This document shows positions 1 to 45,957 of a stretch of 45,957 nt of DNA, in pieces (positions within the stretch are counted from its first letter, which is position 1; each line of letters opens with the position of its first letter). The notes under the pieces are model-generated. The model was not told the origin of the DNA and ran no database searches. It was given only the letters and a program-made list of their open reading frames with translations. The stretch covers positions 1 through 45,957 of the forward strand of contig JAKATW010000141.1 in the NCBI GenBank assembly GCA_021827945.1, read 5' to 3'. Both the position numbers and the translations under genes were made by a program. Source of the DNA: Thermoplasmata archaeon. GTDB taxonomy: Archaea > Thermoplasmatota > Thermoplasmata > Thermoplasmatales > GCA-001856825.

Positions 1-1125
1 GATCTCCAGAGTTCCCGGGAAACCAGCCAGAGAGAGAAGCAGGATTGCGAAAGAGATAGCAAACGCTGGATTCCTCTTCCACATTCCTGAGAAGTTCTCG
101 ATGTCATAGTTACCCATGCTATCCATTGCAAGGAAGGAGCCAGCCTTCATGAATCCATATGCGAGCGCATACATGAAGAGGCTTATCACTGCAAGGTTGA
201 TCGCTCCGGTCCCCGCCACGAGGAAGACCACCGAAAGATATCCTGCCTGTGCGATCGAAGAATAGGCCAGCATCCTCTTTACGTTGTTTTGAGATATGGC
301 CACAACGTTTCCGAAAGTCATTGTGAGGATCGCGATAATTGCGAATATTATCTTGAGGTAGTTGAAGAAGAGGGGTGAGGTGAAGAGTACGTTGAAGAGT
401 ACTATGAGCGTCATGATCTTTGAACTAGTGCTCAGGTATGAGGAGACGGGGTTGGAAGTTCCAGTATAGGTATCTATGGCCCACCCATGTAGGGGGAATA
501 TTGCAAGCTTGAAGCCGAACCCAAATACCAGGAGCCCCATCGCAAGGAAGTAGATGCTGTGGAAGGTGGGGACAGCCGCCAGTGATAGGCTTCCCGTCGA
601 TATGTAGTAGAGCGAGATTCCGAAGATTATGAGCCCCGTTGAGAAGGCTCCTATGACGAAGTACTTGATTGCAGCTTCGAGCTCACTGTCGGATTTTCCA
701 TAGGCCGCGAGGATGTAAGTCGGGATTGACACTCCCTCGAATGCGACAAATATGAAGAGAAGGTTGTACGATGTAATGGCAAGAAGCATGAATCCCAGAG
801 ATACAAGAAAGATGAAGACCATCAATCCAGGCTTCCTGTTAAGAGGAGTCTTGGCCATCCCTATCAGGGATAGAATTCCGGGTACAAGTATCGCTATAAA
901 GAACAATTTTGAGAATCCAGATATGTAGACGGAACTGCCTGCGATCGACACTCCGTTATAGCTCTGCAGGAGTGTCAGAACGAGGGATGCAGCTGCAAAT
1001 ACAGCTCCCAGAGTCACCATCACGGATCTCTTCTCGGTGACCAGGCTGGCAAACAATACAGCGAACGCTCCGATGAACAGAATAAACACGTTCCAGAGGT
1101 AGTCATAGGTCCCAAATGTTATCAT
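1..1125 (-). CDS. nuoN: NADH-quinone oxidoreductase subunit N (partial, C-terminus beyond window start)
   Basis: Open minus frame from ATG at 1125 (overlaps nuoM stop) to the window edge; translation contains LVFGFGFKLAIFPLHGWAIDTY and LSLAGFPGTLEI, NuoN/antiporter-like; position at end of nuo operon. Confidence 0.85.
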   Translation of the reverse strand, partial: MITFGTYDYLWNVFILFIGAFAVLFASLVTEKRSVMVTLGAVFAAASLVLTLLQSYNGVSIAGSSVYISGFSKLFFIAILVPGILSLIGMAKTPLNRKPGLMVFIFLVSLGFMLLAITSYNLLFIFVAFEGVSIPTYILAAYGKSDSELEAAIKYFVIGAFSTGLIIFGISLYYISTGSLSLAAVPTFHSIYFLAMGLLVFGFGFKLAIFPLHGWAIDTYTGTSNPVSSYLSTSSKIMTLIVLFNVLFTSPLFFNYLKIIFAIIAILTMTFGNVVAISQNNVKRMLAYSSIAQAGYLSVVFLVAGTGAINLAVISLFMYALAYGFMKAGSFLAMDSMGNYDIENFSGMWKRNPAFAISFAILLLSLAGFPGTLEI

Positions 1126-2576
1126 CAGTGTATCCCTCCCAGGAATGGCATAAGGTAAATGTTGAATGTGTGGAATAACAGTGCAGGATAGATACCAAGT
1201 AGGAATATAATTGCAAGAGGTAGAATAGCGACTAGGAGATCCTCTTTCTTCGCTTTTATGTCCCCAAGGAATTCATTGTAAGGGCCGAATATCGTCCTCT
1301 GCAGAGCAAACACGTGGTAAGATGCAGTCAGAACGACTCCTATCAGTACGAATATCAGATAATATTTCAGGACTGCATAGCTTCCAAGGAGTATGGATAT
1401 CTCCCCTACAAATCCTGAGAAACCTGGTATTGCAACAGAAGCGAGGAACGCAGTCAGGATGAAGAACGAGAGGACGGGTAGCTTTCTTGCAAGTCCACCG
1501 AGGGATGGTATCTGCCTGGTCCCTGTTGCCTTCTCCAGTGTATCTACGAGAGCAAAAACCATCGCTATGATTATTCCGTGAGATATGAGCTGGAATACGG
1601 CTCCGTAGTAGAGTAACTGGGACGCTAGCGGATTCGATCCATTGAGGTAAAGGAAGCCTCCCACGGCTATCGTTATGAACGACATATGGCCGATGCTCGC
1701 GTAACTCATCATTCGTTTGAGGTCCTTCTGATAGAGTGCGACCAGGGCGGAGTAGATCAGTGAGAATACTCCCAGGGCCATCAGTGCAATCGGAACTGCA
1801 GTACTTCCCGCAAAAGAAGATGCCATGAATATCGGTGAGAATATGACAAGCAGTCCAAAGGCACCCATCTTTGAGAGGAGTGCCGATATGAACACGGTAC
1901 CTTCGGAAGGAGCCTCAACGTAAGCATCAGGTAACCAGGAGTGGAGCGGTATAGTTGGAAGTTTTATCAGGAATGCGAAGAGGAAGCCGAATATTATGAA
2001 CGATTGGTAGGCCATAGGAATGGCGTTGATGCCAGAAATCAGAGTGGCCATGGAGAAATTGGATGCACCTTCAGTGAAGTACATCGTGAATATCGCAAGG
2101 AGCATGAAGACCGAACCAACGTGGGTGTAGATGAAGAACTTCATTGCTGCATAGTTCTTGTTACTTCCTCCCCAGATCCCTATCGCGAAAAATGAGGGGA
2201 TGAGTACCATTTCCCAGAATATGTAGAACAGTATGAAGTCACGCGTAGTGAATATACCTATTAGGGAAAACAACAGGAACTGGAGCAGGACAAAGAAACC
2301 TGGTGAGCTTGAGTACCTGAGTGATACAAATACCCCGATGAAGGATATGAGTATCAAGAGTACAGAACTCACGAAGTTAAGCTGGAATGAAAGAGTCAGT
2401 ATTGACAGAGACCCATAATCGAAGTTGGTCAACGTCATGTTGTTCAGGACGACGAACATGAAGACCAGGGCGGAAAAAAGCACGGTCAGATATCTTGCAA
2501 TCTTGCCCCTAGCAATTATCGACGCTACAATGACGAGCGTTAGAATCAAGAACAGGTAGCTCAGTTGGAATGTCAA
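1125..2576 (-). CDS. nuoM: NADH-quinone oxidoreductase subunit M
   Basis: ORF 483 aa; IFWEMVLIPSFFAIGIWGG, KLPTIPLHSWLPDAYVEAPSEGTV typical of NuoM. Confidence 0.95.
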   Translation of the reverse strand: MTFQLSYLFLILTLVIVASIIARGKIARYLTVLFSALVFMFVVLNNMTLTNFDYGSLSILTLSFQLNFVSSVLLILISFIGVFVSLRYSSSPGFFVLLQFLLFSLIGIFTTRDFILFYIFWEMVLIPSFFAIGIWGGSNKNYAAMKFFIYTHVGSVFMLLAIFTMYFTEGASNFSMATLISGINAIPMAYQSFIIFGFLFAFLIKLPTIPLHSWLPDAYVEAPSEGTVFISALLSKMGAFGLLVIFSPIFMASSFAGSTAVPIALMALGVFSLIYSALVALYQKDLKRMMSYASIGHMSFITIAVGGFLYLNGSNPLASQLLYYGAVFQLISHGIIIAMVFALVDTLEKATGTRQIPSLGGLARKLPVLSFFILTAFLASVAIPGFSGFVGEISILLGSYAVLKYYLIFVLIGVVLTASYHVFALQRTIFGPYNEFLGDIKAKKEDLLVAILPLAIIFLLGIYPALLFHTFNIYLMPFLGGIH

Positions 2577-4444
2577 TGTATCACCCCCGCCAGTATGAAG
2601 ATCCTGAGAAGGATCAAGGCCAGAATCAGGCCTATCAATACGATGAGCGCGTACTGCCTTGCTAGACCAGTCTGAATCTTCCTGAGGACCTTTCCAGAGT
2701 TCTGGAACAGACTTCCAGAAACGTTTACCAGTCCACCGATCGCTCTTCGCTCAAAACCATCGGATACTGCTGACAGCCCGATGATTCCTCTCTCTGCGAT
2801 CACGTTCGTGAAGAACACATCGATGAAGAACTTGTTCTTTACAAGCAGATAGAAGTCCTTCGCCCCGTTTGTTACGGTCGAAGGTATAGTCGAACTCCTT
2901 CCCCAGGCATAGTATGCCGTCCCCATGCCAGCAAGCATCAGGACGACAGGAATCAGGTCAAGTGTCGTGAGAGGAGCGATTCCGAAGGCGAGTGTGACCG
3001 GGTTTCCCTCGACGAAGCTGTAGAACCCTCTCTGGAATATTCCAAAAATTATGCTGAACGCTGCGAGTACCAGAATGGGAATGAGCATTATCCACTTGGA
3101 CTCATGAGCATGTTCTGCTGCATTGCTCCTGGGTTTCCCCAGAGCGACTTTGAAGAACATCCTGAATGCATACAATGCTGTCAGGAAACCGCCGATCGCG
3201 AGAAGAGCCCACGCGAAAATAGATACACCATAGCTTGCAGTTATAATGCTATCCTTGCTGAAGAACCCGGCAAGACCCGGGAATCCGGAGAGAGCGAGTG
3301 CGCCGAAAAACATGGCAGTTACCGTTATGGGCATCTTCTTCCATAGACCACCCATCTTGTTGATGTCCCTCACATTCATTACTGCGTGGAGGATCGATCC
3401 GGCCGTAAGGAAAAGGAGGGCCTTGAAAAATGCGTGTGCTTCCAGTTGGTATATAGATAGGCCTATACTGGTTGCCCCCAGACCAAGTCCCAGGGCAGCC
3501 ACCATGTATCCTACCTGACCTATCGTGGAATATGCCAGTATCCTCTTGATATCATTGACCACCAGTCCTATCAGTCCCGAGAGGATTATTGTCACTATAC
3601 CAACATAAAGCACTACTGTCAGGGATGTTGGCGTGAAAATGGAGTAGGTCCTTGCTATCAAGTATACACCAGCGGTCACCATCGTAGCAGCATGGATGAG
3701 CGCTGAGACTGTAGTGGCTCCCTCCATCGCATCCGGTATCCAGACATGCAGCGGGAACTGTGCACTCTTTCCTATAGCTCCTCCGAACAGGAGGAGGGAA
3801 ACAATTGTCTTCTGCCAGACGAGATGAATCGAACTCAGACCGGTGACGGACAGAGCTCCACCAGAGGAGTAAAGTATTGCCGCTCCGATCCCCGCTATGA
3901 AGAAGACGTCTCCGACTCTGGTTACGATAAACGCCTTCTTTGCTGCCGAGGCAGCGTTCGGTTTATAGTACCAGAATCCTATGAGCAGGTAAGAACACAG
4001 ACCGACAAGTTCCCAGAAGATGAAGAGCATTATCAGGGAGGATGAGAGAACCAGCCCGAGCATTGATGATGTGAAGAGGACCATTTCACCGAAGAAGACG
4101 TGTCTGTTGGGGTCCTCCTTCATGTATCCCACAGAAAAGAGAATTATCAGGAATCCAACAAAGGAGACCATTAGGGCCATTATCATAGACAGGTTATCGG
4201 CATAGATTCCCAGAGGGATTATCGCAGGGAGTGAGGGTAGCCAATTAAAGCTGTACTGGATAACAGTGCCGTTGACTGTATAGGTGAAGAAGAGAAAGAG
4301 CGTGATGAGGAATGAGATGAATATCAGTGCTGAACCGAGATACATGGAGTAGTTTTTCTTGATATATCCAATTCCTATGACGAACGGAAACCCGATCAGA
4401 GGAAGTCCAAATATTAGGAAGGTCAGAATAATAGATAGATCCAT
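2573..4444 (-). CDS. nuoL: NADH-quinone oxidoreductase subunit L
   Basis: ORF 623 aa; FWELVGLCSYLLIGFWY, GKSAQFPLHVWIPDAMEGATTVSALIHAATMVTAGVYL. Confidence 0.96.
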   Translation of the reverse strand: MDLSIILTFLIFGLPLIGFPFVIGIGYIKKNYSMYLGSALIFISFLITLFLFFTYTVNGTVIQYSFNWLPSLPAIIPLGIYADNLSMIMALMVSFVGFLIILFSVGYMKEDPNRHVFFGEMVLFTSSMLGLVLSSSLIMLFIFWELVGLCSYLLIGFWYYKPNAASAAKKAFIVTRVGDVFFIAGIGAAILYSSGGALSVTGLSSIHLVWQKTIVSLLLFGGAIGKSAQFPLHVWIPDAMEGATTVSALIHAATMVTAGVYLIARTYSIFTPTSLTVVLYVGIVTIILSGLIGLVVNDIKRILAYSTIGQVGYMVAALGLGLGATSIGLSIYQLEAHAFFKALLFLTAGSILHAVMNVRDINKMGGLWKKMPITVTAMFFGALALSGFPGLAGFFSKDSIITASYGVSIFAWALLAIGGFLTALYAFRMFFKVALGKPRSNAAEHAHESKWIMLIPILVLAAFSIIFGIFQRGFYSFVEGNPVTLAFGIAPLTTLDLIPVVLMLAGMGTAYYAWGRSSTIPSTVTNGAKDFYLLVKNKFFIDVFFTNVIAERGIIGLSAVSDGFERRAIGGLVNVSGSLFQNSGKVLRKIQTGLARQYALIVLIGLILALILLRIFILAGVIH

Positions 4445-4445
4445 T

Positions 4446-4775
4446 TTACCACCTCAACAATTTTAGGACATCAAGTCCTGCAGATCCCTTCTTCCGGAAC
4501 ACCGAGACAAATAGGGCCATGGCGACGACAGTCTCGGCAGCCGCAATGACCAGCACGAATAGGGTCATATCTGCTCCACCAGGGTTGCCGTAGTAACTAG
4601 AAGCGCCGATGAAATTGATTAGTCCAGCGTTTATCATGATCTCAACGGATATCAGTGCCTTTACGATAGTCCTTGAACTCAGGAATGAGTATATCCCGAT
4701 TGCGAGTATTGCCATAGATAGGAATTCAACCGCCCCCACATTCATAGGAGCTGAAATGATGCTTGAGAGATTCAT
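4446..4775 (-). CDS. nuoK: NADH-quinone oxidoreductase subunit K
   Basis: ORF 109 aa; SVEIMINAGLINF, VIAAAETVVAMALFVSVFR. Confidence 0.93.
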   Translation of the reverse strand: MNLSSIISAPMNVGAVEFLSMAILAIGIYSFLSSRTIVKALISVEIMINAGLINFIGASSYYGNPGGADMTLFVLVIAAAETVVAMALFVSVFRKKGSAGLDVLKLLRW

Positions 4776-5002
4776 TTGTTCTCACCCCTCTCACCCAGAT
4801 ACATTGCGCCAAGCATGGCAGCGACGAGAAGGAAAGTGACGATTTCGAATGGAAGGAGGTAGGTGGTGAACAATGACTGGGTTATTCCTGTCGCTCCGGT
4901 ATTGATGGGTATTATCCCTTGCGGGTACGCTCCAAGCTGTATGAAGGTGATCATAATTATGAAGAGGAGGACAGAGAGCACGATCGCAAACTTATTCCGC
5001 AT
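4772..5002 (-). CDS. nuoJ: NuoJ C-terminal half (split nuoJ)
   Basis: 76 aa; ...FTTYLLPFEIVTFLLVAAMLGAMYLGERGENK matches the NuoJ C-terminal TM region. Confidence 0.8.
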   Translation of the reverse strand: MRNKFAIVLSVLLFIIMITFIQLGAYPQGIIPINTGATGITQSLFTTYLLPFEIVTFLLVAAMLGAMYLGERGENK

Positions 5003-5234
5003 CCTGATACCTCCTAGAAAGCATGACGGACGTCAGGATCAGCGTGATTATTGCACCTGCATATACCAGAATCTGAATAGCGGAAATGAAGAAATTCTCA
5101 AGGTAGAAGAAAATGCTAGCTACATCCACTACCAGGAACGTCAGCCACAGCGTAGAGTGCAGTAGATTCTTGCTTGAGGCGGCCAACAGAGCAGCGACGA
5201 TTGCCGCTATAGAAAGGATGTAAAAGATTATCAT
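4992..5234 (-). CDS. nuoJ: NuoJ N-terminal half (split nuoJ)
   Basis: 80 aa; LLHSTLWLTFLVVDVASIFFYLENFFISAIQILVYAGAIITLILTSVML matches NuoJ TM1-3. Confidence 0.85.
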   Translation of the reverse strand: MIIFYILSIAAIVAALLAASSKNLLHSTLWLTFLVVDVASIFFYLENFFISAIQILVYAGAIITLILTSVMLSRRYQDAE

Positions 5235-5704
5235 TCTCTCCCCTCCCCCCAGAGTTCCACTTCTTTCTTTCCCAGTTGTTCGGGGGTGTATCTGGTGTTC
5301 TTTCTGATGAAATGTACTTCTTCCACTTCTGGTTCCAGCGTTATGGCCCCTGTGGGGCAGATCTCCTCGCAGAGGTTGCAGTGTATGCAGGTCGAGACAT
5401 CGACGCTAGGATATATCTCCCTCTTGTTAGGATACTTCTTTTCGTATTCCTGCTTCTTTTCGTGGTGGAAGTCGACCATCCTTATGGTGCCATTCGGGCA
5501 GATCTGTTCGCACAGTGTACAGCCAATGCAGGTATCAACGTTCAGAAAGACCCTTCCAGTTGTTCTCGATGGGTATTCAAGCTTATCCTCCGGTACCTGT
5601 CTCGTCACCTTCGGTTTGAAGCTCTCCATGAAGACAGTCCAGACTCCCTTGGCAATTCCAGCAATCCCCTGTATGGGCCCCGGAATCTTTTCATCGTCTG
5701 TCAT
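5231..5704 (-). CDS. nuoI: NADH-quinone oxidoreductase subunit I, 2x[4Fe-4S]
   Basis: Two CxxCxxCxxxCP motifs: CIGCTLCEQICP and CIHCNLCEEICP. Confidence 0.94.
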   Translation of the reverse strand: MTDDEKIPGPIQGIAGIAKGVWTVFMESFKPKVTRQVPEDKLEYPSRTTGRVFLNVDTCIGCTLCEQICPNGTIRMVDFHHEKKQEYEKKYPNKREIYPSVDVSTCIHCNLCEEICPTGAITLEPEVEEVHFIRKNTRYTPEQLGKKEVELWGEGRE

Positions 5705-6784
5705 CTAGAACAACCCCCCGAAAAAGAGAGCGATGCATGCGCTTATCAGCAAGTTTATGACGCTCAGCGGTAGAAGGTACTTCCATCCCATCTGCAGCAG
5801 GTGGTCAATTCTGACTCTTCCGAGCGAAATCCAGATCAGAAGGAAAATGAAAATGAATACAGCCCCCTTGACTATGAGCCATATCGTGCCTGGGAAGATC
5901 GGTCCTTCCCATCCCCCGAGGTAGACAACGGCAACAACGAAGGCGGACAGGGCCATAAATCCAAAATTTCCCATGTAGAATATTCCATATCGCATTCCGC
6001 TGTACTCGGTTGAGAAACCGCTAACCAACTCGCTACCGCTCTCCGGTAGGTCGAAAGGAGGTATTGATTGCCTTCCAATCATCGCCAGGAAGAATACTAT
6101 GAATCCCAGAATCTCCGGGACTATGAAAGGAATGAATCTCTGAGCGGTCACAATGTCATTTGCGCTGTAGCTGCCTGCGAGTATGATCACAGAGATGAGT
6201 GATATCAGCATTGGGACTTCGAAGCCCATGTCCTGAGCAGCAGACCTCAATGCCCCAAAGAGTGAAAACTTGTTGTGAGATGCAAGACCTCCTATAATCT
6301 CTCCAACGGGGGCAATGGTCATGAATGCAATGAGGAAGAGGATGGTGTAGTTGAAATTGACCACCATTAGATTGAGAATGGAAACATTACCGAAGGGGAT
6401 CAGTATGAAGCCGAGAATGACTGGAGTGAATACAAGATAGGGAGCGACCCTATAGGCAGTTCTGTCTGCGGCCGTGGGAATGATGTCCTGCTTCTGAATG
6501 AGTTTGAACACATCCGCAATAAGCTGCAAAGTTCCCCACAACCCGACCCTGTTCGGTCCTATCCTATTCTGGGCATCCGCCATGTACTTCCTGAAGACAT
6601 AGATAATAATTATGACGGCTACCATGGAAAGTGCGAAAACGAGCACCACCTCCACGACAGCGACTATGAAGTACGCGATCCATAGGCCGATGGGATATCC
6701 CGCGAATGTGAAGGGAACGAAATTGATGTGGAGGAATTTCACAATCCCGTAGAGGATGCTCATTAGAAAGAAGAACAGGTTCAT
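5705..6784 (-). CDS. nuoH: NADH-quinone oxidoreductase subunit H
   Basis: ADAQNRIGPNRVGLWGTLQLIADVFKLIQKQDIIP; PFDLPESGSELVSGFSTEYSGMRYGIFY. Confidence 0.96.
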   Translation of the reverse strand: MNLFFFLMSILYGIVKFLHINFVPFTFAGYPIGLWIAYFIVAVVEVVLVFALSMVAVIIIIYVFRKYMADAQNRIGPNRVGLWGTLQLIADVFKLIQKQDIIPTAADRTAYRVAPYLVFTPVILGFILIPFGNVSILNLMVVNFNYTILFLIAFMTIAPVGEIIGGLASHNKFSLFGALRSAAQDMGFEVPMLISLISVIILAGSYSANDIVTAQRFIPFIVPEILGFIVFFLAMIGRQSIPPFDLPESGSELVSGFSTEYSGMRYGIFYMGNFGFMALSAFVVAVVYLGGWEGPIFPGTIWLIVKGAVFIFIFLLIWISLGRVRIDHLLQMGWKYLLPLSVINLLISACIALFFGGLF

Positions 6785-7887
6785 CTATCCACCTCACCAA
6801 AAACAGGGTCCATAGAGCTGACTGAGGCAGTCAGATCCGCTATCTTGTATCCCTTCAGCATGGTGGGTATCGAGGACAGGTTCGCGAAACTGGGACTCCT
6901 TATCCTGACTCTGTAGGGAATAGATGAGCCGTCACCTATCAGGTGGATTGCGAACTCCCCCTTGGGGGATTCCGTCGGTACGTACGACTCCCCTGTCGTC
7001 TTCAACCTCACGAGCATCGGCTTGGAGTATTTCTTGTTGTAGAATTCCCCTTGGGGTAATTTTTCGAGGACCTGCTTCACTATGCTTGCACTCTGCCTCA
7101 TCTCTTCAATTCTGACGAGGAATCTTGCATAGACGTCCCCCTCCGTTCTGGAAGGAATGTCGAAGTTCACCTTATCGTAGAAGAGGTACGGTGAATTCTT
7201 CCTCACGTCTCGCTTGATACCCGAGGCTCTCTGCATTGGTCCTGTGACACCATAGGAGAGTACATCATCTGCCGTCAGTTTTCCAACCCCCCTGGTCCTG
7301 CTGACGTAGATATAGCTCTTACCAAGTAACGACTGAATCTCCTCGAGCTTTGTCACGAAATCATCCGTCCATTCCTTGATCATTTCGATCGCCTTGGGTG
7401 TAACGTCGGAATATACTCCCCCTATGGCGAAATAATTGTACAGTAACCTGCTTCCTGTTATTTCATCAAAAATTCTCAGTATTCTTTCCCTCTCCCTGAA
7501 GCAGTAGAAAAAGGGGGTGAGCATTCCCATGTCCAGTCCGTGTGTTCCGAGCCAGATAAGATGAGATGCTTCCCTGTTCAACTCTACCATTAACATTCGG
7601 ATCCACTGTGCCCTCTCCGGGACCTGGGCGTCCATCAGGTTCTCGACAGCCAGTACGTACCCGAGCTCCATGTTGAGAGCTGCCACGTAGTCCAGCCTAT
7701 CGATGTATATCATTCCCTTCGGATACGCTCCCATCTCAGCTAGCTTCTCTGCATTCCTGTGGAGATAGCCAATTACAGGTTGTGCATCGACTATGATCTC
7801 GCCATCAAGTTTGACCTTGATTCTCAGCACACCGTGGGTTGATGGGTGTTGGGGCCCGAAATTGACCTCTATTACCTTGTCCTCCAT
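6781..7887 (-). CDS. nuoD: NADH-quinone oxidoreductase subunit D
   Basis: MEDKVIEVNFGPQHPSTHGVLR...; ORF is open to 7935 but the ATG at 7887 just after the nuoC stop is the likely start. Confidence 0.95.
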   Translation of the reverse strand: MEDKVIEVNFGPQHPSTHGVLRIKVKLDGEIIVDAQPVIGYLHRNAEKLAEMGAYPKGMIYIDRLDYVAALNMELGYVLAVENLMDAQVPERAQWIRMLMVELNREASHLIWLGTHGLDMGMLTPFFYCFRERERILRIFDEITGSRLLYNYFAIGGVYSDVTPKAIEMIKEWTDDFVTKLEEIQSLLGKSYIYVSRTRGVGKLTADDVLSYGVTGPMQRASGIKRDVRKNSPYLFYDKVNFDIPSRTEGDVYARFLVRIEEMRQSASIVKQVLEKLPQGEFYNKKYSKPMLVRLKTTGESYVPTESPKGEFAIHLIGDGSSIPYRVRIRSPSFANLSSIPTMLKGYKIADLTASVSSMDPVFGEVDR

Positions 7888-7888
7888 C

Positions 7889-8344
7889 TCAGTATCCCTC
7901 CGTCTTATCGTAAGAAACTCTGTCCTCTCCATCATCGGAAAGATTTACGAACTGTTTCTTGTCCATTGGATAGTCCTTTCTCAGAGGGTGACCGATCCAT
8001 CCCTCAGCGAGGAGGATCCTCTTCAGATTAGGATGGTTCTTGAACTTGACTCCTACCAGATCCCACGTTTCCCTTTCGTGCCAGTCGGCTCCCTTCCAGA
8101 GTGACGTCACGGAATCGACTTCCTCGTTTGTCTTTGTCTTTACTATGAGACGTGCATTGTTCCCGGATGAAAGGAGGTGATATAGCACCTCGAGGTGATC
8201 CTTGTAGTCCACCCCTGTGATCATCAGCAGGGTATCGAACCCCTCCCCTTTCTTCTCTGTCAGGAAAGGGAGAATGTTTTCTTTTGAGACGTAAACGACC
8301 TTTATCCCATTCTTGGTTGTCGTCTCAGCTTCTATGGGGATCAA
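7889..8344 (-). CDS. nuoC: NADH-quinone oxidoreductase subunit C
   Basis: 151 aa; [46 protein letters not shown]. Confidence 0.95.
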
Positions 8345-8799
8345 TGTTTCACCTTACCTTCGACTATCCTGTCCTGGAGCATCTTGAGCGCTTGAATCAG
8401 TGCTTCTGGCCTAGGTGGGCATCCGTAGACGTAAACATCAACTGGTACGACCTGGTCCACGCCGTCAACCACTGAATAGCCTCTAACGTAAGGGCCACCG
8501 GCAGACGCACAGGCTCCCATCGAAATGACGAATTTCGGGAATGCCATTTGATCATAGAGTCTTCTGATTCTCGGGGCCATCTTCTTTGTAACAGTCCCAG
8601 ACACTATCATCAGATCGGAATGTCTGGGGGAGTCCCTGAATATATCCGAGCCAAATCTCGCCCAGTCATAATCTGAACCCATTGCGCTCATCATCTCGAT
8701 AGCACAGCATGCGAGTCCGAATGTGAATGGCCAGAGAGATTTCCCGGTTCCCCACCTGAGTGCCTCATCCAGTGAGGTGACGAGAATATTATCCGACAC
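8341..8799 (-). CDS. nuoB: NADH-quinone oxidoreductase subunit B
   Basis: 152 aa; [33 protein letters not shown]. Confidence 0.96.
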
Positions 8800-9160
8800 T
8801 TGACCACCTCATGTATCCTTTCTTAGATGCATAGAACAGTCCGCCAAGCATGATTGCTATGAACAGAATGACATCCAGGAATATTCCAGTCCCAAGAATC
8901 TTGACAGAACCAGCCCATGGGAGTAGGAGAATGAAATCGACGTCGAAGATCACGAATGCCATTATGAAGAAGAAGTACTGCAAAGGCAAAGGAGACTGAA
9001 AATCGCCAACTGTGACCTCTCCGCATTCGTAGCTGTCGTGCGTGTATCTTCCGTACGACTTTGGGGAAAAGTGATGTGCCGTTCCGAGCAGTATTGCTAT
9101 AATTATAGGTACTATAACGACTGCCAGAGCAAGGGCAGCCAATTCAGGGGTCATGCTCAT
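8789..9160 (-). CDS. nuoA: NADH-quinone oxidoreductase subunit A
   Basis: 123 aa; [11 protein letters not shown]...[24 protein letters not shown]. Confidence 0.94.
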
Positions 9161-9183
9161 CCTTCCTTTAGTGATTTATCAAA

Positions 9184-9191
9184 TTTATAAT
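9184..9191 (-). promoter_or_regulatory. Putative archaeal TATA box for the nuo operon
   Basis: Minus strand ATTATAAA about 25 nt upstream of nuoA ATG (9160), in the only sizeable gap between sdhB and nuoA. Confidence 0.5.
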
Positions 9192-9221
9192 TTGTTTTGT
9201 CTGTACTTGAAGTTTGGAACA

Positions 9222-10025
9222 TCACGATACACCCAAAGCAGATTTTCTTTCGGGGCCCCTTGTTGCGCCCTTCTGTTGGTACTTCACGAAAATGTTCGTC
9301 GTCATCACCTTCCGTAGCAGCTGGATTGCGAGGGCAGGATCTACTCCCTTGGGACAGACCTCCGAACATGCACCAGAGAAGTGACACCTCCAGACGCCAT
9401 GCTTTGAGTCGACCACGTTGAGCCTCTCCTCGAAGCCCAAATCCCTGTTATCAACTATGTATCTGAAACTCTGAGCAAGGGCCTGAGGGCCAAGGTACAG
9501 CTCGTCAGATGCGCTAGTAGGACAGGCTGATAGGCAAAGTCCGCAGAGTATGCAGTCTGTGAACATTGCGTATTTCTCACGCTGATCGGGTGTCTGAAGG
9601 AACTCGCTCTTGGGCTCCTCCTCTTCCCTCACAATGAAGGGTTTCACGCTCTGATGATTGTTGAATAATTTGGAGAGTTCTGGTACGAGGTCCTTTACGA
9701 TCCCGTAATTGCCCATCGGATCGACCTTTATGAGATCCTTGCCCAGTTCGAGTATTTGGGTCTGGCAAGCAAGTTTTTCCTTTCCGTTTATTATCATACC
9801 GCACGATCCGCATATCCCCATCCTGCAGGAATATCTGGCCGAAAGAGAGTGGTCTAAGTGCTCCTTGATGTAGAGGATTCCGTCGAGTATTGTCATCCCC
9901 TTCTGAACCGGGACCTTGTATTCCTCATACTTCGGAATTTCTTTCTTTTCCGGGTCGTATCTTCTGACCCTGAATGTCACGGTTTTGACGACCTCTCCAA
10001 ATCCTTTGAGTACTAGAGTTTCCAT
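9222..10025 (-). CDS. sdhB: Succinate dehydrogenase iron-sulfur subunit
   Basis: CRMGICGSCGM..C (2Fe-2S), CILCGLCLSACPT, CHFSGACSEVCPKGVDP. Confidence 0.92.
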   Translation of the reverse strand: METLVLKGFGEVVKTVTFRVRRYDPEKKEIPKYEEYKVPVQKGMTILDGILYIKEHLDHSLSARYSCRMGICGSCGMIINGKEKLACQTQILELGKDLIKVDPMGNYGIVKDLVPELSKLFNNHQSVKPFIVREEEEPKSEFLQTPDQREKYAMFTDCILCGLCLSACPTSASDELYLGPQALAQSFRYIVDNRDLGFEERLNVVDSKHGVWRCHFSGACSEVCPKGVDPALAIQLLRKVMTTNIFVKYQQKGATRGPERKSALGVS

Positions 10026-10026
10026 A

Positions 10027-10428
10027 TCACAGACCTCCGGCGAGTGAGACTACAACTGTCCTCGAGCCCCAAATGAAGACCACGAGTGCCACCACGAGGA
10101 GCGCATAAGTGATTATCTTCTCTGCCCTTCCTCCAGGAATGAGCTCAGAGAGTATCACCCTGAATCCGTTGAACACGTGATAGACCAGGAATGTCAAGAG
10201 CAACTCGAAGACCGATCCCCATATCAGGGAAGAGTAGACTGCCTTTACCCAAGTATAGTACAACGTTCCGCCTACAAGGACGTGTGTGGCATTAGCACCG
10301 TTATAGATGTAGAGTATCTTTTCAGGGCTTGGAGAAAGGACACTGATAAGGAGGAAGTGGAATGATCCAAAGACAAGGACCAGTATTCCCGTCAGGTACT
10401 GCAGGAACATGATCTGCGACTCTCTCAA
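10027..10428 (-). CDS. sdhD: Succinate dehydrogenase membrane anchor (SdhD-like)
   Basis: 133 aa, 3 TM, YHVFNGFRVIL motif; between sdhB and sdhC. Confidence 0.75.
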   Translation of the reverse strand: MRESQIMFLQYLTGILVLVFGSFHFLLISVLSPSPEKILYIYNGANATHVLVGGTLYYTWVKAVYSSLIWGSVFELLLTFLVYHVFNGFRVILSELIPGGRAEKIITYALLVVALVVFIWGSRTVVVSLAGGL

Positions 10429-10877
10429 ACGATCACCCCCGTAAAGATGAAAATTACACCAATTGCGCTTATCAGTATCATGAAAATCCCGAGTACGATC
10501 TTGAGGAGGTTGTTCAGTCCCCTCAACGACTTAGCCTTGTAAGGAAATTCTGGCCTGTAGGGCTTTGGAAGCATAAGGCCGTTCTCCACTATGGTGAGTC
10601 TTATTCCATTGAGGGCGTGGTAAACAGCCACAATCAGGATCAGCGAAAGTATGAACGGACCATAGTGCGCTCCAAACGGGTAATCAAGGTCGACCATTAT
10701 CTTGTCCCAGGTAACCTGACCGTTTAGAATGTTAGAGGTCTCCCACACGTGGGCTATAAGGTAGAGGCCCAGAGCAATCCCAGTCAATCTGTGGAGTGCG
10801 AACATCCATCTGTCCGTGCCGTACTTGAATGGGTTGAACCATGAAATCCATCCCTTTTTGTTTTCAATTGTCATCAT
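10425..10877 (-). CDS. sdhC: Succinate dehydrogenase cytochrome b subunit (SdhC-like)
   Basis: 150 aa; FALHRLTGIALGLYLIAHVW, VAVYHALNGIRLTI. Confidence 0.85.
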   Translation of the reverse strand: MMTIENKKGWISWFNPFKYGTDRWMFALHRLTGIALGLYLIAHVWETSNILNGQVTWDKIMVDLDYPFGAHYGPFILSLILIVAVYHALNGIRLTIVENGLMLPKPYRPEFPYKAKSLRGLNNLLKIVLGIFMILISAIGVIFIFTGVIV

Positions 10878-10883
10878 ATCACC

Positions 10884-12599
10884 TCAGTATACCCTCGGTT
10901 CTGGTTTCCATTTGGTGAGCGTGACCGGACGGTAAGTAATCTGCAGTGCACCATCTACCCTCTGTGCAATCGTGTGTTTCAGGTAATTATCATCATCCCT
11001 CTTCGGGAAGTCAGTCCTGAAGTGGGACCCCCTACTTTCCTTTCTCTGAAGCGCACTGTAGACGACGACCTCGGCGAGTTCTACGAGGTTCTTCATTTCG
11101 AGGGATGTGATTAGGTTTTGATTGTAGACGTTTCCTTTCTCCGATATGGAGATCTTCTTGCTCTTTTCAATGAGGCCTCTTATTTTACTCAGCCCTTCAG
11201 TGAGATCCTTTTCGTTTCGGAATACGTAAGCGTCCTTGTCCATAGTAGTCCAGAGCTCTCTCTTTATTTCGTATGGATCGTTGTCTCCCTTATCTCTGTA
11301 GGCATCTGCTACAAAGTTTTCCGCAAACGATCTCTCCCCCTCTGAAAGGTCTATTGAACCGCTGCCTGAGAGAAGCCACTTTGCAGAGTCATCGCCAGCC
11401 ATCTTTCCGAAAACGACGCACTCGCTTGTGGAGTTAGCCCCGAGTCTGTTAGATCCATGAACTGAATAGCAAGCTGTCTCCCCGGCTGCCCATAGCCCAG
11501 TAACTCCAGTGAAACCGGTTCGGCTCACATCGATTCCACCCATCGTGTAGTGTGCTGAAGGCCTAACTGGAAGAGGAGAATCGACTGGGTCTATCCCGAC
11601 ATAGTGATTCCCAATATCCCTTACCTGCGAGAGTTTCTCCTTTATCTTTTCTGTACCTATCGGAGAGAAATCAAGGAGAAGGTAGTCGAGCCCATTCGGA
11701 CCCTTGAATCCCTTTCCCTCAAGGATCTCTGTCATCATGCTCCTGGAAACTATGTCCCTCGGTGCGAGATCCTTCTTTGTGGGGGCATATCTTTCCATGA
11801 ATCTTTCTCCCTTTGCATTCCTGAGTATTCCTCCATCCCCCCTCACGCCCTCTGTGATAAGTATTCCAGAGGGTACAAGTCCGGTTGGATGGAACTGGAC
11901 AAATTCGATGTCCTTGAGCTTTATTCCTCTTCGGAGAGCAATTGCCAGACCGTCACCGGTAACAAGGTGTGAATATGTAGTGTAACCGTAGAGCCTCCCA
12001 AGACCCCCAGTCGCAATTATACCAGCCCTTGCCTTGAATATCCTGACCTGTCCGGTTGGAATGTCAAAGGCCATGACTCCCTTGAACCTGTTGTTCTCGA
12101 TTATGACATCGTAGACGAACTGTTCATGAAACTTGTCAATATTTCCGTACTTTAGCAAGGTGTCATACAGAGCGTGCACTTCGTAGAATCCCGTTTTGTC
12201 TGAGGCGAAGGTAGCCCTCGGAAATGAGTGTCCTCCGAAGGGCCTCTGTGCGACCCTTCCGTCTTCCCTTCTCGCCCACGGAACCCCCCAGTGCTCAAGC
12301 TCAAGGATGTCGACAGGGCACTGTCTCACGAAGAATTCCACAATATCCTGGTCGCCCAAGTAGTCTGATCCCTTGATCGTGTCATAGGCGTGAAGATCAA
12401 AAGAATCACCCTCGTCCGTGTAGAGGACTGCAGCAGATCCACCCTCTGCAGAAATTGAATGGGGTCGCATCAGCTGATTCTTTGCAATGATTGCAATCCG
12501 CAACTTGTCCTTTCCAACTCTAGCAGCTTCGATTGCAGCTCTAAGACCTGCAAGACCGGAACCGACTATAACTAAATCGTAATCAAAGATTTCGACCAA
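10884..12599 (-). CDS. sdhA: Succinate dehydrogenase flavoprotein subunit
   Basis: GSGLAGLRAA; flavin-His HSISAEGGSA; QFHPTG; TEGVRGDGG; HYTMGG; GSNRLGANSTSECVVFG. ORF open to 12629, but TTG at 12599 (VEIFDYDLVIVG) fits better with TATA near 12635. Confidence 0.93.
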   Translation of the reverse strand: MVEIFDYDLVIVGSGLAGLRAAIEAARVGKDKLRIAIIAKNQLMRPHSISAEGGSAAVLYTDEGDSFDLHAYDTIKGSDYLGDQDIVEFFVRQCPVDILELEHWGVPWARREDGRVAQRPFGGHSFPRATFASDKTGFYEVHALYDTLLKYGNIDKFHEQFVYDVIIENNRFKGVMAFDIPTGQVRIFKARAGIIATGGLGRLYGYTTYSHLVTGDGLAIALRRGIKLKDIEFVQFHPTGLVPSGILITEGVRGDGGILRNAKGERFMERYAPTKKDLAPRDIVSRSMMTEILEGKGFKGPNGLDYLLLDFSPIGTEKIKEKLSQVRDIGNHYVGIDPVDSPLPVRPSAHYTMGGIDVSRTGFTGVTGLWAAGETACYSVHGSNRLGANSTSECVVFGKMAGDDSAKWLLSGSGSIDLSEGERSFAENFVADAYRDKGDNDPYEIKRELWTTMDKDAYVFRNEKDLTEGLSKIRGLIEKSKKISISEKGNVYNQNLITSLEMKNLVELAEVVVYSALQRKESRGSHFRTDFPKRDDDNYLKHTIAQRVDGALQITYRPVTLTKWKPEPRVY

Positions 12600-12730
12600 A
12601 TAGATCTCCAGTGAGAAAGTGCATGACAATATAAAAATTCTCAGTTTTGCTATCTAAATTAAATTTAGTCCACTTAAACTGTATTTTAATGGAATAAAGA
12701 GTCAAATTCTCATCGACTGAAATTTGACAT

Positions 12731-12901
12731 CTAGGTTGCAAGGATTGAGAATGCGAACACCAGGAACCCGATTATAACCATTGTTTCTGCACTGGTCTTC
12801 CCAAGATCGATGAGCTTGTAGAGTACTCCAGCTGTCTCCATCAGGAGTATTCCGAGGAAGAAGAGAGGGTACCTGAACCTGGAAGGAAGTATTTTTGACA
12901 T
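12731..12901 (-). CDS. Small two-TM protein, putative extra membrane subunit of the second SDH
   Basis: Not in the supplied track (<60 aa). My translation: MSKILPSRFRYPLFFLGILLMETAGVLYKLIDLGKTSAETMVIIGFLVFAFSILAT*; immediately follows the 13624-12905 anchor gene. The listed ORF 12702..12908 is a different frame. Confidence 0.7.
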   Translation of the reverse strand: MSKILPSRFRYPLFFLGILLMETAGVLYKLIDLGKTSAETMVIIGFLVFAFSILAT

Positions 12902-12904
12902 GGA

Positions 12905-13624
12905 TCACAACCCCATGTGAATTAGCAAAATGTTGGGCACAATTCCTGCAATCATTCCCCTTATGAACAGGTCAACAAAGACGAACATTATCAGGCTTGT
13001 CCATGCGATCGCCTCGTGATGGCCGTTCAGTCTGGACTGGAACCTGTAGATTGAATTCTTCTTGTCCCGGTTGACGGGGCAGTTCACACAATCCTTGTAC
13101 CCACCGATAAGGTGCCTTACGGAATGGCAGGAGAAAGTATAGAATGTGACAGCCAGTGCGTTTATGGTCAGAATGACAGTACCCAAACTCACGGTAATTG
13201 CTCCAGTGTAGACGATGGAATGGTATATGTCGTAGTAGAAGAAGGGGAGTATGCCCCATGCAGTATACATGAAATATCTATGGATATTTTCGACCCTGAA
13301 GAAACCTGTCTCTCCGCTATAACCCCTACTCTTCGTATCCAGGCGGACATCCGTTGCACAGCTGTTGGGGTGCTTGAAGAGGTGTCTGTGGTAGTCCTTC
13401 CTGTATGCATAGCAGGTCAACCTGAAGAGAACAACGAGGGGGAGTATGAGCACGGTGGGGGTGTAGAATGGATCCGTCAGCCCATCGTAGACGGGTACCT
13501 TGTAAAGGATGATGAGGATCGAGCCCAGTATAGATATGAAAACGAACGACCAGAACCTCCAGTTCGGTTCAAGGAATTCCGGCGGTATCAGGTGTTTCAG
13601 TGGAGTTTCGTTTGCAGCTCTCAT
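12905..13624 (-). CDS. SDH/FRD membrane anchor resembling mycobacterial Sdh1 SdhC (candidate membrane Fe-S binder)
   Basis: 239 aa multi-TM; LTCYAYRKDYHRHLF, NIHRYFMYTAW, YTFSCHSVRHLIGGYKDCVNCP, SRLNGHHEAIAWTSLIMFVFVDLFIRG. Confidence 0.75.
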   Translation of the reverse strand: MRAANETPLKHLIPPEFLEPNWRFWSFVFISILGSILIILYKVPVYDGLTDPFYTPTVLILPLVVLFRLTCYAYRKDYHRHLFKHPNSCATDVRLDTKSRGYSGETGFFRVENIHRYFMYTAWGILPFFYYDIYHSIVYTGAITVSLGTVILTINALAVTFYTFSCHSVRHLIGGYKDCVNCPVNRDKKNSIYRFQSRLNGHHEAIAWTSLIMFVFVDLFIRGMIAGIVPNILLIHMGL

Positions 13625-14370
13625 CTCTTTCCACCGCCTTTTCTCCTGGACCTCACAAAAATAGCTATCGGATCATACTCGGCATTGACTGCCCTCTCCT
13701 TCTCTGGAATTATGGCATTATCTGTAATGTGTATCTCCTCAGGACAGACCTCGGTGCAGCACTTGGTTATGTTGCAATAGCCGAGACCCGCGTCCTTGTT
13801 CATGAATTCCGATCTATCCAGAGCGTCCAGCGGGTGCATATCCAAGGAGGCTGCCTTCACCACGTGCCTTGGACCAAAGTAACCGGAATTGTGCTCCCTG
13901 ATAACGTGACATACGTCCTGGCAGAGGAAACACTCTATGCACTTCTTGAATTCCTTAGATCTCTCTATATCTACCTGTGAAATCTTCCATGGTTTTTCCA
14001 GCCCCTCCCTGGGAGTAAATTTTGGGATCTTCTTTAGGAGGTCCCAGTTCTGTGAAACGTCTGTAACGAGGTCCTTTATCAGGGGGTAGGCAGCGATAGG
14101 AGACACTTTTATCTTACCGTCCTTGAAAGAATCAACGCGAGTCTTGCACATCAGTGAGGGCCTGTGGTTTATCTCTGCCGAGCAAGAACCACACTTTCCA
14201 GCCATGCAGTTCCACCTCAGAGATAGACTCGGGTCGATGTGTCTCTCTATATACTTCATGGCATCCAGGACGACCATTCCCTCTTCCTTCGGGACTTCAT
14301 AGTCCACGAACCTTCCCTCCTTCTCAGATGAGGGATCGTATCTGTATACACTGACCTTGATGCTTTCCAT
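13621..14370 (-). CDS. Second succinate dehydrogenase/fumarate reductase iron-sulfur subunit
   Basis: MESIKVSVYRYDP...; CMAGKCGSCSAEINHRPSLMC, CIECFLCQDVCH, CNITKCCTEVCPEEIHI; start overlaps upstream gene stop (ORF open to 14433). Confidence 0.88.
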   Translation of the reverse strand: MESIKVSVYRYDPSSEKEGRFVDYEVPKEEGMVVLDAMKYIERHIDPSLSLRWNCMAGKCGSCSAEINHRPSLMCKTRVDSFKDGKIKVSPIAAYPLIKDLVTDVSQNWDLLKKIPKFTPREGLEKPWKISQVDIERSKEFKKCIECFLCQDVCHVIREHNSGYFGPRHVVKAASLDMHPLDALDRSEFMNKDAGLGYCNITKCCTEVCPEEIHITDNAIIPEKERAVNAEYDPIAIFVRSRRKGGGKR

Positions 14371-16097
14371 CAGTATTCCTCCTCCCTTATGAGTTTCCTC
14401 AGATTGTCTGGGATTTTTGGAACTTCCCTCCATTCAAGTCTCATTCCTCTCTCTCCCTTCGTGTAGATGATGTTCTTCCTCATTGCTGGGTCCTTCTTCG
14501 GATAGTCACTTCTCGCGTGGGCTCCCCTGCTCTCCTTCCTCTCTATTGCTCCCCTTACGATTGCTTCTGCTGCGGTAAGCATTGAGGGGAGCTCAAGAAC
14601 CTGAAGTAACCCCTTGTTGTACTTCAGGCCACCATGAACTGCAGCTTTCTTTGACAGGTCCTTCAGCTCCTGAATCGTTTCTAGCGCTTTCCTGAGGTTC
14701 TCCTCATTTCGTATGATACCCACGTTTTCGCTCATGTTTTCCTCAAGTCTCGAAGCCAGGTCGTAAGGGTTCAGTCCGTCCCTTCCGACCAACGAGTTCA
14801 CCCTTTCTATCTCTGCCGAAATGGCAGCATCGTCTATTTTTCCCTGTGATATCTTTTTCGAGTACGATGAGGCCCCCTCTCCGCTTCTCTTTCCGAACAC
14901 CAGAATGTCGGCCAGGGAATTTCCTCCAAGTCTGTTCGCTCCGTGGAGACCGCTGGCCACCTCGCCCGATGCAAACAACCCTGGAATATTTGTAGCAGTA
15001 CTCTCCGGGTCTACCCTGATTCCACCCATCTGGTAGTGCACGGTGGGAGCCACCTCCATCTTTTCCTTTGTGATGTCAACGCCGGCGAAATCCATGTACT
15101 GCTTGTACATGCTCGGCAATTTTCTCTTGATGAAATCCGCACCCCTGTGGGTTATGTCTAGGTACACCCCCCCGTGTGCTGTACCTCTTCCGGCCATTAT
15201 CTCCGCGTAGTTAGCCCTGGCAACTATATCTCTTGCGTCAAGCTCCATCTTCTTGGGAGAGTATCGCGCCATGTATCTCTCTCCCTGCGCATTCAATAAT
15301 ATCCCTCCCTCTCCCCTGACGCCCTCTGTTACCAGCAGTCCCTTGACGCCAGGAGGAAAAACCATTCCAGTTGGATGGAACTGTATCATTTCCATATCCA
15401 TCAGTTCAGCCCCTGCCTCAAAAGCTAGTCCCAGTCCATCGCCGGTAGATTCCCAGGAATTGGAAGTGACCTTGTATATCCTACCACAACCTCCTGTAGA
15501 AACGATGACTGCCTTTGAACTGAAAACGTGAATATCTCCGGTATTCAACTTTATTCCAATTGCCCCGACTACCCTTTCCCCATCCTTGAGGAGTTTGGTG
15601 ACATAGAATTCATCGAAGAACTTTATGTCCCTGTGAAGAATCTGATCCTCAAGGGTCCTTATTATTTCCAGGCCGGTCCTGTCGCCGACATGACAGAGTC
15701 TCCTGTACGTATGAGCTCCAAACGCTCTCTGCATAATGGTACCTTCTGGAGTCCTGTCGAATAGCGCACCATATTCTTCAAGTTCCCTGACCCTTTCGGG
15801 CGCCTCCTTAGACAGTATCTCTGCCATCCTGAAGTTTGAGATGTAGACTCCCTCCTCCATGGTGTCAGCGAAATGGACCTCCCAGCTGTCCTTGGGGTCG
15901 ACGTTTGCTAGTGCGGCAGCGATTCCCCCTTCAGCCATAACGGTGTGCGCTTTGCCCAAGAGAGACTTGGATAGAACGGTGACGCTCGAACCAGAATCGA
16001 ACGCGGCTATGGCAGCTCTCATCCCAGCTCCTCCAGCCCCTATGATCAGAACATCGGTCTCGTGTTTAATGTATTGTGAACTCATAACACTCATCAA
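14370..16097 (-). CDS. Second succinate dehydrogenase/fumarate reductase flavoprotein subunit
   Basis: GAGGAGMRAA; HTVMAEGGIAA; QFHPTG; TEGVRGEGG; HYQMGG; GANRLGGNSL. Confidence 0.92.
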   Translation of the reverse strand: MMSVMSSQYIKHETDVLIIGAGGAGMRAAIAAFDSGSSVTVLSKSLLGKAHTVMAEGGIAAALANVDPKDSWEVHFADTMEEGVYISNFRMAEILSKEAPERVRELEEYGALFDRTPEGTIMQRAFGAHTYRRLCHVGDRTGLEIIRTLEDQILHRDIKFFDEFYVTKLLKDGERVVGAIGIKLNTGDIHVFSSKAVIVSTGGCGRIYKVTSNSWESTGDGLGLAFEAGAELMDMEMIQFHPTGMVFPPGVKGLLVTEGVRGEGGILLNAQGERYMARYSPKKMELDARDIVARANYAEIMAGRGTAHGGVYLDITHRGADFIKRKLPSMYKQYMDFAGVDITKEKMEVAPTVHYQMGGIRVDPESTATNIPGLFASGEVASGLHGANRLGGNSLADILVFGKRSGEGASSYSKKISQGKIDDAAISAEIERVNSLVGRDGLNPYDLASRLEENMSENVGIIRNEENLRKALETIQELKDLSKKAAVHGGLKYNKGLLQVLELPSMLTAAEAIVRGAIERKESRGAHARSDYPKKDPAMRKNIIYTKGERGMRLEWREVPKIPDNLRKLIREEEY

Positions 16098-16130
16098 ATT
16101 TTACTTACTTTTGCTCAGTGTTTAAGGAGA

Positions 16131-16140
16131 TATAAATTTT
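16131..16140 (-). promoter_or_regulatory. Putative TATA box for the second sdh operon
   Basis: Minus strand AAAATTTATATCTCC about 35-40 nt upstream of the sdhA2 start. Confidence 0.4.
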
Positions 16141-16199
16141 TAGAGGCATTAAGATTATTTCAACGTTCCTTATATCTTTAAAGCGGTACCCTCACCCCA

Positions 16200-17138
16200 C
16201 TAAATCGCGGAGAAATCTATCCTGTTGTTCTTCTTGTCCTTACTCAGTAGAACTATTCTTGAATCCTCTCTTTCTCCTCCAAAATCGTAGTTGATATACC
16301 CGTTCAACCTGAACGAGAAATCCCTGATCTCTCCGTGGGAGGGCATGTTGTTTATTGTCAGCCTGTTTCTGGAACCTCCGACGTGAACGTACCCCTTGTT
16401 CTCTATGAAATCTGGGTCCGCCTTCTTGTCTAGCTTGTAGTACTCTTCCACGTAGCCAAGATTGAAGTCCTTGACCAGAGTGTGCCTTATTACAGTCCTG
16501 GTATCAAGTGAGGGTAGGAGTTCAAGGGTCCGGTTCAACCGTTCCCACGAGTCTCTGTATATGGGATTGAGTATTTCGTTGAACAGCTTCCTGTTTGGCG
16601 CAGCGACCGTCACATAGAGCTGAGTTGGAAGTACTTTCAGTTTCTCTAGAGCTTCCGGTTGAGTCCCATTGGTCACGACGAACGTAGAAATGTGTCTGTT
16701 CTTCGCTTCCCTCAGGAGGTCGTCGAGCTTGCCGTAGAGGGTTGGCTCTCCTGTCAGAGATATGGCCATGTGTTTAGGTTGCTGGGCGTCCAACCACTTT
16801 TTCATGTTCGTTCTGGAATCCCCCTTGAATCCAGTAAGTAGCTGTCTCTGAGCCTGGATCGATCCCTCTAGAATTTCTTCTGCATCGTCTTCCTGTGGGA
16901 TCTTGGCTCCCTCCCATCCCTGAGATCTCCAACAAAAAGTACAGTTCTCAGAGCACCAATCTACTGAAGGGGTCATCTGGACGCACCTGTGGCTCTCAAT
17001 TCCGTAAAAAGTGTTTTTGTAGCACGGTCTGTTGTAATAGAGATCCTGCCTGACCCAGTGGCAAAGCTTTACGCCGGAATGGTTTCCGACTATCTTGTAC
17101 CCCTGCTTCTCTAGTGCTTTCTTCTTGACTTCATCCAT
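16200..17138 (-). CDS. taw1: tRNA 4-demethylwyosine synthase, radical SAM (Taw1/TYW1)
   Basis: CHWVRQDLYYNRPCYKNTFYGIESHRCVQMTPSVDWCSENCTFCWR; radical SAM CxxxCxxC plus TYW1-type SLTGEPTLY. Confidence 0.93.
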   Translation of the reverse strand: MDEVKKKALEKQGYKIVGNHSGVKLCHWVRQDLYYNRPCYKNTFYGIESHRCVQMTPSVDWCSENCTFCWRSQGWEGAKIPQEDDAEEILEGSIQAQRQLLTGFKGDSRTNMKKWLDAQQPKHMAISLTGEPTLYGKLDDLLREAKNRHISTFVVTNGTQPEALEKLKVLPTQLYVTVAAPNRKLFNEILNPIYRDSWERLNRTLELLPSLDTRTVIRHTLVKDFNLGYVEEYYKLDKKADPDFIENKGYVHVGGSRNRLTINNMPSHGEIRDFSFRLNGYINYDFGGEREDSRIVLLSKDKKNNRIDFSAI

Positions 17139-17853
17139 TCAGGTTGACACCCACTCCAGAGACTATGAATCCTGTATGATACAGAAATGACGTCTCCGGT
17201 CTCATCCCCATCGCGCTCAGCTTGATAGGAACATCGATGAGTTGATGAACACTTACTAAAAAATCCTTCTTTATCAGGAATCGCGAAAACCTCTCCGCCT
17301 GGGAGTAGGTTGGAAGGATGGATGCTATCTTCTTCGTTCCAGTCAGCCTGCAGTCCAGGAAGTTCCACGGTTCGGGGTTGTCTATGAATATGGTATCGAA
17401 TTCGTCGACTTGTGCCTCCTTCCCATCCCTGTTCCTCGCTTCAATAAGGCCTGACACTTCGAATCTCCTGATGTTCTTCTGAAAGAGTTGAAAGTTCTCT
17501 CCATCAAGCTCGTAGCTCACTATCTTTGTCTTGTATATCAGTGCAGCAAGAATTGAAAATCCTCCGACTCCTCCGCCTATCTCGAGCATTCTGGGACAGA
17601 ACGGCAAATCGAGTTCGAATCCTATCTGATTGACGTCCTTAGGCAGGACAATCTGTGGTCCACGCTCGATTGAAGCTGACACGTCACTCAGCGTCGAATT
17701 CCTGGTCTTGAATCTTCTCGATCCGATCTCCAGTTCCGCAGGAGATACTGAGAACTTGCCGGTATCTATGTTGCCCAAATCCCTTATGTATAGCAGCCCA
17801 GCCGTGTTGGAGAAGGAGTAGAGTTCTCTGTCGTTGTAAAGGGTAACAAGCAC
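17131..17853 (-). CDS. trmI: tRNA (adenine-58-N1)-methyltransferase (TrmI-like)
   Basis: GPQIVLPKDVNQIGFELDL, MLEIGGGVGGFSI, VSYELDGENFQLFQKNIRRF, FDTIFIDNPEPWNFL. Confidence 0.8.
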   Translation of the reverse strand: MLVTLYNDRELYSFSNTAGLLYIRDLGNIDTGKFSVSPAELEIGSRRFKTRNSTLSDVSASIERGPQIVLPKDVNQIGFELDLPFCPRMLEIGGGVGGFSILAALIYKTKIVSYELDGENFQLFQKNIRRFEVSGLIEARNRDGKEAQVDEFDTIFIDNPEPWNFLDCRLTGTKKIASILPTYSQAERFSRFLIKKDFLVSVHQLIDVPIKLSAMGMRPETSFLYHTGFIVSGVGVNLNG

Positions 17854-17899
17854 AATTTGAGCAGAACAAAGAATTTAAAATAGTTATTCTTCCACTCTT

Positions 17900-20482
17900 G
17901 TGTCTGAAAGGGAAGAGGTTATCGGGTACCTAAAGAATAATCGTTATGAAAAGAAAATCTGCATCAATTGCGGAAAGACATTCTGGACACTGGATGCGGA
18001 GAGGAAGACGTGCGGTGAGGTGCCTTGCGATCCTTACTCTTTCATCGGCAATCCTCCTACATCCAGGAAGTATTCACTGGAGGAGATGAGGGAGGAGTTC
18101 CTCTCGTTCTTTGAAAAACTGGGGCACAAGAGAGTCAAGCGCTATCCAATAGTTGCAAGGTGGAGGGAAGACGTCTACCTTGTCAATGCGAGCATATATG
18201 ACTTTCAACCCCACGTCACATCTGGCAAGGTACCACCACCCGGAAACCCGCTTGTGGTTTCACAACCATGTATCAGGACTGTCGACCTTGACAATGTTGG
18301 GAAGACCGGAAGACATCTTTCTGTATTCGAGATGGGTGGTGCGAAATCGTTCAATTTTCCTGGAAAGGAAATCTATTGGAAGGATAAGGCAATAGAGCTG
18401 GCCGTAAAGTTCCTCCAGCATCTTGGCGTGAAGAAAGAGGAGGTAGTCTTCAAGGAAAAACCATGGGCCGGGGGTGGCAATGCGGGCTCATCCGTTGAGG
18501 TGATGGTCAGGGGACTCGAGGTTGCAACACTTGTATTCATGGACATGGTTGAGACTCCCGACGGGGATGTAGAGATAGACGGTATTAGATATAGGAAAAT
18601 GGACAACAGGATAGTGGATACCGGATACGGCATTGAGAGATTCACCTGGTTGTCGCAGGGTACCGATACGGTCTACGAGGCGCTATACCCTCAAATGGTA
18701 TCCGACCTGATGAACGAGATTGACCTTGGGAGGCCAGACTTCCTGAGAGAATTCATAAATGCATATGCGAGCGAGGACGGATCTGAGGTCAAGTTCCTTG
18801 CTTCGCTGGGCGCGGATGAAAGAACTAGTCTTGACAGGTTATCGAATATATACATCCTTGCTGACCATAGCAGGGCAATAACAATACTCTTGTACGATGG
18901 TCTTGTGCCATCGAACTCAAAGGCGGGCTACGTCCTCAGGATGCTGATAAGAAGGGCGTTGCTTGCAAGGAAGCGATTGGGGATGGGGTCCGATCTGTGG
19001 GACCTGGTAGATCAGCAGAAGGAGAGATTCAGCGATATTCTAGACGTGAGGCTGGAGAGCTCTGCAAGGGAGATCGTGAAGCTCGAGATTGAGAGATTTG
19101 ATGATCTGCTGGCGAAAGGAGACAGTACGATCAAAAAGTATGCGAAGGGAGGAGCCATCAAGGCAGAAGATGTTCTACTTCTCTTTGAATCGAATGGACT
19201 CCCTATCGAATACGTCAGGGAGAGATGCGAGGCACTGGGCATAAAATTCCCGGAGAAGCTCGAGAAGTCGAAAGGATTCTCCAACACCAGGAGAGAGCCA
19301 AAGGAAAAGGAACACTTCCTCAAGGGAAAATATCCGGAGACTGTAAGGTCTTACTACGAGAACGAAAGGATTTTGGAATTCAACAGTAAAGTCGTGGGGG
19401 TCGAGGGGAAATCGGTCGTCCTTGAAAACACGTATTTCTATCCCGAGGGTGGCGGACAGCCTTCGGACCGTGGAGTCATCTTGTCCTCTGGAAAGAAGGC
19501 CACAGTTGAGGATGTGAGGATTGTTGATGGAACCATAGTTCACTTAGTAGATGATGCGGAAGGAATCGCAGTTGGAGATACGGTGCACGGGTTTGTTTCT
19601 ACGGACAGGAGGAGAAGGCTGATGCAGAATCACACGGCGACCCATATAATTTTATCCTCGATAAGGGACATACTTGGGCCACACATCTGGCAGGCTGGAG
19701 CCCAGAAGGACGAAAGGGTCAGCAGGTTGGACGTGACTCACTACAGGGACATCAGTCCCGAGGAGATATCGAAGATTGAAGAGAGGGCAAATGAGATAGT
19801 GAGAATGAACCTTCCCCTTCACAAGGAGTTCGTAAACAGGAACGATGCAGAGGCCAACTTTGGCTTCACACTATTTCAGGGAGGGATACCGGACGGGAAC
19901 AAACTCAGGCTCGTCGAAATTCCTGGGGTGGACGCAGAGGGGTGCGGTGGAACGCATCTTGACTATACCGGGGAAGTTGGATACATCAAGGTAGTCAAGG
20001 TTGAGAGGATCCAGGACGGAATAATCAGATTCAACTTCGCAGCAGGCAAGTCGGCAGTAGAATACTCGAACTCACAGAGCAACCAACTTCTCGAGATACG
20101 AGAGAAAATGGGGGACGACCCAGCAAAGGCATTCGAAGCGGTCAATCACAACCTGGAGGAAACGAAGAAGGCGATAGAGTCGGGTTTCGAATATTCGAAT
20201 GTAAAGTTCGGAAATAGAGAACTAAAGATCATGGAAGTGAACGAATCTATTGCAGAATCTATATCGAGGAGTCTCTCTGGTTCGTCAGGAGTGGTTGTCT
20301 CCAAGGAGAGGATAAGGGTAGCTTCCTCGTCACCCGACATATCAGCACTGGAGATCATGCACATCCTTGAGAAGAAGGGGTTTGTCAGAGGAGGGGGAAA
20401 TAGTACTTATGCACAAGGAAAAGTTTTAAAGGAAAATATCGGTCTTAAGGATATCGAAGAGGCGATTTTCAATCACAGCTGA
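17900..20482 (+). CDS. alaS: Alanyl-tRNA synthetase (archaeal type)
   Basis: 860 aa; KICINCGKTFWTLD...TCGEVPCDPYSFIG, QPCIRTVDLDNVGKTGRHLSVFEMGG, editing domain NHTATHI, GCGGTH. Confidence 0.97.
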   Translation: MSEREEVIGYLKNNRYEKKICINCGKTFWTLDAERKTCGEVPCDPYSFIGNPPTSRKYSLEEMREEFLSFFEKLGHKRVKRYPIVARWREDVYLVNASIYDFQPHVTSGKVPPPGNPLVVSQPCIRTVDLDNVGKTGRHLSVFEMGGAKSFNFPGKEIYWKDKAIELAVKFLQHLGVKKEEVVFKEKPWAGGGNAGSSVEVMVRGLEVATLVFMDMVETPDGDVEIDGIRYRKMDNRIVDTGYGIERFTWLSQGTDTVYEALYPQMVSDLMNEIDLGRPDFLREFINAYASEDGSEVKFLASLGADERTSLDRLSNIYILADHSRAITILLYDGLVPSNSKAGYVLRMLIRRALLARKRLGMGSDLWDLVDQQKERFSDILDVRLESSAREIVKLEIERFDDLLAKGDSTIKKYAKGGAIKAEDVLLLFESNGLPIEYVRERCEALGIKFPEKLEKSKGFSNTRREPKEKEHFLKGKYPETVRSYYENERILEFNSKVVGVEGKSVVLENTYFYPEGGGQPSDRGVILSSGKKATVEDVRIVDGTIVHLVDDAEGIAVGDTVHGFVSTDRRRRLMQNHTATHIILSSIRDILGPHIWQAGAQKDERVSRLDVTHYRDISPEEISKIEERANEIVRMNLPLHKEFVNRNDAEANFGFTLFQGGIPDGNKLRLVEIPGVDAEGCGGTHLDYTGEVGYIKVVKVERIQDGIIRFNFAAGKSAVEYSNSQSNQLLEIREKMGDDPAKAFEAVNHNLEETKKAIESGFEYSNVKFGNRELKIMEVNESIAESISRSLSGSSGVVVSKERIRVASSSPDISALEIMHILEKKGFVRGGGNSTYAQGKVLKENIGLKDIEEAIFNHS

Positions 20483-20612
20483 TGAGCTTGTAACGATCCG
20501 CTCTGCGGTAAGGAAGTATTTTGCCGTTACAGGCGAAGTCAAAGTCCAGGATGGAGTATACGAATTCCGCACACTGGTAGATCCAAATCTTGAGGGAGAC
20601 TTCAAGGAGCTT

Positions 20613-22202
20613 GTGGTAGACCTGAAGGCTATAGGCTACATCCCTGTGATAGGAAAAGGAAAGGAACCAGGCTCTGACTACGTAATCTCGGTAATAAAGA
20701 GGAGGGCTTCCCATCCCTTCGGAATATGGATAAATATCGTACTTCTGGTGGCCACAATCGCTTCAACAACCTACGTGGGAGAAATACTATATGCGGGTTA
20801 TTTCGGCACTAAATTCTCATGGTTCCTCTATTTTGACGGGTTCCTATATTTCTCGCTTCCACTCCTCATTATACTTGCATCGCATGAATTTGGCCATTAT
20901 TTTGTAGCCAGAAGGAACAGGGTCGCCGCATCTCTTCCTTTCTTTATCCCCGTTCCAATACCGCCTCTTGGCACAATGGGTGCATTCATTTCTCTCAGGG
21001 ACCCACTTCCTGACAGGAAGACGCTCATCAAGATAGGCGCCGCAGGTCCGCTTGTTGGGTTCGTTATGAGCATTGTGATCGGTGTGATAGGGGCTTACCT
21101 CGGGACAATTCAGAAACCTGTAGTGGTCACAAGCTCTCAGGTGACCACCCTGATTTCACTACCCCTGATATACAACATATTTCCAATGATCCAGATCCAC
21201 AACGTTCATCCAGTTGCATTTGCGGCATGGGTCGGATTCCTGGTGACTGCGATCAACCTGTTCCCAATTGGTCAGCTCGATGGAGGGCACGTCGCCAGGG
21301 GACTACTTGGCAAGAATGCAAAGTACTTCAGTTATGCATTCATTATAATCCTCGTAATTCTCGGGATATACTATGTTTCTTGGATATTGTTCGCCATAAT
21401 CATAGTAATCCTCGGACTCACGCACCCTCCCCCGCTGAACGATATCTCAAAGCCCGGAAAGAAGGAGATAATGGTAGGCATTGTTGCGATTGCACTGGTA
21501 GCGATATGTTTTTCCCCAGTTCCTTTTGCCGAGCACGTTTCTCCAAACCTCGCAACCTCCGAACTGACCGGAGGCAACTACTTTTCCATCTACGGTAATC
21601 CCGTATTCAACAACGACAGCATGGTCCTTACGGTCAATAACCTGAACAATTACACAATACCTTTGGGCGTGACCATCAAGACACCGTCAGGTCTGTCGGC
21701 GACTCCATCGTTCAACGAGACGATGTCGCCTCTTGAAAAGGAGAGTTACAATGTCACGGTCTGGCCATCGAATAATTCCTCCCTTGGATTCTACAGCTTC
21801 TCTATCATTGTTTCTGCCTCAACCTTGAAGAAGACTTTTGACAAGAATGTGACAGTGGTTTCGCTCGATCCCAATATAACGGTGAACAATCGGAATCCCT
21901 ACTACACGGACAAGACATCAATGAATCTAACGATAAGTAACAATGGGGCTCTCGCACTCCTAGACGTTCACAAATTCAATAGTTCCTCTGATTTCTATAT
22001 CAACGCAACCGCCGGGATAGGTACTTCTGGAAATGGGACATATCTTGAGATATCTCCCAACAGGGAAATCACCATTTCCGTGGTCTTTTTCAACCTGACA
22101 CAGGCGGCAGGTGTGGTTCTAGTAAACCAGAACAACCCCTGGCAGGCCGTGATCATATTCTACATCCCGTCCAATTCCCCTCAGTATAAACTGCTGTACT
22201 AG
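20613..22202 (+). CDS. Membrane metalloprotease, M50/site-2-protease family, with C-terminal extracytoplasmic domain
   Basis: LASHEFGHYFVARRN (HExxH), NLFPIGQLDGGH; sequence after ~21520 is an Asn-rich secreted-like domain. Homologous-looking frame extends upstream to the TAA at 20427 (see finding). Confidence 0.87.
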   Translation: MVDLKAIGYIPVIGKGKEPGSDYVISVIKRRASHPFGIWINIVLLVATIASTTYVGEILYAGYFGTKFSWFLYFDGFLYFSLPLLIILASHEFGHYFVARRNRVAASLPFFIPVPIPPLGTMGAFISLRDPLPDRKTLIKIGAAGPLVGFVMSIVIGVIGAYLGTIQKPVVVTSSQVTTLISLPLIYNIFPMIQIHNVHPVAFAAWVGFLVTAINLFPIGQLDGGHVARGLLGKNAKYFSYAFIIILVILGIYYVSWILFAIIIVILGLTHPPPLNDISKPGKKEIMVGIVAIALVAICFSPVPFAEHVSPNLATSELTGGNYFSIYGNPVFNNDSMVLTVNNLNNYTIPLGVTIKTPSGLSATPSFNETMSPLEKESYNVTVWPSNNSSLGFYSFSIIVSASTLKKTFDKNVTVVSLDPNITVNNRNPYYTDKTSMNLTISNNGALALLDVHKFNSSSDFYINATAGIGTSGNGTYLEISPNREITISVVFFNLTQAAGVVLVNQNNPWQAVIIFYIPSNSPQYKLLY

Positions 22203-22271
22203 CCTGGATTCATCACCAGACATATACAGATGGCTACCTACCATTTTAATAGGAAGTGATATTTCACCAAT

Positions 22272-23708
22272 ATGGTCGATTATGACGTGATAGTTGCAGG
22301 CGCGGGAGTGTCAGGTGCCACAGCTGCAGCTATGGCAGGAAAGTTGGGAAAGAGGGTCCTGCTTATTGACAGAAACACTGCTCAAGAACCTGGGAAGAAG
22401 ACTGTATGGGGCTGGGTCTGTGGCGATGCAGTCGCGAAATCTCACATTATTTATGTTCAAAAAAATCTTGGGAACACATTCAGCGACCAGGTTCTGGGAC
22501 TGAAAGTTGATGGTGTTATTGCGCTCTCTCCAGACCTGGGCTACAAGCTACCATTTGACGGTGAGGGTTATAGCCTAGAAAGACCGCTCTTTGGCAAGGC
22601 ACTATTCGATGAGGCGATCAAGAACGGTGCGGAATTCAAGGGAAAGTTCAGCATAGAAGGACCGATCATCGAAAACAACGTGGTCAAGGGAGTCTTCGGA
22701 AAGAACGAGAAGGGAGAGGAAGAAAAGATCAGGGGGAAAATCACAATCGATGCTCTCGGAATAGCGTCTTTGCTCAGAAGGAAACTTCCAGAGAACCAGT
22801 ACATCGACAAGGAGATAGATTACGAAGACCTTGAGCTGACTGGAAGGTTCATCTACAAGACAGAAGAGCCCTTTGATGATCACAAGTACTACGATAAGAG
22901 AAACGCACTTATACACCTGAATCAGCAGATGGCTCCCGGAGGATATGGCTGGGTGTTCCCCAAAACGGATGGAAGAGTGAACGTTGGTCTGGGAGTACAG
23001 CACAGGAGCCTGGAGATCAGGAATAAGAAATTCGGCGCAACGGACAATCTGAAGTCACTCATAGAGAAGTACATCAAATGGAATCCAATCTTCAAGAAGT
23101 ACCATCTGGACAATTCTAGTAAGAATGGAGAAGGATACTGGAGTGTCAGCGTCCGGAGACAGATGGAGGGAATGGTCTACCCTGGATACATCGGGGCAGG
23201 CGACTCGATGGCATCGGCGAACCCACTGAGTGCTGGTGGAATTGGGCCCGCTCTTATTGGCGGTATACTGGCAGGTAAGGCTGCATCCACTGCGGTAGAA
23301 TCATCTGACGTCAGCCTAGAAGGGCTATGGGATTACAACGTGGATTATGTCAAGCAATATGGCAAGAGCATGGCCGGAATGGAAGTCTTCAGGATATTCC
23401 TGCAGTCGATGAACAATCAGGACATAGATTACGGGATGAAGAGTTTCATTACGTACGAAGAGGCAGTGGAGATTACCTATGGCAGAATCCCGGAGCTATC
23501 ACTGACGTCTAAGGTTGCTAAGCTTGTCAGGGGGGTGGGAGCGCTAAGGACTTTCAAGGATCTGGTCTGGACGACACAGAAGATGAAGGAGCTCAACGGG
23601 ATATACGCAAATTACCCCAATTCTCCAAAGGAATTTCCTCAGTTCAAGAAGACGGTCGTATCAATGATTGATGGAGCGAAGGCCAGGATGCCTTCGGGTC
23701 CGGTCTGA
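22272..23708 (+). CDS. Geranylgeranyl reductase (archaeal lipid saturation)
   Basis: VAGAGVSGATAAAMAGKLGKRVLLIDR...VWGWVCGDAV; GGYGWVFPKTDGRVNVGLGV; GAGDSMASANPLSAGGIGPALIGG. Confidence 0.88.
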   Translation: MVDYDVIVAGAGVSGATAAAMAGKLGKRVLLIDRNTAQEPGKKTVWGWVCGDAVAKSHIIYVQKNLGNTFSDQVLGLKVDGVIALSPDLGYKLPFDGEGYSLERPLFGKALFDEAIKNGAEFKGKFSIEGPIIENNVVKGVFGKNEKGEEEKIRGKITIDALGIASLLRRKLPENQYIDKEIDYEDLELTGRFIYKTEEPFDDHKYYDKRNALIHLNQQMAPGGYGWVFPKTDGRVNVGLGVQHRSLEIRNKKFGATDNLKSLIEKYIKWNPIFKKYHLDNSSKNGEGYWSVSVRRQMEGMVYPGYIGAGDSMASANPLSAGGIGPALIGGILAGKAASTAVESSDVSLEGLWDYNVDYVKQYGKSMAGMEVFRIFLQSMNNQDIDYGMKSFITYEEAVEITYGRIPELSLTSKVAKLVRGVGALRTFKDLVWTTQKMKELNGIYANYPNSPKEFPQFKKTVVSMIDGAKARMPSGPV

Positions 23709-23732
23709 TGAGGGTAGCGAAGTAGATTGCCA

Positions 23733-24197
23733 TCAGACAGAGTGTTTTAGGACTTTTCCCTCATTTACCTTGGACCTGCAGTATTCATACAGCGCATCAT
23801 AAAGCGGGAACTGAAGTCTCATGTTGTCGAAATCGTCATGCGATATGAGTTGGAATCCTGTTGCTGCGGCTTCAAGCCCTGCAGATTCCGGAGGGGTATC
23901 TGGTATCGATGCGTCCGCGCCCCTCACTATCCTTGCCAGTTCCAGTAGCGCACTATCATTCAAGTGGTATTTCTTAATCACAGAATCAAAGGACACGAAT
24001 TCAGAATTACCCTCCCTGTAGTGAAAGAGTTCCGCTCCAGGGACATCGAATGGGATCGCCCCAGTCTCCTCGGCTTCTTTCAAGACCCTGTCCTTAGGGA
24101 CGAAAATGAACTCCGCCTGGGGGTCCACAAATCTCTTGATCAGCCATGGGCACGCGATCCTATCCACTCTTGCCTTTTCTCTCGTGATCCATTTCAT
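23733..24197 (-). CDS. ChrB C-terminal-domain-like protein (chromate-resistance family, stand-alone)
   Basis: WITREKARVDRIACPWLIKRFVDPQAEFIFVP, GAELFHYREGNSEFVSFDSVIKKY. Confidence 0.78.
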   Translation of the reverse strand: MKWITREKARVDRIACPWLIKRFVDPQAEFIFVPKDRVLKEAEETGAIPFDVPGAELFHYREGNSEFVSFDSVIKKYHLNDSALLELARIVRGADASIPDTPPESAGLEAAATGFQLISHDDFDNMRLQFPLYDALYEYCRSKVNEGKVLKHSV

Positions 24198-24340
24198 CGA
24201 AAACTAATGAAAAAATCTTATTTAAGGAGTCCCTAGTTTTGGTGCAAGAAACTCTTATCTCGTTTGCAATTTAACATCATTCATCCCGTTCTGAGAGTGC
24301 TGCACCTATCTGAATTGATAGCTTCTTTGACTATGAAACA

Positions 24341-24347
24341 GCTATAA
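24341..24347 (+). promoter_or_regulatory. Putative TATA box of the MFS gene
   Basis: CTATAAAG about 25 nt before ATG 24370, a leaderless spacing. Confidence 0.4.
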
Positions 24348-24369
24348 AGTCCACATACATCTCCCGCCA

Positions 24370-25845
24370 ATGAATTCCAGTTTACCTGCTGCCCGCAGGG
24401 TAAATGAAAATCTGGTTCTCTCAGTCATAGTCATAGGGACAATGATGGCTTCAATAGACTCTACTATAGTGCTATTGGCCTTCCCTGCAATCACATCTGC
24501 TCTCCACTCAACAATATCAACGGTGATCTGGGTCATCCTCATTTATATGATAGTGACTGCAGTTTTCTCCACACAGTTCGGAAAGATAGGGGACTTATAT
24601 GGGAGAGCCCGGATGTTCAATCTTGGTTTTGCAATCTTCACTGTTTCTTCTTTCCTTTGCGGGATCGCTCCTACGGACGTCACGCTGATAGCTTTCAGAG
24701 CCGTACAGGCCATAGGAGGTGCCCTCATCTCATCGAATAGCGGAGCGATTATCGCCGACACCTTTCCAAGGAACGATATCGGAAGAGCATATGGGTTCAC
24801 CTCCATGAGCTGGAACATCGGAGCGTTGCTCGGAATACTGCTCGGTGGATTCATAACCACTTTCATAGGGTATCGATATATATTCTTCATCAACGTTCCT
24901 ATAGGGATAATAGCGACCATACTGGGTCTGAGGTACATAATCGACCAGAAGAAATTGAAGGACGTTCTCGACATTCCCGGGATGGCCCTTCTGGGAATTG
25001 CCATAGCACTCATATCTTATTCTGGGATAGACTATGCATCGGCCGGTTTCACGACATTTAACTTGATCCTACTTTCTGCGGGCATACTGGCGTCTATAAT
25101 TTTCATCCTGGTAGAAAGAAAGGTCAGGGCTCCGACAATAAATTTCCTAATGTTCAAGAACAAGATATTCAAGAATTCGCTACTGGCTTCACTCTTCCAG
25201 GGGTTGGGCTACATGGGAGTAACCTTCATGATCATAATGTACTTGCAGGGCGTCAGGGGTTTCTCACCTTATTACGCATCTCTCATACTTCTTCCCGCAT
25301 ACCTGGTCAGTGGGATCCTTGCACCATTCATGGGAAGACTCTCGGACAGGAAAGGGTCTATGGTCATAGCCACTTCCGGAATACTGATAATGATTGTGGG
25401 AGTTCTCATCTATATATTACTGCTGGGCACTAACTCGTCGGTCTACGTCGTCCTGATGGGCGCAGTAATAATGGGCCTGGGAGGAGCATTCTTCTGGCCA
25501 TCGAACCTGAGTGCAATCATGGCAAACGTGTCCCCGGAACTGAGGGGCGCGGCATCTGGGACAGCAAGGCTGATTGGAAGCGTCGGAATCATTGGGAGTT
25601 TCATTATCGCATTCGTTGCGGCTTCATCAGCAGTACCTAGATATTTGGCATTCGCAATATTTGCGGGGACCTCAAATGTTATAGGTGGAATCGAAAAGGA
25701 GTTCGTCAGTGGCATTCATTATTCGCTCATAGTACTGGTCGTCATGCTTGCGATATCAGGCATTTTCTCTATAACGAGGGGTGTTGAAAACAGGCACGAA
25801 CACGGGTATGAGAAGAAAGGCGAATCGGCAGGTCCATCAAAGTGA
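24370..25845 (+). CDS. MFS transporter, DHA2-like drug/multidrug exporter
   Basis: 491 aa; ASIDSTIVLLAFPAI, WVILIYMI, GKIGDLYGRARMFNLG, FRAVQAIGGALI. Confidence 0.87.
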   Translation: MNSSLPAARRVNENLVLSVIVIGTMMASIDSTIVLLAFPAITSALHSTISTVIWVILIYMIVTAVFSTQFGKIGDLYGRARMFNLGFAIFTVSSFLCGIAPTDVTLIAFRAVQAIGGALISSNSGAIIADTFPRNDIGRAYGFTSMSWNIGALLGILLGGFITTFIGYRYIFFINVPIGIIATILGLRYIIDQKKLKDVLDIPGMALLGIAIALISYSGIDYASAGFTTFNLILLSAGILASIIFILVERKVRAPTINFLMFKNKIFKNSLLASLFQGLGYMGVTFMIIMYLQGVRGFSPYYASLILLPAYLVSGILAPFMGRLSDRKGSMVIATSGILIMIVGVLIYILLLGTNSSVYVVLMGAVIMGLGGAFFWPSNLSAIMANVSPELRGAASGTARLIGSVGIIGSFIIAFVAASSAVPRYLAFAIFAGTSNVIGGIEKEFVSGIHYSLIVLVVMLAISGIFSITRGVENRHEHGYEKKGESAGPSK

Positions 25846-25913
25846 ATTCTTTTCTACTCCACTTCTCAGAGTCTACCAAATCTACAGCAATTCTTTGGGA
25901 ATTATGATATAAG

Positions 25914-26816
25914 CTAGTGAACCACTACGAACAGCAGGTAGGATAGGAGAGTTCCGGCTATCACTCCGGTGTTGAGGAATGGAAGCCCCGGTGCAGGCTT
26001 CTTGACTTTACCGAGGACGAGGTACAACATTCCCACTACACCCCCAACGAGGGGGAGTATCAGGAAGGGGTAGAAGTGGCCGATCTTTAGTCCGTAGATG
26101 GCAGATGCAACTACCATTATTCCCGGGAATGCAATATCACCGAAGCCGAGCGCCATTGCGGTGTGCCCCGGTATTCCGTCTTCCGTTATCTCTATCTTCC
26201 CTACTTGTTTTGAGAAATCAGTCGGGAAGACGAAGAGCATAGGAAGATCCCTATCAATTGCTATTTTGGCCAGCCCGATCATGTGCTTGGTCTTGTAGAC
26301 TGAAATGTAGTCGTATATGGCGAATGCGGCGAGAAAGACTGCTGCTGCCCATATACCAAGGATAAGGCCCAATACGAAGGCCATCCCAGAGGTGAGAAAG
26401 AATCCCGCAATGTTCACCACGTACCACTTGTTGTTGAAGATAAGGGCAAGGATCATGATCGCGGGTGCAGCAAATATGATGACATAGTATTCCGCAGCAT
26501 TTCGGGCTATCACAAATCCCAGATAGCTCCATGTGTAGAAAACCATCAACCCTATGACTGCCACAAAGAGCCACTTGAGAAAGTTCATTCTGTATTTCCT
26601 TGCAAGTACTATGAGCAGAACAGAGAATACTATTGCAGCTACGAGGTAGTAAACCACATAGCCGAACCCTGAAGTAGGACTGCTGGCCGATATAGATGGC
26701 TCAACCTGTAGCGCAATATCTGCAAGATATACTGCGAAAATCGAAGACAGTATAAAAAGTGCAAGACTAGTCAGCTGTGCTGCGGGGAACTCCTTAACTT
26801 CTGCCTTTTCACTCAT
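25914..26816 (-). CDS. Presenilin-like intramembrane aspartyl protease (A22 family)
   Basis: 300 aa multi-TM; AIYDYISVY (YD), MALGFGDIAFPG (GxGD), PAPGLPFLNTG (PAL-like). Confidence 0.85.
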   Translation of the reverse strand: MSEKAEVKEFPAAQLTSLALFILSSIFAVYLADIALQVEPSISASSPTSGFGYVVYYLVAAIVFSVLLIVLARKYRMNFLKWLFVAVIGLMVFYTWSYLGFVIARNAAEYYVIIFAAPAIMILALIFNNKWYVVNIAGFFLTSGMAFVLGLILGIWAAAVFLAAFAIYDYISVYKTKHMIGLAKIAIDRDLPMLFVFPTDFSKQVGKIEITEDGIPGHTAMALGFGDIAFPGIMVVASAIYGLKIGHFYPFLILPLVGGVVGMLYLVLGKVKKPAPGLPFLNTGVIAGTLLSYLLFVVVH

Positions 26817-27149
26817 ACCTCTCCTCAGATTTATTGAGGACTGTTATCGAGTTCACGATAAATGCTTTCCTCTCAACATTCATGGAAGTCTGATGAAGTG
26901 ACACAGAACTGCCATATGACAAAAGATTATTTCCGTCACAGTCACTAGAACCAGCAATGGCATTTATCCTATATAATCGATCGTGTGATTATTATTCATT
27001 GTGAAATCCAGTTGGATGTGAGCTAGGTAGAGAATGACCAGAATCAAATCCTAACTTCAAAGAGCTCTACTAAATCCCCTTAATTCCATAGAGATTTCAG
27101 TTGATCGAATCATCGAGTTCCAGATGCATTATACTAGGTACTGATAAAT

Positions 27150-27177
27150 TAATAATAAATTAAAAAAGAAAAAAAAT
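27150..27177 (-). terminator. Oligo-T terminator region after the SBP gene
   Basis: Transcribed (minus) strand reads a long T-rich tract immediately after the stop codon at 27178. Confidence 0.5.
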
Positions 27178-30045
27178 TTAAGAATAGGACAGGTAGTCGT
27201 ACATCAGTACTCCGTCTCCGCCCACCATCACTCCATCCTGGTATGCTGTGACAGATGAAGGTGTCACGTGGGAATTTACCACCCAGAAGCCACCCACCTG
27301 GTATAGGTACACATAGAATGTCATGTTCACAAGCATTTCATTTTGCATATGGAAATATTTCAATGCGACGGTGGGGTCACCTGTAGTAGCTCCGGCCAAA
27401 TATTCACCGGCCATTGCAGTGAGGTTGTTGTACTGTTCCTTCATGCCAGCGAGACTGCTCACTGGATTCGACGTGTTGTTGAACCACGATGGGTAGAAAC
27501 CGCTTGCACCTGGGAAGAAGCTGACGCTGCTTGGATATGCCATTGGTCCCATGTAATCAGTTGGGTAGGGATAGTCCGGGCCCCAGTTCATCAGATATAT
27601 TGGTGCAGGATTCTGACCGGCAACCATCCAGCCCAGAAGGGTGGGGATAGACGTGGGAACAACCGGAGTCTGAATGCCAGGAATTATTTGAGCAAGATAT
27701 TGTCCCCAGGTAGTAGCTCCTTCCACATCAACTGGATCGGCTGTCCAGACAAAAACAGGAATATTGAGAACCGCTCCTTTGTAAAGTATGTTGCCGTTAG
27801 CTGCTACCGACAGGCCCTCCATGGAAAAGTATTGAGAATTCTCAAAAGATGTCCAATTCTTTTCTGCGCCAGTCATGTCGAATTGTGGCAAAGAGACTCC
27901 TGCCGATATAAGCGATTGGTTGCTCTGGTAGCCTAGCATACCGTTTGGTAACATGCCGGCATATCCCGTTCCAAATGTCGTGTTATAGACTTCGTTTCCG
28001 ATCTGCTGTGCCAGGTAGTAAGAGTAATCATAGGCGTCTGCGAATGCCCTCCTTACCTGTATACTGTCGAAGAACGTCTGGGGAACATTAGCAGTCGGAT
28101 AAGCTGCTGATAGCAGAGTCTCGTTTATCTGTACGTTGAAGTCGTAGTAATATATCGATATGGTTGGGAACGAATATACGTCTACAGTTCCAGATTTGCT
28201 GAGTCCCTGAATCTGGTACCATGCGCTAGATGGGAAGTCTTTGGCTACTTGGGCGTACCCGGACTTGAGCATCAGGTATTGGGTAGACTCCTGACCTATG
28301 TACTCTATGATGACCATCGGAATTTTTGCCTTCACAGCGAATCCGTTTCCTGGAGGATTATAGTTGGGGTTTGCAACCAGAACTGTTTCGGAAGCTGGTA
28401 CTGTATAGTCGATCATGTAAGGTCCTGAAGCCATCTCGTTGTTCACCAGGTACGAAATGTAGTCGCCCGCACTGGCGTGTGCCTGATAGGCCTCAAAGTC
28501 CGAAGCGTTCCATCCAATCCCCCCTCCATGTGTCTGCACCCAGGATGCCTCGGTAATGAAAGCTCCACTTGTATCCCCCAGCGTCTCAAAAACAAGGGAT
28601 GGTGCCATTGGTAGCTGGTAGTGTATCGTGATGTTGTTAGTCGCGTTGTTCCAAGTGATGTTTTGGGTTATGTTCCAGAAGGTGTTGGAAGAGTAGTAAT
28701 TACCTGGTAACATGTACTGGGCGTTTATCCAGCCCGGTGTTCCCGGAGCTCCATTATCATAGAGAAGAAGCCTGGTGAGCGAGAATGCCACATCCCATGC
28801 TGTTACCTTGTTCCCGTCTGCGAAAGTCGCGTTTGATCTGATATGAATTGTATAGTTCTCATATGGCTTTATTGTCACGTTATAGCTTCCACCATTATAT
28901 CCTGCTAACGTAGAGTTTACCTTTACGGTATAATTGGCCCAATTTGTATTGATCCCACCATTGGTAGTGGTAGGCATATATGCAGCTAAATAAGGGAAGA
29001 ACTCAGAAGAACTGCTGCCATTGTATCCGAACAGAGTAGCCATTGTATTGAACGAAATCTCGAGGCTGACTCCATCGTAAGTTACTGCAGGATCAAGGGT
29101 CTTGTATCCGCCCGTTTCGGCCTCTGCATTGACAAATGTCCCTACCCCACCAGTTGGTGCAGAAAATACCGACGCAGAACTGAACACCGGTATGTCCTGA
29201 TAGTATTCTGTATTGAAGATTCCACTGGCAGCGTTAACAGATCCTGAGGTTGAGTTCACTGCAGCGGTAAAAGTGGTCAGTTCAACCTGATAGTAGCCGG
29301 CTGATAGGGTCAGGTTATATAGTGCGTTTCCGGTGGAAAGTTCGTAGATTCCTGCTGATTCATTGAAATAATATGGAAGTGCAATCGTAGTCAGCACCGA
29401 ATCATTATGTGATACCGTCAAGGTCTGAGAAACGACCTGGTAGGTTGGATTTGCTGGTGGAGTGAAGTAAGCAAGAAGCAGTGATAGGGTAGTTCCAGGG
29501 GCATAAATCCAACTGTTGTTCACTATGGGTGAAGCGGAAGAGGACTCTAATGCTATATCTCCATAGGAATTAGTAGCCGGAAGGGCAGAAGACGACACAC
29601 TCACTCCGATAGGCAATAACTCTTTGTTGCTGGAATATGCATTACCTGTAAAATTCACCGTATAGTACAGGTAATAATTTCCCGGTGAATCGTAGATATG
29701 AGATACATTCAGGTAATCCGAACCAGAATAGGGAATCACCTGTGGTGATCCGTCTCCCCAGAACAGATTTGCGCTTGAGAACTTACCGTTAGTCTTTATT
29801 GAGAGGTTGTATGGTTTGTTGTACTGTGCAACTGCGCCCGAATTTGACGAAGTTATGCTTGCCGACGTCCCCACTGGCACCGTTGGAGTAGGATGATAGA
29901 AGGCTAGAACTCCGAAGGCTGCGATAATTACTACCAGAACGACAATTATCGCATACCACTTGGTGTTGCGAGATCCTTGTTTTTTAGGTAGCGTAGGTGT
30001 TGGAGGGGATGCGGGTTGTTGATTATCTTTTTGATTATCTGTCAT
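27178..30045 (-). CDS. ABC-type peptide/solute-binding protein (SBP_bac_5-like), membrane-anchored, with N-terminal PKD-like domain
   Basis: N-terminal TM (WYAIIVVLVVIIAAFGVLAF); FWGDGSPQV...HIYDSPGNYYLYYTVN (PKD-like); NYTIHIRSNATFADGNKVTAWDVAFSLTRL; VRRAFADAYDY; AGGAGG-type SD upstream. Confidence 0.85.
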   Translation of the reverse strand: MTDNQKDNQQPASPPTPTLPKKQGSRNTKWYAIIVVLVVIIAAFGVLAFYHPTPTVPVGTSASITSSNSGAVAQYNKPYNLSIKTNGKFSSANLFWGDGSPQVIPYSGSDYLNVSHIYDSPGNYYLYYTVNFTGNAYSSNKELLPIGVSVSSSALPATNSYGDIALESSSASPIVNNSWIYAPGTTLSLLLAYFTPPANPTYQVVSQTLTVSHNDSVLTTIALPYYFNESAGIYELSTGNALYNLTLSAGYYQVELTTFTAAVNSTSGSVNAASGIFNTEYYQDIPVFSSASVFSAPTGGVGTFVNAEAETGGYKTLDPAVTYDGVSLEISFNTMATLFGYNGSSSSEFFPYLAAYMPTTTNGGINTNWANYTVKVNSTLAGYNGGSYNVTIKPYENYTIHIRSNATFADGNKVTAWDVAFSLTRLLLYDNGAPGTPGWINAQYMLPGNYYSSNTFWNITQNITWNNATNNITIHYQLPMAPSLVFETLGDTSGAFITEASWVQTHGGGIGWNASDFEAYQAHASAGDYISYLVNNEMASGPYMIDYTVPASETVLVANPNYNPPGNGFAVKAKIPMVIIEYIGQESTQYLMLKSGYAQVAKDFPSSAWYQIQGLSKSGTVDVYSFPTISIYYYDFNVQINETLLSAAYPTANVPQTFFDSIQVRRAFADAYDYSYYLAQQIGNEVYNTTFGTGYAGMLPNGMLGYQSNQSLISAGVSLPQFDMTGAEKNWTSFENSQYFSMEGLSVAANGNILYKGAVLNIPVFVWTADPVDVEGATTWGQYLAQIIPGIQTPVVPTSIPTLLGWMVAGQNPAPIYLMNWGPDYPYPTDYMGPMAYPSSVSFFPGASGFYPSWFNNTSNPVSSLAGMKEQYNNLTAMAGEYLAGATTGDPTVALKYFHMQNEMLVNMTFYVYLYQVGGFWVVNSHVTPSSVTAYQDGVMVGGDGVLMYDYLSYS

Positions 30046-30096
30046 TTAAAATTTCCTCCTATTCCAACTTCTTTAGACGAAGTACCTAGATAAGCC

Positions 30097-30108
30097 TTTT
30101 TATAAATG
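30097..30108 (-). promoter_or_regulatory. TATA box of SBP gene
   Basis: Minus strand CATTTATAAAAA about 55 nt upstream of the ATG, with SD AGGAGG in the leader. Confidence 0.5.
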
Positions 30109-30401
30109 CAGCACTATTTTAGCAATTTATTTAACCTAATTAATCAAAATTAATTTTTTTAGGATATAGAGGATCACTTCACACATTTACGTGCGAATTT
30201 AATTCATCACCATCATCCAATCTAATTTACCGGAATTTTAGTTTGACCATAAACGTCACGAGTCATTTCATAGATATAACGTAAGGAGAAGGGAAAAAGG
30301 ACTTTCATTCCTGATATGTCAAAAGTAAAGTCTGTATTCGATTTCTATCGCACTTTCTATTTTATTCCATAAGAATTAATATCTTTTTTATATCGCAGGA
30401 A

Positions 30402-30830
30402 ATGGGCGCAAAGGTAGAATGGGTTGGGAATTACACTTTTCTGGTCTCAGGAGACTCAAGGCATTATACTATCCTAGATCACGCTGATAGTGTGGAATCC
30501 CAGAAGGGCAGTTCTCCGACCGAGCTTCTATTGGGGGCTATGTGTGGATGCAGTGCGATGGACGTTGTGTCTATCCTGAAAAAGAAAAGAGAAAATGTAG
30601 TGGGTCTCGAAGTGAGAGCGGATGCGAAGAGGGCACCTGAGTTTCCTAAGGTTTTTACAGAAGTCACGATGGAATATATAGTCCAAGGAGACGTGAGGAA
30701 GAAGAGTTTGGACAGTGCAATTTCACTGAGCCACAAGAAGTACTGTCACATATCAATCATGCTGGAGCGTTCCGGAGTTAAGTTCACTATCTCAAGTAAA
30801 ATCATCAAGGTCCCGTCTTCGACAAGTTGA
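30402..30830 (+). CDS. OsmC family protein
   Basis: SPTELLLGAMCGCSAMDVVSILKKKRENV; C-terminal SLSHKKYCHISIML (second Cys). Confidence 0.9.
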   Translation: MGAKVEWVGNYTFLVSGDSRHYTILDHADSVESQKGSSPTELLLGAMCGCSAMDVVSILKKKRENVVGLEVRADAKRAPEFPKVFTEVTMEYIVQGDVRKKSLDSAISLSHKKYCHISIMLERSGVKFTISSKIIKVPSSTS

Positions 30831-31024
30831 GTAATGATGTGTCCGGGAAAGAGCTGGTGAGTAGCTATTAAGCGACTTCCCAGCGTGTGCTTTCATGGAA
30901 AAGAATGAAGGGCGTGGTCTGTGACGAATATACTCAAGTGAAAGCCCTGTTTCTCAAGTCTTTAACCGCAAGATGTTGTATTTTTGTGAGGATTTTAAGT
31001 ACACAACCAATCGATGATAACATA

Positions 31025-31030
31025 TTTATA
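31025..31030 (+). promoter_or_regulatory. TATA box of grpE-dnaK-dnaJ
   Basis: ACATATTTATAGAAG about 25 nt upstream of grpE GTG 31051. Confidence 0.5.
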
Positions 31031-31050
31031 GAAGTGCAAAATTAGGGAAA

Positions 31051-31533
31051 GTGCCAAATGTCTCCTATTACCGGTCTCTTAAGCAATCCCTATCAGAATG
31101 TTCCGATAGGGTGAAGGTGCTTGAAGAAGACATAGTCGAAAAGGAGAAGACCATAAGAGAAATGAAAGAACAGAATCTTAGATTCTCTGCAGATCTTGAG
31201 AACTTCCAGAAAAGAGTCGCAGAGGAATCTCTGAAGCTCTCAAACTATGCCTCTGAGAGGATCATAAAAGAGTTGTTGCCAGTACTAGACAGTCTGGACA
31301 ACGTGAAGGACGAGGGGACCCTCGCTTTAAGGAAGCAGATAGAGACTGTACTCTCGAAAGAAGGATTAGTGATAATAAACGACGACATGAAATTTGATCC
31401 AAACAGGCATGAGGCGATAGGACTGGAGGACGGTGGAGAGGTCAATACCATCAAAAAGGTGGTAAGGAAAGGATATGCAATCGGAGACAGAGTAATCAGG
31501 CCAGAGTTAGTAATTCTCAATAGAGGTGAATAA
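31051..31533 (+). CDS. grpE: GrpE nucleotide exchange factor
   Basis: [37 protein letters not shown]; upstream of dnaK. Confidence 0.93.
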
Positions 31534-31534
31534 A

Positions 31535-33382
31535 ATGGAAAAAATATTAGGTATAGATCTAGGGACAAGCAATTCGCAAGCAGCCGTTATGATAGCGGGC
31601 AAACCTGTCGTTCTACCGAGTTCAGAGGGGACGACAATTGGAGGAAAGGCATTCCCGAGCTACGTTGCATTTACCAAGAGCGGAGAACTTTTGGTTGGAG
31701 AGCCTGCAAGAAGACAAGCACTGACGAACGCTGAGGGGACCATATACGCTTTCAAGAGGAGAATGGGCGAAGACTACAAGTTCAAGGTCAGAGGTAAGGA
31801 ATACTCTCCTCAGCAGGTATCAGCCTTCCTACTCCAGAAGATAAAGGACGATTCTGAAAAGTACCTGGGCGAGAAGATATCCAAGGCAGTCATAACTGTC
31901 CCAGCATATTTCAACGATAACCAGAGGCAAGCGACAAAGGATGCTGGTGCCATAGCCGGACTGGAAGTGGTCAGGATCATCAACGAACCCACGGCAGCCG
32001 CACTTGCATATGGCCTAGACAAGACTGAGGGAGAACACAGAATAATGGTTTTCGATCTCGGGGGTGGAACACTGGATGTCACCATAATGGAATTCAGCTC
32101 AGGCGTGTACGAGGTACTTTCAACGTCTGGAGACACTAAACTAGGTGGAACTGACATGGACGAGGCAGTGATCAACTACCTCGCATCAAAGTTCCAGCAA
32201 GAAAACGGGATAGATCTTAGGAAAGACAAGAATTCATACATCAGGCTCAAGGATGCGGCTGAAAAGGCAAAGATCGAGCTCTCAACATCGCTTTCTACAG
32301 AGATTAACCTTCCATACATTACAAGCGGCGCAGATGGCCCCAAGCACCTGCTGATCTCTATGACCAGGGCAGACCTTGAGAATCTTGTCAGGCCAACTAT
32401 CGACAGGGCAAAAAAACCAATTGAAGAAGCACTGAAGGGAGCAAAACTCACCTCTTCGGACATAAGCAAAGTGATACTGGTTGGAGGGCCAACCAGGATG
32501 CCTATCGTCAAGAAATTTGTAGAGGACATAATGGGCAAGAAAGTGGAGAGTGGTGTCGATCCGATGGAATGCGTGGCAATCGGGGCATCGATCCAGGGAG
32601 CTGTCTTAGCAGGAGAGGTGAAAGGAATAGTGTTGCTGGATGTCACTCCTCTCACTCTGAGCATTGAAACTCTAGGGGGGGTAGCCACTCCCTTGATTGC
32701 GGCGAACACAACGATCCCTACAAAGAAGTCACAAGTGTTCTCGACAGCTGCGGACAATCAGACTGCAGTAGAAATTGTCATAGTTCAGGGAGAAAGGCCG
32801 ATGGCGAGGGATAACACCTCTCTCGGAAGGTTCATGCTGGACGGGATTCCTCCCGCACCTAGAGGAATGCCACAGATTGAGGTGACGTTCGATATAGACT
32901 CGAACGGAATTCTTAATGTCGCCGCAAAAGACATGGCTACGAACAAGCAGCGTGGCATAACCATAACATCAAGCACAAAACTCAGCAAGGAAGAAATAAA
33001 CAGGATGAAAGAGGAAGCAAAGAAGTTTGAAGAGGAAGACAAGAAGAAGAAGGAAGAGATCGAGACGTTAAACAATGCCGAAACAATGGTATACACTACT
33101 GAAAAAACACTCAGTGATTATGGGGAGAAGATACCCCAGGATATCAAGGACAACATCAACGGCAAGCTGAAGGACCTTAAGGATGAGATACAGAAGAAGG
33201 ATATCTATTCCATAAAGGAGAAGATGGAAATACTGACGAAAGAGATACAGAAGATCGGAGAGTACATGTACAAGAACGTCAAATCCGATGAAAAACAGTC
33301 CACGCCGGAAGCCGAAACTTCTTCAAGCGCAAATCCTGGAGAGACTGAAATTCACGAAGATAAAGAAAATAAGGAACAATGA
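31535..33382 (+). CDS. dnaK: Molecular chaperone DnaK (Hsp70)
   Basis: [61 protein letters not shown] track start 31526 is upstream of ATG at 31535. Confidence 0.98.
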
Positions 33383-33395
33383 GCTCTTGATGTGA

Positions 33396-34499
33396 ATGGG
33401 TAAGGATTATTACGCTGTACTGGGAGTAGATAGAAAGGCGTCCAAGGACGATATTAAGAAGGCATACAGGGACCTAGCAAAGAAGTACCATCCAGATCTG
33501 AACCCCCAGAACAAGAAAGAGGCAGAGGAAAAATTCAAAGAGATCAGCGAAGCATATGAAATCCTCATGGATGATCAGAAGAGGGCACGTTTCGATCAGT
33601 ACGGGGAGGAAGGAGTAAAGTTCCAGGGAGGATTTGACTGGAATCAGTTCCACCACTACCAGGATATCCAGGATATATTCGGAGACCTGTTCTCCCAGTT
33701 CGGTTTTGGGGGTGGAGGATTTGGGAACCCGTTCGGTGGGTTCTCGGGTCAGCAGAGGGAACTGAGGGGACAAGACGTTTACGTAGAGATTCCCATAGAC
33801 ATAAGGCGGATAGCGAGGGGCGAAAAGATCGAGGTGTACTACTTCAGGGAAATGAAGTGTGAAGAGTGCAATGGGACTGGCTCGTCAACAAAGAAGCTCC
33901 TGACATGCCCCACGTGCAGGGGACGCGGATACGTGGAGAGATCCTCCAATCAGGGGTTCATTGTCTTCAGGACCACTGAAGTCTGCAGGACATGCAATGG
34001 AAGGGGAAAGGTTCCAGAAAAGGTATGCCACGTCTGTTCAGGATCCGGATATACCAGAAAAAAGGACAAGATAGACATTTCACCGCCTCCTGGCATCCAT
34101 GAAGAAGAGGTTTACATACTGAGGGATAAGGGGAACTACAGACCCGGTGGCTCCGGAGACTTGAGAATAAAGTTTGACATCGATTACATGGAATTCAGAA
34201 GAGATAATGACGACCTGGAGAAGGACATTCAGGTAGACTTTATAGACGCCATTATGGGTGGAAAAGTAAAGGTCCAACTGTTGAGGGGAGAGAGGGAGGT
34301 GGACATACCAGCAGGGACTCAACCAGAGGAGAGAATAGTCCTGAAGGGAGAAGGTATCCAGAGGAAGAGCGGCAGGGCTAACGCTGACATAGTACTGAAG
34401 GCAAAGATAGCTCTTCCGAAGAAGATATCAAAGAAGCAGCGGGAGCTGCTCGAACAGTTCAAGAATGAGAAAGGTTTCTTTTCGCAGTTTCACTTGTGA
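33396..34499 (+). CDS. dnaJ: Chaperone DnaJ (Hsp40)
   Basis: J domain with HPD (KYHPDLNP), G/F region, four CxxCxGxG zinc repeats. Confidence 0.97.
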
Positions 34500-35218
34500 A
34501 TGGAGAAGTACATTCTCTTGTTATTCTTTCCCTTATTTTCGATCTTGTAAATCTCTATTTCGCCAACCTCAGAAGTGTTCTTGACATGAGTTCCGCCATC
34601 TGGCTGGATATCGATATCACCTATCCTGACAACGCGGAGAGTATCGGTTGAAGGAAGGAGTCGTAGATCGACCTTCAGTGCACCTTCCATTCTCAAGATT
34701 TCATCTCTCTTCATCGAGAGAACTGTCACTTCTTGATTTTTTCTAAGCTCTTCGTTGACCCTCGTCTGCAGTGACTTGGAAATTTCACTGTTCCAGTCTT
34801 TGAAATTGAAGTCTATCCGTGAGTAGTCTTGGTTTATCTGGTTACCAGTTATCATTGCTCCAAACTCCTTCATTGCTATAGATGATACAACATGAATTGC
34901 GGTATGTTGTCTCATGAGCAGGTAGCGTCTTTCCCAGTCGATTTTCAGCTTGACCTTCTCTCCCACTGTCGGCTGGAAATCTGTCCTATGCACAATCTCG
35001 TCCAGCTTGGTCACTTCCGTCACCTCATATTTTCTAGTCCCTTCCATTGTTCCAAGGTCGGATGGCTGTCCTCCGGATGCGGCATAGAATATGGTTCTGT
35101 CCAGTATCACTCCATCTCGAATCTCAAACACCTCCGCATCCAGTTCTCTAAGATATGAATCCTCGAGATATAGTTGAATTGTTTTCATCGTCCCACTTCT
35201 GTTGAAGACATAGGTCAC
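34490..35218 (-). CDS. AlaX-like trans-editing alanyl-tRNA deacylase
   Basis: [26 protein letters not shown] (HxxxH), [16 protein letters not shown]; start either GTG 35218 or ATG 35188. Confidence 0.85.
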
Positions 35219-35784
35219 TTATCTATGTAAAACCAGTTATTTTCCTCGCTCGCAAAGTCTTCCCTCTCCTTCTTCGTGGTCTTTCTCAGTGCGAACTCAC
35301 AGAAATTGTCACCATCGGGTATTGCCTTGAGGTGTTGCAGCTTATAATTGGGATTGTAGGACATATATTTTGCAATATCGACGTAGCAGTACATCCTTCC
35401 AAGGTGATCCAGGCCTAGCTCCTTCCAAGTTTTCGCTAGCACGCACCCATAAGCGGCCTCTCTCTTTTCACCGTCTTTCTCAAATTCCTCAACCTTATCA
35501 TGCATACCGAATTCAGGCAATCCATAATATCTGCCCTTGTCAAAGTTCTCTGGTCTATTGGTGAGTCCCATCTTCTCGACCTCTTCCCTTGTCTTCTCTC
35601 CGATTTTCCTGCCATATTCCTTGATTGCCTTGGAAATCACCTCTTCGCCCTTCTTCTCTCCAAGCTCCCTCACCAGAGTCTCTGCATACGCAAGGTGAAG
35701 CAACGCGATCCTTCTGCTAGTTATCGCAATGTCCTCCTTTGCCCTCTCAATATCGACACTTCTATTTTTGTTCACATCAAACAC
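35215..35784 (-). CDS. L-2-amino-thiazoline-4-carboxylate hydrolase-like protein (ATC_hydrolase family)
   Basis: RRIALLHLAYAETLVRELGEKKGEEVISKAIKEYGRKIGE...CVLAKTWKELGLDHLGRMYCYVDIAKYMSYNP...IPDGDNFCEF. Confidence 0.75.
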   Translation of the reverse strand: MFDVNKNRSVDIERAKEDIAITSRRIALLHLAYAETLVRELGEKKGEEVISKAIKEYGRKIGEKTREEVEKMGLTNRPENFDKGRYYGLPEFGMHDKVEEFEKDGEKREAAYGCVLAKTWKELGLDHLGRMYCYVDIAKYMSYNPNYKLQHLKAIPDGDNFCEFALRKTTKKEREDFASEENNWFYIDK

Positions 35785-35788
35785 ATCC

Positions 35789-36130
35789 TTATTCTGACTC
35801 TCCCTTTCTGAGATAGACTAGATCCTTTACTACTTTTAAATTCTTTACTGGTTCAACAACTAGATCAGTATCAACTTTCGTTTGACAGGCTAGTGATACC
35901 TTTCCGTTAACCGACACTGTACAATTGCTGCATATACCAATCTTGCAAGCGGTATGGCTATAATAAGAAATGGTACTGTCAAGGTTCTCATAGATATAAT
36001 CAAGAGCATCCAATACTGACATTCCTTCCTGTAGTGGTATTTGATAACTCTGGTAATTTGTCTTAGATCCGTGGGAATTTTCATTTCTGGCAATTTTAAT
36101 CGTAACCAATTTCTTTTCCATTTTATTCAC
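35789..36130 (-). CDS. Stand-alone SdhB N-terminal-type [2Fe-2S] ferredoxin domain protein
   Basis: 113 aa; ACKIGICSNCTVSVNGKVSLAC like SdhB CRMGICGSCG...C; lacks the C-terminal 4Fe-4S/3Fe-4S domain. Confidence 0.85.
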   Translation of the reverse strand: MNKMEKKLVTIKIARNENSHGSKTNYQSYQIPLQEGMSVLDALDYIYENLDSTISYYSHTACKIGICSNCTVSVNGKVSLACQTKVDTDLVVEPVKNLKVVKDLVYLRKGESE

Positions 36131-36133
36131 CTA

Positions 36134-37912
36134 TCAGTGTGCCCCTGGGGTGTCAGAGTGAGATTTCATCATCATCTTCATCATATCAAAATAGGGGAGT
36201 TTCCCTTCAGGTGGTCTTATACTGTCAAAATCCACAGACCTTGTTTCTGTCTTGAAACTATTCTTGTCCCTTTTGAATATGATCTCCTTTAACCAATTGT
36301 CATTGTCAGTGATTGGAATATCGGATCTATAATGAACTCCTCTGCTTTCTGTCCTTATCAAGGCTGCATTAGCAGATAATTCCAAGATGGTCAGTATATT
36401 CTCCAGCTCCAGAATTTCAATCAATTCCTTATTGTACTTGAGGGAAGAAACATCCTGTAGACAAGTGTGTCTATACTCTTCCTTCGCATTCTCTATGAAT
36501 TCTAGGTATTCTTCCAGTCCCTTTTCCGTCCTTATGGGTCCCAAATTACTGTATGTTTCCGTCTGAATTCGCTTCAAAAGACTAGATGGTTTATTCCCCC
36601 CCCTCCTAGAGAGAATACCATCGATTTTCTTCTCGAATTCCTGAATCTGATTTTGATCCAACTCCTTGAACTCTTTTCCATTTGCATAAGTAGCTGCACT
36701 TCCACCTGCAATTGCGCCTTCAACAAGCATTTCTGTGGTCGCAGCAACCACCCTATTTGCTCCAAAAATGCTCATGGTCGCTTCGCCTGCTGCAAAAAGT
36801 CCATTGAGAGTAGATGAGAATTTTTCATCGATAACAATTCCACCTTCAAAATACTCAGCAGATGGCCCAACCTCTACCCCGGAACCATGTACTAATTTAT
36901 CTTTCAGATTTGAAAAATCTGTGCCCTTGTATCTCCATTTCGGATAGATTTTCTCAACATTGGCGAATGCTTTCTCTTTTGAAACACCTTTCAGCGTGTA
37001 GAGGATGCTAGAGTGAGTAGTACCATTCCCATTGAGGATCTCTTGGTAAGTAGCAATAGATACGAAACTCTTGTTCCACTCCGTCGATGTTCCAATCTTT
37101 ACTACTTCTGGGTCATACGCGTCTAGAAACCTTTCATTTTTAGTATTAACAAGCTCTCCTCCCACCATGGAGTGAAGTATGTATGTGAAAATACTTCCAT
37201 TCCAGATAGGCGGCCAATGAGTAACGTTACAACAGAAAGTCACAAATTCCATATTTCCAAGAGAGGCTCCAGCTCTATAGGCTATTGCAAGACCATCGCC
37301 TGCAAGCTCACGTGAACCTGCATTGTATATGTAAGCTTTGTGCCAGCCCCCTGTTGCTATGACCACCGCCTTGGCCTTGAATATAATGAACTCTCCTGTC
37401 AGTACTCTTAGACCTATACCACCAGAAACTGTCCCCCTTGAAGTTAACAGTTCCAAGAACATGACATCGTTGATAAGCTTCACATTCAGCTCCTCGGCTT
37501 TCTTCAGCAGAGTGTGGGTGATGTTGAATCCTTCAGTGTCAATTGCGCGTTCCTCATCATAGTCCACTCTCATCCCCCAATCTATCAATTCCTCGACCAC
37601 CTTTGGTGCATCTTCTACATATCTCTTCACTAATTTCTGATTTCCTAAGAAGTAGCTCTGAGTTATAATATCGTTGAAGAATTTCTCCTTGTTGTCGGTT
37701 ACTACTCCCTTGAAACCTAGCTCGTTTAGACTCTTTCCGTCAAGAGTTAGGTCTGCTCCTGCCATAGGTGATGCCCCACATTTGGCGGCTTCTCCCTTAC
37801 TTATGAGGATAACCCTTGACCCATGATCTCCTGCTTCAATGGCTGCTCGTAAACCCGCACCTCCTCCTCCTACGACGAGGACATCAGCTTCAAGTGTGGA
37901 AGACATTTTCAA
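36134..37912 (-). CDS. FAD-dependent dehydrogenase/reductase of SdhA/FrdA fold, divergent active site
   Basis: VVGGGGAGLRAAIEAGDHGSRVILISKGEAAKCGASPMAG; IATGGWHKAYIYNAGSRELAGDGLAIAYRAGASLGNMEF; GANRVVAATTEMLVEGAIAG; IRTESRGVHYRSDIP. Confidence 0.88.
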   Translation of the reverse strand: MKMSSTLEADVLVVGGGGAGLRAAIEAGDHGSRVILISKGEAAKCGASPMAGADLTLDGKSLNELGFKGVVTDNKEKFFNDIITQSYFLGNQKLVKRYVEDAPKVVEELIDWGMRVDYDEERAIDTEGFNITHTLLKKAEELNVKLINDVMFLELLTSRGTVSGGIGLRVLTGEFIIFKAKAVVIATGGWHKAYIYNAGSRELAGDGLAIAYRAGASLGNMEFVTFCCNVTHWPPIWNGSIFTYILHSMVGGELVNTKNERFLDAYDPEVVKIGTSTEWNKSFVSIATYQEILNGNGTTHSSILYTLKGVSKEKAFANVEKIYPKWRYKGTDFSNLKDKLVHGSGVEVGPSAEYFEGGIVIDEKFSSTLNGLFAAGEATMSIFGANRVVAATTEMLVEGAIAGGSAATYANGKEFKELDQNQIQEFEKKIDGILSRRGGNKPSSLLKRIQTETYSNLGPIRTEKGLEEYLEFIENAKEEYRHTCLQDVSSLKYNKELIEILELENILTILELSANAALIRTESRGVHYRSDIPITDNDNWLKEIIFKRDKNSFKTETRSVDFDSIRPPEGKLPYFDMMKMMMKSHSDTPGAH

Positions 37913-37918
37913 GATTTA

Positions 37919-39352
37919 TCACTTTCCTGCCGACGCCTTCTCAATTTCTAAGGGTTTGTCCGTCAGTATCTTCTTTCTGTTTATATAAGTGAAGATTATT
38001 CCAAATACCACCCAGATAGGAATAACATAGTAGACTAGAGAAATCGGCCAAGCCAGACCTAGAACGGAATAATAGCCACCAATCAAGAAGAGTATCGATG
38101 ATATCGTAGGTACAATAATGTGTGGAAGAATCTTTAATTCAGTCAAACGCCTGTAGAGGAAAGCAAGAGTCTGATTGACTATTAGATGATACAGCCACCA
38201 GAGGACGGACAGGAAGGTTCCGAACAAAAGCCACGCGTAAAACGTTCCATCATTCATTCCATAGAAGTGTACAAAGACTATCAAAGATAAAACCGTCAAG
38301 ACAACGGTAAAGGTGAAAATTGTCAATACTGCGACATACGGACTTTTGTACTTCGGATGTACTCGAGACAGAGACTCCGGTAACACTCTATCTCTCGATA
38401 GGGAAAGGAATATTCTTGCAGTTTGTGAGCCATTAAAAACTGGCGCCATTATTTGAGCAATTTCAATGACGATGAACGAGACTAATAGTACACCGCCGCC
38501 CAAGTATTTCTCCGTGAAGTAAAATCCTGGTGAAAAATAGGAAAGCGCAGTACTTAGGGAGGAACCAGCAATTGAAACTACAGAGTAAACTTCAAGAATT
38601 TCAATTCCAATAATTATTACGGCAGCTGCAACAATAGCATTCTTTATAGTCCTGAACGGAGTTTTTGTTTCCTCTCCGAACATTACTATCCCACCGTAAC
38701 CAGAATAACTCATGAATCCACCAACTACTACTGCTGTGAAGAAACCAGAGAGACCCCCCCAGGAGTTTCCAATGTTGAAATATGATATATTGTTGTTAGG
38801 GCTTATCGCTATCAGGGCTATGCTAATTGCCCCAAAAATCGCAATTTCGAACATTGATATAATAATGGCTAGATTGCCGCCGACCGACACAGACCTGTAA
38901 CCAACAACCAGATAGAGTACCGGTCCTATTAATGATGCAAGAATGACCACGTAAAGTGGAAGAGAAATGTTGAAGAGTGCCATCAGGGCAGACCAAAGTA
39001 ACCAACCCCCCAATATGCTAGTAAATGGCATCGCGCTTGACATGTACAAGATCTGTAGGAATCCCACTGTTTTACTAAAGTATTTGTTTGGAACACTCCT
39101 TTCAACGAATTTGTAATAACCTCCAGGTGTTGCAACCTTCTTGCTGTAATAATAAACTGAGACTATAGCAGCAAGCAACATTATTCCCCCGATCAAGAAA
39201 GCCATTGGAGCAACTGGGCCGGAATAAGCCATTGCAGTTGACCCGGTGATTGCAAAAGCTGAAGCTGGGAACATAACAGCTACTGCCCAAAAAACCAGCT
39301 GCCAAAAAGACAGACCACTTCTATTAAGTTCATTGGTCATAGTATATATCAA
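37919..39352 (-). CDS. APC-superfamily amino acid/polyamine permease
   Basis: 477 aa, ~12 TM; AVMFPASAFAITGSTAMAYSGPVAP, VATPGGYYKFVERS, SGYGGIVMFGEETKTPFRTIKNAI; likely ATG start 39340. Confidence 0.85.
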   Translation of the reverse strand: MIYTMTNELNRSGLSFWQLVFWAVAVMFPASAFAITGSTAMAYSGPVAPMAFLIGGIMLLAAIVSVYYYSKKVATPGGYYKFVERSVPNKYFSKTVGFLQILYMSSAMPFTSILGGWLLWSALMALFNISLPLYVVILASLIGPVLYLVVGYRSVSVGGNLAIIISMFEIAIFGAISIALIAISPNNNISYFNIGNSWGGLSGFFTAVVVGGFMSYSGYGGIVMFGEETKTPFRTIKNAIVAAAVIIIGIEILEVYSVVSIAGSSLSTALSYFSPGFYFTEKYLGGGVLLVSFIVIEIAQIMAPVFNGSQTARIFLSLSRDRVLPESLSRVHPKYKSPYVAVLTIFTFTVVLTVLSLIVFVHFYGMNDGTFYAWLLFGTFLSVLWWLYHLIVNQTLAFLYRRLTELKILPHIIVPTISSILFLIGGYYSVLGLAWPISLVYYVIPIWVVFGIIFTYINRKKILTDKPLEIEKASAGK

Positions 39353-39377
39353 ACTGTCTTTATAATTAGTCTTATTT

Positions 39378-39391
39378 TCTTACATGTAAGA
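39378..39391. promoter_or_regulatory. 14-bp perfect palindrome TCTTACATGTAAGA upstream of the permease promoter
   Basis: Read directly; next to TATA-like TTATAAAG (minus, ~39360). Confidence 0.55.
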
Positions 39392-39671
39392 TGGTGCACT
39401 TCAATATAATTGAACAAAAATGACGTGAGATACATCAGAATAATCTCAATTAAGTGCTTTCAAACTACCTGACAGCTCTAAGATTTGAAACATATGTCCA
39501 ATGAAACTGGTAGCGATTAAGTCTTCCAAAATACTCCTAGAACTCAGAAAGTGAACTTTATGTAAATATTTCGAATTTTGTGGTGGTCCGGTTCTACCAT
39601 TTTATTCCACTCTCCATCTAGAAATGATTTTAATTCGGAAAATGTTTTTAAGATTGGTGAAAATACTGAAT

Positions 39672-39689
39672 GTTATTTATTCAAATAAC
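39672..39689. promoter_or_regulatory. Inverted repeat GTTATTT-attc-AAATAAC upstream of the HTH_10 gene
   Basis: 7-bp perfect arms, 4-nt spacer. Confidence 0.45.
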
Positions 39690-39718
39690 CTCAATGCAGA
39701 AAATTTAACTATAAGTAA

Positions 39719-39739
39719 TAGATCGATTACTGCGATCTA
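39719..39739. promoter_or_regulatory. Inverted repeat TAGATCG-attactg-CGATCTA abutting the HTH_10 start codon
   Basis: 7-bp perfect arms, 7-nt spacer, ends 1 nt before ATG 39741; TATA-like ACTATAAG ~27 nt upstream of ATG. Confidence 0.5.
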
Positions 39740-39740
39740 G

Positions 39741-40442
39741 ATGTTTTACCGACTCCATTTATTGATTGAGCATAGCGAAGACTGGTCAATGCTGTGCAAG
39801 GAATTTGATGTTTCTGCAAAACCTCTACTCTATTTCCTTGCTAATATTAATGGAAGTTACGTGCGCGCTGAACTTACCAAAATTAGTTGTAATCATGACG
39901 AGTGCAAGGATGGATATTATCTGGATCAATTTGTGTACAAAGTCAAGAAGAACAAAGAAGTCTATGGAGTAGTATATTTTAATAGAGAAGACAGACATTT
40001 CAATAAGATCAGGTACATCCTCACCCTCGAAGACTACAGTTCATCAATAAGAAAACTTATCAATGATCGCCTTGGATTTTTTATCTCGACTAAAGGACAT
40101 AAGAACCTCGAGGAATTCACAGTACTATTCCCATTCGGTCGCAGAACGGAATTTGAAGAGCTCAGAGATCAACTCGACGAGATGGGAACGGTACACCTAT
40201 TTGATGTCACAAAAGTGAGCGATACGGTACTTCCTACTTATCCCCGTCTGACTCAAAGGGAAACTGAAGTGATGCAAACAGCCTGGTCCAGTGGTTATTT
40301 CAATTATCCTAAGAATATCAACCTTGAGGAGATGGCAAGAGACATGAGCATTAAAAGATCTACCCTAGATTATCATTTGCGTGAAGGTGTTAAGAAGTCC
40401 ATACAATTTCTTATTGACACGGGAATGTATGAGTGGCAATAA
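39741..40442 (+). CDS. HTH_10 (bacterio-opsin activator-type) transcriptional regulator
   Basis: C-terminus LTQRETEVMQTAWSSGYFNYPKNINLEEMARDMSIKRSTLDYHLREGVKK. Confidence 0.88.
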   Translation: MFYRLHLLIEHSEDWSMLCKEFDVSAKPLLYFLANINGSYVRAELTKISCNHDECKDGYYLDQFVYKVKKNKEVYGVVYFNREDRHFNKIRYILTLEDYSSSIRKLINDRLGFFISTKGHKNLEEFTVLFPFGRRTEFEELRDQLDEMGTVHLFDVTKVSDTVLPTYPRLTQRETEVMQTAWSSGYFNYPKNINLEEMARDMSIKRSTLDYHLREGVKKSIQFLIDTGMYEWQ

Positions 40443-40488
40443 TTCTCAAATGATTTTTGATGAGAACTCAATCGAATGGCTCTCCAGT

Positions 40489-41385
40489 TCATAAACCAAT
40501 GAATGGGATTAGAATTGATAACAAGGCTATAATCACAAAAAAGATTCCGATGAATATGTTGGTTGAAACGAAGAGTTTCATGATGCGCTTATCTGGGTCC
40601 ACCAGAGCCCTAAGATAAGATGTCAATAGAGAGAGTCCCAGAAGCACATAGATCGCGAAGACCCCGATTCCCACGTAGAAGGTAAAATAAGACCTGAATT
40701 CGAACCCGGTCAGAATCGTGACAATTACTGCCAGCAATGCAATTGGGAAGAGTATCCGCATAGACTGTTTTGTCGTACGGTTCACGGGGAGCATCGGGAC
40801 AGACGCTGCTGCATAGTCCTCCCTGTATTTGATAGAGAGGGACCAGATGTGGAGAGGGGTCCATATAAATATTGTCAGGAACATCAAGAATGCGACTACA
40901 TTGTATGAAGATGTAAATGCATAGAAACCTGCAAGTAGAGGAGCTCCCCCTGAGTACGCTCCCAGTATAATGTTCCAGGAGGTTCTCTTTTTTGAAATTA
41001 GGGAATATATTATCACGTAGTCGAAAATGCCGCTTGCCATAAATGCGAAGGACCAGAAGGATCTAAAAATCGCCATGACGAGTGTTGCGGTAATAAGGAT
41101 AAGGCCACCATAGAGTGCTATACTTGGCTTCATCCTTCCTGATGGGAGTGCTCTGTTCATCGTTCTCTTCATCTTCTTGTCAATGGATAGATCGAAATAG
41201 TTAGATATCGACTCGGCCCCCATCAGTCCCAGTGCGATGTACACCGCCACATAGAGAAATCCAATCAGATCAAGACTCCTATGTATGCTGAGGGCGAACA
41301 CTTCACCAGCAATTCCTGTTATCAGGAGAAACACCCAGACTCGTGGTTTTGTCATGATTATGAAATCGCTGACGAAATTTCCCAT
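40489..41385 (-). CDS. ctaB: Protoheme IX farnesyltransferase (heme O synthase, UbiA family)
   Basis: MTKPRVWVFLLITGIAG, NYFDLSIDKKMKRTMNRALPSGRM, TPLHIWSLSIKYREDYAAASVPMLPV. Confidence 0.92.
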   Translation of the reverse strand: MGNFVSDFIIMTKPRVWVFLLITGIAGEVFALSIHRSLDLIGFLYVAVYIALGLMGAESISNYFDLSIDKKMKRTMNRALPSGRMKPSIALYGGLILITATLVMAIFRSFWSFAFMASGIFDYVIIYSLISKKRTSWNIILGAYSGGAPLLAGFYAFTSSYNVVAFLMFLTIFIWTPLHIWSLSIKYREDYAAASVPMLPVNRTTKQSMRILFPIALLAVIVTILTGFEFRSYFTFYVGIGVFAIYVLLGLSLLTSYLRALVDPDKRIMKLFVSTNIFIGIFFVIIALLSILIPFIGL

Positions 41386-41593
41386 TGAGAGGGTAGTATC
41401 GAACTCTATAAATTTATGCCGTCACAATACCGGCAAACGGTCATCGTTGAATTTGATATCCAAATGTCGAAAAAGTGATGCACTTTAGAGGAAATATGGT
41501 AATCAAAGTGAACTCTGGACCAAATAAACAGAGTCGTATTCATACCGTTGCTTTTGCTCTTACACAGTATTTTTCCCCGTAAGCCAAAGGCTA

Positions 41594-41740
41594 TTTATAA
41601 TGACGTTAGATGCAGATGGGCTGTCCGTCAATGTGCACCGAGTTCATGAGGAAACGAAGCAGAGAACTATATTTCTCCTCGTGAAATGTCAGTAAACGAA
41701 TAACGAAAGAAGGAATAGACAACCTTTCGGTATATTCTGG
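41594..41740 (+). ncRNA. Possible small transcript upstream of tRNA-Ala (speculative)
   Basis: TTTATA at 41594-41599 not followed by a sizeable ORF; downstream CGAAAG...CTTTCG and GAGGA...TCCTC hairpin potential. Confidence 0.2.
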
Positions 41741-41757
41741 GGTGCGTTAAGCGATTT

Positions 41758-41829
41758 GGGCTGGTAGATCAGTGGAAGATCGCCTCCTTGGCATGGAGGA
41801 GGCCCGGGGTTCAAATCCCCGCCAGTCCA
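41758..41829 (+). tRNA. tRNA-Ala (GGC)
   Basis: Acceptor GGGCTGG/CCAGTCC, D-stem GATC/GATC, anticodon stem CCTCC-TTGGCAT-GGAGG (anticodon GGC), T-stem CGGGG-TTCAAAT-CCCCG. Confidence 0.95.
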
Positions 41830-42704
41830 TTGACAATGTCGTAGGATTTGGGGGATTTGAACATTTTATCCTCTTTGAATAGTTTCGGGTTTTGGTCGTG
41901 CATTCGTCTTATGGCCTCTGCTGAGTCCAGTTTTGTATAGATGGCTGTTGTATCGAGTCTCTCGTGGCCTAGCATTTGACTGATGGTTTGAAGGTCCATG
42001 TTTTCCATGACCAGTTTAACGGCATATGTGTGACGGCATCTATGCCACTTGAAGCCTTTAACTCCTGTTCTCTCCCGGATCCTCTTGGAAAGGTTCTCCA
42101 TGTAAGACGAGGTTATCTTTCCCTTCCTGGTTGTAAATACGTAATTCAAGTTCTGGTGATTCCTTAAGGGTAGCCATTTTCTTATGCTCTCAAATGTGAA
42201 GGAATCAAGGTAAACATCCCTATTCTCCTCGCCTTTCCCCCTCTCAACTGTCAAATAGTTCTCATGAATATCCTTGACTTTCAAGTTGGCGATCTCGCTT
42301 GCCCTCAATCCTGTGTTGAGTGCAAGGATAATCATCGTATGGTCCCTGTTGTCTTCCAGGGTTTCACCTTTCGATCTTTCAAGTAATAGCTTTACCTCAT
42401 TGGCATCGTACCTATTTATGGTGAATTTCTTTTTTGTTCCTGGAATATACTCAAAAGTATCCCATCCCCTGAATAGTATCCACCTGTTAAGGTACTTAAT
42501 ATATCCGTTGATCTTCTGCTTAGTGGCCCCCATTCTTCTCGCTTCCTTAAGAAACTCGTGGACACTCTCTCTATTTTCCAAGTCTATGGATTTGGAAAAG
42601 AAACGGATCTTCCTAACAGCATCTTCAATGGTTGAAGCAGAGAAGTTACGTCCATACATCCAGTCCTCGAATTCAATCAATTTATTCTCAATATTTTCGT
42701 TCAT
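41811..42704 (-). CDS. int: Tyrosine recombinase/integrase (XerC/D-like)
   Basis: GLRASEIANLKV (R), HRCRHTYAVKL (HxxR), LGHERLDTTAIYTKLD (H...Y); stop codon lies inside the tRNA T-arm. Confidence 0.93.
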   Translation of the reverse strand: MNENIENKLIEFEDWMYGRNFSASTIEDAVRKIRFFSKSIDLENRESVHEFLKEARRMGATKQKINGYIKYLNRWILFRGWDTFEYIPGTKKKFTINRYDANEVKLLLERSKGETLEDNRDHTMIILALNTGLRASEIANLKVKDIHENYLTVERGKGEENRDVYLDSFTFESIRKWLPLRNHQNLNYVFTTRKGKITSSYMENLSKRIRERTGVKGFKWHRCRHTYAVKLVMENMDLQTISQMLGHERLDTTAIYTKLDSAEAIRRMHDQNPKLFKEDKMFKSPKSYDIVNGLAGI

Positions 42705-42853
42705 AACTTAAATCCCCCATTCGTATCCAAATCAACCAAAGTCGTAATGCACAATCTGACGGCATGAGATCGATTTGCTGCTTTTCCCCTTTTAACGAGA
42801 TCATCTAGGAAGGAATTCTGTTCATCCGCTATAGAGATACTAATTTTTATCAT
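42701..42853 (-). CDS. Ribbon-helix-helix (CopG-like) DNA-binding protein
   Basis: MIKISISIADEQNSFLDDLVKRGKAANRSHAVRLCITTLVDL; 4-bp overlap with int start; ORF track start 42889 is upstream. Confidence 0.75.
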   Translation of the reverse strand: MIKISISIADEQNSFLDDLVKRGKAANRSHAVRLCITTLVDLDTNGGFKL

Positions 42854-42969
42854 ACTACTTTCACCTACTTTAGTATACACTACTGGCATAAATAACTTCC
42901 TACTTTTCCTTACTTATACTTACTTTTAAGCAGAAAGACGCTTAAACCAATATTTCTTCCTCCTCCGTA
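42854..42969. promoter_or_regulatory. Divergent RHH promoter/operator region with repeated TACTT motifs
   Basis: TACTT at 42856, 42866, 42901, 42911, 42917 and 42921, several 10 bp apart. Confidence 0.5.
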
Positions 42970-43146
42970 ATGAAAATTAAAGTGTCTGTTTCGATTGATG
43001 AGGAGCTTTTAGAATGGGTTGAAGTGGAGGTAGATAAGAAAAGGTTTGCCTCTGTTTCACACGCTGTGAACTTTGCGTTGAATGGTTTAAAAAAAGAATC
43101 CGGTCTGGGTGGCGTCAAGCGGCAGACGAAAGAGAAAGATAAGTAA
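42970..43146 (+). CDS. Ribbon-helix-helix protein, first gene of the GHKL cassette
   Basis: Not in the supplied track (58 aa). My translation: MKIKVSVSIDEELLEWVEVEVDKKRFASVSHAVNFALNGLKKESGLGGVKRQTKEKDK*. Confidence 0.75.
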   Translation: MKIKVSVSIDEELLEWVEVEVDKKRFASVSHAVNFALNGLKKESGLGGVKRQTKEKDK

Positions 43147-43147
43147 T

Positions 43148-43339
43148 ATGACTTCTCAAAATAAGTGTTTCTTGATCTCTCCTGCTGGAGAAAAGAGTTC
43201 AGCAACTAGAAATAGATTAGACGATCTCATGAATTACACCACAAGGCCCGTGATGGAAGGACTCGAAATTAAACTGGAAAGAGCCAGTAAACTGGCGGAG
43301 AGGGGGAAGAAGGAAGGTCGGTTAAGTGACTCAAATTAA
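43148..43339 (+). CDS. Short protein resembling the N-terminus of TIR-like/nucleoside 2-deoxyribosyltransferase-like domains
   Basis: MTSQNKCFLISPAGEKSSATRNRLDDLMNYTTRPVMEGLEIKLERASKLAERG..., similar to CFVISPIG-x(n)-IRxRxDxxxxYxIxPALExxGYEVxRAD; ATG at 43148, 1 nt after the RHH stop. Confidence 0.5.
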   Translation: MTSQNKCFLISPAGEKSSATRNRLDDLMNYTTRPVMEGLEIKLERASKLAERGKKEGRLSDSN

Positions 43340-44090
43340 AATCGGAAATCAAATCAGCGAACTCAGCTGCCTCAATTCTAAAGTAGACAAATATGCTTGT
43401 TATGAAGTTACAAACGGCAACATTGACTTTGAGTATATTGACCTTGTCTGTGACTCGCAACATTTTGCAAGATTCAGCGTCGAAAAGACAGGAAGTGACG
43501 GAGATATTACCCTAAAAGTAGGGCAGGAACAGAAAGTCCTTTCGATCTTCGTGGACAATTATAGGGCGACCGTATTGTCATTTCGTTCGTTAGATCAAGA
43601 ACAGTTTTGGCAATTTATCGGATTTGTTTCTATTAAGCATGCATATGGTGCTGCTACAGCGATCAGAGTATTGATTGAAGATTTTTTGAAATTAAATTAC
43701 TTATCGCCAGGTATTATCAAATATCTAGGAAAGAGAAATTTAAAGAAACTATATATGAAGGTGGAAAAGGACAAGACTGATCTTGCTTCAGAAGCAGTTA
43801 TGATGATAACTGTTAAGAATCTGTTTTTAACACTGATGGGTATAGATCCAAAAAGTAATGGATTAAGGGGTCACATAAACGATACCTTAAAGAAATTTTA
43901 CAGGAGTAGAGCAACGAAAAATCGACGGTTTAAGAAAGAACAATGGGAGAAGCTTAAACTTGTCTACGACACGTCTTCGAAAATTATTCATGGTCAGCAA
44001 TACGATGCATATCAACTTTTTAATGAAGTTAATGGAATTTTTGAGATTTTTAAAGAGTATTCAGAGAAAGAAGGGAAGTGGACCCAATGA
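43326..44090 (+). CDS. Uncharacterised 254-aa protein of the GHKL cassette
   Basis: GTG start overlapping upstream gene by 14 nt; no family recognised; C-terminal half helical with SSKIIHG. Confidence 0.8.
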   Translation: MTQIKIGNQISELSCLNSKVDKYACYEVTNGNIDFEYIDLVCDSQHFARFSVEKTGSDGDITLKVGQEQKVLSIFVDNYRATVLSFRSLDQEQFWQFIGFVSIKHAYGAATAIRVLIEDFLKLNYLSPGIIKYLGKRNLKKLYMKVEKDKTDLASEAVMMITVKNLFLTLMGIDPKSNGLRGHINDTLKKFYRSRATKNRRFKKEQWEKLKLVYDTSSKIIHGQQYDAYQLFNEVNGIFEIFKEYSEKEGKWTQ

Positions 44091-45892
44091 GTGATAAAGA
44101 ATCTGAAGAAGTTCTTCTGGATTCAATCTCGCTACAGGTAGCAGCTCAAGTTATAAAGCACATCTCTGCAGGACTCTATAGGAGCCCGGGCAGCTCCATA
44201 AAGGAACTAATTAGCAACTCCTTTGACGCGTGTGCAACAGAAGTGAATGTAGATTTCTATCTCGGAACATTTAAGTCTACTCAGTTTGAATTCGAGAAAA
44301 TTGTTATTAGAGATAATGGGGCTGGAATGACCCTCGACACTCTCTACGAAGTTTTTACTCACATTGGCAGTAGTGGAAAAGATAAGCCTTCGACATCAGA
44401 AAACCCAGATTGCAAATTGAGGCCGATCATTGGTAGAATGGGAATTGGTATGCTTTCTGTTGCATCTGCATGTACTGGATTCGTCGTTAGAACCAAGAAA
44501 AGAGGCGAACAAAAAGAGTATACAGCTAAGATATCGTTGTCATTTTTCAAAGATAGAATACAGAGATCAGAATCTATGGACAAATCTAAGTTAGGTAATG
44601 TTGAGCTTTATTCCAGAGATGTGAACAATGACGAAAGCTATACAGAAATAGAGATAAGTGAATTCACTCCTCCTTTTCTTGAGAACATAGTGCCCACTCT
44701 TAGCACTTCTTACTTATATAACTACATAAGAGGGAAAGAAAGCTACGAAGAATACTTTGAGCTCTTTGTATATAACGTTCAACAGCAAGGAAAGCTCGCA
44801 AACGTGGCAGTGATTGATAAGTTGATTGCAGATGTTGGCACCATGGCTCCGGTTGAATATTTACCAGACGGACCAGTAAGAAAAATCATAAAACTAAACG
44901 GAAAAGAGTATCAAATACCAGGGACGGACACAAAGGAGTACGATCAATTACGTAATAAACCAAAATCATTCAATTTTAATGTCATTGCTAATATCTACGT
45001 CAAAGGTCTTGACGGTAGATCAAGGCTAAGGAATTCTTTCAAAATATACAAACCGTTCATTTATCCCGTATTAGAAGATGTGACAGATTCGGTCGATTTC
45101 GAAGACCTTGATCCATATGTTTATTTACTTCCACCAAGAGATGACAAGGTCCTAAACGATGACGGTGTTTATGAAGAAACTTCAGTTAGAGGTTACTACT
45201 ACCACCAAAATAAGAGAATTCAACCAAGCGAATTTAGCGGGCTTCTGTATCGAGTATTCAACGTAGCGCTAGGCAATGAATTTGGAGACCCGATGAAGTT
45301 CTTTGTCGACGCCTATTTGGTATTTCAGCAATCGTTTGTTGAAGTTTACTTGGACAAAGGATTTCAACAAATCGTCAACCTGGATCGAGAAGGCCTGTTT
45401 GAAGGCAGTAACATGTACAGATACTTGCGAAACTACCTTGTTAACACAATCAGAGGGGACGCTCCACCAAAACCTGCCCCGTCAAAGCCCGAAACTTCAA
45501 AGGAGGAACAGGAAAAGCAATTTCAACAAGACCAAAATCAAACCTTTAAAGATAACAAAAGAGACGCGATAGTTCCAAAAGTGAAAAGAAGAAGGAGCAA
45601 TACAAGAAAAGCCAAGATAGAAAAGAGAAGTGAGCAGGTTGAACAGCGGCTACTTGATGATTTCGGTGCCCAAATTTTGACCAAGGAAAGAACCGATGAG
45701 GTTAAGGAAATGAGGGTAGAAATTGAAGGAGATGAGTTAATCGCTTATATTCCAAAATTCCAAAAGAGGAAAGAGCTTTGGGACCTTTTATGCATAGGCG
45801 TCATAGCGAATACGAGAGACGACAATAAAATAAAGGAAAAACTTGTAAAATTTATACTTGACCTATATGAAGAAGTAGAAGTTGGGAAGTGA
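44087..45892 (+). CDS. GHKL (HSP90/MORC/MutL-type) ATPase
   Basis: SSIKELISNSFDACATEVNV (N box), IVIRDNGAGMT (G1 DxGxG), IIGRMGIGMLSVASACTGF (G2 GxxGxG); 4-bp ATGA overlap with upstream gene. Confidence 0.88.
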   Translation: MSDKESEEVLLDSISLQVAAQVIKHISAGLYRSPGSSIKELISNSFDACATEVNVDFYLGTFKSTQFEFEKIVIRDNGAGMTLDTLYEVFTHIGSSGKDKPSTSENPDCKLRPIIGRMGIGMLSVASACTGFVVRTKKRGEQKEYTAKISLSFFKDRIQRSESMDKSKLGNVELYSRDVNNDESYTEIEISEFTPPFLENIVPTLSTSYLYNYIRGKESYEEYFELFVYNVQQQGKLANVAVIDKLIADVGTMAPVEYLPDGPVRKIIKLNGKEYQIPGTDTKEYDQLRNKPKSFNFNVIANIYVKGLDGRSRLRNSFKIYKPFIYPVLEDVTDSVDFEDLDPYVYLLPPRDDKVLNDDGVYEETSVRGYYYHQNKRIQPSEFSGLLYRVFNVALGNEFGDPMKFFVDAYLVFQQSFVEVYLDKGFQQIVNLDREGLFEGSNMYRYLRNYLVNTIRGDAPPKPAPSKPETSKEEQEKQFQQDQNQTFKDNKRDAIVPKVKRRRSNTRKAKIEKRSEQVEQRLLDDFGAQILTKERTDEVKEMRVEIEGDELIAYIPKFQKRKELWDLLCIGVIANTRDDNKIKEKLVKFILDLYEEVEVGK

Positions 45893-45957
45893 GGTACTAC
45901 ATTATTCACATTGATAATTTAGAGTAAAGTTTGTGTTTGTCAGCAATATTCCTCATA

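Follow-up and report, generated by a model that had tools for sequence, protein, structure and literature searches.

The last two genes of the window (the whole stretch of DNA analysed, 45,957 nt) form a conserved core, a rare archaeal pair of a 254-aa partner protein and a GHKL ATPase, which occurs in five further loci and there faces a convergent gene of the Dnd type. This core is likely to be a defence module of some sort. The reading favoured here, to which we assign a probability of about one half, is a modification-linked defence in which a sulfur-adding enzyme would take the place of the methyltransferase of paraMORC restriction-modification (R-M) systems and the ATPase would act on unmarked DNA, as suggested by sequence comparison and by analogy with published systems.

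The window is the whole of contig C161 (1-45957) of a metagenome-assembled genome (MAG) of 161 contigs and 87% completeness, and it ends 65 nt past the ATPase stop codon. The first-pass annotation had described four genes here, and all of them were found on the plus strand with the coordinates and spacing claimed: an RHH protein (42970-43146), a 63-aa ORF (43148-43339), the 254-aa partner (43326-44090) and the ATPase (44087-45892), separated by a gap of 1 nt and then by overlaps of 14 and 4 nt. From the ATG at 44087 the ATPase is 601 aa long, the length of 604 aa belonging to a form that starts from an upstream GTG at 44078. The proposal that the four genes make up one cassette found no support. 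The RHH protein, a probable local regulator with a ParD-like match under the cut-off (E 0.02), has no counterpart in the related loci, and its position in L014 and L015 is occupied by wHTH-like ORFs (annotated by eye). The 63-aa ORF, which carries CFLISPAG and is probably a remnant, has no family match, reaches a best tblastn E of 0.7 and is missing from the related loci; its proposed role as a TIR/deoxyribosyltransferase-like adaptor was abandoned, being unsupported by family search or tblastn. Because neither gene recurs in the related loci, both are local and lie outside the conserved core.

The element was correctly recognised as integrated at a tRNA gene, since a XerA-like tyrosine integrase (41811-42704, minus strand; Phage_integrase, 1.7e-29) covers the final 20 bases of a tRNA-Ala(GGC) gene (41757-41830, plus strand; ARAGORN), which is the integration site. 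A second RHH-like protein (42701-42889, minus strand; CdrS/NikR-like at E 0.009-0.04, under the cut-off) overlaps the integrase start. The contents of this site vary across the genus: in one genome (L077) the cargo differs and comes with a homologous 300-aa integrase, elsewhere there are different short inserts or no integrase, and none was seen in the remaining five genomes examined; the site is therefore an integration hotspot in the genus. No attR was found, and the sole other copy in the MAG of the att-like 21-mer, on C38, was rejected as attR, belonging to a different tRNA-Ala gene.

The ATPase retains intact ATP-binding boxes, as had been noted from the sequence alone, namely the N box KELISNSFDA, G1 DNGAGM and G2 GRMGIG, and it matches HATPase_c_3 at 3.8e-15. 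Its AF2 model, built with 18 sequences (pLDDT 75, pTM 0.75), retrieves MutL, Hsp90, SMCHD1, MORC2 and TopoVI-B in Foldseek with E values of up to 1e-11, and aligns over the GHKL and S5 regions to MutL LN40 (TMt 0.56), SMCHD1, MORC2 and Hsp90. The protein had been thought to lack the rest of HSP90 or MutL; in the model, an S5/transducer region is present, followed past about residue 456 by a basic linker modelled at low confidence and then by a small domain at the C-terminus. As judged from sequence and predicted structure, the ATPase has a full GHKL+S5 module of paraMORC type. In neither the ATPase nor its partner was a nuclease recognised.

One scan with a profile across 85,462 species genomes yielded 18 loci, to which genome searches added contig C110 of the same genome and G424, and among these the pair was seen in L014, L015, L016, C110 and G424, with ATPase identities of 23-44% across loci. 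It had been set beforehand that the proposal would be refuted if the 254-aa protein and the GHKL ATPase were not conserved together elsewhere, or if they matched a known non-defence module or a named defence system. The proposal passed this test: the pair is conserved outside this locus, and the searched libraries contain no named system that it matches. With a profile HMM built from the six members themselves, each of them scores at least 690 bits (C110, 712) and the next protein 323, the gap below the six being the informative part; a truncated copy of the C110 ATPase in L034 reaches 559. An upstream partner of this type accompanies all six family members and none of the other scanned GHKL proteins, several of which lie instead with a DNA methyltransferase and a downstream protein of about 330 aa (methyltransferase labels partly by eye), as in the published paraMORC R-M setting (PMC2292703). 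In the tree the window ATPase groups with that of L014 (100/99) and then with L015 (100/100), C110 groups with G424 (100/100), and L016 joins weakly (80/64), support for monophyly of all six being insufficient; the single ParaMORC3 placed in the tree falls outside the group of the window ATPase.

The known set thus amounts to six loci, most of them from incomplete MAGs. Viral contigs contained no GHKL relative, whether searched with a single sequence or a profile, and no exact match to the window end, the only hit being one distant PAPS reductase; phage and plasmid records gave matches to the generic GHKL domain only, at 21-28% coverage. The L016 ATPase had no match in plasmids, and 300 genomes of the phylum of L016 held no additional member. 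As for its surroundings, the pair is accompanied by defence genes at those loci whose context can be read: L014 adjoins genes for a D12 methyltransferase and for type I specificity, and L015 a SIR2-domain gene, which at these two loci is consistent with defence islands.

Other GHKL proteins of the same genome occur in different company. At two related loci, on C36 (L010) and C55 (L011), a GHKL ATPase of 559 and 564 aa, respectively, is found with a C5-methyltransferase and a Vsr-like gene; these proteins group with ParaMORC3, in another part of the tree than the window ATPase, and C36 also encodes a 199-aa protein with the motif RNNLFHGG, HEPN-like by eye and with no Pfam match. The C5-methyltransferase loci on C39 (L012) and C29 (L013) encode long GHKL proteins (681 and 742 aa) together with what looks by eye like a receiver-type partner, an arrangement reminiscent of two-component-like R-M elements (PMC8011034). 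In the genus, a small membrane protein whose end is SHOCT-like (DPRRxFWxGL...EILRERYAKGEISKEEYDKMREDL) is found repeatedly close to defence genes (L002:226-615, L010:4710-5087 and L079:2539-2922).

The Dnd-type gene is adjacent to and convergent with the ATPase gene in all five loci with sequence past the ATPase, on the opposite strand to the pair and outside its operon. The DndC-like sulfurtransferase has 339 aa in L014 and 377 aa in G424, with a 4-nt overlap with the ATPase gene in both, and 337 aa in L015; on C110, 76 aa of it precede the contig end and are 53% identical to the L014 protein. The complete short proteins match DndC at 1e-42 to 1e-53 and retain both SGGKDS and five cysteines that they have in common. 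Against TIGR03183 the short proteins of the related loci score 146-182 bits, below the cut-off of 290.4, and the DndC of L016 scores 567. Such genes are rare: among 392 genomes from the phylum, 7 have one at E<=1e-25. DndD and DndE were undetected in four genomes with a short DndC-like protein (G000, G091, G424 and G445, all incomplete MAGs) and are present in G446, the genome of L016. Since the short proteins fall below the DndC cut-off and DndD and DndE were undetected, DNA modification by them is only putative.

In the window, the contig end probably truncates the third gene; neither that end nor this conserved third component figured in the first-pass annotation. Just 65 nt of contig follow the ATPase stop codon, and the final 18 of them, read on the minus strand (45940-45957), give YEEYC*, which would represent the last five codons and stop of a convergent DndC-like gene, by comparison with the C-termini RSGRYEEYQ* of C110 and RSSRYEGY* of L015; the C-terminal pattern occurs at one of the window's 91,878 frame positions and, having been picked after seeing the homologues, lends support short of proof. 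A search of the genome for the remainder of the gene returned the C110 copy only.

L016 differs in having a complete dndCDEA next to a pbeABC-like operon: the genes before the pair, on the same strand, are PbeA- and PbeC-like, and the pair faces dndA-E-D-C. In the available sequence, the PbeA HKD-helicase and the PbeC ABC ATPase are not beside the pair in the window, L014, L015 or C110, and were seen in L016 only. After PbeC, where PbeD would be expected, L016 encodes a 323-aa protein (L016:6338-7309; PADLOC candidate PDC-M34B); PbeD was rejected as its identity, as it carries a HEPN_Swt1 domain and has no blastp similarity to Halorubrum PbeD. DndC proteins were also met elsewhere. In L046 (G204:C24:1-20000) genes for DndC (375 aa), a 64-aa protein, and DndD-like and DndE-like proteins lie near a divergent GHKL ATPase (536 aa), a second and separate instance of a GHKL protein beside DndC. 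L047 (G028) and L048 (G068), from the same archaeal order, share a conserved four-gene cluster with no GHKL gene, which encodes a DndC-like protein (413-419 aa), a 392-403-aa protein, a P-loop ATPase (516-531 aa) and a 640-aa protein, and is possibly an undescribed sulfurtransferase-linked system. On a Deinococcus plasmid (L082:4470-8104), phage-like cargo holds a cytosine methyltransferase gene and, immediately after it, a gene of the PAPS-reductase family.

A marking and ATP-gated clamp model can be outlined on the basis of the literature on paraMORC R-M, VcSduA, HEPN-paraMORC fusions and PbeABCD. The DndC-like protein, as an ATP-dependent sulfurtransferase, would mark host DNA with sulfur supplied by a cysteine desulfurase. 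The GHKL ATPase, by analogy with MORC, MutL and Hsp90 and their substrates, would dimerise around DNA upon ATP binding, with the DUF4145-like partner, translationally coupled to it, acting as a DNA-contacting adaptor or effector. On unmarked incoming DNA the complex of ATPase and adaptor would close, and replication would be blocked or cleavage triggered, so that the module would distinguish self from non-self and have an antiviral effect. The most specific form, a minimal sulfur self-marking immunity in which a short DndC-like enzyme works without DndD and DndE while the GHKL clamp and its adaptor read the mark and stop unmarked viral DNA, is put forward tentatively. The same genes could be read otherwise: the ATPase and its partner may replace DndD and DndE, so that all three genes would modify DNA, with any restriction encoded elsewhere. 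The failure to detect DndD and DndE in G000, G091, G424 and the genome of L014, all with a short DndC-like protein, agrees with this, and a GHKL clamp could conceivably substitute for the ABC ATPase DndD. In L016, however, the pair occurs together with complete dndC, D, E and A, and its strand is that of the pbe-like genes; moreover, the DndC-like protein, 76% identical between L014 and L015, has diverged much more slowly than the ATPase and the partner. This alternative is considered unlikely.

The partner, an ORF of 185-279 aa, precedes the ATPase gene in all six loci, overlapping it in five and lying 1 nt apart in L015. The compact partners of C110, L016 and G424 can be aligned to DUF4145 proteins of plasmids (hhalign 95.9%, E 6e-9, 0/100 column shuffles), and all six together match DUF4145 at a probability of 75.6 (E 2.4e-5, 0/100 shuffles). 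The long partners of the window, L014 and L015 reach only 0.7% on their own, with 1/100 shuffles higher; compared with the compact ones they give E 0.0035 (0/100 shuffles) over a 16-column match at the equivalent place. The Pfam gathering score for DUF4145 (PF13643), 23.1 bits, was not reached, with no match for the window partner, 15.5 bits for L016 and 12.1 for L002. The AF2 model of the 254-aa protein has a pLDDT of 56 and no Foldseek match at E<=0.001. The family appears to be a highly divergent relative of zinc-ribbon/DUF4145 proteins of the HEPN superfamily, with a clear match for the compact orthologues; the window copy, with a beta-rich N-terminus and a helical C-terminus, may be called DUF4145-like, without proven membership, on account of its position and weak profile similarity.

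This likeness bears on abortive infection as an explanation, in which the ATPase would sense infection and free the HEPN-like partner as a growth-stopping RNase, the DndC-like protein providing the immunity mark or being a neighbour with an independent role. DUF4145 belongs to the HEPN families, and fusions of Ymh-type HEPN domains to paraMORC ATPases are known (PMC3710099); modification-based immunity and suicide genes often come coupled (PMC3506569), and the histidine at the HEPN position is kept. The arginine of the Rx4-6H catalytic motif, however, is missing in five of the six members, L014 alone having it, at H-7; the window partner keeps H222 and has D in place of R. Abortive infection through such an RNase is judged slightly less probable than the replacement of DndD and DndE. 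Least probable is that the pair serves another modification or DNA-repair process and that the DndC-like gene hitchhikes in defence islands, as its opposite strand and the PAPS-reductase-like genes in other cargo (e.g. L047, L048 and L082) might suggest, given its presence in 5/5 loci, with convergent stops overlapping by 4 nt in two, next to ATPases only 23-44% identical.

If modification-linked defence is the correct reading, it would join paraMORC ATPases, known from methylation-based R-M, with DNA sulfur modification, so far separate fields; it would show if DndC-type enzymes are able to function in the absence of DndD and DndE, a direct biochemical test of the requirements of that step, and would add a kind of defence from Thermoplasmata archaea. 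The window also illustrates that a contig end can conceal the decisive gene of a system.

Among known systems, the paraMORCs were placed in R-M systems by Iyer, Abhiman and Aravind in 2008, who proposed DNA looping (PMC2292703). These share with the present loci the GHKL and S5 domains, a mobile and sporadic distribution and a position adjoining a DNA-modification gene, whereas here the partner is DUF4145-like, a DndC-like gene replaces the methyltransferase, and the short loci have no helicase or recognised nuclease. VcSduA, a paraMORC3 with a Shedu nuclease, is anti-phage and requires its ATPase glutamate (PMC12137116); it shares the N-terminal GHKL ATPase but has its own DUF4263 nuclease, of a kind not recognised in the window ATPase, and no DndC-like gene. 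The BbrUII/HgiDII-type restriction proteins (NF050001) share the GHKL domain at 9e-21, but the window ATPase scores only 74 bits against a cut-off of 550, limited to residues 16-193. The HEPN/DUF4145 proteins (PMC3710099) have in common with the compact partners a zinc-ribbon/beta N-terminus and a helical domain, whereas here the catalytic arginine is mostly lost and the window-type partner is very diverged. The phosphorothioation (PT) defence DndCDEA-PbeABCD (PMC6459918), re-described as a CxC ABC-ATPase system (PMC10853773), shares the DndC-type sulfurtransferase, and in L016 the pair adjoins dndCDEA and a pbe-like locus; PbeA, however, is an HKD/SF2 helicase, PbeC an ABC ATPase and there is no GHKL protein, while the short loci have no detectable DndD or DndE. 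PbeABCD was reported to stop viral replication in a PT-dependent manner with no visible DNA cleavage (PMC6459918), and others have argued that it cleaves DNA (PMC10853773), in a paper that leaves GHKL, MORC and HSP90 unmentioned. In the open-access literature, no paper was found in which DndC or DUF4145 is linked to GHKL, or phosphorothioation to paraMORC, in this arrangement. ParaMORC R-M and Dnd systems are thus each known, and the pair of a GHKL ATPase and a DUF4145-like protein facing a DndC-like gene is probably new relative to the arrangements described in open-access papers.
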